Shown piece by piece: positions 1 to 64,000 of a stretch of DNA of 64,000 nucleotides. Below the pieces are notes generated by a model. That model was not told where the DNA came from. It saw only the letters and a list, made by a program, of their open reading frames with translations, and searched no databases. This DNA comes from Neoarius graeffei (Eukaryota; Chordata; Actinopteri; Siluriformes; Ariidae): the NCBI RefSeq assembly GCF_027579695.1, contig NC_083592.1:30136961-30200960 (forward strand). Reading direction: 5' to 3'. How positions within the stretch are numbered: position 1 is the first letter of the stretch; every line of letters begins with the position of its first letter. The position numbers were made by a program, and so were the translations under genes.

Positions 1-282
1 GTACACCCTGGACAAGTCGCCAGGTCATCACAGGGCTGACACATAGACACAGACAACCATTCACACTCACATTCACACCTACGCTCAATTTAGAGTCACC
101 AGTTGACCTAACCTGCATGTCTTTGGACTGTGGGGGAAACCGGAGCACCCGGAGGAAACCCACACGGACACGGGGAGAACATGCAAACTCCGCACAGAAA
201 GGCCCTCACCAGCCACGGGGCTTGAACCCAGAACTTCTTGCTGTGAGGCGACAGCGCTAACCACTACACCACCGTGCCGCCC
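1..282 (-). mobile_element. tRNA-derived SINE, subfamily A1 (cut by window edge)
   Basis: Minus-strand copy of the dominant SINE of the window. The tRNA-like head (reverse of gccgcacggtggtgtagtgg) lies at the right end near 282, and the 3-prime end is lost at position 1. It carries A1 diagnostic bases such as aactggtgactct and gtgtccgcgtgggtt. The head contains an RNA polymerase III B-box-like ggttcgagcc. Confidence 0.9.
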
Positions 283-387
283 TGATAGACTTCATGACTT
301 GTTATAATCTATTGCTCAAGTTTTTTCTTCATTAATTGCAGCCAAGAACAAATGTACATTATGATGAGATTTTTCAGAGTTACCAGC

Positions 388-752
388 ATCCGTTATCCAT
401 AACCGTTATCCGTAACCGCTTATCCTGTGCAGGGTCATGGCAAGGTGGAGCCTATCCCAGCTGACTATGAGGAGTACACTCTGGACAAGTCACCAGGTCA
501 TCGCAGGGCTGACACATAGACACACACAACCATTCACATTCACATTCACACCTACAGTCAATTTAGAGCCACCAATTAGCCTAATCTACATGGCTTTGGA
601 CTGTGGGGGAAACCGGAGCACCTGGAGGAAACCCACACAGACACAGGGAGAACATGCAAACTCCACACAGAAAGGCCCCCGTCAGCCACTGGGCTCGAAC
701 CCAGAACCTTCTTGCTGTGAGGCGACAATGCAAACTACTAAACCATCGTCCC
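388..752 (-). mobile_element. tRNA-derived SINE, subfamily A2
   Basis: Near full-length minus-strand SINE from the tail (taaccgcttatcctgtgcag) to a degraded head near 750. It carries A2 diagnostic changes (aattggtggctct, cacagacac). The open frames across it are read-through of the SINE and not genes. Confidence 0.88.
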
Positions 753-1596
753 CCCCACCAGCATCTAGTGCAAACCTTTATTTCTGTTCATTAGGATCTC
801 TTGAGCTCTCTGACAAACAAAATGCCTCTCTCGTATGTGATCAGAGCAGAGTTTGCTGTTCACCTTAGAATCCGTTAAAACTGGTCGTTGAGATTGGATG
901 TAAGGTATGGTCGAATTTTCCAGAGTCACATGCAACTTTTAGAGCTGCCTACCTTCTCTGCAATACTGGAACCCAAAAATTGAGTCTACTGGAAAACCAG
1001 ATGGAAAAAAAATGTTTTGTCTGCGCCTATACGACACAGTAGGTCTACAGTATGTGAATGTGGAACATACAGTATGTCTTACACTAGATATAAGTAAACA
1101 GTTTCCAAGACATATGAGTTGCCATACTAATATGCACACCTGTTAACATATTGGTGTTGGGGTTTGAGTTAAAAATCTTCCCATAAAACTCGATCCTCTT
1201 GAATGCAGCTGCTGAATGCCGAGCTGACGAATTTAGTGTGTCTGACCATTAAATGTAATTCAGGATCATTTCTGTCCCTGCTACAGCAAATACTTTCCGC
1301 TTTCCTCAACTAAAACAGCATAAAATGATTACCTGAATTAATGTTGCATTAAACCAGCGAAAAGAAAATATTTAATATTAGACACTTTTTTTAATTTCAG
1401 GAAATCTGTTGACTGTTTCTTGAACTTTTTCTCATATTTAAGTATTGTGGCATATCATGCGTCAATCATTTTTTTGTTTTAGCGTTCTCCCTGATGGCAG
1501 GTCCGCTCTGACGGCATCAAGTCTCCAGGGAAGAATTACAGTAATGGTTTCCCGTTGCCTTCTACTGGATTATTATAGAGGTTTTCTCCTCTCAAC
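753..1596. other. Anonymous AT-rich sequence
   Basis: I see no conserved coding sequence, RNA gene or recognisable repeat here. The short open frames show no domain-like composition. Confidence 0.6.
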
Positions 1597-1821
1597 CATT
1601 CACACACACATTCACACCTATGGGCAATTTAGAATAGCCAGTTAACCTAACCGCATGTCTTTGGACTGTGGGGGAAACCGGAGCACCTGGAGGAAACCCA
1701 CACAGACACGGGGAGAACATGCAAACTCCACACAGAAAGGCCCCCATCAGCCACTGGGCTCAAACCCAGAACCTTCTTGCTGTGAGGTGATAGTGCTAAC
1801 CACTACACCACCATGCCGCCC
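1597..1821 (-). mobile_element. SINE A2, tail-truncated
   Basis: Minus-strand SINE carrying only the middle and head (from aaccattcacac to the head at ccaccatgccgccc). The tail-proximal third is absent. The head abuts unique DNA at about 1822. Confidence 0.87.
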
Positions 1822-1928
1822 TCAACCATTTTGCACTATATTAATACTATATTATGCCTCATCGTATGCCTATAAACCTTACTACCAGTTTCTGTTAGAC
1901 ATGCCCATAGATGGATTGGCTATGCTGA

Positions 1929-1973
1929 TTTATTTATTTATTTATTTTGTGTGTGTGTGTGTGTGTGTGTGTG
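1929..1973 (+). repeat. (TTTA)n then (TG)n microsatellite
   Basis: A tttattta run passes directly into about 11 tg units. Confidence 0.9.
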
Positions 1974-1979
1974 AGTGAT

Positions 1980-2108
1980 ACCCTGCCATTGACTGCTGAC
2001 TCATCCAGACTGTATTCCCTCTTCAGGCTCTGTTTTCCAGGGATAGACTCCAAATCCACCGTGACCTTGACCTGAGGTTACTGAAAATGAGTGAATGAAT
2101 GGATGATA
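1980..2108 (+). mobile_element. Old HE1-like SINE tail
   Basis: The sequence resembles the 3-prime half of an older teleost SINE: tccatccagactgtattccc, then a block like ccaaatccaccgtgacc, ending in atgagtgaatgaatgg. It is strongly diverged and its head is missing. Confidence 0.55.
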
Positions 2109-2312
2109 ACCACATCAAGTATATTGTTATTATTATAAGCATATTTGAATCTGGCTTGCTTTGAAAAATTTTGAAATATACAAAAATAAAACTGCTTGAG
2201 ACGCATGGTTTGTATCAGATCGTAACTACTGGGTTATAAATTAAAGCCATAATATCATTGCACTTAACTATCTTGGTGTTGTTTGTTAATAACTTTTAGC
2301 TACACAGGAAAT

Positions 2313-2420
2313 TTGCCTGAATAAAATTTACTCAAATTGAAGAAAATTTTTCGAGAGGGACCACATGGTATCTGGCGTAGAGTAAAATTTCTTCAATTTG
2401 AGTAAATTTTACTCAGGCAA
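2313..2420. repeat. Hairpin-forming inverted repeat
   Basis: Arms 2313-2350 and 2384-2420 are nearly perfect reverse complements (ttgcctga...aaatttt against aaaattt...tcaggcaa), with a loop of about 33 bases. It may be a small palindromic MITE. Confidence 0.7.
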
Positions 2421-2606
2421 CTACTCAGGTATTATATTTTGCATGATTGTGTTTTATACGGAGAAGTGGCATTTCCTTCAGTCAGCATGAGAATAGACTA
2501 ACACTGGTACTCTTATGCTATAATTTATTGTATAGACCCCTTCGCAGTAAACGTCACACGAAAGCGGAAATTGCATGCGCAGCCTGGACCCAAAAAAGAC
2601 TCAGAA

Positions 2607-3044
2607 ATGCCTAGTTGTTGTGTTTTCGGGTGTCAGAATCGTAGCAGTGATGGGGTTAAAATGTTCAGAATTCCAGCAGGATCTCACCCATTCCAAAAAA
2701 ATCACCGACGTCTATGACTACAAGCCATCAAACGTGTAGACTGGGATGAAAGCACCATCAAAAATGCAGCGCCCACTTCATCACAGGTAAGATCAGGCTA
2801 TTTATTAAATCTTTCTTTTTTATTCTTTCTAGTCTTCGTTTATTGATGTAGCAAAATACTTTGGTAACGTTTGTCTGATTAGCTGGGTAATAGTTACACA
2901 ATGTAATGAATATTGTTAGCATGTTAACGCTTAGCATGCAATTTTGTTTGTAGGAGAGGTCTCGCTTGACTCAAGCAGTCCAGATTTTGTGCCATCATTA
3001 TTTGTGTATGCTGAAAATCACAATTTTAAAGCAAGGATGGAAAG
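2607..3044 (+). pseudogene. THAP-domain gene of the ISL2EU-like element (decayed, two exons)
   Basis: Translation from the ATG at 2607 gives a C2CH THAP zinc-finger start (MPSCCVFGCQNRSSDGVKMF, then FRIP). Further on, the frame gives AIKRVDWDEST and, after damage, AHFIT. An in-frame TGA replaces the expected Trp codon after RRL, and a small deletion removes the Cys region before AHFIT. A donor follows at 2787 (gtaaga). A candidate second exon at 2954-3044 reads in the continuing phase as GEVSLDSSSPDFVPSL, a typical stretch after a THAP domain, and ends at a gt donor. The DNA-binding domain would have recognised transposon ends. It is not functional here. Confidence 0.75.
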
Positions 3045-3299
3045 GTAAAATTGTGTGCCCTCACTCTAAATGCCAACTTACTGCTCTAACCTAGCTCCCA
3101 CCCCATTCAGTTTCATTTCTGGTCTCTGCCTCTCGCTTTTTACGCAGCTCTGATTTCTCTTAGCTGCACTCTTTACACTATCATTCCTTTCATGCCATTA
3201 CCTCCTGCAAATTGCTGTTTAGTGTTGGTATTTGCTGTTGTAGCTAAAGCCACATTGCCATCACATCACTGGCATAATTTGATTAAAACAATTTCAGTG

Positions 3300-6200
3300 C
3301 CCCTCCTAGAACTGCCACCTTATTGTGGTGGAGGGGTTTGTGTGCTTGAATGATCCTAGGAGCTATGTTGTCGGGGGCATTATGCCCCTGTCAGGGTTTC
3401 CCAAGGCAGACAGGTCCTAGGTGACAGGCCAGACTAAGAGCAGTTCACCAAAACCCCTATGGAGAAAAATCCGAGGACCGTGACGTCGCCCAGGATGACG
3501 CAGCCGGGGCCCCACCCTGGAGCTAGGCCCGGGGTTGGGGCTCGTATGCGAGCGCTTGGTGGCCGGGCCTTTGCCCATGGGGCCCGGCCGGGCTCAGCCC
3601 GAAGAGGTGACGTGGGCCCGACCTCCTGTGGGTTCACCACCCACAGAGGTAGCAGTAGGGGACTGGTGCAATGTGGATTGGGTGGCAGTCGAAGGCAGGG
3701 GCCTCGACGACCTGATCCCCGGACACAGCGGCTGGCTGTTGGGACATGGAATGTCACTTCACTGGGGGGGAAAGAGCCTGAGCTTGTGCGGGAGGTTGAG
3801 AGGTACCGGCTAGAGATAGTCGGGCTCACCTCCACGCACAGCTTGGGCTCTGGAACCCAGCTCCTCGAGAGGGGCTGGACTCTCCACTTCTCTGGCGTCA
3901 CCCGTGGTGAGTGGCGGCGGGCTGGTGTGGGCTTGCTTATAGCTCCCCAGCTCAGCCGCCATGTGTTGGAGTTTACCCCAGTGAACGAGAGGGTCGCCTC
4001 TCTGCGCCTTCGGATTGGGGAGAGGGCTCTTGCTGTTGTTTGTGCCTACGGCCCAAATAGCAGTATAGAGTATCCGGCCTTCTTGGAGTCCCTGGGAGAG
4101 GTACTGAGGAGTGCTCAGACTGGGGACTCCATTGTGTTACTGGGGGACTTCAATGCTCATGTGGGAGATGACAGTGACACCTGGAGGGGCCTGGTTGGGA
4201 GGAACGGCCTCCCCGATCTGAACCCGAGTGGTGTTTTGTTATTGGACTTCTGTGCTAGTCATGGTTTGTCCATAACAAACACCATGTTCGAGCATAGGGG
4301 TGTCCATAAGTGCACGTGGCACCAGGACACCTTAGGTCGGAGGTCAATGATAGACTTTGTAGTTGTTTCATCTGATCTCCGGCCCTATGTCTTGGACACT
4401 CGGGTGAAGAGAGGGGCTGAGCTGTCAACTGATCACCACCTGGTGGTGAGTTGGATCCGCTGGCGGAGGAGGAAGCTGGACAGACCTGGCAGGCCCAAAC
4501 GTATGGTGAGGGTCTGCTGGGAACGTCTGGCCGAGCACTCTGTTGGGGAGGTCTTTAACTCCCACCTCCGGGAGAGCTTTTCCCAGCTTCCGAGGGAGGC
4601 GGGGGACATTGAGTCTGAGTGGACCATGTTCTCTACCTCCATTGTGGACGCAGCTGTTCGGAGCTGTGGCCGCAAGATCTCCGGTGCCTGTCGTGGCGGC
4701 AATCCCCGAACCCGGTGGTGGACACCAGAAGTAAGGGATGCCGTCAAGCTGAAGAAGGAGTCCTATCAGGCCATGTTAACCTCCAGGACTCCCGAGGCAG
4801 CTGACGGGTATCGGCAGGCCAGGCGTGCTGCAGCTCGGGCAGTTGCGGAGGCAAAAACTCGGAACTGGGAGGAGTTCGGGGAGGCTATGGAGAAGGACTA
4901 TCGGTCGGCCTCGAAGAAATTCTGGCAAACCGTCCGGCGCCTCAGGAGGGGGAAGCAGTACTCTGCCAACACTGTTTACAGTGCGGGTGGGGAGCTGTTG
5001 ACCTCGACTGGGGACATTGTCGGGCGATGGAAGGAATACTTTGAGGATCTCCTCAATCCCACCGTCATGTCTTCCACTGAGGAGACTGAGCCTGATGACT
5101 CAGAGGTGGACTCGTCCATTACCCAAGCCAAAGTCACTGAGGTGGTTTGCAAGCTCCTCGGTGGCAAGGCACCGGGGGTGGATGAGATCCGCCCTGAGTA
5201 TCTCAAGTCTCTGGATGTTGTGGGGCTGTCTTGGTTGACACGCCTCTGCAACATTGCGTGGCGGTCAGGGACAGTGCCTCTGGAGTGGCAGACTGGGGTG
5301 GTGGTCCCTCTTTTTAAGAAAGGGGACCGGAGAGTGTGCTCCAATTATAGGGGAATCACACTTCTCAGCCTCCCAGGGAAGGTTTACTCCAGGGTACTGG
5401 AGAGGAGAATTCGACGAATAGTCGAACCTCGGATCCAGGAGGAACAATGCGGTTTTCGTCCTGGTCGCGGAACACTGGACCAGCTCTATACACTTCATAG
5501 GGTGCTCGAGGGTTCATGGGAGTTTGCCCAACCAGTCCACATGTGCTTTGTGGATCTGGAGAAGGCATTCGACCGTGTCCCCCGTAGTATTCTGTGGGGG
5601 GTGCTTCGGGAGTATGGGGTTCGGGGCTCTTTGCTAAGGGCTGTCCGGTCCCTGTACGAACGGAGCAGGAGTCTGGTTTGCATTGCCGGCAGTAAGTCAG
5701 ACCTGTTCCCAGTGCATGTTGGACTCCGGCAGGGCTGCCCTTTGTCACCGGTTCTGTTCATAATTTTTATGGACAGAATCTCTAGGCGCAGCCAGGGGCC
5801 AGAAGGAATCCTGTTTGGGAACCACAGGATTTCATCTCTGCTTTTTGCAGATGATGTTGTCCTGTTGGCTTCTTCAAACCAGGACCTTCAGCATGCACTG
5901 GGGCGGTTTGCAGTCGAGTGTGAAGCGGCTGGGATGAGAATCAGCACCTCCAAGTCCGAGGCCATGGTTCTCGACCGGAAAAGGGTGGCTTGCCCTCTCC
6001 AGGTTGGTGGAGAAGTTCTGCCTCAAGTGGAGGAGTTTAAGTATCTCGGGATCTTGTTCACGAGTGAGGGAAGGATGGAGCGTGAGATCGACAGGCGGAT
6101 CAGTGCAGCCGTGGTGAAGAAGGAGCTGAGCCAAAAGGTGAAGCTCTCAATTTACCGGTCAATCTACGTTCCGACTCTCACCTATGGTCATGAGCTTTGG

Positions 6201-6635
6201 GTAATGACCGAAAGGACAAGATCGCGGATACAAGCGGCCGAAATGAGTTTCCTTCGCAGGGTGGCTGGGCGCTCCCTTAGAGATAGGGTGAGAAGCACAG
6301 TCACTCGGGAGGAGCTCGGAGTAGAGCCACTGCTGCTCCACATCGAGAGGAATCAGCTGAGGTGGCTCGGGCATCTTTTTCGGATGCCTCCTGGACGCCT
6401 CCCTGGGGAGGTGTTCCAGGCATGTCCCCCCGGGAGGAGGCCCCGGGGAAGACCCAGGACACGCTGGAGGGACTGTGTCTCTCGGCTGGCCTGGGAACGC
6501 CTCGGTGTTCTTCCCGAGGAGCTGGCCGAGGTGTCTGGGGAAAGGGAAGTTTGGGCTTCCCTGCTTAGACTGCTGCCTCCGTGACCCGGTCCCGGATAAA
6601 GCGGAAGAAGACGAGACGAGACGAGACGAGACGAG
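3300..6635 (+). mobile_element. Full-length Rex3 LINE (RTE clade)
   Basis: The element is bounded by a 12-bp target-site duplication, acaatttcagtg (3288-3299 and 6636-6647). It begins with a 5-prime UTR that includes gaactgccaccttattgtgg and ends in a (GACGA)n-type tail at 6608-6635. It has one long reading frame. From memory, the commonly used Rex3 RTX3 primers match exactly at 5286-5305 and, reversed, at 5730-5750. It is inserted inside the THAP transposon, in the same orientation as the THAP gene. Confidence 0.93.
3459..6584 (+). CDS. Rex3 endonuclease-reverse transcriptase polyprotein
   Basis: A 1041-residue uninterrupted frame encodes the retrotransposition protein, which nicks target DNA and primes cDNA synthesis. 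The AP-type endonuclease spans about residues 93-325: GTWNVTSL near 95, LGDFNAHVG near 230, RSMIDFVV and STDHHLV at its end. The reverse transcriptase covers roughly residues 520-800: motif [13 protein letters not shown] near 695, motif [14 protein letters not shown], catalytic FADD near 796. Compared with the second copy at 44992-45617, it lacks 11 residues after RRISAA (33 bp, near 6110), in a region after the catalytic core. It stops at LLRLLPP where the other copy continues as RPGPG. The upstream start is plausible but N-terminal conservation is weak. It may be inactive because of the deletion. Confidence 0.92.
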
Positions 6636-6641
6636 ACAATT

Positions 6642-7005
6642 TCAGTGTAAAATACGTTCTGTACATGCCCGCACATAACAATCATATGCGTCTAAAGACT
6701 TGTAGGCACAAAGTTTTTCGTGGGTGTACACTGAAGTCTTGTCAATAAGGTACGAGTATATATCTGGCCATTGTATACCAGGGAACTTACTAACATCGTC
6801 CGTCCACTCTTTAATTAAATGTGGATCCAGTAGGCGATGTCCACTTGTTAGAGTTAACTTATTTATGTAGCATTCTCGATCTTGTAACGACAATTGTTTG
6901 GCATAATCTGACAGCTCATAATGCCAGTCTATGTTCTCGATCTTGTAACGACAATTGTTTGGCATAATCTGACAGCTCATAATGCCGGTCTATGGGCAGC
7001 GCCAT
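6642..7005 (-). pseudogene. Second gene of the ISL2EU-like element, 5-prime part
   Basis: Reading leftward from an ATG at 7005-7003, just inside the right inverted repeat, the protein starts MALPIDRHYELSDYAKQ and later reads PDIYSYLIDKTSVYT, then KLCAYKSLDAY. I recognise this N-terminal region as the one preceding SWIM/YqaJ-type nuclease domains in fish and cnidarian transposon proteins (family knowledge, unsearched). A 61-bp tandem duplication (6873-6994) breaks the frame. The rest of the gene is gone, and the Rex3 target duplication lies directly downstream. Confidence 0.6.
6873..6994. repeat. 61-bp tandem duplication
   Basis: Two adjacent copies (6873-6933 and 6934-6994) start ttctcgatcttgtaacgac and are nearly identical, so the duplication is recent relative to the decay of its host. 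The length of 61 is not a multiple of three, so it shifts the minus-strand reading frame. Confidence 0.92.
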
Positions 7006-7224
7006 TGTTTCTGGGTCCAGGCTGCGCGCGCATCCTGGCAACGGTCGGTTTGTTTACAAACATGCGAAGGGGTCTATAGGGTGTTTCGAAAAATTTGATC
7101 TCATTTCACAATCTAATAACTTTGCCAATTCTTGTTCAACCCACCTCAAGTTTTAACAGCATGTGTGGAAACAGGTCAAAATTTTATGTTTAATGTTTTT
7201 TGTTTTTGTCTTTTTAGGTATAGG

Positions 7225-7395
7225 AATGCCATTCACTGGAAAAGAAAAGGCGTTGTGTATGTTAGAGTACGCTCGAACACAGTCGAACAAGACTGCAGCG
7301 TGCATTTATGAGAGAATTCTCTGAAAATGCACCAACTACAATGCAGATTTGGACACGGCATAAAAAGTTCAAAGAGGAAGGATGTCTGTGTGTCT
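7225..7395 (+). pseudogene. Mariner-like transposase N-terminus (frameshifted)
   Basis: The frame from ATG 7225 reads MPFTGKEKALCMLEYARTQS. After a 1-base loss it continues QRAFMREFSENAPTTMQIWT and then KKFKEEGCL. This is the helix-turn-helix DNA-binding half of an IS630/Tc1/mariner transposase. It resembles versions common in insect genomes more than the usual fish Tc1 (my recollection). No DDE catalytic part is present. Confidence 0.6.
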
Positions 7396-7679
7396 GTGTC
7401 TTCAGGCAGCGCGCATATTGAAACATACATGTCAAGTTATACGGTTTCCCCGTATTTTGTACGGGAAAATGCAATTTTTTTGGCTAAAACGGCGTGCACT
7501 GATTTTCATACGGGAAAATTACATTTTGTATCAGAGATTTTTTCCCGTTACTCCGAGAACATTTTTTTAGCATCCACCATTTATTTTTTCAAACACGCAT
7601 GCACAGTGAAACGGAACTATTTTCGATTTATGTGGTTTATAGTTGCACGTGGTTTTCTCGGTCATTTAAGTCCATCGGC

Positions 7680-7815
7680 TTGGACATGTGATGGCTGCAG
7701 AAGTTATGTTCTGCCAATTTCTCATGGAACACAACATCCCCCCGACTGTGGCAAACCATTTTTCGCAGCTAGCGAAAAATTTTTTTTCCCGATTCAAAGA
7801 CTGCACAGGTAAGCA
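7680..7815 (+). pseudogene. Possible hAT-like coding remnant
   Basis: A short frame reads FCQFLMEHNIPPTVANHFSQ and then LAKNFFP, ending at a gt donor (caggtaag near 7806). This resembles the N-terminal part of zinc-finger/hAT-related transposon proteins and may belong with the dimerization-domain fragment at 9210-9473. The assignment is weak. The sequence at 7400-7680 shows nothing recognisable. Confidence 0.35.
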
Positions 7816-7901
7816 TTTGTGGGGTTTTTTTTAAAGTTTTTACTGTTTGCATGTAGGAAAGCTTCCTCCATTATCATGATAATTTAGGGAGGCGATACTG
7901 A

Positions 7902-8937
7902 GGCTACATCCACACGACAATGGCAACGAGGTTTTATTAAACAAAATATCACGTCCACATGGACAACGGATCAGTAAAATATCAGGTACATATGGCAACG
8001 CAACGCTTGCTGAAAATGATGCAATATACATGCCACACCTCTACGTGCGCTGTAAGACGGTCCCATCGGAGACACCAGAACAATAGAAGAAGTAGGACGC
8101 ATGCGCATAAACCCCTTCTTCTACCCGGTGTGAAGCACTCAGGAACAAACACACAACAACAACAAGAAGATGGCTGCGACTACGCAAGGAAATCGTGCCT
8201 TCTGTGTGTACAAATTAGCTTTATTAGTGTGCATAGTTTTATATAACTTCTCATCTCATCTCATTATCTCTAGCCGCTTTATCCTTCTACAGGGTCGCAG
8301 GCAAGCTGGAGCCTATCCCAGCTGACTACGGGCGAAAGGCAGGGTACACCCTGGACAAGTCGCCAGGTCATCACAGGGCTGACACATAGACACAGACAAC
8401 CATTCACACTCACATTCACACCTATGGTCAATTTAGAGCCACCAGTTAACCTAACCTGCATGTCTTTGGACTGTGGGGGAAACCGGAGCACCCGGAGGAA
8501 ACCCACGCGGACACGGGGAGAACATGCAAACTCCACACAGAAAGGCCCTCGCCGGCCACGGGGCTCGAACCCGGACCATCTTGCTGTGAGGCGACAGTGC
8601 TAACCACTACACCACCGTGCCGCCTGGTTCAGTTCAGTTACTTGTTTATTTAAAAGAAAAGCTGTATACAAAAGTGAATGCAATGCAGTGGTTCATACAA
8701 AACAGCGAGAGTGCTGCTTGTTCTAGTCATGTGGTTGTGATGTCATCGTAAACAAATTCGTTCTACTCATCCAGACAACCTCGCAACGGTGCTGTTGCCA
8801 GATTTTTCCACTCTGGAACCCGTTCTCAAAAAATATCGTTTTGGGGCACCCAAAACGCCGGTGCCGTGTGGACTCCAGGCCAAAACAATAAATAATTTTA
8901 TCAGATTCACCTGAATCCGTTGCCGTGTGGACAGCCT
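7902..8937. mobile_element. Harbinger-like MITE, copy 1 (contains a SINE)
   Basis: The ends are ggctacatccacacgacaa and ccgttgccgtgtggacagcc, inverted relatives of each other and shared with the longer copy at 35505-36893. The outer about 190 bp on the left and about 220 bp on the right match that copy. The middle differs and holds SINE 8248-8624. The target duplication is unclear in this copy. Confidence 0.75.
8248..8624 (-). mobile_element. SINE A1 inside the Harbinger-like MITE
   Basis: Full-length minus-strand copy. The (GATGA)n-type tail reads ctcatctcatctcatt on the plus strand near 8250 and the head ends at caccgtgccgcc. It inserted after the MITE. Confidence 0.92.
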
Positions 8938-9209
8938 CTGAGAGTCGCCGTTTATAAAATGGCAACTGTAGTTATCCGGTGAGTCCTGGTTTCGCTTCCC
9001 TAAACATTTTAATTGCTGATAGACATTATATGTAGACACAGATGACCAACACCCGTTACTACCATCAGTCATCAGTAAACTGGAAAAGTATTGAATGAAG
9101 AGTAATGGTGGTAACGACCGTTGGTAAGCTGTCTCTAAAATGTGTAGTAGGGGATGGAAGCAATTTAACACCATCTACATGTTTGCCGTGCTCTGATTTT
9201 CTTTTATTG

Positions 9210-9473
9210 ACCAGGAAAATAATAGATGTATATTGGGGAAAGGTCTTTGATGTAAAAACTGCTCTGGGTGTTGCCAGGTTTCCAATGCTGAAACAACTTT
9301 TTACTGCTTTTCTGTGCCTCCCACATAGCAATGCAGATAGTGAGAGGGCTTTTTCACTGGTTAGGAAAATTCATACTGAGTACAGAAAAAATATGGCTGC
9401 AGACACATTAACTGCATATCTGCAAATTAAAATGAACTGTGATGAGGAGCTACAACTGCTACCCAAGCAGTGA
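9210..9473 (+). pseudogene. hAT transposase C-terminal dimerization domain fragment
   Basis: The frame ending at 9473 contains DVYWGKVFDV, then LCLPHSNADSERAFSLVRKI and a short basic stretch. The xLxxPxSNADSERxFS pattern is the hallmark of the hATC dimerization domain. The N-terminal catalytic region is absent, so this is a relic. Confidence 0.75.
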
Positions 9474-9789
9474 TATTATAGCTAGTGCCAAATCTGCAAC
9501 ATCTTTGTACAACAAAGAACACTCTGAAAAGGAATAAGATTTAAATTCTTGTTATAAATTACTGGGAAGATTTTCAATTTAACTTCATAATTTATTAATA
9601 TTTTCACTTATGCTTGTTTAGATAATATACTTGATGTGGTTCAGTCATCTTTCGTTGGATCGAACACTGCTTGTGGTGTCAACACTTTTTTCTCAAATGG
9701 AACTTTTACTAACCTTCATTTACTGTTTGACATGATTATATATAATTTATTACATGTAACATGCTATTTTAATTAACATACTTACTTAG
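9474..9789. other. Anonymous AT-rich sequence
   Basis: Probably the 3-prime noncoding part of the hAT-like relic. No coding or RNA signal is visible. Confidence 0.5.
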
Positions 9790-10174
9790 GGGCAGGACGG
9801 TGGTGTAGTGGTTAGCGCTGTCGCCTCACAGCAAGAAGGTCCGGGTTCGAGCCCCATGGCCGGCGAGGGCCTTTCTGTGTGGAGTTTGCATGTTCTCCCC
9901 GTGTCCGCGTGGGTTTCCTCCGGGTGCTCCGGTTTCCCCCACAGTCCAAAGACATGCAGGTTAGGTTAACTGGTGACTCTAAATTGAGCGTAGGTGTGAA
10001 TGTGAGTGTGAATGGTTGTCTGTGTCTATGTGTCAGCCCTGTGATGACCTGGTGACTTGTCCAGGGTGTACCCCGCCTTTCGCCCGTAGTCAGCTGGGAT
10101 AGGCTCCAGCTTGCCTGCGACCCTGTAGAACAGGATAAAGTGGCTAGAGATGATGAGATGAGATGAGATGAGAT
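9790..10174 (+). mobile_element. SINE A1
   Basis: Full-length plus-strand copy with head ggcaggacggtggtgtagtg and tail gatgagatgagatgagat. Approximate flanking target duplications are tacttacttag and tacctacttag. Confidence 0.93.
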
Positions 10175-10517
10175 ACCTACTTAGTACTGCTGTTATATTT
10201 CAAGTAATTTTCTTTGGTGGAATGTACGTAATATTGTAGGTGATGTCAACACTTGTCAAATAGAACTTTGTGTAATTGTTATGAACTATTTAATATTAAT
10301 ACATTTTATTTGCAAAATTTACATCAATAATTCTGGTATTACTCATACAGTGTATATTAAATAATTAAGTTTATAGTTCAGTCATTCTCTAGTAGATAAT
10401 TGTTTACTTGACTGTACATGTAATCCTTTTTAATTCAGTTGTTTTCTCTGGGATCAAAATTTCTTTTTATTCAGTACATGCTTATTTGATCCCGTATATG
10501 TTCCCTTATATATATAT
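10175..10517. other. AT-rich sequence between two SINEs
   Basis: Interior of the mariner-like element. Nothing recognisable. Confidence 0.5.
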
Positions 10518-10884
10518 GGCGGCACGGTGGTGTAGTGGTTAGCGCTGTCGCCTCACAGCAAGAAGGTCCGGGTTCGAGCCCCGTGGCCGGCGAGGGCCTT
10601 TCTGTGCGGAGTTTGCATGTTCTCCCCGTGTCCGCGTGGGTTTCCTCCGGGTGCTCCGGTTTCCCCCACAGTCCAAAGACATGCAGGTTAGGTTAACTGG
10701 TGACTCTAAATTGACCGTTGGTGTGAATGTGAGTGTGAATGGTTGTCTGTGTCTATGTGTCAGCCCTGTGATGACCTGGCGACTTGTCCAGGGTGCACCC
10801 CGCCTTTCGCCCGTAGTCAGCTGGGATAGGCTCCAGCTTGCCTGCGACCCTGTAGAAGGATAAAGCGGCTAGAGATAATGAGAT
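10518..10884 (+). mobile_element. SINE A1 inserted in a TA-rich stretch
   Basis: Full-length plus-strand copy, close to consensus, flanked on both sides by atatatata runs that served as, or expanded from, the target duplication. Confidence 0.93.
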
Positions 10885-11252
10885 ATATATATATATATGG
10901 GAAAAGTACAGATTTTGTAAGGGCATGGGTAACTAAAGGTTGACATGTATGTTGAAAATATGTGAAATCGTTCATGGAATCCACATACTTTTGAATTTCT
11001 CATTCAAATTTTGAGGAATAAATCTTATATTGCTCAACATTAAGCCTGTTCAGTTTCATTTGCCTAGACTATGTAGTTTCTGGGATATTTACATCGCAAA
11101 TAATATCAATTTTTTTGAAATACCCTGTATATCTTGCATACTTAAAATGCATTTGCCATAAACAGAGAATACTCTGATATATGAAAGGGCTCTGAGTAAG
11201 ATGCTTCAGATAATGCATTTTTGTAATTCTGTTTTTTTTTTTATAAACATAC

Positions 11253-11800
11253 AGTATTAGTCAAACATTTGGACACATCTAATTCAATGTTTTTTGTTTA
11301 TTTTTATTAACTACTTTAAGACACAAAGTGTCTTTTAATGATGGATGTCATTTCTCTTTACTTAGTTGAACGGTTCTTGACATAATATGGATTACTACAG
11401 TTGTGGAATAGGGCATTTTACTGTATTTTTCTTATTTACTATTTACTGTTTGATCTCAAACACATTAAGAAGGCAAGCAATTGCACTAATTGACTTTTGA
11501 CGAGGCACCTATTAATTGAAAAGCATTCCAGGTGACGACCTCATGAAGCTGGTTAAGATAATGCCAATAGTGTGTAAAGCATCATCGAAGTAAACGCTGG
11601 CTACTTTGAAGAAGCTAAAATATGAAACAGATTTTGTTTTTTTTAACACTTCTTTGTTTAAAACATAGCTCCATATATGTTCCAGATGTTATTTCTTAGT
11701 TTTGATGTCTTCAGTATCGTTCTACAAAGTAGAAAATAGTCAAAAATACAGAAAAACCTATGAATGAGTAGAGTAGGGGTGTACAAACTTTTTGAAAACA
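11253..11800 (+). mobile_element. Degraded Tc1-like element (3-prime half)
   Basis: It starts acagtattagtcaaacattt and ends at about gtgtacaaactttttg, diverged versions of a terminal repeat seen in teleost Tc1 relics that read like cagtcaaaagtttggacaca. The interior retains the transposase C-terminal region (the stretch around cattccaggtgacgacctca) but has no open frame. Confidence 0.65.
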
Positions 11801-11984
11801 GCTGCTTTGCTTAGATATCTTTCAGCATGCGAGTGGGGGGGGGGGGTATGAGGCAGCGATTATGTGGTATGGCTAATGGTGTAGAAGGTAAGATGTGGTT
11901 TCACCACATCCTAGGGCTGATTTAGACTTTCATGTCTACAGTATAATTTATGCAAACATTACCAAAGACCATATATCCAATTAG
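11801..11984. other. Short unique stretch with a G-tract
   Basis: Contains a run of about 10 G at 11835-11846 and nothing else recognisable. Confidence 0.5.
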
Positions 11985-12172
11985 ATTACTGGCAATTAGC
12001 AGACGCTCTTATCCAGAGTGACAAACAGCACACCCAGAGCAGCCTGGGGAGCAGTTGAGGGTTAGGTGCCTTGCTCACGGGCACTTCAGCCATTCTTGCT
12101 GGTCTAGGGAATCAAACCAGCAACCATTTGGTCCTAAAGCTGCTTCTCTAACCATTAGGCCATGACTGATAA
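11985..12172 (-). mobile_element. tRNA-derived SINE, type D
   Basis: Read on the minus strand, it begins with a tRNA-like head (cctaatggttagagaagc, B-box-like ggtttgattccc), continues ctgaagtgcccgtgagcaag and ends with a tail like ggataagagcgtctgctaat. This arrangement recurs in teleost genomes. A fragment of the same tail lies at 26628-26704. Confidence 0.7.
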
Positions 12173-12771
12173 TTACTTTGTCAGCACATCAATAAAACAA
12201 TCTTAGAAAAAAAGGGTTAAATCTAGAATGCTACAATCTGATGACTGTATGGTTAAAGCCCCAACACATATAGAATATAGAAGCACCCTTAAATATTATA
12301 TTATCTGTTATAATTTGAAAGCTCTATATTATAGGTTGAATGATCTATTTGATATAATGATCCTAGAATTCACATAGACGTCACTTAATGACACAGGGAA
12401 CACACTTGTATCCGAGAGTGTTATAAATAGTTAAATAGTGCTGTGCAGGCAGAGCATAATGTTTCACAAGGCTTAACCTTTCTCATTCTTTTTTACCCTC
12501 TTTATTTCCCTTGCAATAATAAGAGAAAGATCCAAAGCTGCATCCTGAACAATCTGCCTCTTTTACAAATTCTCTCTCTCTCTCTCTCTCTCTCCTGCTC
12601 TCGCTCTCTGTCTTTCTCGCTCCTACACACACTTTCTGTCTCATCGATCTTTACCACGCAGAGCTTATGTTTGGATAGTGTTTTGTAAATTTTCCCTTGG
12701 TCAGGAAGCCCTCTCTCTTCAGCACGGCTCCATGCAGAGATCAGCGCTGAAGTTAATGTGTTTAGTTTGGA
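12173..12771. other. AT-rich stretch with a CT microsatellite
   Basis: (CT)n occurs at about 12569-12594 followed by CT-rich sequence to 12645. No coding evidence. Confidence 0.6.
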
Positions 12772-12961
12772 CCCTTAGCAAAAAGAAGTTTATTCAAGTG
12801 TACTATGAGTATACTTATTTTTTACTAAAACTGAGGAAGTACCAGTATACTTGAAGTTGACTTTTTATAAACTATATTTTATATAGTTAAGAATAGTATA
12901 GTGAAGTATACTTGGCTTATACTGAAAAGTATAAACAAAAGTCTAAGACTAAGTACATTAA

Positions 12962-13661
12962 CACTACGTTCACACTGCAGGCTGAAGTGACTCAAATCCG
13001 ATTTTTTCGCCCATATGTGACCTGTATCCGATCTTTTATTGACAATATGAACGACACAGATCCGATTTTTTCAAATCCGACCCAGGCCGTTTGGATATGT
13101 GGTCCTAATTCCGATTCCTATCCGATCTTTTCATATGCGACTTCAGTCTGAACCGCCAGGTCGCATTCATCCGACTTACACGTCATCAACAAGCCACAAA
13201 CGTCACTATTCTGCGCTGAAGTAGGCGGCGGGTCTCTCAAAAAAAGTTACAACAACATGGCTTTGATGTTCCTTTGAACGGAGGTTGCAGTCACTACCCC
13301 GCAGAACGCCTGAGCCAAAACCCTTGCCCTCTTCCTTCTCAACCTCCTCCTTAACATCAGGCTATTGTGCATGTTCTGGCTCCGTCGCAACAACAACTGC
13401 ATCATCGCCAGGTACTCCATGCTGGCTACTGTCATACACAGGAAACTTTAGGTTACTTCCATAAACACTGGCCATGCTCACTGCGTGTGACGTCGTCGTA
13501 TCCTGCAATGCGCATGCGGAACACTTTTAGGTCGCTTTTCGTTCATACTGAGGATCACATACAAGTCGCATATATTTGTTAATGTGAATGACCTCACAAA
13601 AAAATCGGATTTCACAAAAAAATCGGAATTGAGCATTAAGCCTTGCAGTGTGAACGTAGTG
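12962..13661. mobile_element. Harbinger-like MITE (700 bp)
   Basis: It has perfect 18-bp inverted ends cactacgttcacactgca / tgcagtgtgaacgtagtg, flanked by TAA on each side (12959-12961, 13662-13664), the PIF/Harbinger-type 3-bp target. The interior has repeated tccgat motifs. A minus-strand Arg-rich frame near 13250-13435 has unknown meaning. Confidence 0.82.
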
Positions 13662-14025
13662 TAATACTAAGACTTACACTTATACTTTAAAAGGATAGTT
13701 CAGGATTTTTGACATGAATCTGTATGGCATCCCCATCAATAGTGTCGTGCAAACACACTGACTTACCCCTGACAGCATCCTGTGAGTCCAGTTCTTGTCC
13801 AGTTTTGGTCCAGACGAAAGTAGTCCGGCAAGTTTGTTGGGGTCACGAAAGTAAAACGTTTTTCGTCTCAAAACAGTATGTGTTCAAAAGAGTGATAGAT
13901 TTGCATCACAAAACCATTGCCAAATAAAAAGTCAGACCTCGAAATTGCTTGGCACTATTTTCTCTCCCTTCTTATCACTGCGCGCTGCCGCCAGGTGACA
14001 GCCACGGCTGTTTAATTCATTGTTT

Positions 14026-14787
14026 TAGTGATGGGAATTTCGGCTCTTTTTCAGGAGCCGCCTCTTTTGGCTCTTCTTCCTATAAGGAGCCGGCTCTTTC
14101 GGCTCCCAAACGGCTCCTGAGATTTTATTTTTGATTTAATTGCTGCAATTAACTAGTTAATTAATTACATTATTATTTATATTTTATCAATAGGATGTTT
14201 TCCATTTTATTTTTTAGTTTTTGTAGCCATTGTAAAGCTTTGTAAAGTATAGCAGTGTAACAATGTTCTAGCTATAGAAATAAAACTTACTTACCAATTA
14301 ATAAATTATTTTCTCACAAACATAATGCAAAACTGTGTTATATTACCAATATAAAACACACAGAAGACATCAACTGTTTATCCTTTATGGTTTTATTTCA
14401 CACTCGACCTTGAACAAAATGCCACAAAATAAATTATGAAGTATAAATCAGGCCTAAGAAACTATGAAGCAAAGTTGGAAATTATTTTAACAAACACAGA
14501 ACAATGTGCAACAAAATATGTGGCACCTTGAGCGCATGTAAAAAGAGAAAAAAGTGCCGCACTCTGCTCCACCAGTAATGAGAAGCCGCTGGAACAGCAA
14601 ATATGCTCCTGTTATAATGACTGCTGTCTCGTTGTATACCGCAGATTAATCTGGCCATGCCAAGGCGGTTGCCGACCGAACCTGGCAATTTATGAGCGAC
14701 AATTTATATCATGAGCTTTAGGAATTCACGGCAACAAAACAATGATCATGGTTGTCAAATAGACAATCATCCTTCAGCTGAGCTGAA

Positions 14788-14829
<42 letters not shown>

Positions 14830-14951
14830 CACCTAAGGACAAAAAACTGATTCGGTTCCCCAACTCGGCTCCCACCGAAGAGCCGGCTCCCGTCGTTCAC
14901 TTCAAAGAGCCGGCTCTTTGAACCAGATCGTTCGCGACCAACACATCACTA
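14026..14951. mobile_element. Nonautonomous hAT element
   Basis: Short inverted ends tagtgatg (14026-14033) and catcacta (14944-14951). The 8-bp target duplication cattgttt lies at 14018-14025 and again at 17793-17800. The right copy was pushed about 2.8 kb away by the Penelope insertion. Subterminal sequence repeats gagccggctctt in both orientations. A (CT)n tract occurs at 14791-14826. No transposase frame. Confidence 0.85.
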
Positions 14952-15012
14952 CATTTAGTTAGTTTTTTTTTTTTTTCTTTTTTATCAGACATCTAATTTT
15001 TGGGTTTGTTTA

Positions 15013-15052
15013 CCTGACATGTTTCGACGTACAACTTCCGTCTTCCTCAGAG
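15013..15052 (-). ncRNA. Hammerhead-like ribozyme motif (3-prime copy)
   Basis: Minus-strand twin of the motif at 17655-17695, in the 3-prime terminal part of the Penelope element. It has the order ctgagga, GACG stem, loop, CGTC, gaaac, gtc. Penelope elements are known to carry minimal hammerheads in their terminal repeats. The core has G where CUGAUGA expects U, so activity is uncertain. Confidence 0.4.
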
Positions 15053-15137
15053 TGTCACCGGATGTTAATTGGTGACGCATCTTTTATCAGCTGATGTTTC
15101 CGAAGGCGTGGCCTTCCTGTCTGGTTTGACAGGTCGG

Positions 15138-17297
15138 TCACGCCTTATACTGTCTGTTCGTCCCCTGCAAGATGGCACTCCAGGTATGGGAGAGCATGTA
15201 CGCTCCCTCATCCCGGTTGATGGTCCTCGGGCTTCGCTTACGGATCTCTATGGCCTCCCTGATCCAGCGCTGATGTTTGTTATCTTCTGTGCGGATGACT
15301 CTGGCAATCCCCCAGTCCATAATGTGATTTTCCCTTTTACAGTGATCTGTTATAGCTGACTTATAATTTTCCTGTTGTGCCTTTTCTTTTATTGTTCGGG
15401 TTTGTCTTGTAGCTGTCTCCTTTTCGCACTCTTTCTTATGTTCATGTTTTCTTGTGTTGAAACTCCTTCCTGTCTCCCCAATATAAGTTTTATTGCATAA
15501 TTTACATGGAATCTCATATATGGTGTTGCATCTGTTGTCCGGATGTATTCTGTCTTTGGGATGAACCAGGATCTGACGGAGTGTTGTGTGTGGTTTGACA
15601 GGTGTGTTAATGTTGTGTTTCCTCATTACTCTTTGAATGCGTTCAGTTATTCCCCTGATGTATGGTAATGTAACTACTCCCCTGTGTTCTTGTTTGTTAG
15701 TTTGTTTTTTCTCTTTCTTCTGTGTTTTGTTGTTCTTAACCTGTTCCACCCCTTTGGATATTGCCCATTGTGGATATTGACATGCCTTCAGTGCGTGTTG
15801 TATATGTTGTTCCTCCTGTTCTTTGTCCTGTGGATCTGTAATTATTGCTGTGCGTTCATGTAATGTTCTAACTACGGATATTTTGTGCATTATGGGGTGT
15901 TCGGAAGTCCAGTTTAAATATTGGTCGGTGTGTGTGGGTTTTCTGTGTACTTTTATTTTGATGTCCCCATCTTCTGTGTGTTGTATTTTTAAATCCAAAA
16001 ATGCTATTGACTGCTCTGTTTCTTCTTCATGTGTAAATCTTATATTGCCGGTATTGTCTATGGTGTTAAGATGGTCGGTGAGTTGTTGAGTGTGTCCCCT
16101 CTTTACTTTTTCCAATATGTCGTCCACATACCGTTTCCAGAGTGTTGGCCTGTATTCCGCTGGTATTGTAGTGAGTGCTTTCTGCTCCAGATCTTCCATG
16201 AAAAAGCCGCACATGATGGCTGATAGTGGGTCTCCCATGGCAAAACCTTCCTTCTGTCTGTAGATTGTATTCCTGAACTGAAAGTATGTGGATGTGGCGA
16301 TGAATTGAAGGAGCTGAGTGATGTCTTGTACGGTGAGGTTTGTGCGTTTCTTGAGCGTCCTGTCTGTTTTTAATTTGTCTTGTACTATCTGTATGGTGGC
16401 TTCCGTGGGTGTTCTGGTGAAAAGAGATATGACATCGTGTGAAATGAAAACTTCATCTTGCTGCATTTTGATGTTTTTTAGTTCTTCTGCCAGATGTTTT
16501 GAGTTTTTGCAGTGTTGGTCTGTGAGTCCTAGTAATGGTTTAATTATTTTGGTGAGTGCTTTTGATAAGTTGTATGTGACCGAACCAATGCTATCTACTA
16601 TGGGGCGTAATGGTGTTCCTGGTTTGTGTATTTTTGGTGTACCGTAAATCCTGGGGATGACATTGGCTGTGGGTACTAAATGATTGTAATCCTGCTTATC
16701 TATTTTATTTTCATCGAGTAGTGGTTTTAGTAGTGCTTTAAGTTTCTTTTTCTTGTCTTCTGTTGGGTCTTTTTTTAATATTTCAAATGCGTTGTCGCTG
16801 AGTAATTCATTCATTTTTCGTTCATATTCATCAGTGTCCATAATAACTGTTGTTCTGCCTTTATCTGCTGGGAGGATTGTGATATCTTTATTTTTAGCTA
16901 ATGTTTTCATGGCTTTGGCTTCCTGTTTTGTGATGTTACTGGGTGGTGGTTTGGCCGTTTTCAAAATACCAGCTATTGCGTTTCTTAGTGCTGCTTTTTG
17001 TCCGTGATCCTGTATTTTCTCACATGCTAATTCAGTTGCCAGAATGAATTCATCGTGTGGTATATTGTTCGGTGTGACAGCGTAGTTGAGTCCTTTTGCT
17101 AGTATACTGCGTTCTGCTTGTGAGAGTTTGTACCTTGATATGTTATGAATCCATTTGTCGTTGATGTGTGCGTGCTCCGGTTCTGCCTTCTTTTTCTGTG
17201 CGATGAGTTTGTCCAGTTTTCGGATTTGTCGGGTTTTTGTCTCTGTGAATTCCTGTTCGTGTATGTCTGCCAAGTGTCCGTGTATTGCCATTTCCAT
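15138..17297 (-). CDS. Penelope-like reverse transcriptase with GIY-YIG endonuclease
   Basis: This 719-residue uninterrupted frame encodes the protein that copies element RNA and cuts the target. The N-terminal about 130 residues are Lys-rich. The RT region includes ILPADKGRTTVIMD (near 142), PRIYGTPKIHKPGTPLRPIV (near 214), the palm FISHDVISLFT, and catalytic YVDD near 390. The C-terminal GIY-YIG domain shows TIYEIPCKLCNKTYIGETGR near 595 and a His-rich segment RKHEHKKECE, with CNKTYIG as the YIG half. The protein ends HTWSAILQGTNRQYKA. The length suits an endonuclease-bearing Penelope element, so this copy may be coding-competent. Whether it is active cannot be judged. Confidence 0.93.
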   Translation of the reverse strand: MEMAIHGHLADIHEQEFTETKTRQIRKLDKLIAQKKKAEPEHAHINDKWIHNISRYKLSQAERSILAKGLNYAVTPNNIPHDEFILATELACEKIQDHGQKAALRNAIAGILKTAKPPPSNITKQEAKAMKTLAKNKDITILPADKGRTTVIMDTDEYERKMNELLSDNAFEILKKDPTEDKKKKLKALLKPLLDENKIDKQDYNHLVPTANVIPRIYGTPKIHKPGTPLRPIVDSIGSVTYNLSKALTKIIKPLLGLTDQHCKNSKHLAEELKNIKMQQDEVFISHDVISLFTRTPTEATIQIVQDKLKTDRTLKKRTNLTVQDITQLLQFIATSTYFQFRNTIYRQKEGFAMGDPLSAIMCGFFMEDLEQKALTTIPAEYRPTLWKRYVDDILEKVKRGHTQQLTDHLNTIDNTGNIRFTHEEETEQSIAFLDLKIQHTEDGDIKIKVHRKPTHTDQYLNWTSEHPIMHKISVVRTLHERTAIITDPQDKEQEEQHIQHALKACQYPQWAISKGVEQVKNNKTQKKEKKQTNKQEHRGVVTLPYIRGITERIQRVMRKHNINTPVKPHTTLRQILVHPKDRIHPDNRCNTIYEIPCKLCNKTYIGETGRSFNTRKHEHKKECEKETATRQTRTIKEKAQQENYKSAITDHCKRENHIMDWGIARVIRTEDNKHQRWIREAIEIRKRSPRTINRDEGAYMLSHTWSAILQGTNRQYKA

Positions 17298-17405
17298 TTC
17301 CTTGTTTTGGGGAAACCGGCGTTTGAAAGTTTCCGTCTCTCTGTGTAGTTCGCTGTTGATATTATTTAGTTTATCCGTTGTGCACCGTATCCGTTCTTTT
17401 CTTCA

Positions 17406-17745
17406 GAGTCATCCGCACAGAAGATAACAAACATCAGCGCTGGATCAGGGAGGCCATAGAGATCCGTAAGCGAAGCCCGAGGACCATCAACCGGGATGAG
17501 GGAGCGTACATGCTCTCCCATACCTGGAGTGCCATCTTGCAGGGGACGAACAGACAGTATAAGGCGTGACCGACCTGTCAAACCAGACAGGAAGGCCACG
17601 CCTTCGGAAACATCAGCTGATAAAAGATGCGTCACCAATTAACATCCGGTGACACTCTGAGGAAGACGGAAGTTGTACGTCGAAACATGTCAGGTAAACA
17701 AACCCAAAAATTAGATGTCTGATAAAAAAGAAAAAAAAAAACTAA
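17406..17745 (+). repeat. Inverted partial copy of the Penelope 3-prime end
   Basis: The plus strand repeats the end of the Penelope gene (RTEDNKHQRWIREAIEIRK onwards to the stop at about 17569) and its 3-prime UTR, mirroring 14957-15303. The two copies look almost identical. The partial coding piece has no start of its own and is not a separate gene. Confidence 0.92.
17655..17695 (+). ncRNA. Hammerhead-like ribozyme motif (5-prime copy)
   Basis: Positions: ctga 17657-17660, gga 17661-17663, stem II GACG 17665-17668 pairing with CGTC 17678-17681, gaaa 17682-17685, very short stem III AC/GT, and candidate cleavage gtc 17689-17691. Stem I pairing is poor in this reading. The layout matches the minimal hammerheads described in Penelope-like elements, but the CUGAUGA box is CUGAGGA. 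Confidence 0.42.
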
Positions 17746-18362
17746 CTATATATAATATAAGACATAATGAACGTAATCGAAAGACATCACTACATTGTTT
17801 ACTGCTAGCAAAGTTAGCGACAACATGTCTGACTACGACGGTGAAATGTGTGCGGAGATTCAGCCACATCTTTGTTGCTACAGCCTGGATAGTCGCAAGT
17901 GCGCACCATTTTCACAAATATATTATTGTATAGGTTATAGAAGGTGATAAATTTGTCACTGTTCTTGCTCTCAAATTAGCTTGTTAGCGCCGCTGATCTG
18001 AACTCCTAATCACTGCCAAACAATGGGAAAGGTGTTGATTCCTGCGCAGATGTCAACATGACAGCGCGCAGTGATACTGAGGAAGAGAAAATAGTGCCAA
18101 GCGATTTCGAGGTCTGACTTTTTATTTGGCAACGGTTTTGTGATGCAAATACATCACTCTTTTGAACACATACTGTTTTGAGACGAAAAACGTTTTACTT
18201 TCGTGACCCCAACAAACTTGCCGGACTACTTTCGTCTGGACCAAAACTGGACAAGAACTGGACTCACAGGATGCTGTCAGGGGTAAGTCAGTGTGTTTGC
18301 ACGACACTATTGATGGGGATGCCATACAGATTCATGTCAAAAATCCCGAACTATCCCTTTAA

Positions 18363-19189
18363 TACTAAAACTTATACTTTAGTATACTTTTTACGTTTTT
18401 CTGCCACAAAGTATTAATACTTAGTATATCTTGCTCCAAGTGCATAATAAGGTCAAGTCATTGACTCATGCTTAACATTTAATTTATATATTAATATAAT
18501 ATAATGCTGGAGTTTAAAACTTTACAGTATATAGTATGTGTGCTCAATTGCATTATCTTTATGTACCTTAAAATCATACACAAAAACAGAAAAACTTTTG
18601 ACTTGACTTTATTGATCAAGCTAGTCCCTGTCATAAGGGTTTGGCAGTGGTGTTATGTACATAGCGTCAGCTGTTTCAACAAGAACACATTTTGTTTTGA
18701 TCATGTCAGGCCAGACAGCATTAACAGTTTCAGGTTTTTTTTAACAACATATAGGAAAGTACTTTGTACATTGATTTGTGAATCTTTACATACAGGGCTG
18801 TCTAATCATAAAAGTACAGTACAGATTTTGTTTCTATCTAGTTATTTATTTTTGGTCCCAAAGGTGTGCACTTTTCTTTTACGTTTTTTGACAAGGAAGG
18901 ACTTTAGTTCTCAGTTGAAGACGCTATGTTTACATTTTTACAAGCATATGCACAAGTTTTGCTTTAACACTTTTTACAAATAAGGATTTGATCTTGGAGA
19001 GACCATTATGTTTACATTTTTACATGCAAATGCGCACTTTTTCCTTTCATTTTCTCCAGTAAGGAAGGACTTGATTTCATAGGTCTTTGTTTTTGAAATG
19101 TTTGAAAATATATCAAACTTGTTTTCAACATTCTGTCTTGTGATTTTGTAAATGCATCACACTCTTGTGTACATACAGTATGAATAAAC
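18363..19189. other. Interior of the AGTATAC element, no genes
   Basis: AT-rich. Two related segments (catgcacttttcttttacg-like near 18870 and gcgcactttttcctttcat near 19031) suggest an old internal duplication. No coding signal. Confidence 0.5.
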
Positions 19190-19676
19190 TTTAAGAATAC
19201 TTTAAGGAGTATATTTCCAGTATATAAATAGTAAGCTACAAGTAATATGCCAAGCAAACTTAAAGTATACAGTAACAAGTAAACTAGTGAAATAACCAAC
19301 GCTTATAACAGTATACTTAAAGTATACAATAATAAACTAAAAATAGGGACTCGAAGTATATAACTAGTACAATGGCAGTATATCGATAAGTGTACTTGTG
19401 GTATACTTTAAGCATACGAGAGGGATATACCAAGTACATTGATAGTATATAGATGAGTGTACTTGTGGTATACTTTAAAGTGTACTTTTGCAAACTTAAA
19501 ATGAACTTTAAAGTATACTTTTATAAACTTGAAATGTTCCAATTTAGTCCGAAAAAGTATTAAATTTGTATACTTTCTAGTACACTAAAAGTACATGGTC
19601 TGTAGTATACTTGCTATACTTATACTGAAGCATACTTAATAAAATGAACTTTAAGTATACTACTTTTTGCTAAGGG
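19190..19676. repeat. Dense array of agtatac/gtatact motifs
   Basis: Agtatac or its reverse complement recurs every 15-40 bp, often as actttaaagtatact palindromes. The spacing is irregular, so this is not a simple tandem satellite. Confidence 0.8.
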
Positions 19677-20191
19677 GAGCCCCAAAAATGAAAATGGAGG
19701 GATTAGTGGAAGGTAAATCTTGTACTATCCAGACAAAGCTGCAGGTGATACGAATCAGAATATTAAAACATTTCTCCTCTATTACTTGAGAAGATGAGCT
19801 CAAAATTTGTTCCCTTGAATTCTCAAATCTGATTAGTTCGAAAGTGTTAATTAATTTTCAACAGCAGCATGTCACGACAATAATTCACAATAATTCACAG
19901 GTTTATATTAACACTGTTAGAAATAGCAGTACAGTAGGAGTCAATTTCTGTCCCCTAAGGTACACTCTACACTAATGTACCCATGAGGACACATTAGTGG
20001 ACCTCACGGTAACGATGTGTACCTTTTTAGGGCCAAACAGGTACATATATGTTCCCAAGCAGTATATAAAGGGTACAAATACAGTGGTGCTTGAAAGTTT
20101 GTGAACCTTCTAGAATTTTCTATATTTCTGCATAAATATGACCTCAAACATCATCAGATTTTCACACAAGTCCTAAAAGTAGATAAAGAGA

Positions 20192-21075
20192 CAGGCCCGG
20201 CACAATGGGCGGGCCTTTGGGGGCCGGGCCTGCCCATTTAGTCACGTGGGCCCGCCCTAGTGTGGGCCCACCCACCCTGTCATAGGCTAGGGCCAACAGC
20301 TTAACACAATATTTAAAATAAATAAATAAATAAATCGCAGGCTACTACAATTAAACGCTTTTTTTTTAAAAGGGCATAATATTAAAGAAAAAGTCCTTAA
20401 TTTAAAATGTGTATACATGACACACTGTTTTCTTAACGTTTCGGCCTGTGCCCATCTCGTCAGCCCTTCGCTGTCATGCACTTGGCGTTTGATTTGCAAA
20501 CTAAGCACTGGGGGTAAGAAACTGGTTTTGACGTTTCAGTTAACCTACAAAACACATCTGTATTAAAGATTAACGTTGTCATGCTTCACAAAACTAAATT
20601 TGAGACATAAAACTTTTAATGCGCATGGTTTCACTGAGAAGGGATTCAGTTACTGCAGTTAGGCTTTGTACAGGGAGGATGCGTGTGATGTAATCTTCTG
20701 TTGCGCACTCTTAATTGTAAATATCAATCTTAATTTGCTGTCAACATTGATCACAATCATCCGTTTGCGCATTCAGTGTTGGGTATTCGGAACGAGTTTA
20801 CAACATGACTCGTGCACAAACGGAATACTGCCAATATTCCATATGAAACGGAATATTCCCTGCAAATGCGCTCAGTGACGGACAATATATAGCAGTGGAA
20901 CAGGGTGTCTGAAGAGCTCAAAATACACCATTTTAGAGTGGTTTTTTTTTTTTCAAAAATTTCTTCCAGGGGAGCATGCCCCCAGACCCCCCTAGTAAAA
21001 TTGGGTTCACCGATGCGTGCCCACCCCCAGCCAGTGCAATGCCCGGCTACTAGACCGCTTCTGCCGCCGAGTCTG
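20192..21075. mobile_element. hAT-like nonautonomous element inside Tc1
   Basis: An 884-bp insertion between taaagaga (20184-20191) and taaaggga (21076-21083), an 8-bp target with one mismatch. The ends caggcccggc and the reverse complement cagactcggc are similar. The Tc1 sequence resumes seamlessly after it. The left end is very GC-rich. No transposase. Confidence 0.72.
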
Positions 21076-21340
21076 TAAAGGGAGCCCAGTTAAACAAATG
21101 AGACAAAAATATTATACTTGGTCATTTATTTATTGAGGAAAATGATCCAATATAACAGATCTGTGAGTGGCAAAAGTATGTGAACCTCGAGGATTAGCAG
21201 TTAATTTGAAGGTGAAATTAGACTCAGGTGTTTTCAATCAATAGGATGACAATCAGGTGTGAGTGGGCACCCTGTTTTATTTAAAGAACAGGGATCTATC
21301 AAAGTCTGATCTTCACAACACATGTTTGTGGAAGTGTATC

Positions 21341-22361
21341 ATGGCATGAACAAAGGAGATTTCTGAGGACCCCAGAAAGTGCGTTGTTGATGCTCATCAG
21401 GCTGGAAAAGGTTACAAAACCATCTCTAAAGAGTTTGGACTCCACCAATCCACAGTCAGACAGATTGTGTACAAATGGAGGAAATTCAAGACCATTGTTA
21501 CCCTCCCCAGGAGTGGTCGACCAACAAAGATCACTCCAAGAGCAAGGCGTGTAATAGTCGGCGAGGTCACAAAGGACCCCAGGGTAACTTCTAAGCAACT
21601 GAAGGCCTCTCTCACATTGGCTAATGTTAATGTTCATGAGTCCACCATCAGGAGAACACTGAACAACAATAATGTGCATGGCAGGGTTGCAAGGAGAAAC
21701 CACTGCTCTCCAAAAAGAACATTGCTGCTTGTCTGCAGCTTGCTAAAGATCACGTGGACAAGCCAGAAGATTATTGGAAAATATTTTGTGGATGGGTGAG
21801 ACCAAAATAGAACTTTTTGGTTTAAATGAGAAGCGTTATGTTTGGAGAAAGGAAAACACTGCATTCCAGCATAAGAACCATATCCCATCTGTAAAACAAT
21901 GTGGTGGTAGTATCATGGTTTGGGCCTGTTTTGCTGCATCTGGGCCAGGACGGCTTGCCATCATTGATGGAACAATGAATTCTGAATTATACCAGCAAAT
22001 TCTAAAGGAAAATGTCAGGACATCTGTCGATGAACTGAATCTCAAGAGAAGGTGGGTCATGCAGCAAGACAACGACCCTAAGCACACAAGTCGTTCTACC
22101 AAAGAATGGTTAAAGAAGAATAAAGTTAATGTTTTGGAATGGCCAAGTCAAAGTCCTGACCTTAATCCAATCGAAATGTTGTGGAAGGACCTGAAGCGAG
22201 CAGTTCATGTGAGGAAACCCACCAACATCCCAGAGTTGAAGCTGTTCTGTACGGAGGAATGGGCTAAAATTCCTCCAAGCCGGTGTGCAGGACTGATCAA
22301 CAGTTACCGGAAACGTTTAGTTTCAGTTATTGCTGCACAAGGGGGTCACACCAGATACTGA
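21341..22361 (+). pseudogene. Tc1 transposase (dead)
   Basis: From ATG 21341 the third codon is TGA where CGA is expected. The frame then gives the paired-like helix-turn-helix (DAHQAGKGYKTISKEFGL, then STVRQIVYKWRK), a frameshift near 21700-21790, and the catalytic part with VWRKENTAF, MQQDNDPKHTSRSTKEWLKK and [15 protein letters not shown] (second D and final E of DDE). It ends at the stop 22359-22361. About 340 residues in total, normal for Tc1. Confidence 0.9.
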
Positions 22362-22419
22362 AAGCAAAGGTTCACATACTTTTGCCACTCACAGATATGT
22401 AATATTGGATCATTTTCCT

Positions 22420-22797
22420 GGCAGCATGGTGGTGTAGTGGTTAGCACTGTCGCCTCACAGCAAGAAGGTCCTGGGTTTGAGCCCAGCGGCCGATGAGGGC
22501 CTTTCTGTGTGAAGTTGGCATGCTCTCCCTGTGTCTGCGTGGGTTTCCTCCGGGTGCTCCAGTTTCCCCCACAGTCCAAAGGCATGCAGGTTAGGTTAAT
22601 TGGTGGCTCTAAATTGACCGTAGGTGTGAATGTGAGTGTGAATGGTTGTTTGTCCCTGTGTGTTAGCCCTGCGATGACCTGGCGACTTGTCCAGGGTGTA
22701 CCCCGTCTCTCGCCTATAGTCAGCTGGGATAGGCTCCAGCTTGCCTGCGACCCTGTAAAACAGGATAAGCGGCTATAGATAATGCATGGATGGATAG
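22420..22797 (+). mobile_element. SINE A2 inside Tc1
   Basis: Full-length plus-strand copy with a catggatggatagat tail. The Tc1 3-prime UTR is interrupted at ggatcattttcc and resumes at gatctttttcct, giving an approximate target duplication. Confidence 0.92.
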
Positions 22798-23060
22798 ATC
22801 TTTTTCCTCAATAAATAAATGACCAAGTACAATATTTTTGTCTCATTTGTTTAACTGGGTTTTCTTTATCTACTTTTAGGACTTGTGTGAAAATCTGCTG
22901 ATGTTTGAGGTCATATTTATGCAGAAATATAAAAAATTCTAAAGGGTTCACAAACTTTCAAGCACCACTGTAAGTACCTTAGAGGGTACTGCCCCAGTAA
23001 CAAGCTGGTGTACCCCTAAAGGTACAGTAATGTGCTTTATTTTCTCAGAATGAATGCACT

Positions 23061-23287
23061 CGTTCTAATACACTGTTTTATATTAACAGCTCATTCACAG
23101 AGACGTCTATGGCGATGTGCCACTTAACGATCAGGAAGTCTTCGAGACAGAGAACCTTCTGTTTTCCAGTCTCTTGGTAACATGACAAGCTGTTTCTTTC
23201 TTTTTTTGTTTGTTTCTTTTATTAACTCCATGAGAGAAAAAAAGAGAGGTTGGTGGAGGATCAACTGTTTATAGCTGCTATAATGTA
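23061..23287. other. Short unique stretch
   Basis: Nothing recognisable. T-rich near 23190-23220. Confidence 0.5.
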
Positions 23288-23790
23288 CACTATAGGGCCA
23301 AAAGTTTGTGGACACCTCACCATATTTCACCATGTTTCTTCCTCAAACTGTTGCCATAAAGTTGGAAGCACACAATTGTACAGAATGTATTTGCATGCTG
23401 ACACATTACAGTTTCCCTTCACTGGAACTTGGAGGCCGAAACCTGTTTCAGCATGATAATTACAAGCTCCTGAAATCATGGAGACATGGTTTGCCAAGGT
23501 TGGAGTGGAATAACTTGACTGTTCTTCACCAAGCCCTGACTTCAACCCCACTGAACACCTTTGGGATGAACAGGAATGCTGACTGGACCCCAGATGTCCT
23601 CGCTCATCATCAATGCCTGATCTCACTAATGCTCTTGTAGATGAATGAGCACAAATCCCCACAGCCACATTCCATAATCAAGTGGAAACTCTTCCTAGAA
23701 AAGTGGAGGTTATTATAACAGCGAAGGGCGAATGTTATAAAAGTGCATACTCTATGAGTATAATGGTTAGATGTCCATAAAGTGTAAGTG
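23288..23790 (+). mobile_element. Degenerate Tc1-like relic
   Basis: It starts cactatagggccaaaagttt, a recurrent teleost Tc1-type end. The frame around 23420-23640 still reads LFQHDNYK, LEWNNL and LTSTPLNTFG, corroded versions of FQHDNAP, LDWP and [11 protein letters not shown]. The middle of the gene is lost and there are multiple stops. Confidence 0.7.
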
Positions 23791-23864
23791 ACAACAGGAA
23801 CTAACTTGTCTTACAGATGTTGCGCAATGGTAAATGTAACTATAAAATATTAATAGTATGATGT

Positions 23865-24237
23865 CCATCCATCCATTGTCGGTAACCGCTTATCCTGTGC
23901 AAAGTCATGGGCAAGCTGGAACCTATCCCAGCTGACTATGGCTGAGAGGCGGGGTACACCCTGGACAAGTCATCAAGTCATCGTAGGGCTGATACATCAA
24001 GACAAACAACCATTCAGACTCACATTCACATCTACAGTCAATTTAGAGCCACCAATTAGCCTAACCTGCATGTCTTTGGACTGTGGGGGAAACCGGAGCA
24101 CCTGGAGGAAACCCACACAGACACGGGGAGAACATGCAAACTCCACACAGAAAGGCCCTCGTCAGCCACTGGGCTCAAACCCAGAACCTTCTTGCTGTGA
24201 GGTGACAGTGCTAACCACTACACCACCATGCCGCCCC
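23865..24237 (-). mobile_element. SINE A2 with exact target duplication
   Basis: Full-length minus-strand copy flanked by tagtatgatgt at 23854-23864 and 24238-24248. The tail is (CATC)n-like. Confidence 0.94.
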
Positions 24238-24248
24238 TAGTATGATGT

Positions 24249-24767
24249 GTCATTCTTTAATAAATTAAGTAATGAATAAAACACAATAGTGTGTGCTTTT
24301 ATAGGAAAATAATCAACAATGAGTCACTGGAGTTACTTGTTTCCACCCTGAAGTTGATTATTTTCCTGCAACAGGAAATACTGGACAATGTGCCAACAGT
24401 TAATTTGTTTTTATGCCTAATGGTGCTTGGCAGAAAAATGTAAAACAAAATTATAGTGTAACTCAAGACAGTTTTAAATGTTCATCTGATGTCAAAAGCA
24501 TTCTCACAAATGTGTCACAAAAGATGTTTGTAGATGCTCTTTGTAAAACTTCTTGTGGCTTTTTATAATATTTCTTACAATAACCATAGTGATGTAGATT
24601 ATTTTAATATGAAGAAAAGTCCAATTATTATGAATATACTTCTTCTTCGTCCCATAGCCAGCGAGGGCCATAGGGGCACCACTGATGACATTAACAGTCC
24701 ATCATTGGTGTGTCTAGGGCATTTTTTATACTTAGTAGAGCTGATTCCTCACCAAGCTTGATCAGTG
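24249..24767. other. Anonymous AT-rich sequence
   Basis: No gene or repeat family recognised. The inverted pair ggaaaataatcaac (24304) / gttgattattttcc (24353) could form a hairpin. Confidence 0.5.
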
Positions 24768-25299
24768 GACAATTTAGGGTCACCAGTTAACCTAACCTGC
24801 ATGTCTTTCGACTGTGGGGGAAACCGGAGCACCCAGAGGAAACCCACGCGTACACGGGGAGAACATGCAAACTCCACACAGAAAAGCCCCCATCGGCCGC
24901 TGGGCTCGAACCCAGAACCTTCTTAGTGGGCGGCACGGTGGTGTAAGTGTTTAGCACGGTCGCCTCACTGTGTCTGCATGGGTTTCCTCTGGGTGCTCCG
25001 GTTTCTTCCACAGTTCAAAGACATGCAGTTAGGTTAATATGGGACAGCCTTGGGCTGAGGTGCCCTTAAGCGAGGCACCTAACTCCCAACTGCTCCCCAG
25101 GCGCTGTTAGCATGGCTGCCCACTGCTCTGGGTATGTGTGTGTGCTCATTGCTCACGTGTGTGTACATGTGTGTGTTCACTGCTTCAGATGGGTTAAATG
25201 CGGAGAGGAATTTCACAAGTGTGTGATGAATAAAGTTGTGCTTTCTTTCTTTCTTGCTGTGAGGTGACAGTGCTAACCACTACACCTCCGTGACACCCC
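24768..25299 (-). mobile_element. SINE A, split by a SINE B insertion
   Basis: Minus-strand SINE pieces at 24768-24929 and 25256-25299 join across gaaccttctt / cttgctgtgagg. The tail-proximal part is truncated on the left. Confidence 0.85.
24930..25255 (+). mobile_element. Composite SINE, type B
   Basis: The plus-strand head matches SINE A (gggcggcacggtggtgt), but after ggttaat the body changes to gcccttaagcgaggcacc...ctgctccccagg and ends with aataaagttgtgctttcttt. A second copy is at 44097-44473. It inserted at ttctt of the older SINE. Confidence 0.82.
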
Positions 25300-25356
25300 T
25301 ATAAATATACTATATAATGCTATATGACGGAGTAACGAACATCTACAATCTGTCTT
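25295..25356. repeat. 62-bp direct repeat, left copy
   Basis: Matches 25729-25790 with about four mismatches (acccctataaatatac ... tgtctt). It lies between two minus-strand SINEs and flanks the SINE at 25357-25732. Confidence 0.9.
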
Positions 25357-25732
25357 CATCTCATCTCATTATCTCTAGCCACTTTATCCTGTTCTACAGG
25401 GTCGCAGGCAAGCTGGAGCCTATCCCAGCTGACTACGGGCGAAAGGCGGGGTACACCCTGGGCAAGTCGCCAGGTCATCACAGGGCTGACACATAGACAC
25501 AGACAACCATTCTCACTCACATTCACACCTACGGTCAATTTAGAGTCACCAGTTAACCTAACCTGCATGTCTTTGGACTGTGGGGGAAACTGGAGCGCCT
25601 GGAGGAAACCCACGCGGACACGGGGAGAACATGCAAACTCCGCACAGAAAGGCCCTCGCCGGCCACGGGGCTCGAACCCGGACCCTCTTGCTGTGAGGCG
25701 ACAGCGCTAACCACTACACCACCGTGCCACCC
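25357..25732 (-). mobile_element. SINE A1
   Basis: Full-length minus-strand copy with (GATGA)n tail, bracketed by an unusually long direct repeat. Confidence 0.93.
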
Positions 25733-25790
25733 CTGTAAATATACTATATAATGCTATATGACAGCGTAACGAACATCTACGATCTGTCTT
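25729..25790. repeat. 62-bp direct repeat, right copy
   Basis: Partner of 25295-25356. The first six bases also belong to the SINE head end. Confidence 0.9.
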
Positions 25791-26627
25791 ATTAAAAAAA
25801 ATACAGTTTTAAACTCAAGCAATAAGCAATTGATAGAGATATATTTCTCTTATGTAAACCTTGAACTACTTTGTAAAACCAGTGAATCATTCTGCGGTAC
25901 ATTTACTGAAGTAGATTAAAGAGGAGGGGTTTATTTATTTATTTTTTTAAATAACATATTGCACAATAAGTGCATATAACCTGTAACGCCAAAAGGCACT
26001 TCAGGATACTGGCTAAAAAAGTGTGAAAATACAGCATATTTCCCACTAAAGCACCAAAAATGTCTGCAGTGAAGCCAAAGCACATGAGCTCAGGGCACAA
26101 GTCTTTAGACAACAAGCAGTCAGCTTTCTGCTAGTCAGCTTTATGGACGACAGCTGGCTCTTATTATCTTATCTCATCTCTTCCCTGCTATCTAGTTACC
26201 ATGACTACAAAGAGATGCCATTTCTTTAAAAAAAAAACTGATATGACCCAGTTCTTTGAAATAAGAGCAAAATAAGCTCACTGGGAAAAAATTAGCTTTA
26301 TCTTTCTAGTATTCCACTCTAATCTGTTGTATCTCTGGGCATTGGGCCTATACAGGGTCACAAACCCATTGATTTGTTATGCAAACTTAAATAGGGCTGG
26401 AACAGTAAATCTCATATTATACCTTGTATAAATATTACAGTAGCTAAAAGACAGAAGATACGTATACCATTAGTTTCTAAAAGTGATTGCCATTTATTCA
26501 ATCATTTATGCAAAAGAGTATTCAGAGTTGGCAACTTAAGTGAAAAATGTATGCCGCTTTTTACAAGGGAAATTTGTGTGTATTCAAAGTCAGATTTAAA
26601 TTGATTGCCTGGATGAACCATTCATTA
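25791..26627. other. Anonymous AT-rich sequence
   Basis: No conserved coding or RNA features are visible. Confidence 0.5.
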
Positions 26628-26704
26628 CATTACATTACAGGATTTAGCAGACGCTGTTATCCAGAGCGACGTACAATGAGTGCAAAAGTCAGGTACAAGA
26701 AGTG
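26628..26704 (+). mobile_element. Fragment of type D SINE tail
   Basis: Contains the recurrent teleost motif tagcagacgctgttatccag followed by agcgacgtaca. It is in the same orientation as the related block at 11998-12030. Confidence 0.6.
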
Positions 26705-27360
26705 TTGAACTTCCATCCATCCATTATCCGTAACTGCTTATCCTGTGCAGGGTCGCAGGCAAGCTGGAGCCCATCCCAGCTAACTATGGGCGAGAGGCAG
26801 GGTACACCCTGGACAAGTCGTTAGGTCATCACAGGGCTGACACATAGAGACAAACAACCATTCACACTCACATTCAAGATCAAGGCCAAGGTCTTTTTAT
26901 TTGTCATTTCAACCACAGTTAAAACGAAACTACGTTTCTCCAGAACCATGGTGCTACATTAAACATCCCAGGACTCCAAGTCTACATAACAATATAAAGT
27001 ACAAGAGTGCAACAAGTGCAACACTGCAGACAGTAAATGACACAATAGATAAACAATAAACGGACAATAAATGACACAACAACATAAAGTGCAGACACAA
27101 GCAACATAAGGTGCAGAGATGAGTGTGTATATTGAGGTAGTATATGAAAGGAAATAAATAAATAAATGTAAACATTGTGTGCGTGAGAGACATTGTAAAA
27201 ATGGTCAGGCAATAGTGCATTATTGTCCACTGTGCAAAGACTGCAGTATGAATGGTGTGTTCAACAGTCCGTGAGAATCAGTCTGAGTTGAGGAGTCTGA
27301 TAGCATAAGGAATTGAAGTAGTGTATGAAAATGGAATAAATAAATGTAAACTCTGTGTGG

Positions 27361-27751
27361 GGGTGGCACAGTGGTGTAGTGGTTAGCACTGTCGCCTCAC
27401 AGCAAGAAGGTTCTGTGTTCGAGCCCAGTGGCTGACAGGGGCCTTTCTGTGTGGAGTTTGCATGTTTTCCCCATGTCTGCGTGGGTTTCCTCGGGGTGCT
27501 CCGGTTTCCCCCACAGTCAAAGGCATGCAGGTTAGGCTAATTGCTGACTCCATAATTGATCGTAGGTGTGAATGTGAGTGTGAATGGTTGATTGTCTCTA
27601 TGTGTCAGCCCTGCAATGGCCTGGCGACTTGTCCAGGGTGTACCCCACCTCTTGCCCATAGTCAGCTGGGATAGGCTCCAGCTTGCCTGCAACCCTGCAC
27701 AGGATAAGTGGCTACAGATAATGGATGGATGGATGGATGGATGGATGGATG
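27361..27751 (+). mobile_element. SINE A2 with (GGAT)n tail
   Basis: Full-length plus-strand copy ending in seven or so atgg units. It is flanked by aaactctgtgtg and aaactgtgtgtg. Confidence 0.92.
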
Positions 27752-27752
27752 G

Positions 27753-27793
<41 letters not shown>
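27752..27793 (+). repeat. (TG)n microsatellite
   Basis: About 17 tg units directly after the SINE tail, probably expanded from the target site. Confidence 0.93.
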
Positions 27794-27794
<1 letters not shown>

Positions 27795-28145
27795 ACTATA
27801 ACCACTGTAAGCAGTAGTGTGACATTGTAACTACTGTAAGCAACATTCACACCTACAGTCAATTTAGAGCCACCAATTAGCCTAATCTACATGTCTTTGG
27901 ACTGTGGGGGAAACCGGACCACCTGGAGGAAACCCACACAGACACAGGGAGAACATGCAAACTCCACACAGAAAGGCCCCCTTCAGCCACTGGGCTCAAA
28001 CCCAGAACCTTCGTGCTGTGAGGCGACAGTGCTAACCACTCACCACCGTGCTGCCCCAGTGCTGAACTTCGAGACAAGAAAGTTCTAGTGCCAACTGAAC
28101 AAGTGACAGAATAACACTTTGTAATTTCAACAAACTTACACTATC

Positions 28146-28312
28146 AAAAAAACAGCCAAGGAAAACAAGCCAACAGAAAAAAAGCCAACAGATATAATAA
28201 TAATAATAAATTATTATGTCAGTGTTGACCTTTGGGGATTTATTTTTCTCTATTTAGTTGTACTTTGTCAGATCATTTGTATAATTGGCTTGTTTTCCTT
28301 GGCTGTTTTTTT
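28146..28312. repeat. Perfect 28-bp inverted repeat
   Basis: Arms 28146-28173 and 28285-28312 (core cagccaaggaaaacaagcc) are exact reverse complements around a 111-bp AT-rich spacer. Possibly a very small DNA transposon. Confidence 0.9.
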
Positions 28313-28701
28313 ATTATTATTTAATTCACCAGTAGTTCAGATCGAGCTGACATTGCTGAAGAAAAATGGGCTTAAAGGTGCACTTAGTAAGATTAGTCTT
28401 TTTGTTGTTGTTGCTGTTGTTGGTTAAGATTAAGTTTCTAATGATTTGCGCATTCCGGAACAGGACATCAGCTTTCCAAATGAGTTTTCTCAGCAACTTA
28501 ATAAACTTTTGCTAAGGGCATGGTTTAATCCATTGTTTTTTTTTTAATTATGTCCTACATACTACTGTATCACTCTCATGGTTGTTGGGAAATGAGGAAA
28601 TCAGAGACATGCTTGACAACTCAAAGTGCCTTTTATTTTTGGTTTAAAGTTCACTTTTCAGCTAATTTAGTTTGCTTTATGCACTTTAGGCACACACACG
28701 T

Positions 28702-28743
<42 letters not shown>
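28702..28743 (+). repeat. (CA)n microsatellite
   Basis: About 20 ca units, followed by a short (CT)n at 28760-28773. Confidence 0.95.
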
Positions 28744-28745
<2 letters not shown>

Positions 28746-28839
28746 TACTGGGTTGCTCAGCTCTCTCTCTCTCTAGTTACCAGCCAGTAATTTGTATGCA
28801 TGGAATAAACAATGCTTGTTGAATGATGTTCACTTTGTG

Positions 28840-29260
28840 CCTTAATCAGTCAGGTTCTCTTTCAGGATCCTGACTCAAGAGATAACATAGAAGAGTGCTT
28901 CCACAATACTGCGTGCAGGAATGTTGCATCGAGGCACTGCTTCCGGGTATCATGTTGCATAATCCACTAAGACTAACACAAAGTGACACCATCGTGCAGT
29001 TTGATCTAATGATACAACAAGATCCATGACAATTCTTTCAAAGGGGATCTTCATCAGTGGGAATGGGCGCAATGGTGCTTTTGGGGTGGTCGTTGGATTC
29101 ACCAGCTGATATTCGTGATATTTCAGGCAGCACCTACAAACATCGCTGCGAATGCCCAGCCAATAGAAACGGCTACCAGCTTCTTCTGACTCCTCACTGC
29201 CCAGAGCCGACACTCTATCATGCTCCCACTGCCACAACTATCTTCCAGGTTATTTGTACA
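28840..29260 (-). pseudogene. Ty3/gypsy integrase fragment
   Basis: The minus-strand frame contains FYWLGIRSDVCRCCLKYHEY (degraded H2C2 zinc-binding region), QLVNPTTTPKAPLRP, then PFERIVMDLV and VLVLVDYAT, the start of the catalytic core with its first Asp. The expected Arg after DYAT is a TGA stop. Reading on gives YPEAVPRCNIPARS, so the relic continues to about 28850. No LTRs were found nearby. Confidence 0.85.
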
Positions 29261-29790
29261 AGTACAGAATAAAAAAAAAATCACATATTGCACCTTTAAG
29301 GCCAAGAATTACAACCCCATTTCCAGAAAAGTTGGAATATTTTCCAAAATGCAATAAAAACAAAAATCTGTGGTTTGTTTATTCATGTGAACCTTTATTT
29401 AACTGACAAAAGTACAAAGAAAAGATTTTCAATAGTTTACCTGACCAACTTAATTGTAGTTTGTAAATATAAATGAAGTTAGAACTTGCTGTCTCTAACA
29501 CACTCAAAAAAATTGGGACAGAGGCAAAATAAGACTGAAACATTTACAGGATATTCAAGTAACACCATTTTGGAAGATTCCACAATAATCAGGTTAATTG
29601 ATATCATAATTGAGTATAAAAGGAGCAGCACCAAAGGCTCAGTCTTTGCAAGCAAAGGTGGATTGTGCCTTACTCCTTTTGCCAAAATTCATGGGAGAAT
29701 TGTGAGTCATTTCAAAAAGAACATTTCTCAATGCAAGATTTTCGGTCTTTCAAAATCTACAGTACACAATATTGTGAAAAGATTCAGGGA

Positions 29791-29972
29791 GGGGGCGTCG
29801 TGGCTCAGGTGGATAAGGCGCCATACCATAAATCCGGGGACCCGGGTTCGATTCCGACCCGCGGTCATTTCCCGATCCCTTCCCGTCTCTCTCTCTCCTG
29901 CTCATTTCCTGTCTCTACACTGTCCTATCCAATAAAGGTGAAAAAAGCCCAAAAAAATCTTTAAAAAAAAAA
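29791..29972 (+). mobile_element. tRNA-derived SINE, type C
   Basis: Different from SINE A. The head is gggggcgtcgtggctcaggt with an A box and a B box (gggttcgattccg), then a CT-rich region, and it ends aataaaggtgaaaaaagccc with poly(A). Target duplication aaaagattcaggga lies at both ends (29777-29790 and 29973-29986). A second copy is at 57869-58058. Confidence 0.92.
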
Positions 29973-30480
29973 AAAAGATTCAGGGAATGTGGAGACCTCT
30001 CAGTGTATAAAGGGCAATGTCTGAGACCACTGTTGAATATGCGTGACTTTCAAGCCCTCAGGTGGCACTGCCTGAGAAACCGTCATGCTAATGTGACAAA
30101 TATAGCCACATGGGCTCAGTAGTACTTCGGAAAACTGTTGTCATTTTACACAGTCTGCCACTGCATCCAGAAACGCAACCTAAAACTGTATTATGCAAGG
30201 AGGAAGCCATTCATCACTTCTATGCAGAAACACTGCTGATTTCTCTGGGCCTGAACTCATCTCAGATGGACCAAAAGACATTGGAAATGTGCTGTGCTCA
30301 GATGAGTCCACATTTCAGCTTATTTTCTGGAAAACCAGACATGGACTTCTCAGTGCCAGAGATGAACACAACCATCCAGTTTGTTATCAGAGAAAGGTGC
30401 AAAAGCCAATGTCTGTGATGGTATGGGGTGCAACAGTGTGTGAAGGTACCATTGATATATTGGGGCATATACTGGGATTT

Positions 30481-30859
30481 GGGCGGCACGGTGGTGTAGT
30501 GGTTAGCGCTGTCGCCTCACAGCAAGAAGGTCCTGGGTTCGAGCCCCGGGGCTGGCGAGGGCCTTTCTGTGCGGAGTTTGCATGTTCTCCCTGTGTCCGC
30601 GTGGGTTTCCTCCGGGTGCTCCGGTTTCCCCCACAGTCCAAAGACATGCAGGTTAGGTTAACTGGTGACTCTAAATTGACCGTAGGTGTGAATGTGAGTG
30701 TGAATGGTTGTCTGTGTCTATGTGTCAGCCCTGTGATGACCTGGCGACTTGTCCAGGGTGTACCCCGCCTTTCGCCCATAGTCAGCTGGGATAGGCTCCA
30801 GCTTGCCTGCGACCCTGTAGAAGGATAAAGCGGCTAGAGATAATGAGATGAGATGAGAT
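30481..30859 (+). mobile_element. SINE A1 inside the Tc1-type relic
   Basis: Near-consensus plus-strand copy with tail gagatgagatgagat. Target duplication tactgggattt on both sides. Confidence 0.95.
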
Positions 30860-31240
30860 ACTGGGATTTTAGAGAGACATATTCATCAAGGCAACATCTC
30901 TTCTTGGGAAGTCCACGCTTATTTGAGCAGGACAATGCCAGGCTTCATTTTGCACAGGCTACAACAGCATACGGTAGTTTCATAGACACAGAGTGCATGT
31001 GCTTGACTGGCTTGCTGCCAGTCCAGAACTGTCTCCTGTTGAGAATGTATGGTGCATCATGAAGAGGAGAATCAGACAACGGTGACTACAGATTGTTGAG
31101 CAGCTGAAGTCAAGCAAGAATGGGCAAAAATTCCAATTGCAACAACAACTGCAACAATTAGTATCCTCAGATCCCATGCTATTAAAAAAGTGTTATTAAA
31201 GGAAAGGTGATGTAACACAATGGTAATAATGCAAGGGATG

Positions 31241-31767
31241 TATTATAAGGGATGAAAAAACTCACCTTTTTGGTGCTTGTGTACATCCATTTGGGTATCT
31301 GGATTCAGTCAGTTTTTTTTTTGTGCTGGCTATTTCAGAAAACACGAGTTTCAACAAGCCGTTCAGATTTCCCTCCCCTTTCTATGTCACAAGTGGAGCT
31401 CATTAGAATTATACCACCTCTTCATCTGAGTATCTCCACTCATAGCTTTAGAATTTCCTTTGTGAATGAATATTCATCAAGAAAATGCCAACTGATTGGC
31501 TGGCGGAAGCGGGGGTGTGGTGAGCAGTGGCTCATTATCATTTAAAGGAACATGTGCTCAAATTGGCCATTTTGAACAGGGCTGTTTAGACAGGGGGAGA
31601 AGACAGGGGGAGAAGGGAGCTGAGGTGCTTTATCCTTGGGGTATTTTGACCAAAGCATGTCACAGACATTTCATTAAGACCTCAGGGAATTGTATCAACT
31701 TGTGGAAAGGGGTATAATATGTCACCTTTAACTCTGGATACAGTCTTTCGAGCTTAATTTACTTGTA
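31241..31767. other. Anonymous sequence
   Basis: Short open frames only. None resembles a known protein. Confidence 0.5.
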
Positions 31768-32035
31768 CAGGGAGTATAGTGTAGCATTAGGTAGCATTGT
31801 TGCCTCACAACTCCAGGTTCCTGGGTTCAATCCTGAGCTTAGGTTACTTTCTGTGTGGCATTTCATATGTGTTCCTTGTGTTCATATGGGTTTCCGGGTA
31901 GATCTAGATGTATATGAATATGTGTGCATGGTGCCCTGTGATGGACTAGTGTCCCAGACAGGATGAGTTCTCCAGCTTTGCACCCTGTGTTGCAGGGATT
32001 GGCTCCACGTCCTTTGAGTGACATAACTGCTAGGA
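31768..32035 (+). mobile_element. Old HE1-like SINE
   Basis: Diverged plus-strand copy: head gtagcattgttgcctcacaa, B-box-like gggttcaatcc, and tail-side blocks ggtgccctgtgatggactag and ttgcagggattggctccacg. Older than the SINE A copies. Confidence 0.75.
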
Positions 32036-32363
32036 TTTAACAACAACCATTATACCTAACTTCCATTGTACTGTAAATGAGTTTTCTCAGAACAGAGAAA
32101 TGTTTTAAAATTGTTGTTTCTGTTAATCTCACATATGCTACAGATGCTTTAATGCTACCAGGACATTATAGACAGACTTATTAGATATTACAGGTATAAA
32201 ATGTCTGACCATTCTCAGCCTGTCAGGCTGCTCAACACATTGCTCTCCCAAAACAGTGAACATATCAAGTCCTTTATCGCCAGCACTGCATTGCTAAATA
32301 AAATATTATTTTCTGCCCTCATATAGTCTTTATATTTAGTTTATAGTCTGTATATGGTATTTA
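32036..32363. other. Anonymous AT-rich sequence
   Basis: Nothing recognisable. Confidence 0.5.
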
Positions 32364-32508
32364 AATAATATTGGCTGGCGTTGAGTGGTATATCAAATGT
32401 ATTCTGTTCAGCTAGCATGATATTGAACGAGTCAAAGATGAGTTCCATATCATGCTAGCTGAATGGAATATATCTGGCATACCACAAAAAAAGCCAGACA
32501 ATATTATT
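32364..32508. mobile_element. Palindromic hairpin element, copy 1
   Basis: Imperfect palindrome beginning aataatattggctgg and closing with its inverse, with an internal pair tcagctagcatgatat / atatcatgctagctga. The same element at 49929-50076 is more perfect. (ATT)n follows on the right in both. Confidence 0.85.
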
Positions 32509-32534
32509 ATTATTATATATTCTTTTCAGGTGTT

Positions 32535-33240
32535 CACCGTGTCTTTCTCTTTCAAAATTCTCTCAGCATCTTCCATATTTAACGAAGCAAACCTGGCAGC
32601 CATGTTTGTTTACAAATTGTCACAGTCGCTCGCTAGTGCAGAAGTTTCACATCTCCGACGTGTTGTCTTGACAACCATGCAATATTGTAAACCATATTCA
32701 ACGCTCATTTTCCATTGGGTAGAGTGACATAATACACATAGGATAAGCGATATGCTAACAATATTGCATGCTGTCAAACCAAATGAATGGAACCCGCGAG
32801 AAGGGAATAGAACACGTTTTTATTCCATCGAAAAAGTGTCTTGTATGTATAATAATTATATTTATTATACCCCTGTCTTCCATGTCATCTGATTTTCTGG
32901 TCAAGCAGTCACGTGTAAAGTTCAACTGTATTGTGTGTTATGTTTCACCAATACAATCCAAACTGACTTCAGCTGATTGACTTGTAAGTGTTGCATTACG
33001 TCTTCCGTTTGTCTGATAAAGCTGCTGCACTCATTATTGAAAACATATTTAACACACCACCACTTGTCCTGAAATCCAAAACCATTACATCATCCCGAAA
33101 AATCCCAAAGGATGTCATTACATGACTTATTTATGTCAGACACAACTGTCAAGGCTTGTTCTACTTCACTTTTCCAGTCATTAAATATATCCCTTCTTTC
33201 AACGGACATGTTTTCACGTCCACCTGGCAGTTTGAAAGCT
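32535..33240 (-). mobile_element. Possible transposon-gene remnant (unassigned)
   Basis: The minus strand from the ATG at about 32602 reads MAARFASLNMEDAERILKEK, a start reminiscent of fish transposon proteins with a tyrosine-recombinase-like (Crypton/KIAA1958-type) body, but it stops within 30 residues. A second minus frame near 33210 starts MSVERRDIFNDWKSEVEQAL. No catalytic motif was seen, so the assignment is speculative. Confidence 0.3.
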
Positions 33241-35349
33241 AAGAAACAACCAATAATATTAACAATTATTCTTACTTGAAAGACAAAGTGAACTCTGTGT
33301 AAAGGGAATCGTAATAATTATGGCTTGTAGGTATGTTTATTGCTTACTGGAGAGCCGTAGCTTCCTTAAGGGGATGTCATGTGACTTTCTCAGCTGTGAT
33401 CCAAGGATCCAACACTAACAATAGCACACATGCATTCCAGACTGCCCTTTCCAAAAGTTTCCAGTCTGCTCTCCTACCAAACTACTGCCTCCGTTCTGAC
33501 CACTCGCAATTGGCTGCAATATATAGCTTCACTGCCACAGCTTGGTGTTTAAATTGTCATGAATTTAGAGACGTGTGTAAGGTTTTCAACTAGACTCACA
33601 TATTCAGCTACTCATTTGGAGCAGCCATTTGCTTTAAAGTAGTGTCTTAAAGTGGTATCTTGTAAAATCACCGATGAATGCCACCATGAAATATACCGCT
33701 CACCTGGATGATTACTGGATGATGATTACCCTGGCAGTAAAGCATTTTCTGGTACAAAGAGTCACCAAATGATGCATATAAACACTTATAACTGAATTAA
33801 AGAAGGAAGTGTTTGAGATATGTGAATCCTAGTAAGGATAAAAACATAAGAGAACCAGACATAAATGTATGATATGTGACGAGTGAAAAGTGAAATACAC
33901 TGTACTTGAACTAGTCCAGCTTTAAAAAAAAAAAAAAAACCACTAAAATATGCTCTTAAATAGTGTTTCTATTAGGAACCACTGGACCTTGATCTTCCCA
34001 AATGACTCCATCTGCTACACATCCAGAATGACTATTTACACCATTACACTCCACCCTGAAATTAAAGTCATAAATAGAAATTCTAAAAACAAAAGTCTGG
34101 TTAAAAAGTCCTGGTTAAAAAAAAAACATCCCTTCTGTTTTTCTCTGAAAGTAACTGGTTAATTAAAATACCAGGGGTTGATTTGTTTGTTTGTTTGTTT
34201 TTAAATGAATGAGGACTAACTCATAACATTTGGCTTAAATGGTTATTTCTTTCCAAAAGCACATTCTTTATGTGGGTGAGTAATAGATAGTCAGGCCTCT
34301 GTGGTTGCTTCTGCTATAGCAGTACGAGCCCTTCTCTTAAAAAAAAGAAAACCAATAACCAGGCAAAGCAACACGATGGCAATGTTTCTTGGAGATGCAC
34401 AACACATCAGCCATGGTAACAGCCGTTCCGACTAAAGATGATGATGCAGGAAAAGGAAGTGCATCATTTCTAATTTAAACCCTACATGTGCTGTTCAGCA
34501 TAGTTACAGTGTGTGCAGGCTGCACAGTGTTTTTTTTTTTTTTTTTTGCTGAACGATGTGAAATCTCACTGGAAATATGGAGTGAAGCCAGTAATTTGTA
34601 TGCATGGAATAAACAACCCTTGTTGAATGATTTTCAACTTGAATAGATAATGGAAGGAACGGGTATACGAGCGAAGGAATAGATTTATTTCAGCCATATG
34701 CAGTTCCCATTGGAAAGGAAAACAAATTCCAGCACTGACCTGGCCTATACAGTGTTTATATAAGCTTCCTGTATGTGTGATGGGGCAGGGTGGGTGGTAT
34801 AGATGACTTATCTATATATTCCATAATTTACGAATATTTGGGCAGTAGAAAGTTATAAAAAGAAAAACATAAGCAGGGCATACTTTATTAAATATTGCCC
34901 TACCAAATCCAAAATAAGTAAGAGGAGGTATGAAGACGGAGGCTATACTTATGGACATGAAAGATTTATTTGTCTATGCAGGGAGTTTGCCACTCCCTGG
35001 ACTACAGCCTGCACGTCATTAAAGTCCTGCCATGTATTCCAGCCCCACCGCCGATGATCTGCTACATCAGTGAACTGAGACTGGCGTCTTCTGAAATCCA
35101 GCTTCCTGTTCGTCAGTTCCTTGGCTTGCATCTTTGGACGTGAAAGAGTCATTAATCAGATTAATCAGTGAAACATCAATGAATTACATTCAGCATTTGT
35201 AATTTAGATACTATGAAGGAATACTCCAGGGTTTTCAACCTAACGTCTGTCTACTGCATCTCCAGTGTAGATTAACAGACACGTTTCCCTGAAAAGAGCA
35301 AATCCTGTTTAACACACTGTTAATGATCATGATCGACTACAGCTGGTAG
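33241..35349. other. Long anonymous stretch
   Basis: AT-rich, with poly(A) at 33923-33940 and poly(T) at 34531-34548. The 45-bp segment at 34586-34634 also occurs at 28782-28830. A minus frame at 34949-35152 (67 residues, Arg/Gln-rich) is not recognised. No convincing exon. Confidence 0.5.
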
Positions 35350-35812
35350 CTTCACTGTGCCTTCATAAAAAAGGTTTGTTTACAGCACTCATTGGATTGA
35401 CCAACACACAGTAAAATGGGAAAGTCTAAGGAGCTCAGTGCAGATCTGAGAAAGAGGATTGCAGATATACACAACTCCGGAATGTCTCTTGGAGCCATTT
35501 CTAAGGCTACATCCACACGACAACGGCAACGAGATGTTATTTAAAAATATATTGCGTCCAAATGGGCAACAATCAGTAAAATATCAGGTCCATATGGCAA
35601 CGCAACGCTTGCTGAAAACAATGCAATACACATGCCACACCTCTAGGGGCGCTGTAAGACGGTCCCTTCGGAGACACCAGAACAATAGAAGAAGTAACGA
35701 CGCATGCGCATAAACTATTATGCGCGAGACTTCATATTAGCCACAAAGTCAGGAAAATCTGTTTGTAAAATTACATTATAATGACCAAATACAATGAAAA
35801 GTATTTTTCCAG

Positions 35813-36185
35813 TCTCACCTGTGAAAGGTAATCCCATGTGATCTCGTTTGGACAGAAAACCTGTTGGTACAGTTAAACGCAGCTAATCTTTATTCTCCGC
35901 TTTGACCTATCCAAAATGACGGCGAGGATGACGTATGATTCTACGCGGAAGGCGGCGTCTTCAATGGTCCGGAATAAATTGAATGATACATGTTGATGGA
36001 TTAATTTGTTGTTTCTCACCTGTGAAAGGTAATCCCATATGATCTCGTTTGGACAGTAAACCTGTTGGTACAGTTAAACGCAGCTAATCTTTATTCTCCG
36101 CTTTGACCTCTCCAATATGGCGGCGAGGATGACGTATGATTCTACGCGGAAGGCGGCGTCTTTAATGGTCCGGAATAAATTGGAT
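35813..36185. repeat. About 201-bp tandem duplication within the MITE
   Basis: Two copies starting tctcacctgtgaaaggtaat at 35813 and 36014, differing at a handful of sites and by a short extra segment at the junction. Confidence 0.9.
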
Positions 36186-36542
36186 TAATTTGCTCCTCTA
36201 CGCCCTTTTTGAGGAATGTATTGTCGGACTTAAATCAACATCTGAAGAGGTGAGATCGCTCCTTTTTTCCCCTATTTTTGCTGGCGGGATTGCACCATTA
36301 CACAATAAATATTCACAGTGAAAATATTTTGTAAGCGCGTTTCATGAACCAAGTTATAGGATTTGTTGACAACTCGCATCGCAATGAGAAGATCATTGGC
36401 ACTACTGGTGTTAAGAATCAGACCATTTCATAAATGAATATTTTGCTGTAGAGCTGCAGTGTTTGTACAATTGCATGTTTTTGCTTCACTATTACTGTCA
36501 CTATTCTGCTTCTTGTATTACTACTGTGAACTAACACTGAAC

Positions 36543-36544
<2 letters not shown>

Positions 36545-36590
<46 letters not shown>
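36545..36590. repeat. (AAT)n microsatellite
   Basis: About 15 ata/aat units within the MITE. Confidence 0.95.
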
Positions 36591-37480
36591 TCCAAGCTCG
36601 TGTTTCACTCTCACTAGTGCTCTGTAAGGCTTTTTCCTGGTGATATTCGTTACACTTCTACCCGGCGTGAAGCACTCACAGTCATGTGGTTGTGACGTCA
36701 TCGTAAACAAATCCGTTCTACTCATCCAGACGACTTCACAACGGCAACGTTGCCAGATCTTTCCACTCTGGAACCCGTTCTCAAAAAGATTGCGTTTTGG
36801 GCACCCAAAACGCCTGTGCCGTGTGGACGCCAGGCCTAAACGATAAGCAATTGTATCGGAGTCACCTGAATCCGTTGCCGTGTGGACAGGGCCTAAACAA
36901 CTGCAAATTCCAAGATCAGTTCAAACAATTGTATCCAAGTTATTGTGAAGTGTAGTCACTTTGCTAAGCCACTTTGCTTCAAGAAAACCCAAACTGTCAC
37001 CCTCAGCTGAAAGGAAATTGGTTTGGATGGTCAACCTGGGAACCACCATGGCACAGCCCTGCTATGAACTAGAAGCTGATGGATCACTGTCTACAGTTCA
37101 GATCACCATGGACTAAGAGGCTGCTATCCAAGAAAGAACCCCCTGCTCCAAAACTGACACCTTCAAGCTTAACTAAAGTTTGAAGCTGACCTCACGGACA
37201 AAGAAAAATCCTTCTGGAGGATAGCTGTATGGCCAGATGAGACAAAGACTGAGTTGTTTGGCCACAATGACCACCATGTACCAGCTGGTGGTGGTAGGAT
37301 CATCATGCTCTGGGGCTGTTTTGCTGCCAGTGGAACTGGTTCATTGCACAAAGTGGATGGAATAATGAAGAAGGAGGACTACTTCAGAATTCTTCAGCAT
37401 AAACCATCAGAAACTTGAACACGACTTGGGACTTACAACAGGACAATGAACCCAAACACTTACGTTTTAACTATAGAAAT

Positions 37481-38022
37481 AACATATTAGAACAAGTGCA
37501 TTAATATAAACCAGTGATTTCTCTTGCAGCCAGAACTACTGAAAGTTAATCATCATTGAGAATTCTGTATAATGCACGCTATGGTATGAAATAATATTAT
37601 CCAAATAACATGAATGGAAAAAAAACCCTCAGGATAGAATAAATGAGCAATGGCATAATCTGCCATAGTGCAGGGACAAATTTGTTATCGTGTGTCTCTG
37701 CTATCAAGTTGCTGCAACTAATGAATCTTTTTGTATAATCAATGTTTTTGGTACAATTCAGGTTTTTCCAAAAGAAATATAGCTGCATTATCTGTAAACT
37801 GTATCAATCTAGTGGCTGATCTGATCTCTGGCTCAAAGAAAGAAACCTCTTAATAACATTAATAATGTTATTGCATATAAACTGTTATTACAGTATACTT
37901 ACTGCCTGCTTGGTGGGAAAATGAGGGGGAACGTAATCCAATGCATACCGTATGTAGTAATTAACTCACTGAAATAAGATATATACAATGGCATTAGATT
38001 CTGATCAATCTGGAATGTTCTT
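37481..38022. other. Anonymous AT-rich sequence
   Basis: No genes. A small inverted pair taataacattaataatgtta lies at about 37852-37871. Confidence 0.5.
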
Positions 38023-38418
38023 CCATCCATCCATCCATCCATCCATCCATCCATCCATCCATTATCTGTAATTGCTTATCCTGTGCAGAGTCGCGGGCAA
38101 GCTGGAGCCTATCCCTGCTGACTATGGGTGAGAGGCGGGGTACAGCCTGGACAAGTTGCCAGATCATCACAGGGCTGACACATAGAGACAGACAACCATT
38201 CACATTCACACCTATACAGTCAATTTAGAGCCACCAATTAGCCTAACCTGCATGTCTTTGGACTGTGGGGGAAAATGGAGCACCCAGAGGAAACCCACGC
38301 AGACACAGGGAGAACATGCAAACTCCACACAGAAAGGCCCCTGTCAGCCACTGGGCTTGAACCCAGAACCTTCTTGCTGTGAGGTGACAGTGCTAACCAC
38401 TACACCACCATGCTGCCC
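38023..38418 (-). mobile_element. SINE A2 with exact target duplication
   Basis: Full-length minus-strand copy with a long (CCAT)n tail (38023-38060), flanked by tggaatgttctt at 38011-38022 and again from 38419. Confidence 0.95.
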
Positions 38419-38770
38419 TGGAATGTTCTTTAGTTTTATAAAAGCAAGTCTGTTACTAATCAGCCTGGCAACTGAAATGAGATTGACTAAACCCCTGAGC
38501 CTTTGTAAACAATATCAATCACCACCATCAAAATACCCCTGGTTAATATTGATCCCTTTCATGACTACTTTGTGACGGCTAATTACTGTATCGCTTCAGT
38601 TCATCAGGAATTCATCAGAAAATGGCTGAATAAAGTTGTATTTTCCACATTCTCCTCTTAAAGAGAAAAGAAATAGAAAGTAACCTGAAGATGTAATCAA
38701 TAAACTATTACTTCTTTAATTATATAGTAGGCATAAATCATGCAATATAAAAACACAATGCACTTAATTA

Positions 38771-40302
38771 CAACCTCAATTCCATAAATTTGGGACATTA
38801 TGTAAAACGTAAATAAAAACAGAATATGACGATTTGCAAAATCACATAACCCCTATATTTCATTGAAACAAAGACAACATGTCAAATGTTGAAACTGAGA
38901 AATTTTATTGTTTTTTGAAAAATATATGCTCGTTTTGAATTTGATGTCATCAGCAGATTTCAAAAAAATTGGGACGGGGCATGTTAGCACTGGGTGCATC
39001 ACCAGTCTGTAAACATTTGGGAACTAAGGAGACCAAATGCTGTAGTTTTGAAAGAGAAATGTCCCATTCTTACCTGATATAGAATTTCAGTTGCTCAACA
39101 GTTCGGGGTCTCCTTGGTCATATTTTGGGCTTCATAATGTGCCAAATGTTTTAAATGGGAGACAGGTCTGGACTGGAGACAGGCCAGTTTAGCATCCGGA
39201 CTCTTTTACTACAGAGTCATGCGGTTTTAATATGTGCAGAAAGCGGTTTGGCTTTGTCTTGCTGAAAGAAGGAAGGCCTTACCTGAAAAAGATTTTGTCT
39301 GGATGGCAGCATATTGCTCTGAAAAGTGTATATATCATTCAGCATTAATGATGCCTTCCCAGATGTACAAGCTACCCATGTCATGTGCACTAATGCACCC
39401 TCATACCATCACAGACGCTGGGCTTTGAACTGTGCACTGATAAGCCGGATGGTCCCTCTCCTCTTTAGCCTGGAGGATGTGGTGTCCATGATTTCTAAAA
39501 AGAATTTCTACTTTTGATTCATCAGACCTCGGGACAATTTTCTACTTTGCCTCAGTCCATCGTAAAAGAGCTCGGGCCCAGAGAAGGTGGCAGGGTTTCT
39601 GGATATTGTTTATATCTGGTTTTAAGTTGCATTTGTGGATGCAGTAATGAACTGTTTTCACAGACGATGGTTTCTGAAGTGTTACTGAGCCCATACAGTG
39701 ATTTCCACTACAGACACGTGTCTGCTTTTAATGCAGTGTCTCCTGAGGGCCTGAAGATCACAGACATCCACTGTCAGTTTTCAGCCTTGTCTCTCACATA
39801 CAGAGATTTCTCCAGATTCTCTGAATCTTTTAATGATATTATGGACCATAGATGATGTGATCCCCAAATTCTTTGCAATTTTACATTGAGGAACATTATT
39901 TTTAAACTGTTGCACTGTTTGCCCACGCAGTCTTTCACAGAGCGGTGAACCCCTCCCCATCTTTACTTCTGAGAGACTCCGCCTCTCTGGGATGCTCTTT
40001 TTATACCCAATCATGTTACTGACCTGTCGCCAATTCACCAAATTATTTTTTTAAACATTATACAACTTTTGCAGTCTTTTGTTTCCCCTGTCTCAACTTT
40101 TCTAAAACGTGTTGCTGACATCAAATTCAAAATGAGCATATATTTTTTAAATCCAATAAAATTTCTCAGTTTCAACATTTGATATGCTGTCTTTGTACTA
40201 TTTTCAATGAAATATAGGGTTTCCGTGACTTGCAAATTGTTATATTCTGTTTTATTTTATTTACGTTTTACACAGTGTCCCAAATTTATGGAATTGGGGT
40301 TG
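38771..40302 (-). mobile_element. Tc1/mariner-type element, minus orientation
   Basis: Inverted ends caacctcaattccataaatt and the inverse of ggaattggggttg, with TA on both sides. Same family as 46078-47634. A TATA-like region (tttttatacccaatcatg on the plus strand) precedes the transposase start. Confidence 0.85.
38990..39960 (-). pseudogene. Transposase of the Tc1/mariner-type element
   Basis: The minus-strand start at about 39960 gives MGRGSPLCERLRGQTVQQFK, then NVPQCKIAKNLGITSSMVHN and IIKRFRESGEISV, a helix-turn-helix. The catalytic region further left is broken by stops and shifts. Confidence 0.75.
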
Positions 40303-40310
40303 TACATATA

Positions 40311-41945
40311 TTTATCATGGACAGATACTTACATTATTACTCTTAATGCTTTCGTTACCTCCAGGTTGGATTATTGTAATGCCTTACTGTCTGGATGTTC
40401 CAATAAGTGCATAAACAAGCTCCAGTTAGTTCAAAATGCCGCAGCAAGAGTCCTTACTAGAACTAGAAAATATGACCACATCACGCCTGTCTTATCCACA
40501 CTGCATTGGCTCCCAATCAAATTTCGTATTGATTATAAAATACTACTATTGACCTTTAAAGCACTAAATGGTCTCGCACCACAGTACCTGAGTGAACTTC
40601 TGCTCCTCTATGACCTGCCACGCCTACTTAAATCAAAAGGTGCAGGCTATCTGCTGGTACCTCGTATAGTGAAGGCTACATCAGGGGGCAGAGCCTTTTC
40701 TTACAAAGCCCCACTGTTATGGAACAGCCTTCCAAGTAGCGTTCGGGAATCAGACACAGTCTCAGCGTTTAAGTCTAGGCTGAAAACATATCTGTTTAGT
40801 CAAGCCTTTTGTTAATGGTGTTTATGAGGTAAAGGAGTAGATCTGGAGGGTCCTCAGACATAGAGTGTTTTGGTAAACTGGGATGTATGGATGCTGTCAG
40901 TCCCCACTCGCTTGCTCACTCGAGTTTGTTGACGGTGTAGTGGCTGCTGCTTTATGTCCCGGGGCTCCCTCATGCCTGTGTTACCTTCTGGCTCTCTCCT
41001 TTTAGTTATGCTGTCATAGTTAGTTGCCGGAGTCCCTGCTTGTACTCGGTGCAATATGTATACTGTTCCTACTTATTCAGGTGACATTGGGCATACCTAA
41101 CCACCTGTGTTTTCTTTCTCTCCCCCCCACCCCAAATCTGTCCCTCTGAGTTACATGGAGTCAACAGGAAATCTTTTGGTGGAGACGGTGGGGACCTCGA
41201 CTGGCTATCATAGCCTGCAGGGAATCGGCCGTCAGACATTCTGTCACATGTCCCAGACCCAGTGAAATGTAACTGAATTGTCTTGGCCAGCCCAAAGGGT
41301 CCCATCTGCATCTCATCATTGCTGAGGAGTGTGCTCCCATCACCCAATCAAGCATCCAGCCAGAGCAGGTCATGATATATTTTTTACCATATTAACATGC
41401 CATTGTGTGTTATGCCTGATGTAAAGACTCTCGTCTCTGCGAGCCTACCACACAGATTTAATACTTGTCATTTTTAGGGCATACCTAACAATGTGTTTTC
41501 TTTCTCTCTCTCTCTTCCCCCCCCATCTGTCCCTCTGAGTTACATGTTGATCCTGGGACTGAGATGCTGGCCTCTTCTGCCCCTCGGACCTGCTTGGTCC
41601 ATCCTGGTGCCCTGTGTCTGGTCGGAGTTTTATCGCCCCACTCCTGTGAAGGACGGCCCCATGAGGACAGTTGAGGGTTATACCTGTTAAAACTGTTAAT
41701 ATTATAGTCAGGCTGTCTGTTGTTGCCCAAATGAGGATGGGTTCCCTTTTGAGTCTGGTTCCTCTCGAGGTTTCTTCCTCATGTCGTCTGAGGGAGTTTT
41801 TCCTTGCCACCGTCGCCACAGGCTTGCTCATTGGGGATAGATTAGGGATAAAATTAGCTCATGTTTTAAGTCGTTCAAATTCTGTAAAGCTGCTTTGCGA
41901 CAATGTTTATTGTTAAAAGCGCTGTACAAATAAACTTGATTTATT
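40311..41945 (+). mobile_element. LINE 3-prime end (C-terminal RT plus UTR)
   Basis: It starts within the coding region and ends in ttaaaagcgctgtacaaata followed by aacttgattta. The UTR contains a partial duplication (gggcatacctaac...ccctctgagttacatg at 41086-41158 and 41478-41545). The 5-prime truncation is typical of LINEs. Confidence 0.82.
40330..40815 (+). pseudogene. C-terminal part of a LINE polyprotein
   Basis: The frame reads AFVTSRLDYCNALLSGCSNK, LQLVQNAAARVLTRTRKYDH, LHWLPIKFRIDYKILLLTFK and WNSLPSSVRESDTVSAFKSR up to FSQAFC stop. This is the thumb and C-terminal region found in non-LTR retrotransposons of the jockey/I/L2 groups. The catalytic YADD-type core is upstream and absent. 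Clade not determined. Confidence 0.85.
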
Positions 41946-42963
41946 GCAAAGAATAACAAGATCACTATTACCCTCTACTGGGCATCAAAGTGAAAAAACA
42001 GGCTTCTCACCAGTTACAAACTCAGGCACTCATAAGAAAAAAAAAAGCATTTTAACATCAAGAAGAGTCAAGTAAAATAGTAGAGTGAAGTACTACCCTT
42101 ACTTACTTTGCATTACAGTTTGGTTGATAGCAGGATAGGACAAATGTGCCAGATATTCCTGTTTTCTGCAGAAAAAAAATGTCTCCAATAGGAGACTAGT
42201 TGACAGTATGAGCAGGATTATATAATACTCAGACTACAGATGTGGACTTGTAAGCAGATGTTTGATTTTGTTCCACTGCATGACGTGAAAAGGTTTTGTT
42301 CACTTTATAAAAACTATAAACCTGCTCTATATATGTTTTGACACTGAGAGGCATCTCTTACAAGCTGCAGAAAGCTCTTCTTGGAACATTTTAAGGATAT
42401 CAGATAAAATACTCTTTGTACTGTTTACTACCCCCACAAAATCCTTGTGAGGATTTTTCGAGGATGTTCTTTTATTAACTGGGGATTGGAAGTGGAAAAA
42501 TAGACTTCTTCAAACTTGGTGGAAAACATGAATGTTTTTATTCCAACAGCAGCAGTAGCAAGGCTGAAAAATACCTCCAGTTCAGAGGAGTAAGACTGAA
42601 CCCAGAGCAACAGGAATTATTACCCATATGCAAACAGTTGGCATCCTGTTCACTGATATGGCTGCTTTTTAAATCTGCTCTTATTCTAATCCTATGATTT
42701 AATCAACTTCCAGATTTGATTAACATCCTAGTACAAGTATGGAAATGGTGTGAAAGTGAGACCAGACAAATCTTTTTGACTATGATGGCTGGGATATTTG
42801 TGGTAACATTTTATCATAGCATAGGAGAGAAGAACCTGAGGTGTTTGAGCTGAGATCACATCAGATCAAAACCCCCTTGTCCAATGGACTCTGTAACTTC
42901 TTACAGGATCAAACTGATCAGTGGCTTGTCCACCATATGCATCAGCCATTTAATGAATGTTAA
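41946..42963. other. Anonymous AT-rich sequence
   Basis: No repeats or coding evidence recognised. Confidence 0.5.
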
Positions 42964-43768
42964 AGGTAGACTGACTTTCAGATTTTTCAGGTGTAGGTCA
43001 TAAAAAGAATTTTTCCTGACACCCAATTATTTTTGTTTAGTGGACCGAAAGCTACTGAATTCGAATCACAGACTTCCAATTTTATTAGATTTTTAAAAAA
43101 TAGAACAATTAATGAATTTATGGCCACATGGCCCTAAATTCTCCACTATTATTTCTTGCTTCACCGCAACGCAATACAAGACACTACGTCATGCATCACA
43201 TAGTCGGCTTTCCCCGTTCGCGCAAGGCATTGTGGGATACAAATTTGAAACAGGAGAGAAAAATGGAGGATGTGAATGAAATGTGAAAGACCGACTACAG
43301 TAACGGAAAGCAAGAAGAAAAGACATTATGTTGCGAAGGAAAAGAAACGCAGGACCAAACTAATAAATATCGCCGGTCAGCGAGCACCTCGGTGTGATCA
43401 GCTGTTCATTTAGAGACAGAATGATGTAATTGTCAGTGCACGGTCAAGGTAAACCTGTAAATGGCAGTAATGCAACACTGGATGCCAGCTGACATAAAAC
43501 CCAAGAGAAGAAGAAGAAGAAGAAGAAGATGACAGGTAAACATGCACATATGCACACAGACTTCCTCTGTCTGCTTGACTGCGTGAAGAGAGCGATTTCA
43601 TGTGCATTATTTGCTTGGGAATCCCTTCAAATTAAATAACTTCCCAGCCACAGAATGGCCTGTTTTTTTTTTTTTTAGATATTACAGAAATAAACATATA
43701 TCACAATGACCAAATTTCAGAGGGAACTACATTTCACCGATTTTCTGAAATTGAAAGACCGTCTACTT
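42964..43768. mobile_element. TTAA-flanked MITE (Kolobok/piggyBac type)
   Basis: Ends aggtagactgactttcaga and aagtagacggtctttcaatt (reverse of the right end) are inverted relatives, flanked by TTAA (42960-42963, 43769-43772). About 805 bp. Contains (GAA)n at 43505-43529. No transposase. Confidence 0.75.
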
Positions 43769-43772
43769 TTAA

Positions 43773-44096
43773 TCTTCAAAAAGTCCTCTTTCAAAAGTCC
43801 ATACATTTTAAATTCTCTTTATATACTAATTACATATTTTGATTGAATAACTTAAAAGAATGCTGCTATTTGACAGATATAAGCTGATATTCCATTGATT
43901 TGCACACCTTTCTAGATGTTGTGTGATCTTAGGGCAGCATGCTCACTGCCCCTTTTAGTTCCACAAAGTTATTATAGCACCTAGTGGTCAAAAATGGGAA
44001 TTGCAATAAACACTAATGGAGGCCCACTGGGGCAGGAATCATGGTGCCCCATAGGCACTGTTTGAAGATTTTCAGTGGAGGAGCAGAGAAAAAGAA
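43773..44096. other. Anonymous sequence
   Basis: Nothing recognisable. Confidence 0.5.
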
Positions 44097-44473
44097 GCCT
44101 TTATCACATGCACACTCAAGCTCAGTGAAATTTATCCTCTGCATTTAACCCATCTGAAGCAGTGAACACACGCATGCACACACACAAGTGAGCAATGAGC
44201 ACACACACATACTCAGAGCAGTGGGCAGCCATGCTACAGTGCCCGGGGAGCAGTTGGGGGTTAGGTACCTTGCTCAAGGGCACTTCAGCCCAAGGTTGCC
44301 TCATGCTAACCTAACCTGCAAGTCTTTGAACTGTGGGGGAAACCGGAGCACCCAGAGGAAACCCATGCAGACACGGGGAGAACATGCAAACTCCACACAG
44401 AAAGGCCCTTGTCGGCCACTGGGCTCGAACCCAGAACCTTCTTGCTGTGAGGCAACAGTGCTAACCACTACAC
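44097..44473 (-). mobile_element. Composite SINE, type B, copy 2
   Basis: On the minus strand: SINE A-like head and body to about 44310, then the type B body (cttgagcaaggtacctaacc, ctgctccccgggcac) and a tail ending near 44097 in tgataaagg. Same structure as 24930-25255 but more complete in the A part. Confidence 0.85.
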
Positions 44474-44991
44474 CAGAGGACGTGCAAACGATGTGTCCAT
44501 TTTTCCTGAAAGATATATTGCAAAGATTGGGGGAGGGAAAGGGGATAATGGAGTAGATCAGAAATGTGTGTGCATCACAGTGACCTTGTTTTCCTCGCAA
44601 AGGCAAAAAGAAGAAAAAGTGCTCTTCATTTCCTGTGTCCAAATTTACAAATTTGTGTTAGTTTCAAGTATGTTCTTTGGTATTTGAGATGTAGTTGGGC
44701 CACAGATTTAGCTGAAACCTGGCAAACACACCTGCAGTATTGGCCATAGTTAAATAAAGGTATGTGGAGCTGCTAGACTGTACGCTGAATAACTGTATGT
44801 TCTTGATTTTCAACTGCCTATTACAGGTTACTCTAAAAAGTTCACTAGATAGTAGCCTATAGCATAAGTCAAGTGCGTTATCATCTCACTTCATTTTGTT
44901 ATTAATGTTGCCCTACTAGAACTTATGGTCACAAGTTGCTGCTGCAACTGATCAGCTAAGAATGATTTAAAAAAAAGCAGGAAATCCTCAA
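44474..44991. other. Anonymous sequence before the truncated Rex3
   Basis: No gene or repeat recognised. Confidence 0.5.
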
Positions 44992-45597
44992 GTGGAGGAG
45001 TTTAAGTATCTCGGGATCTTGTTCACGAGTGAGGGAAGGATAGAGCGTGAGATCGACAGGCGGATTGGTGCAGCCTCCGCAGTGATGCGGTCGCTTTACC
45101 GGTCCGTCGTGGTGAAGAAGGAGCTGAGCCAAAAGGCGAAGCTCTCGATTTACCGGTCGATCTACGTTCCGACTCTCACCTATGGTCATGAGCTTTGGGT
45201 AATGACCGAAAGAACAAGATCGCGGATACAAGCGGCCGAAATGAGTTTCCTTCGCAGGGTGGCTGGGCGCTCCCTTAGATATAGGGTGAGAAGCACAGTC
45301 ACTCGGGAGGAGCTCGGAGTAGAGCCGCTGCTCCTCCACATCAAGAGGAATCAGCTGAGGTGGCTCGGGCATCTCTTTCGGATGCCTCCTGGACGCCTCC
45401 CTGGGGAGGTGTTCCAAGCATGTCCCCCCGAGAGGAGGCCCTGGGGAAGACCCAGGACACGCTGGAGGGACTATGTCTCTCGGCTGGCCTGGGAACGCCT
45501 CGGTGTTCTTCCTGAGGAGCTGGCCGAGGTGTCTGGGGAAAGGGAAATTTGGGCTTCCATGCTCAGACTGCTGCCTCCACGACCCGGCCCCGGATAA
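44992..45597 (+). pseudogene. C-terminal Rex3 polyprotein fragment
   Basis: The open frame starts inside the protein ([22 protein letters not shown] motif E) and ends LLRLLPPRPGPG stop. It includes [20 protein letters not shown], the segment missing from the copy at 3459-6584. No catalytic residues remain, so it has no retrotransposition function. Confidence 0.92.
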
Positions 45598-45617
45598 GCA
45601 GATGAAGACGAGACGAG
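44992..45617 (+). mobile_element. Rex3 LINE, 5-prime truncated
   Basis: Only the last about 600 bp of the coding region plus a gacgagacgag tail. Exact target duplication gaaatcctcaa (44981-44991 and 45618-45628). It retains the 33 bp that the full-length copy has lost. Confidence 0.94.
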
Positions 45618-45659
45618 GAAATCCTCAAACTCTCCGCATTGGGTGTGGAGAACCATTTC

Positions 45660-46027
45660 CATCCATTATCCGTAACTGGCAGTTATTCCATGTAGGATCG
45701 CAAGCAAACTGGAGCCTATCCCAGCTGACTATGGGCGAGAGGCGGGGTACACCTTGGACAAATCGCCAGATCATCGCAGGGCCGACACATAAAGACAAAC
45801 AACCATTCACACTCACATTCACACCTACGGTCAATTTAAAGCCACCAATTAACCTAACCTGCATGTCTTTGGACTGTGGGGGAAACCGGAGCACCTGGAT
45901 GAAACCCACACAGACACAGGGAGAACATGCAAACTCCACACAGAAAGGCCCTCGCTGGCCACTGGGCTCAAACCCAGAACCTTCTTGCTGTGAGGGGACA
46001 GTGCTAACCACTACACCACTGTGCCAC
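45660..46027 (-). mobile_element. SINE A2
   Basis: Full-length but diverged minus-strand copy, from ccatccattatccgtaac to a head ending actgtgccacc. Confidence 0.9.
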
Positions 46028-46077
46028 CAATGGAGCAAGAATCCCTCATTTAAAAACAGTCACTGCAGTAACTAGTA

Positions 46078-47634
46078 CAACCCCGATTCCAAAAAAGTTG
46101 GGACAAAGTACAAATTGTAAATAAAAACGGAATGCAATAATTTACAAATCTCAAAAACTGATACTGTATTCACAATAGAACACAGACAACATATCAAATG
46201 TCGAAAGTGAGACATTCTGAAATTTCATGCCAAATATTGGCTCATTTGAAATTTCATGACAGCAACACATCTCAAAAAAGTTGGGACAGGGGCAATAAGA
46301 GGCTGGAAAAGTTAAAGGTACAAAAAAGGAACAGCTGGAGGACCAAATTGCAGCTCATTAGGTCAATTGGCAATAGGTCATTAACATGACTGGGTATAAA
46401 AAGAGCATCTTGGAGTGGCAGCGGCTCTCAGAAGTAAAGATGGGAAGAGGATCACCAATCCCCCTAATTCTGCGCCGACAAATAGTGGAGCAATATCAGA
46501 AAGGAGTTCGACAGTGTAAAACTGCAGAGTTTGAACATATCATCATCTACAGTGCATAATATCATCAAAAGATTCAGAGAATCTGGAAGAATCTCTGTGC
46601 GTAAGGGTCAAGGCCGGAAAACCAAACTGGGTGCCCGTGATCTTCGGGCCCTTAGACGGCACTTCATCACATACAGGCATGCTTCTGTATTGGAAATCAC
46701 AAAATGGGCTCAGGAATATTTCCAGAGAACATTATCTATGAACACAGTTCACCGTGCCATCCACCGTTGCCAGCTAAAACTCTATAGTTCAAAGAAGAAG
46801 CCATATTTAAACATGATCCAGAAGTGCAGATGTCTTCTCTGGACCAAGGCTCATTTAAAATGGACTGTGGCAAAGTGGAAAACTGTTCTGTGGTCAGATG
46901 AATCAAAATTTGAAGTTCTTGATGGAAAGTTGTTATCTGCGCTCAGTTCAGAAGCCTGCATCTCTGATGGTATGGGGTTGCATTAGTGCGTGTGGCATGG
47001 GCAGCTTACACATCTGGAAAGACACCATCAATGCTGAAAGGTATATCCAGGTTCTAGAGCAACATATGCTCCCATCCAGATGACGTCTCTTTCAGGGAAG
47101 ACCTTGCATTTTCCAACATGACGATGCCAAACCACATACTGCATCAATTACAGCATCATGGCTGCGTAGAAGAAGGGTTCGGGTACTGAACAGGCCAGCC
47201 TGCAGTCCAGATCTTTCACCCATAGAAAACATTTGGCGCATCATAAAACGGAAGATACGACAAAAAAGACCTAAGACAGTTGAGCAACTAGAATCCTACA
47301 TTAGACAAGAATGGGTTAACATTCCTATCCCTAAACTTGAGCAACTTGTCTCCTCAGTCCCCAGACATTTACAGACTGTTGTAAAGAGAAAAGGGGATGT
47401 CTCACAGTGGTAAACATGGCCTTGTCCCAACTTTTTTGAGATGTGTTGTTGTCATGAAATTTAAAAATCACCTAATTTTTCTCTTTAAATGATACATTTT
47501 CTCAGTTTAAACATTTGATATGTCATCTATGTTCTATTCTGAATAAAATATGGAATTTTGAAGCTTCCACATCATTGCATTCCGTTTTTATTTACAATTT
47601 GTACTTTGTCCCAACTTTTTGGGAATTGGGGTTG
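46078..47634 (+). mobile_element. Tc1/mariner-type element, best-preserved copy of its family
   Basis: Ends caaccccgattccaaaaaag and the inverse of gggaattggggttg, with TA on both sides. Length 1557 bp. Subterminal repeat aaaaaagttgggacaggggc recurs inside both ends (46272-46292 and 47423-47440). Confidence 0.92.
46440..47413 (+). pseudogene. Tc1/mariner-type transposase with two frameshifts and a stop
   Basis: The start MGRGSPIPLILRRQIVEQYQ leads to a helix-turn-helix, interrupted near 46525 by a 2-base loss. The frame resumes SSSTVHNIIKRFRESGRISV with KGQGRKTKL, then WTVAKWKTVLWSDESKFEVL (first catalytic Asp). It loses about 48 bp after that, continues ASLMVWGCISACGMGSLHIW, and has a TGA where Arg is expected at 47081-47083. 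FQHDDAKPHT and SPDLSPIENIW (remaining D and E) follow. Ends at TAA 47411-47413. Confidence 0.88.
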
Positions 47635-47636
47635 TA

Positions 47637-48304
47637 GTACAAAGAATAAGATTTTTAATTCATCCCTAAAAGAAAACTTAATGGGCCTGCTTTACCTGTC
47701 AAACACCAGAGAGTGGAAACAGTCAGCCTGCACCATTGATTTTGCAGTGTCTTTGACCTCATGCACTCTCTTTGAATGAGCCAGTTGGGTGGTTGTTCCC
47801 CAGTCCTGTGAAAAAGCAGATTTTTAACCAAATAATCAGTTAAAGCCCACCAGCAACTTTAGTTGCCACACACTAGTTATATGTTATCCACATTTTTCGT
47901 GAGTTGCACATGAAAGAATGCAAATGAAAAAATGAGTTTCAGAGACACAAGGATTTTACTTCATTTGCTGTCATGTGATAAAGCCAACTTCCTGCATTTA
48001 CTACATGGAAGCATGATTGAGCCGATTTAATCAAGTCAAAGGGTAAGATTTATTACTTTACTGAACATTATGGTTGATATGTTGATATTTATTCCATTGT
48101 AAATTTATTAACATTGTGTTTTTACACTTTTTCCTACTTTTACATGGAAATGTTAGAATTTAAAAGGTTAAATAAATGTATTAAATTCTGCCAGTGCTTT
48201 TCTTTCAGATCCAGTGGTTCATTGTTAATTAATTTTACATACTTTTAATGTGACTAATATCACTTAAAGCTTGTGATACAACTGTTTAGTCACTTTCTTA
48301 GGAT
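47637..48304. other. Anonymous AT-rich sequence
   Basis: No gene or repeat recognised. Confidence 0.5.
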
Positions 48305-48686
48305 CTCATCTCATCTCATCTCATTATCTCTACCCGCTTTATCCTTCTACAGGGTCGCAGGCAAGCTGGAGCCTATCCCAGCTGACTATGGGCGAAAGGC
48401 GGGGTACACCCTGGACAAGTCGCCAGGTCATCACAGGGCTGACACATAGACACAGACAACCATTCACACTCACATTCACACCTACGGTCAATTTAGAGTC
48501 ACCAGTTAACCTAACCTGCATGTCTTTGGACTGTGGGGGAAACCGGAGCACCCGGAGGAAACCCACGCGGACACGGGGAGAACATGCAAACTCCGCACAG
48601 AAAGGCCCTCGCCGGCCCCGGGGCTCGAACCCAGGACCTTCTTGCTGTGAGGCGACAGCGCTAACCACTACACCACCGTGCCGCCC
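48305..48686 (-). mobile_element. SINE A1 with exact target duplication
   Basis: Near-consensus minus-strand copy flanked by actttcttaggat (48292-48304 and from 48687). Confidence 0.96.
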
Positions 48687-48699
48687 ACTTTCTTAGGAT

Positions 48700-49120
48700 A
48701 TTAATTTTAATATTAAATGTAATGGAAATTTCTAATAAACACTTCAGAACGCTTAACAGTTGTCTTTTCAGTCATTTATTATAGTAGATCATATAAAGAT
48801 ATATAAAATAGGAAAGGAAAGAGAAGAATAGAAGAAGACATCACTTCTGATGATGCCGAGAGTACGCGCACTGAGTTGTGTTTTAGTGGCTGTTATCTAT
48901 TATACTCTGGAAGCATTCGCTCACTGCTTGTGTCTTCACGTGATTGGCTCAAGATTTTCTATGAAGTTTTACTAATGAGTGCACCTGGCGTGCTCTGGTA
49001 TGTGCAGGCGGATGCGAGTTAGGGAGAGCTCAAGCGCCCTGCTTATCACCACCAAGGTCAGGAAAGGTGGTTACATCATGAGAAAAAAACATCTCTTCTT
49101 AGTAACTAAGCCACTTTAGT
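48700..49120. other. Anonymous sequence
   Basis: No gene or known repeat recognised. Confidence 0.45.
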
Positions 49121-49217
49121 TCAACATACAGAAACACAGAGAATAATAATGTTCATCCATTAAGTCACCTGAGCTCAACATACAGAAACACAGAGAATAA
49201 TAATGTTCATTCATTAA
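49121..49217. repeat. Short direct repeat (period 54)
   Basis: Two copies of tcaacatacagaaacacaga followed by gaataataatgttcat, at 49121 and 49175. Confidence 0.9.
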
Positions 49218-49392
49218 AATTCCCTCACATTAAATGTTATCTTTTTTTAAACTTTTGTGGCTGAGTTTATTTTTGCTGTTAGATCTCTGTCTCTCTCATT
49301 ACAGTCTAGCTGCTATCGTTTTTCTAAGCAAAGTCTCTGTTCCAAGTTCCTGGCAGTTTCAAAAGCTTATGAAAAAGCTACATCATGTCACA

Positions 49393-49658
<266 letters not shown>

Positions 49659-49928
49659 GTGTTTTACTGGGAAAAAGGTCACTTTTATTGTTCATACAAG
49701 CTCCATCCGAGACATGGAGAACCAAAACCATGACATTAATCTCTATATGTCACTCAGGAAGAAATCGATTAATTGTTTTGATAAATTTGTGTACTTTTTG
49801 TTTGTGACTGTGTCTGTATAATAAAAAGAAAATCACACATTAGCTTAAAGATATGAATTTCATCTTCTCATGTTGAAAAACTCACATTTTTCATACAAAA
49901 TACATGATGGATCTGAGTGACATAATTA

Positions 49929-50076
49929 AATAATATTGGCTGGCTTTTTTTTCGTGGTCTATCAGATATATTCCATTCAGCTAGCATGATACTGAACAAG
50001 TCAAAAACGTGTTCAGTATCATGCTCGCTGAATGGAATATATCTGATAGACCACGAAAAAAAGCCAGCCAATATTA
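49929..50076. mobile_element. Palindromic hairpin element, copy 2
   Basis: Nearly perfect arms of about 67 bp (aataatattggctggcttt ... agtatcatgctcgctgaatg ...) around a loop of about 13 bases. Followed by (ATT)n to about 50098. Confidence 0.93.
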
Positions 50077-50098
50077 TTATTATTATTATTATTATTAT

Positions 50099-50849
50099 AC
50101 ATACATACACACTCTTCATATCAGCATTCTTGAAGGCCAACGTGAGCTTACCCGCAACTCTGTGCCATCAGCGTGGCAATGCAGTTACCTTCCAGCCGGT
50201 GTAGCGTTCATCAGTAGTTTTAGCAAAGGCCAACACTAGCGCAGTCAATTCAGTGCTATTGAGAGCAAGTAGCACAGGCTAACAACTGAGAAACTAAGAT
50301 TTCTGTCTCCACACATTCTCGCCACAGTAGTTTTCACTCATACTTCAGTATTTATTTCCCTGTGTAATTGACTGAGTTACTTTTAAAATCAACATCGACA
50401 ACTACACACAATGGAGCGATACATCAAGTTAATTATTAAATAAATATACGCATCAAATTATGATTGGATTTCTGTATGTTATGGAATTACATATGGATAT
50501 TGTAATGTTACATTGATTTTAATCACATTTAACCCCGTTAGGCAAGGATTATCTAATTTTGTGACATAAATGAGACAAATTGCTGCACTTGTAACATTGT
50601 GTATGTACAAGCGCAAAACACTGCCAACTTGCCATTGTGAAGAGCAGTTACAATATTGCATTGATGAAGGAATATTGCATGTAAGATTTTTAAGAACAAG
50701 GCAAAAATAAATAAAAACAGCACTCAAGTGAAATGAAAAGATTTACTGAAAAAAGGAAAAGGCATTGCCATATAAAGTGCAATATCTTTCCTGCTTCCCC
50801 CCCACACACACTTACCCTAACCCCACTTCTACCCCCCTTCCCCATATCT
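50099..50849. other. Anonymous sequence
   Basis: No conserved coding sequence recognised. Confidence 0.5.
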
Positions 50850-51216
50850 TCTCATCTCATTATCTGTAGCCGCTTTATCCTGTTCTACAGGGTCGCAGGC
50901 AAGCTGGACCCTATCCCAGCTGACTACGGGCGAAAGGTGGGGTACACCCTGGACAAGTCGCCAGGTCATCACAGGGCCGACACATAGACACAGACAACCA
51001 TTCACACTCACACCTACGGTCAATTTAGAGTCACCAGTTAACCTAACCTGCATGTCTTTGGACTTTGGGGGAAACCGGAGCACCCGGAGGAAACCCACGC
51101 GGGCATGGGGAGAGCATGCAAACTCCGCACAGAAAGGCCCTCACCGGCCACGGGGCTCGAACCCGGACCTTCTTGCTGTGAGGCGACAGCGCTAACCACT
51201 ACACCACTGTGCCGCC
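50850..51216 (-). mobile_element. SINE A1
   Basis: Full-length minus-strand copy with a small internal deletion (cacattca lost near 51010). Confidence 0.93.
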
Positions 51217-51402
51217 TATTTGTATATGTAAATACGTAATTTATTTTAATTTATCTAGAAGTTTTCTCTATTTCTTTTCCCTGTTTATCTGTAATGATGC
51301 TGCTGGAATCTTAATTTCCCTGAGGGAACCCTCCCAAAGTGATCAATAAAGTTTTATCTAATCTAATCTAATCTAATCTAATCTAATCTAATCTAATCTA
51401 AT
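51217..51402 (+). mobile_element. LINE 3-prime tail with (AATCT)n
   Basis: ttccctgagggaaccctccc, then gatcaataaagttttatct, ending in nine or so taatc units. This is a common end of fish L2/Rex1-type LINEs. Confidence 0.65.
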
Positions 51403-51632
51403 CAACATGCCTTTTATGTTTCAGATAAAATATGCTGGTCAGCAGGTGCAGCATCTACAGGAACAGACAAGAATGTTCGAATTCATGATCATATAAAAAT
51501 GCCCCATATAAACAATGCAATCACAAAAATTGATTACTTTGCTCTGAGGCAGTTTTGTAGTCGAGTCACTAAACCTCGAGTCCGAGTCCGGTCTTGAGTC
51601 CCCAGTGTTCAAATCCAAGTCAAGTCCAAGTC

Positions 51633-52007
51633 TCATCTCATCTCATTATCTCTAGCCGCTTTATCCTTCTACAGGGTCGCAGGCAAGCTGGAGCCTATCC
51701 CAGCTGACTACGGGCGAAAGGCGGGGTACACCCTGGACAAGTTGCCAGGTCATCACAGGGCTGACGCATAGACACAGACAACCATTCACACTCACATTCA
51801 CACCTACGGTCAATTTAGAGTTACCAGTTAACCTAACCTGCATGTCTTTGGACTGTGGGGGAAACCGGAGCACCCGGAGGAAACCCACGCGGACACGGGG
51901 AGAACATGCAAACTCCGCACAGAAAGGCCCTCGCTGGCCACGGGGCTCGAACCCGGACCTTCTTGCTGTGAGGCGACAGTGCTAACCACCACACCACCGT
52001 GCCGCCC
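51633..52007 (-). mobile_element. SINE A1 with exact target duplication
   Basis: Flanked by tcaagtccaagtc (51620-51632 and from 52008). Near consensus. Confidence 0.96.
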
Positions 52008-52619
52008 TCAAGTCCAAGTCATTAAAAAAAATTTCAATTCGAGTCCGAGAAAAAGACTCCAACTGCACCATTTGAAGGTGGCTGTTTTAGCACCATTAAC
52101 ATTAGTTTGTTCCTGAACATGACATACGAACAGGTGAATGTGATTCTCTTTGTCAGGGAGCGTGAAGTATTCCATCAGAGACGGTTGGGAGATGGATGTA
52201 AGTGCAGAAGGTGTGTTTATTAATACAAGTGAAGACAGGTAAACAATCCAGAATGGCAGGCAAAATCGTAAAACAGTGAAACAAGCAACAGGTTGAGCGA
52301 AGCACAAACAGGCTATCGTAGACTCGGCAGAATCAAAGACAAGAAACAGGAAATCAGAGATCAGGAAACTGAACAAGGAAATAAGGCTTGGTAATGTGTC
52401 AGCAGTGCAACTCAATACTTCGCAAAGTAAGTGTGTTTTCACAGTTTTTATAAAGGCATGCTGATTGTGCCCTAATCCTGTGCAGGTGCGAGTTGTTTAT
52501 GGCGCATGTGAGAGTCCGCTTGGTGCGTGCACTGTCCAGAATGCGCCCAAGAGTCTATCTGATGCACACTGCCAAGGCGCGCAGGTGTGACTCTCTTGCA
52601 TGAAATTAGTATAAAAATT

Positions 52620-52993
52620 CATCTCATCTCATTATCTCTAGCCGCTTTATCTTTCTACAGGGTCGCAGACAAGCTGGAGCCTATCCCAGCTGACTATGGG
52701 CGAAAGGCGGGGTACACCCTGGACAAGTCGCCAGGTCATCACAGGGCTGACACATAGACACAGACAACCATTCACACTCACATTCACACCTACGGTCAAT
52801 TTAGAGTCACCAGTTGACCTAACCTGCATGTCTTTGGACTGTGGGGGAAACCGGAGCACCCGGAGGAAACCCACGCGGACACGGGGAGAACATGCAAACT
52901 CCACACAGAAAGGCCCTCGCCGGCCCCGGGGCTCGAACCCAGGACCTTCTTGCTGTGAGGCGACAGCGCTAACCACTACACCACCGTGCCGCC
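52620..52993 (-). mobile_element. SINE A1 with exact target duplication
   Basis: Flanked by agtataaaaatt (52608-52619 and from 52994). Near consensus. Confidence 0.96.
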
Positions 52994-53269
52994 AGTATAA
53001 AAATTAATGTAGATAAAAATATCTTATGCCAAATTATTATGCCATGTTACAAAAAATAAAGAAAAAAATCTGAGCCCTCGTCTTCAATTTATGAGTCCGA
53101 ATGCAGTTAATGTACGAGTCCGAGTCCAAGTCTGAGTCATCAGTGCTCAAGTCCAAGTCACGAGTCCTTAAAATTAGGGCACAAGTCGGACTTGAGTCCG
53201 AGTTCTGGACTTGAGTACTACAAGCCTGCTCAGTGGGCAGAATAACTCGCACTGAAATAGAGGGCCTCT

Positions 53270-53895
53270 GAAACTGTGCCTCTGCCAGCTTCACTCATCT
53301 GGCCAACAGGCCTAGTTTTGCCTGTTTAAGGGCCGTCAGCTCTTGATGATGCCTCTCCCTTTGGTTGTGCATGTCTTGAGCAACTGGAGCCACTCCTGCT
53401 GAATGTTGAGGCACTCCGGGCTGCACTGACACTCTCAGCCAGCTGGACTCTAGCTGCTTGCAGGAAGGAAAGCGGTGAGCTGAGAGGGTCCAGGGGATGA
53501 GGAGGCAGGTGATGATATAGATACCTCCTTTCCACAGACATCAACACCTCCAGGTAGGCCCTCTATGGCTGTTTACTCCATTATACCGAGGACCCATTCT
53601 TTTTCTGGGATCAGGCAAGCCACTTTCCTTCTCTCTCTCCTCACTTCTGCTCCCCACCTCTTCGCTTGGCTGGAGAAGTCCTGCCACTTCTTGCTGACGT
53701 CTTCTGCACTCCTTGAAGCACTGACTTTTACTGCGATGGACCTCCACAATTGCGTCTTCATTTTATTTGCAGACGGTTCTTAGATATTCCTGAACAGCGC
53801 TTCTTTGTGCTGTTCCACAGCATCCAGCAAAATGGACAAGTCGTCTTTAGGGAATGCAGACGTCCATGTTTGGTTTTTTCACTTCCATTGCGCAT
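53270..53895 (-). pseudogene. Myb/SANT-like (Harbinger-associated type) gene relic
   Basis: The minus strand reads FPKDDLSILLDAVEQHKEAL, an in-frame TAA after FRNI, then KMKTQLWRSIAVKVSASRSA and EDVSKKWQDFSSQAKRW. This is the helix pattern of Myb/SANT-like adaptor domains that accompany PIF/Harbinger transposases and some host proteins. Towards 53290 a possible coiled tail (RERHHQELTALKQAKLG) appears in another frame. It is dead because of the stop and frame change. Whether the origin is a transposon or a retrocopy cannot be told. Confidence 0.6.
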
Positions 53896-54700
53896 GCCAA
53901 GTACCACTCACTCAGCCACATGCCAATTTATAAGGGAAATTAAGCTCTTGATTGGTAAAATAATGGGCAGGCACAGGGAAAACACTTTACCTTTTAAGCC
54001 TTAAAAGGAGAATGTGGTGAGGTGAAACTTTCCTCACTTTCACTAAAAGCTTGACTGTTGCAAGTACATTGGTTCAGACTCTTTCAGGGAGTAAATAGAG
54101 TTTTGTTGCTCATGTCAGGCATTTCATGGTGCACATGGTCCACTAAATCGCTTTACTGGTGTAGTTTCCCAATAATGTTGCACTTTAGGGCTAAAGAAGG
54201 AGTTTAAAGATGCTTTTAAGCAACGAATGTTGTCTCTGTATGTGGTTTTCCTGAATACACCCGTAAGAAGGAGTTGTAAGAGCTACTTTGCAGCGCGCAT
54301 CCTTGATATATGCATTAGTAATCACAAAAGGCATTAGTAGTGACGAAATCCAGTCAATAAGGTCACATGACATTAATTTTTAACCAAAAACTAATGAAAT
54401 ATAAAATCCTTAAACTATCTTAATATTTTGTAGAATTATTAAGCATGTGGCAATTAATAACTGAAACTATTTAACATTCTGGGCAATTTTTTTTTGTTCC
54501 AAGCATGTTTTTTTTTAATTAAATGAACAAAATGAGCAAATAATAAGCAAAATAATTAAGCCTTTCTTGTAGTAGGGGTTTACCTCCTACAGTGAGACCA
54601 GAACAGCAGGTCTGCAGTGGTGAAAGGGTTAAGAGGAGAAAAACAAAACAGAAAGAAAGCTAAAGATTTTGTCTATTTGATTAAATAGTGTTACTGACAT
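53896..54700. other. Anonymous AT-rich sequence
   Basis: No recognisable gene. T-tracts near 54487-54520. Confidence 0.5.
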
Positions 54701-55397
54701 CCATCCATTATCTGTAGCCGCTTATCCTGTGCAAGGTCGCAGGCAAGCTGGAGCCTATCCCAGCTGACTATGGACGAGAGGTGGGGTACACCCTGGACAA
54801 GTCGCCAGATCATCGCAGGGCTGACACATAGAGGCAAACAACCATTCACACTCACACCTACGGTTAATTTAGAGCCACCAATTAGCCTAACCTGCATGTC
54901 TTTGGACTGTGGAGGAAACTGGAGCACCCAGAGGAAACCCACACAGACATGGGGAGAACATACAAACTCCACGCAGAAAGGCCCTCATCGCCCACTAAGT
55001 TCAAACCCAGAACCCATCCATCCATTATCTGTAGCCGCTTATCCTATTCTACAGGGTTGCAGGCAAGCTGGAGCCTATCCCATCTGACTATGGGCAAAAG
55101 GCAGGGTTGACACAGAGACAAATAACCATTCACACTCACATTCATACCTACAGTCAATTTAGAGCCACCAATTAGCCTAACCTGCATGTCTTTAGACTTT
55201 GGGGGGAAACCGGAGCATCCGGAGGAAACCCACACAGACAGGGGGAGAACATGCAAACTCCACACAGAAAGGCCCCCGTCGGCCACTGGGCTCGAACCCA
55301 GGACCTTCTTGCTGTAAGGCGACAGTTACTACATCACCGTGCCGCCCTCAAACCCAGAACCTTTTTACTGTAGCCGCTACACCACCGCGCCGCCCTT
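54701..55397 (-). mobile_element. SINE A2, outer copy of a SINE-in-SINE
   Basis: Outer target duplication tgttactgacat (54689-54700 and from 55398). The SINE is split at 55013/55348 by another SINE. Confidence 0.93.
55014..55347 (-). mobile_element. SINE A2, inner copy
   Basis: Inserted in the head region of the outer SINE, target duplication tcaaacccagaac (55001-55013 and from 55348). Same orientation as its host. Lacks about 40 bp around 55107. Confidence 0.94.
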
Positions 55398-55493
55398 TGT
55401 TACTGACATGATAACATGAATTCTCTGGGAATAATCTGGACATATATGACTTAATATTACTATTAAATGTGCTTTAAATAAATACTCAATCTC

Positions 55494-55830
55494 GGGCGAC
55501 ATGGTGGTGTAGTGGTTAGCGCTGTCGCCTCACAGCAAGAAGGTCCGGGTTCAAGCCCCGTGGCCAGCGAGGGCCTTTCTGTGTGGAGTTTGCATGTTCT
55601 CCCCGTGTCCGCGTGGGTTTCCTCCGGGTGCTCCGGTTTCCCCCACAGTCCAAAGACATGCAGGTTAGGTTAACTGGTGACTCTAAATTGACCGTAGGTG
55701 TGAATATGATGACCTGGCGACTTGTCCAGGGTGTACCCTGCCTTTCGCCTGTAGTCAGCTGGGATAGGCTCCAGCTTGCCTGCGACCCTGTAGAACAGGA
55801 TAAAGCGGCTAGAGATGATGAGATGAGATG
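55494..55830 (+). mobile_element. SINE A1 with internal deletion
   Basis: Plus-strand copy flanked by ctcaatctc (55485-55493 and 55831-55839). About 45 bp are missing at the gtgaatatgatgacc junction near 55705. Confidence 0.95.
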
Positions 55831-55839
55831 CTCAATCTC

Positions 55840-56182
55840 AGTACAATGAGCATTTACTGTTTCCAAGTGCGTGCCAAAAATATTTGTATGTTGACTTGAG
55901 TAATTTTCTTTGTCCATCAGGGCATACAGAGATATCATAGTCTTTTGGTTCTGCCTCCCTGTTTTTGTGCCTTTATAAAACAGAGGAACTGTTATTTTGA
56001 GCTGTTTCATTATATTCACTCAGGAGTAAACATAGACTTATCATTCATTCATTTTTTTAAAATAACACACCGGTCTGAAATCAAGGTTTTCCTGCTGCAA
56101 TTCATTGTTATACTGAAATTAGCACCAGATTTTCACACTCCTGTACTCATCCTTCACTTTATTTCTGTTTACCCAAAAGCTA
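55840..56182. other. Anonymous AT-rich sequence
   Basis: No gene or repeat recognised. Confidence 0.5.
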
Positions 56183-56702
56183 TGGAATCAATTTTGTGCC
56201 AAAATGTTCATACAATACTTTTGAAATATCACACAAAAACGACAAATCAATTCAATATCATAGTCGCCACTGAAGTCCACTCGATCCTTGTTTACCGTCA
56301 ATGAATCAGTCACTCGCCAAACAGTCCGCCAGAATCCGAGTAGGGAATGGCTGAGCGTAGCTGTCAGTCAAACACAAGTTAGCCAATAGGAATGCATTCC
56401 TGGACAGCCCGCCCACACGTGAAGTTTGTGCCAAAACTGCAAGCAAAAAGTCAGGGAGCGCAAACGAGAAAGCTGGAATCGCAACCAAAATACATTACGT
56501 CAAACAAAACTGAGAAAGACGCAGAACAAAAATAAAAGGTTTCTGAAGAGTAATAGGCTGATATTTTGCACGATTACACGAATAATTTGTTTGCCAGTCT
56601 AAAAAAATTGACTTTTTTTTTGGTTTTTTGTATTTTGATTTGTCGTTTTTGTGTGATATTTCAAAAGCATTGTATGAACATTTTGGCACAAAACTGATTC
56701 CA
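56183..56702. mobile_element. MITE with about 75-bp inverted repeats upstream of ptar1
   Basis: The left arm starts tggaatcaattttgtgccaa and the right arm ends with its near-perfect inverse, extending over about 75 bp (tcacacaaaaacgacaaatc shared). TA flanks both sides (56181-56182, 56703-56704). It ends about 140 bp before the ptar1 start codon. Confidence 0.8.
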
Positions 56703-56705
56703 TAA

Positions 56706-56844
56706 AAAGCAAGGCGCGAGGACGTTTCTAATGACGCCACCTTATCTTGTTGCCATGTCAAACTCGAGTGTGCGCATGCGCGAAAGCTTGTCAATGTCCC
56801 GGATGAGGTGAGTCACTCGTGCTGACGTCACTGGCGCTCTGAAA
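56706..56844 (+). promoter_or_regulatory. Proximal promoter of ptar1
   Basis: A CpG-containing segment just before the start codon, in contrast to AT-rich surroundings. It holds an NRF1-type palindrome tgcgcatgcgcg (56771-56782), an AP-1-like tgagtcac (56809-56816) and a perfect CRE tgacgtca (56823-56830). No TATA box, as expected for a housekeeping gene. The transcription start is not resolvable. Confidence 0.7.
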
Positions 56845-56930
56845 ATGGCCGAGTCGGAAGAGGAGGTGGATGTCTTGGTCCAGAGAGTTGTTAAAGATAT
56901 CACTAACGCTTTTAAGAGAAACCCTGGCAT
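56845..56930 (+). CDS. ptar1: ptar1 coding exon 1
   Basis: Start codon chosen because MAESEEEV matches the conserved PTAR1 N-terminus. It encodes 28 codons plus two bases. Donor gtatgt at 56931. Read-through past the donor looks like a hydrophobic tail but is intron. Confidence 0.95.
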
Positions 56931-59900
56931 GTATGTATCTTTGGTTTCAATTTTAATCGTCGGTTTTTTGTGCTTTATAGTTTTTATATGTTCACTCGCG
57001 CGAATGCAGAGTTTGGCGCGTGCTAATCCTGTAAACTACTTCTGGGAGCTAAGCTAGCTGTTTGGTGGACAGGTGGATCTGAGACGAGCTGTGTTAAACT
57101 GAGGAGAGACCCTGTCCTGCCTTCTGACTTTATTTTATAAACAAGTTATTTGTTTTCTTCTGTAGTAAACACCTAAGAATGATGTTGTATGGTTCAACAA
57201 CCTGCACAGAAACTGACACCAGACTGAAAGCTGAAATCAAATGTAACTCAGATTGCTATTTGCTTTCTTGTTGTCTGTCACAGCTGTTCTTTTCTTTCTT
57301 TTTCTTGCATCCTAGGACTAAAGGGCATTCCTGCCATATGAATAATACTTTTCCCTATAAACCATAAAGCTAAACTACTGACTAAACTCCTCTTGTTTTT
57401 TCAGGCAACCCAAATGCATGATGCTCAGTGACCCGAGTCCTCATTAGTCTGTCCCCAAGGTTGTAACTGTCCCAGCTAGCTGACAGCACAGAGTCAGCTT
57501 AGATCTGGGTCATATAAAGGAAGCAGGGATGTGTCAATCCCTTCTTTATCCATTTTTGATCCAACATTGATCATATATCGATCGGAGCTCTGAGTACAGG
57601 ATTGCATCCTTGCTGTAACCTGGCTGAGCCTCTACGAGCTTCTGTTGCCATGTTATGGGAAATGTTACGGATGTGACAGCATGTTTTAACCTTCAGGGTC
57701 AGTCCGTGAGCATCACGTACTGTACTGTACCGTCACGATTATAAAATACTTCAGTGGATCGGATCGCAAAAGATGTTAAATGAAATATGGAGGAGGTAAA
57801 GTGAGCAAATCTTTGCCAAGTGCATGCATTATCTCAAACCACCTGGATCATGGAGAGAAGATAGATTTTTTTTTTTTTTTTTTAAAGATATTTTTTTGGG
57901 CTTTTTGCACCTTTATTGGATAGGACAGTGTAGAGACAGGAAATGAGCAGGAGAGAGAGAGACGGGAAGGGATCGGGAAATGACCTCGGGCCGGAATCGA
58001 ACCCGGGTCGCCCGCATTCATGGTATGGCGCCTTAACCACCTGAGCCACGACGCCCCCGAGAAGATAGATTTTAATTAAAATTAATTTATTGTGGCTACT
58101 GCATCATCGTGATGTAAGAATGAGTGTAACAATACCGCGTGCACATACAGGTGTTCCTGTTAATGGCCAGTGAATGTATACAATTCGGTTCACTATTCAA
58201 AATAAATGGACTAAATAAATCGCTTTCTGGCATGTTTATGATTATTACCGAGGGAAAGTGTGTTCATATTTTAAAATATACTCCAGGTTGTTCCCCTTTC
58301 CTCACCTTCTTCAGCCAGTGGTCCCATGTGTGATGTAGATGTGACGCACTTCGGAGTTGTTACGGGAAGTTGTTGAAAAAAGACTGCTGAGCTCTAGTGC
58401 CGGGCCATTTCCAGGAAATTAGAGTTTTGGTCATGGCGATAGCGTGTGTATGTCAGCCTCAGTTCAGAGGTTTCAGTTTCGGAAACTGTAAGGGGTAAGA
58501 GTAGAATAATATAAAGTACAGACACTTGGAGTATTTTCCTTCTGTGATTTTTAAATTCTTCATTTTTGGATTGCGCTTCATTTTTGTGGCTACTGCCTCA
58601 TGGAGTAAATATATATGCTGTATTTACTGTATGGACATGGAATCAGAAAACAATTGTATTTATAAACAGCAGCCACATGTACCCATGGGGTACCTTTTTT
58701 TTTTTTAGCTTTGCCATAGGTGTGTGTATGTGTACATACCTTATGGCTGGGAAACCACTACAAATTGTGCCAATTACAGTGGCCCCATTGTACCTAACCT
58801 GCATGTCTTTGGACTGTGGGGGAAACCTATACAGACACAGAAAGGCTCCCGTCGGCCATGAGGTTCGAACCAAGAACCTTTTTACTGTGAGGCGACAGCA
58901 TTAACTACAGAGACAGAGCTGTCACTAAATAAATTGATGGGTAATTATGCAAATACATAGTTTAAAACAGTTTGTGTTTTGTATCCAGTGTCTGTCCATC
59001 CAAACCTTGAGAACACGCGTCATTTCTACAGCATGGTATTTTTAACCTTCGGCTAAGTTTGTGCCTCATGGAAAAGGTTGCATGCATCCTATAATATACA
59101 TTTTATTCCCTTCCTGCAGTTGGATGCAATCAGAGTTGGATTACTTTCTTGTTGAAAATGAACCATGCTAGAGTTGACTTGGAAGCGTACTGAGACCGCG
59201 TCCCAGAGACAGTCAGATCGGTTATTTTGGTCCGCATCCTCGTGTAATTCCATCATGTGTTTGAAACATCAAGGTTCGATTTAAACAGATGAAATGCTCC
59301 ATAAGTGAAGGCACCCCAAGAATTTTGGCTGTGTTTGATTTTTGTCATGACGCGTTTTATTTTGACCATAGAGATGAGATCGGGCTCATCCCATGCCCGG
59401 AGGCTAGGTACAACAGAAGCCCCATCGTCCTGGTGGAGAATAAGCTCGGGGTGGAAAGCTGGTGCGTGAAGTTCCTACTGCCCTACGTGCACAACAAGCT
59501 GCTGCTCTATCGACAACGCAAGCAGTGGCTGGACCGTGAGGGTAAGGCCGTGTCTTATTTGAACATTCGCTGGGTCATACCATTACACGACGAGGACGTA
59601 ATGATGACAAGAACAGAAGATCTAATCAGAGCTGTGTCTCTCCACTCAGCACTGGTTGACATCACATCCACAGTACTGTTACTAAACCCGGACTTTACTA
59701 CTGCCTGGAATGTCAGGTAACAAATCTCTTTCAACATTAACCACAAATGTTATATATTAAAAACATAATAATTTTTTTTTTAACAAAATGGACATTTTCG
59801 AATCTGTTCTCTTTCCTCAAATGATCTTTTACATATGATTGTCAGTCTTTTTTGGGACTGACTGCATCACCGGCTGCTGCTTATAGAAAGTGATTATACG

Positions 59901-60243
59901 TTCATAAATAAAACCTGCGTTCAAGTCCTTCAGCTCTGCACTATATAAATGTGGTGCAAATATAAACATGTTCTCCAGTTAGAGGAGACGAGTCCCTCAG
60001 GTGCTGCATGTGGCAGATGATTTGACACCCAGACTCCATTAGCATAAGGGTTTTTGTGGGATTATTTCAAACTGCCCATTAGATGGCGCTATACTCATCA
60101 CTCAGTTTTAAATGTCAGTGCATTTGTTTCATTTGCAGGAAGGAGCTCCTTCAGTGTGGCATGCTGAATCCAGAGAAAGATCTTTACCTGGGGAAATTAG
60201 CGCTGACCAAGTATCCGAAAAGCCCAGAGACATGGATACACAG
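56845..60243 (+). CDS. ptar1: ptar1, exons 1-4 (5-prime part of gene)
   Basis: Protein prenyltransferase alpha-subunit repeat-containing protein 1. In vertebrates it pairs with RABGGTB to form geranylgeranyltransferase III, which adds a geranylgeranyl group to farnesylated proteins such as Ykt6 (family knowledge). Coding exons: 56845-56930, 59372-59541, 59650-59716, 60139-60243. All have GT donors and AG acceptors and phases that join without stops, giving about 142 residues. Hallmarks are MAESEEEVDVLVQRVVKDIT at the start, EARYNRSPIVLVENKLGVES in exon 2, LLLNPDFTTAWNVRKELL (first PFTA repeat) across exons 3-4, and LALTKYPKSPETWIHR in exon 4. The family is about 400 residues, so the C-terminal two thirds lie past 64000. 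Confidence 0.95.
56931..57868 (+). other. ptar1 intron 1, left part
   Basis: AT-rich intronic sequence with no further features recognised. Confidence 0.7.
57869..58058 (-). mobile_element. SINE type C, copy 2 (ptar1 intron 1)
   Basis: Minus-strand tRNA-derived SINE with poly(T) at 57868-57883 and a head ending ctgagccacgacgccccc. Target duplication gagaagatagattt (57855-57868 and 58059-58072). Confidence 0.95.
58059..58789 (+). other. ptar1 intron 1, middle
   Basis: No recognisable gene or repeat family. Confidence 0.6.
58790..58905 (-). mobile_element. SINE A, degraded internal-deleted copy
   Basis: Minus-strand remnants (acctgcatgtctttggactg, agaaccttttta, ctgtgaggcgacag) with the middle deleted. 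In ptar1 intron 1. Confidence 0.75.
59372..59541 (+). CDS. ptar1: ptar1 coding exon 2
   Basis: 170 bp. Acceptor ccatag, donor gtaagg. Encodes DEIGLIPCPEARYN through KQWLDRE, the most conserved block seen here. Confidence 0.96.
59650..59716 (+). CDS. ptar1: ptar1 coding exon 3
   Basis: 67 bp. Acceptor cactcag, donor gtaaca. Encodes LVDITSTVLLLNPDFTTAWN, the start of the first prenyltransferase alpha repeat. The intron before it is only 108 bp. Confidence 0.95.
59717..60138 (+). other. ptar1 intron 3
   Basis: 422 bp, AT-rich, with a T-tract at 59771-59782. Nothing else recognised. Confidence 0.7.
60139..60243 (+). CDS. ptar1: ptar1 coding exon 4
   Basis: 105 bp. Acceptor atttgcag, donor gtcagg. 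Encodes KELLQCGMLNPEKDLYLGKL, then ALTKYPKSPETWIH and the first two bases of the Arg codon that the next exon completes. The next exon is not in the window, so intron 4 exceeds 3.7 kb. Confidence 0.95.
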
Positions 60244-60469
60244 GTCAGGCTGATTTTTACTTCTTCATCCTCATCTGTAATGCAAGCACAGCTGCAAGGT
60301 TATGCTCTTAATAGTATAACGTTGTCCAGATAACATGATTAATTCTGGATCAGGTTACTGTATAAATTCCTGAGCCAGTTAAAGCAGCCACTGTGGCTGT
60401 CTCTCAGCCTCTGTACACATAAATCAGGTCAGTGAGCACATTTGTTAAAATATTAAGTATTAAAAAAAA

Positions 60470-60960
60470 AAAAGATACTCAGTCTGTCCGGGAAGGTTCT
60501 CAGTCATCCAGGTCATCGTAAACCGTAGGTGCGAAAGAAAGCAACTGGACTTGCTTGAAATCCTTGAAGCTGTTTCACCTCTCATCCAAAAGGCTTCTTC
60601 AGTTCTGTCTGGCGAGTAGGGAGTTTCAGGTATTTATCCTCTACTGGATCAAAAGCAAGCCTAAGGAGAGTTGTTGAGGTCACATGGGTTGTTGACCCTC
60701 TCAGTCATCCTGTAGGTGTTAGGGTCCCAGGAGGCCAGGTGTGAACGGTGTTGGCAGCCTAGAGGGTTGTTAAGGTGATCTGTGGGTCATTGGCTCTCTA
60801 CCATCATGTGTCATTGAAGTCAGCTGAGTTTTGGTGTGGATGTGTATTTGGTTTTCTGGGAAGTGTGCCAAGGACTGCATTGTAGGTGGTTGATAAGTGG
60901 AGTCTCCGACCACCACCTCCACAATATGATACTCGGTCTTATATCTGGGACCCACAGGCA
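60470..60960 (-). mobile_element. Penelope-type terminal fragment (ptar1 intron 4)
   Basis: The stretch with ggttctcagtcatccaggtc and ccttgaagctgtttcacctc followed by tcatccaaaaggcttcttca is a recurrent teleost repeat that I associate with 3-prime ends of Penelope-like elements. Read on the minus strand it holds ctgaagaa-gcct-loop-aggt-gaaac, the same order as the hammerhead-like motif of the element at 14956-17783. No RT coding is left. Confidence 0.5.
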
Positions 60961-60973
60961 TGCACATTTTGGT

Positions 60974-61260
60974 AGAATTTATTATTATTATTATTATTAT
61001 TATACCCCCGCTTTGAAGGAGGGGGGTATACTGGTTTACCTCTGTCCCTATCTCCATCCATCTGAAACACCCTTTTTCTCAGCAATCACCAATCATAGCC
61101 ACTTGGTACCGAGCTTCAGCTTGGGGTTCTATACCATGTATGCCGTTTTCAGGTCTGTCACACATCAACTTCCTGTTTACCGACTGAATGTATTTCTGAA
61201 ACATATAGGAAGGATTTTGACACTCTTTCAAGAAACAAAATGATATTTCAGAATGACAGT
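60974..61260. repeat. (ATT)n followed by a tatacccccgcttt-type repeat
   Basis: (ATT)n at 60979-61003, then ccccgctttgaaggaggggg and cagcaatcaccaatcatagc. It has the look of a dispersed fish repeat but the family is unidentified. Confidence 0.45.
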
Positions 61261-61393
61261 TTTTACCAGGATGCTATTTGAAATTCCTGGGGAGAGCACT
61301 GCTCTTTCCTTCCTTGTTTCAGGGTTAATTATTTGTTGAAGTCAACATCCATAATAAGTGTCCTATTCCTTCGATTGCTTGCATTCTGATATA

Positions 61394-63000
61394 CAGTGGG
61401 GCAAAAAAGTATTTAGTCAGCCACCAATTGTGCAAGTTCTCTCACTTAAAAAGATGAGAGGCCTGTAATTTTCATCATAGGTACACTTCAACTATGAGAG
61501 ACAGAATGGGGGGGAAGAATCCAGGAAATCACACTGTAGGATTTTTAATGAATTAATTGGTAAATTCCTCGGTAAAATAAGTATTTGGTCACCTACAAAC
61601 AAGCAAGATTTCTGGCTCTCACAGACCTGTAACAACTTCTTTAAGAGGCTCCTCTGTCCTCCACTCGTTACCTGTATTAATGGCACCTGTTTGAACTCGT
61701 TATCAGTATAAAAGACACCTGTCCACAACCTCAAACAGTCACACTCCAAACTCCACTATGGCCAAGACCAAAGAGCTGTCAAAGGACACCAGAAACAAAA
61801 CTGTAGACCTGCACCAGGCTGGGAAGACTGAATCTGCAATAGGTAAGCAGCTTGGTGTGAAGAAATCAACTGTGGGAGCAATTATTAGAAAATGGAAGAC
61901 ATACAAGACCACTGATAATCTCCCTCGATCTGGGGCTCCACGCAAGAGCTCACCCCGTGGGGTCAAAATGATCACAAGAACGGTGAGCAAAAATCCCAGA
62001 ACCACACGGGGGGACCTAGTGAATTACCTGCAGAGAGCTGGGACCAAAATAACAAAGGCTACCATCAGTAACACACTACGCCGCCAGGGACTCAAATCCT
62101 GCAGTGCCAGACGTGTCCCCCTGCTTAAGCCAGTACATGTCCAGGCCCGTCTGAAGTTTGCTAGAGAGCATTTGGATGATCCAGAAGAGGATTGGGAGAA
62201 TGTCATATGGTCAGATGAAACCAAAATAGAACTTTTTGGTAAAAACTCAACTTGTCGTGTTTGGAGGAGAAAGAATGCTGAGTTGCATCCAAAGAACACC
62301 ATACCTACTGTGAAGCATGGGGGTGGAAACATCATGCTTTGGGGCTGTTTTTCTGCAAAGGGGACCAGGACGACTGATCCATGTAAAGGAAAGAATGAAT
62401 TGGGCCATGTATCGTGAGATTTTGAGTGAAAACCTCCTTCCATCAGCAAGGGCATTGAAGGTGAAACGTGGCTGGGTCTTTCAGCATGGCAATGATCCCA
62501 AACACACCGCCCGGGCAACAAAGGAGTGGCTTCGTAAGAAGCATTTCAAGGTCCTGGAGTGGCCTAGCCAGTCTCCAGATCTCAACCCCATAGAAAGTCT
62601 TTGGAGGGAGTTGAAAGTCCATGTTGCCCAGCGACAGCCCCAAAACCTCACTGCTGTAGAGGAGATCTGCATGGAGGAATGGGCCAAAATACCAGCAACA
62701 GTGTGTGAAAACCTTGTGAAGACTTACAGAAAACGTTTGACCTCTGTCATTGCCAACAAAGGGTATATAACAAAGTATTGAGATGAACTTTTGTTATTGA
62801 CCAAATACTTATTTTCCACCATAATTTGCAAATAAATTCTTTAAAAATCAGACAATGTGATTTTTCTGGATATTTTTTTTTCTCATTCTGTCTCTCATAG
62901 TTGAGGTATACCTATGATGAAAATTACAGGCCTCGCTCATCTTTTTAAGTGGGAGAACTTACACAATTGGTGACTGACTAAATACTTTTTTGCCCCACTG
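61394..63000 (+). mobile_element. Young Tc1-like transposon in ptar1 intron 4
   Basis: Inverted ends cagtggggcaaaaaagtatt, with TA at 61392-61393 and 63001-63002. 1607 bp, uninterrupted. Carries a transposase gene with a single frameshift. Same orientation as ptar1. Confidence 0.96.
61758..62781 (+). pseudogene. Tc1 transposase, one frameshift from intact
   Basis: Start [20 protein letters not shown]. Helix-turn-helix [24 protein letters not shown]-like linker [14 protein letters not shown], then the DDE domain: [13 protein letters not shown] (first D), [20 protein letters not shown] (second D) and [15 protein letters not shown] (E, spaced as DD34E). One extra base near 62362-62366 (ggaccagg where ggacagg would keep frame) moves the second half to another frame. 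Ends at TGA 62779-62781. About 340 residues, normal for Tc1. Confidence 0.93.
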
Positions 63001-63002
63001 TA

Positions 63003-64000
63003 AGTTAGAGCAGGGGGATACACAAGTGAGCAGTAGCTCACAGTTGATCTTGTTTGTTTGTTTGTTTGTTTGTTTTGCTCTGTCACCTCAGATTTTTGAG
63101 CAGATACCCACAGCTCTTTTGTTCTGGATTGTGGGTGGGAGGTGGATCACCTTTACTTTCTGGTTCCAAAGCAGAAGCTCAGATATATTGCTTGAGGTTT
63201 AAGGAGTTATAAAGGGATTTATGGGCAGTGGGAGCTCAGAGGTGATGGGACGGTCATGAGCTGAAATGCCAGAGCCGCTATTTAGCCCCTGAGCAGGAAG
63301 CTTAACTCTCCGAGGCTCAGCTCGGTGCTTGACTTGTATTCTACCTCACATGCAAGTCACTTTGGGTCGATACATCTGTGAAACGAGTAAAAATCTAAAA
63401 TGTAGGTCACATCTGTTTAATATTACATTGGGGATAAAACCGATGTAGTGCAATGCTTAAAAAGAAAAATAATTCTTGTAATCTAACTTATTTATTCAGT
63501 TGATATTCTGTCATCTTTCACTTTTGCTCTTTAAAGCACTATTTGAACTGTGTGATAATGAAAGATAATGGATGGGTATGAAGCTCTTTGTGCTTAAAAG
63601 AAAATGTCCATTTCAGTGTTGGTTAGTATTAATCTTATTAAAAAGAGAGAAGACTGATGATAAGTAAGGGATAATGTACAGCAAGACAGTCTGATGGAGG
63701 AATGAAGCACCCTGAAGGGGTTTATTTCACAGTAATGACTGGCTCTCTGTACATTATCCCAAGTCGTTAAAGAAGGCAGTAATATGCCACAAAATATTGA
63801 CTTAATTTTTAATTCCTTTCGATAAAATGTCTATTAGATTATACAGCTGGAACTCTGTACACAGTAACAAACTCTAGCCTTCTTTAGATTAGCTGACTTG
63901 GCGACATGAAACTGAACATTAAAATGAATATTACAGGGATGAGAATTTTCTGCCGATTGACGGATTTCCGACTTTTTCAGACCAAAATGATCGTTTTTGA
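63003..64000 (+). other. ptar1 intron 4, right part
   Basis: (TTTG)n at 63053-63076. No exon matching the next PTAR1 segment (expected to start RWVLQ-like) and no known repeat was recognised. Confidence 0.65.

Follow-up and report, generated by a model that had tools for sequence, protein, structure and literature searches.

In a stretch of 64,000 nucleotides from the genome of the fish Neoarius graeffei (the window), mobile elements lie one inside another, and the question that this locus raises is how, and in which order, they came together. A preliminary description had read the order as outer element, TTAA element, hAT element and Penelope-like element. Every inverted repeat and target duplication that it named, comprising the AGTATAC ends, the TTAA with its 297-bp inverted repeats, and the hAT and Penelope duplications, was found in the window letters at exactly the coordinates it gave (Table 1), and the elements are separate, one nested in another. 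The layers were tested on relatives in the same 2.34 Gb genome, where the empty sites are paralogous, not allelic. The empty-site search that the description had proposed yielded insertion-free relatives for the MITE, the TTAA element, the hAT and the Penelope-like element. Taken as a whole, and with the mechanism of the Penelope insertion included, the locus is very probably a nest into which TTAA element and hAT arrived together, already assembled as a pair. The nest itself is unremarkable in a genome rich in transposons; its worthwhile parts are the history of this passenger and a one-tail pattern among Penelope insertions.

Table 1. Positions of the nested elements and their parts in the window.
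Feature	Position	Strand	Remarks
Outer element, non-autonomous DNA transposon	12772..19676		AGTATAC-rich subterminal repeats; 2-bp duplication GA at 12770-12771 / 19677-19678
MITE, 700 bp, within the outer element	12962..13661		TAA duplicated at 12959-12961 / 13662-13664
Putative Kolobok-like TTAA element, carrier of the hAT	13691..18358		Long inverted arms, with TTAA 13687-13987 / 18062-18362
Non-autonomous hAT, passenger of the TTAA element	14026..14951		CATTGTTT at 14018-14025; displaced copy at 17793-17800
Penelope-like insertion	14956..17783	-	13-bp duplication ACATCACTACATT at 14943-14955 / 17784-17796
Penelope 3' end, left arm, untailed outer end	14966..15303	-	338 nt, 0 mismatches with right arm
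Inverted copy of Penelope 3' end, right arm	17404..17741	+	Joined at 17403 through CAGAGTCATCCGCAC
36-nt tail, right outer end only	17748..17783	+	Read in window letters and compared copies
719-aa frame, reverse transcriptase and GIY-YIG regions	15138..17297	-	N-terminally incomplete relative to other copies
First codons of KolX-like ORF, remnant in composite	17825..17839	+	Match to L055:1545 of longer relatives

The outer element and its MITE

The ends of the outer element, CCCTTAGCAAAAAG (12772) and CTTTTTGCTAAGGG (19676), pair at 22 of 26 bases, with the GA direct repeat lying outside them. Its right part has 40 scored relatives in the genome, and at all five other loci where both ends could be seen a 2-bp repeat of varying sequence surrounds the element. 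The 2-bp target duplication without fixed sequence is present at the window and elsewhere. Animal members of EnSpm/CACTA also make 2-bp target duplications whose sequence is not fixed. The outer element is like them in this respect and unlike them in its ends, which are CCCTTAGC, and in that no transposase was seen in it. Neither the outer ends nor the TTAA ends recur in the window beyond the two known of each, and the nest block matched no phage record.

The MITE has 18-bp perfect inverted ends with TAA on each side. Judged by its ends and the TAA duplication, it resembles PIF/Harbinger elements, for which PMC2213677 gives a 3-bp target duplication as the rule. Its 40 scored matches are 99-100% identical, and 37 of them cover all 700 bases. 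Eight of nine relatives of the outer element have an empty MITE site, in agreement with the earlier view that the MITE entered the outer element independently. The TTAA insertion site is likewise empty in 8/9 of these relatives.

The TTAA element and its hAT passenger

TTAA stands at 13687-13690 and 18359-18362, and the arms that it opens are 301 nt long (297 without the TTAA) and differ from each other at 10 positions. The termini after the TTAA, AAGG and AGGG, fit the Kolobok rule of 5'-RR and YY-3', as given in part of PMC9587614. The termini and the TTAA duplication suggest that the element is Kolobok-like; piggyBac was dropped as its identity because the Kolobok termini fit better. A possible further likeness to Kolobok, as described in PMC9587614, is that longer relatives carry a candidate KolX-like ORF, which matches the C-terminal part of P2X7 weakly. 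In L055 (1545-2003) this ORF scored 15.9 bits against P2RX7_C, below the cut-off of 23.5, and it gave no meaningful match in the PDB. Unlike the Kolobok elements described there, the window element is non-autonomous, carries a hAT and shows no transposase. None of the DNA layers showed a transposase, L055 and L059 being the relatives of the TTAA element that were looked at; which transposase moved which layer is inferred.

Within this element, CATTGTTT adjoins the hAT ends TAGTGATG and CATCACTA, giving an 8-bp target duplication with short inverted ends. As a control for chance, an 8-mer was repeated at the hAT spacing in 4 of 200,000 random draws. Twelve of the 20 fetched copies contain the TTAA arms and the hAT as one composite repeat, complete, without the Penelope-like element and with different flanks; TTAA is present at both ends in 11 of them, and L023 has a changed base. 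The right junction of the composite (the right border of the hAT) occurs at 229 places in the genome and the hAT-free site, with a single CATTGTTT, at 158, with no occurrence of the reversed control in either case. These results indicate that the hAT came as a passenger. Of the 40 scored hAT matches, one of them the window itself, 38 begin exactly where the duplicated flank begins, and 37 extend to the last base of the query.

The hAT has two left borders, CATTGTTT followed by TAGTGATG and, in 7/20 copies, CATTGTTTAC followed by TAGTGATG. In L076, TTGTTTAC flanks the hAT on both sides, which marks a second hAT insertion at a distance of 2 bp. The lines have recombined, since in L002 and L009 the first border goes with an interior known from copies with the second border; this tells against the simple history proposed below.

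We propose that a non-autonomous DNA transposon making 2-bp duplications would have inserted first. Elsewhere, a Kolobok-like TTAA element would have received a non-autonomous hAT at a point some 25 bp upstream of the element's internal ORF, and the TTAA ends would then have spread the composite to some 200 places with the hAT as passenger, one composite landing in the TTAA of the outer element at 13687. The Penelope-like element would have come later, and the MITE would have entered a TAA of the outer element independently.

In the preliminary description, the TTAA element had arrived without the hAT, which then entered it at this locus. That description read the hAT duplication correctly, and hAT-free TTAA elements do exist (the 158 places), so that one of these could have inserted at this locus; but with the identical hAT border at 229 places and complete composites among the fetched copies, an independent insertion on the very same base would be required, and we consider a local arrival of the hAT highly improbable and have dropped it. 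The nesting of separate elements, the independent MITE and the late position of the Penelope-like element stand from the earlier order, whereas the TTAA element followed by the hAT as local events is not supported. The same description had named as its refutation the recurrence of the whole block elsewhere as a single unit. The TTAA element and the hAT do move together, as such a unit would require, but the junction between hAT and Penelope-like element occurs only once in the 2.34 Gb genome and most outer-element relatives lack the TTAA insertion. We therefore give a single composite element moving as one block next to no chance and have dropped this reading too.

The arrival of a ready-made pair resembles the history of MER6, a MITE of the mariner type with a V-SINE segment inside it (PMC6887750): there, too, a DNA transposon carried another mobile element along as it spread. 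The present case differs in being a hAT within a Kolobok-like element, in a fish genome. These direct counts show that a chronology taken from a single locus can be misleading: what lies inside may be cargo, brought in by its carrier.

The Penelope-like insertion

The innermost insert has the features of the Penelope family, namely an ORF with reverse transcriptase and GIY-YIG, inverted pLTRs, a target duplication and a tail. In its 719-aa frame, RVT_1 scored 25.3 bits (E 1.4e-05; Pfam cut-off 29.6) and GIY-YIG 16.8 bits (E 0.0086; Pfam cut-off 22.6), both below cut-off and in the expected order. The ORF had no relative among viral contigs. The inverted arms match over 338 nt without a mismatch, and a 13-mer repeated at the spacing of ACATCACTACATT occurs once in the window. 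The joint of the right arm at 17403, CAGAGTCATCCGCAC, lies in the N-terminal region of other copies. All 19 other fetched copies continue past the equivalent point, showing that the window copy is 5'-truncated.

The family has 40 main matches in the genome. Because composites free of the insert are found among the fetched copies and its junction with the hAT is unique, the Penelope-like element is younger than the hAT and TTAA layers, as had been claimed. Its body has 3 private changes in 2,097 nt when compared with 19 copies, against 12 in 1,835 nt for the window composite compared with 10 copies (L012 and L023, which have extra inserts, were left out). The lower number is in line with a later insertion, in a comparison that depends on sampling.

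The insert shares an ORF with reverse transcriptase and GIY-YIG, inverted pLTRs and a target duplication with Penelope/Poseidon elements as described in parts of PMC3846280 and PMC11167929, which also describe a tail of 30-40 nt on one of the inverted pLTRs. It departs from those descriptions in its 5' truncation. As for a possible hammerhead ribozyme in the pLTR, the arm contains the letters CTGAGGA...GAAAC, with one extra A by reading; Rfam gave no hammerhead match at E up to 1, and the fold of the arm is not special (z -0.43).

One tail per insertion

The tail distinguishes the present elements further from the same descriptions. In the window's family, every one of the 35 two-ended copies that could be read has a tail of about 36 nt on one outer end and none on the other, and the stagger is nearly constant at 13 bp. 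A second Penelope family has the same stagger and a tail on exactly one outer end in 8/8 such copies. Left out of the main-family count were L042, which lacks an inverted pLTR, C12:3725805, whose second end fell outside the sequence inspected, and three of the 40 main matches, which were not fetched; L041 was included by manual reading, the script having found one end only. For the second family 10 pairs were inspected. Two of them tell against the pattern but were left out because they did not represent single insertions or outer ends: C15 has a tail on neither side and identical flanks, and C21 has tails on both sides, one of them judged internal.

The one-tail pattern points to a separate RNA start site for each of the two target ends. 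Purified Poseidon protein from the anole has two adjacent start sites, and the interval between them is the tail (PMC11167929). We lean towards a paired, asymmetric, two-ended reaction for Penelope-like elements, in which cuts about 13 bp apart would let each end prime its own cDNA on the same RNA region from one of two adjacent start sites, one per end, leaving exactly one 36-nt tail. At this locus, the element would have cut the border between hAT and TTAA element with a 13-bp stagger, followed by target-primed reverse transcription at both staggered ends. One cDNA would have begun at the nearer start site (no tail) and the other some 36 nt beyond it (tail). Once the two were joined, here at a 15-nt shared sequence, the product would have been a 5'-truncated copy attached to a second, inverted version of its 3' end.

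Both cDNAs might instead begin at the far site, with one end losing about 36 nt in joining or repair. The untailed ends are somewhat ragged, with varied starts within TATAGTTAG and the T run after it, which speaks for trimming. Trimming, however, would need a coordinated rule anyway to leave exactly one tail in every readable copy of both families, and the two start sites of the anole protein itself also speak against it. We regard trimming as unlikely.

Ten inverted arms were compared with regard to one or two source RNAs. Among the five long ones (more than 900 shared nt), an arm's own partner was closest in four and tied in one, and another locus was closer in none. The five short ones tell against the account: four had a closer match at another locus than in their partner, and one was tied. 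Only the long arms carry enough sites, so the comparison is weak.

The insertion mechanism of Penelope-like elements is poorly known, and one tail per readable insertion with an approximately fixed 13-bp stagger, in two families, adds a numerical pattern to it. If true, the paired reaction would explain the inverted pLTR layout and the "optional" tail, as well as the appearance of both start sites on both strands in a bulk in-vitro assay. The one-tail pattern is testable in the existing in-vitro system.

Anatomy of the nest and its outer layers

All features named in the preliminary description were located at the positions it gave, with a repeat finder and by a letter-by-letter check. The repeat finder also recovered the MITE ends, the 301-nt arms of the TTAA element, which differ by 10 mismatches, and the 338-nt Penelope arms, which have 0. 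The target duplications, read base by base, are GA, TAA, TTAA, CATTGTTT and ACATCACTACATT. At the Penelope spacing, a repeated 13-mer is present just once within the window, and for the hAT spacing a repeated 8-mer was obtained in 4 of 200,000 random draws, indicating that the duplications are not due to chance.

The window corresponds to G000:C25:30136961-30200960 in the 2.34-Gb assembly (38 contigs). Empty sites were sought in other copies of each family in the same genome, so that the test is paralogous, not allelic. These analyses showed that the nest is real and ordinary in kind, and that its order needs correction in one step. The proposed order was outer element, TTAA element, hAT and Penelope; the nesting was borne out, but the step of hAT into TTAA element is not supported as an event at this locus, because the composite of the two recurs elsewhere.

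Relatives of the right part of the outer element, besides the window, were 92-98% identical over their longest matches (40 scored of 871 candidates). We fetched nine left pieces and seven right ends. The TTAA insertion site is a single TTAA in 8 of 9 outer-element relatives (L062 is without that repeat unit) and the MITE site a single TAA, likewise in 8 of 9 (L066 is without that part). The MITE is a family of its own, with 40 scored matches at 99-100% identity, 37 of them spanning all 700 bases, and its suggested separate strike on the outer element is supported. Direct repeats of 2 bp flank the outer element in all five other loci with both ends visible (AC, CC, AT, AA and TA), and GA flanks the window copy. 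EnSpm/CACTA is a candidate for duplications of this kind, although the termini of the outer element are not CACTA. Many copies of a repeat of about 380 bp, up to 99% identical and SINE-like by eye, are also present in the window.

Positions of the nested elements and of a dispersed repeat, and loci used in the tail counts
Feature	Position	Source
Outer inverted ends	12772-12797 / 19651-19676	repeat finder
MITE	12962-13661	
TTAA element	13691-18358	
hAT	14026-14951	
Penelope-like insert	14956-17783	
~380-bp repeat copies	1-282, 8249-8624, 9790-10168, 10518-10884, 22420-22796, 30482-30856, 48311-48686, other places	
Loci behind the tail counts (one ~36-nt tail per readable two-ended copy, near-constant 13-bp duplication, two families)	L029-L048, L077-L114, L116, L118-L135	

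The TTAA element and its hAT passenger

A search with the left TTAA arm gave 40 scored matches of 1,190 candidates, and 20 loci were fetched. Twelve hold the complete composite (left arm, CATTGTTT, hAT, CATTGTTT, right part, right arm) in differing surroundings, with Penelope absent at that site; the hAT flanked by its duplication without Penelope, for which a search had been proposed, exists in paralogous form. Eleven of the twelve have TTAA on both sides; L023 has an altered base at this point and also where the hAT ends. The remaining eight loci have the left hAT border and a different interior. Genome-wide, a pattern for the hAT-free site, with 2 mismatches at most, was matched at 158 places, and one for the right border with the hAT, with 1 mismatch at most, at 229 including the window; the reversed-pattern controls of both searches gave 0 matches. 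Among 40 scored matches to the hAT query, including the window, 38 begin exactly where the duplicated flank begins and 37 extend to the query's last base, indicating that the closest relatives of this hAT occur almost only within the composite. The hAT inserted into a TTAA element elsewhere and was then multiplied by its carrier. A passenger in a DNA transposon has a precedent in V-SINE within MER6 (PMC6887750).

Another, related hAT with a different interior inserted 2 bp from the first (L076 648-1613) and has its own duplication, TTGTTTAC. Its left border was found in 7 of 20 copies (L013, L015, L017, L019, L026, L027, L028). The variant composites L002, L006 and L007 carry a further TTAA-bordered insertion, starting AGGAATACGCC, within the hAT; the first hAT border is combined with such a variant interior in L002 and L009, as if lines had recombined.

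The termini next to TTAA, AAGG and AGGG, fit the 5'-RR, YY-3' rule that separates Kolobok from piggyBac (PMC9587614), and we call the element Kolobok-like. L055, a longer hAT-free relative, has a 153-aa ORF (L055 1545-2003) roughly 25 bp past the hAT site, which contains CTCSKC...ECYCC and matches the P2X7 C-terminal domain weakly (15.9 bits, E 0.013, below the cut-off of 23.5); the match of a KolX-like ORF in L059 (2927-3304, minus strand) is weaker still (11.9 bits). KolX is such a protein, reported in one Kolobok lineage (PMC9587614). PDB searches with the KolX-like ORF returned nothing, and no transposase was seen for the TTAA element in the longer relatives L055 and L059. The first codons of the KolX-like ORF are retained in the window composite.

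The Penelope layer

Only one locus in the genome matches the hAT/Penelope junction at up to 2 mismatches, and the whole block is thus not one repeat unit recurring at other loci, the finding named beforehand as contradicting a nest. Penelope family-1, with 40 main matches at 98-100% identity, is young. The Penelope body in the window departs from the majority 15 times in 2,097 nt, including 3 private changes (against 19 other copies); the window composite does so 19 times in 1,835 nt, including 12 private changes (against 10 other copies). These counts depend on sampling and agree with Penelope as the later arrival; the unique junction supports its placement after the hAT and TTAA layers.

All 19 other fetched copies continue past 17403, where another terminal repeat (pLTR) follows, which means that the 719-aa frame of the window copy is N-terminally incomplete. 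The window copy, alone among the 20, turns into the inverted arm at 17403, at a common CAGAGTCATCCGCAC. The match list suggests that C14:72407451 (G000:C14:72407352-72409547) also has its turn near this point, followed by a longer inverted arm; the agreement between the two hints at a preferred site of joining.

One tail in each readable insertion

The most useful lead from this locus is the one-tail pattern. In the window Penelope, 36 nt at the outer right end have no counterpart on the left. PMC3846280 describes such a tail as optional, on one pLTR of the inverted pair, and for the purified anole protein the tail is the stretch separating its two start sites (PMC11167929). From the 40 main family-1 matches we examined 20 full loci and 17 via end pieces, leaving out 3. 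Both outer ends were readable in 35 of these 37 copies, and all 35 had exactly one tail (34 by script, L041 by reading), at the inverted end in 21 and at the ORF end in 14. With a free, equal choice at each end, the odds of this outcome are 1 in 2 to the 35th, and the query was without element ends, so tails were not selected for. The longest direct repeat common to both flanks was 13 nt in 17 of 34 copies and 11-17 nt in 31, the exceptions being L043 (9), L031 (6) and L046 (6, away from the ends).

A second Penelope family, queried from L055, shares 74% identity with the window's Penelope over the matching part. Ten end pairs were inspected and eight judged readable; each of the eight had exactly one tail (L116 by eye), and the flank repeat was 13-15 nt in seven, with 7 nt on C5. 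The two left out are possible exceptions: on C15 (L120/L121, C15:20962657-20965643) neither side has a tail and the flanks are identical, and on C21 both sides have one, of which one looks internal. Inverted relative to each other, the C15 flanks match completely across the 101 fetched bases, which suggests a palindromic duplication. The literature search led to PMC3846280 and PMC11167929 as the relevant papers, and a per-insertion tail count was not found in the text examined; older Penelope papers may contain the pattern.

The simplest reading of one tail per insertion is two-ended target-primed reverse transcription. The target strands would be cut with a stagger of about 13 bp, and both target ends would prime within the same RNA region, at two adjacent start sites, one used by each end. 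The main rival is that one end is trimmed, instead of two start sites being split between the ends. In the bulk data for the anole protein the start sites do not differ between the strands (PMC11167929); an anticorrelation of start sites within single events is compatible with these data. A dimer of that protein is given in the same source as a prediction only. The two arms within insertions were also compared: among long arms, the own partner was closest in 4 of 5 and tied in 1, and among short arms a different locus was closer in 4 of 5 and tied in 1. This comparison weakly favours a single source for the long arms, not for the short ones.
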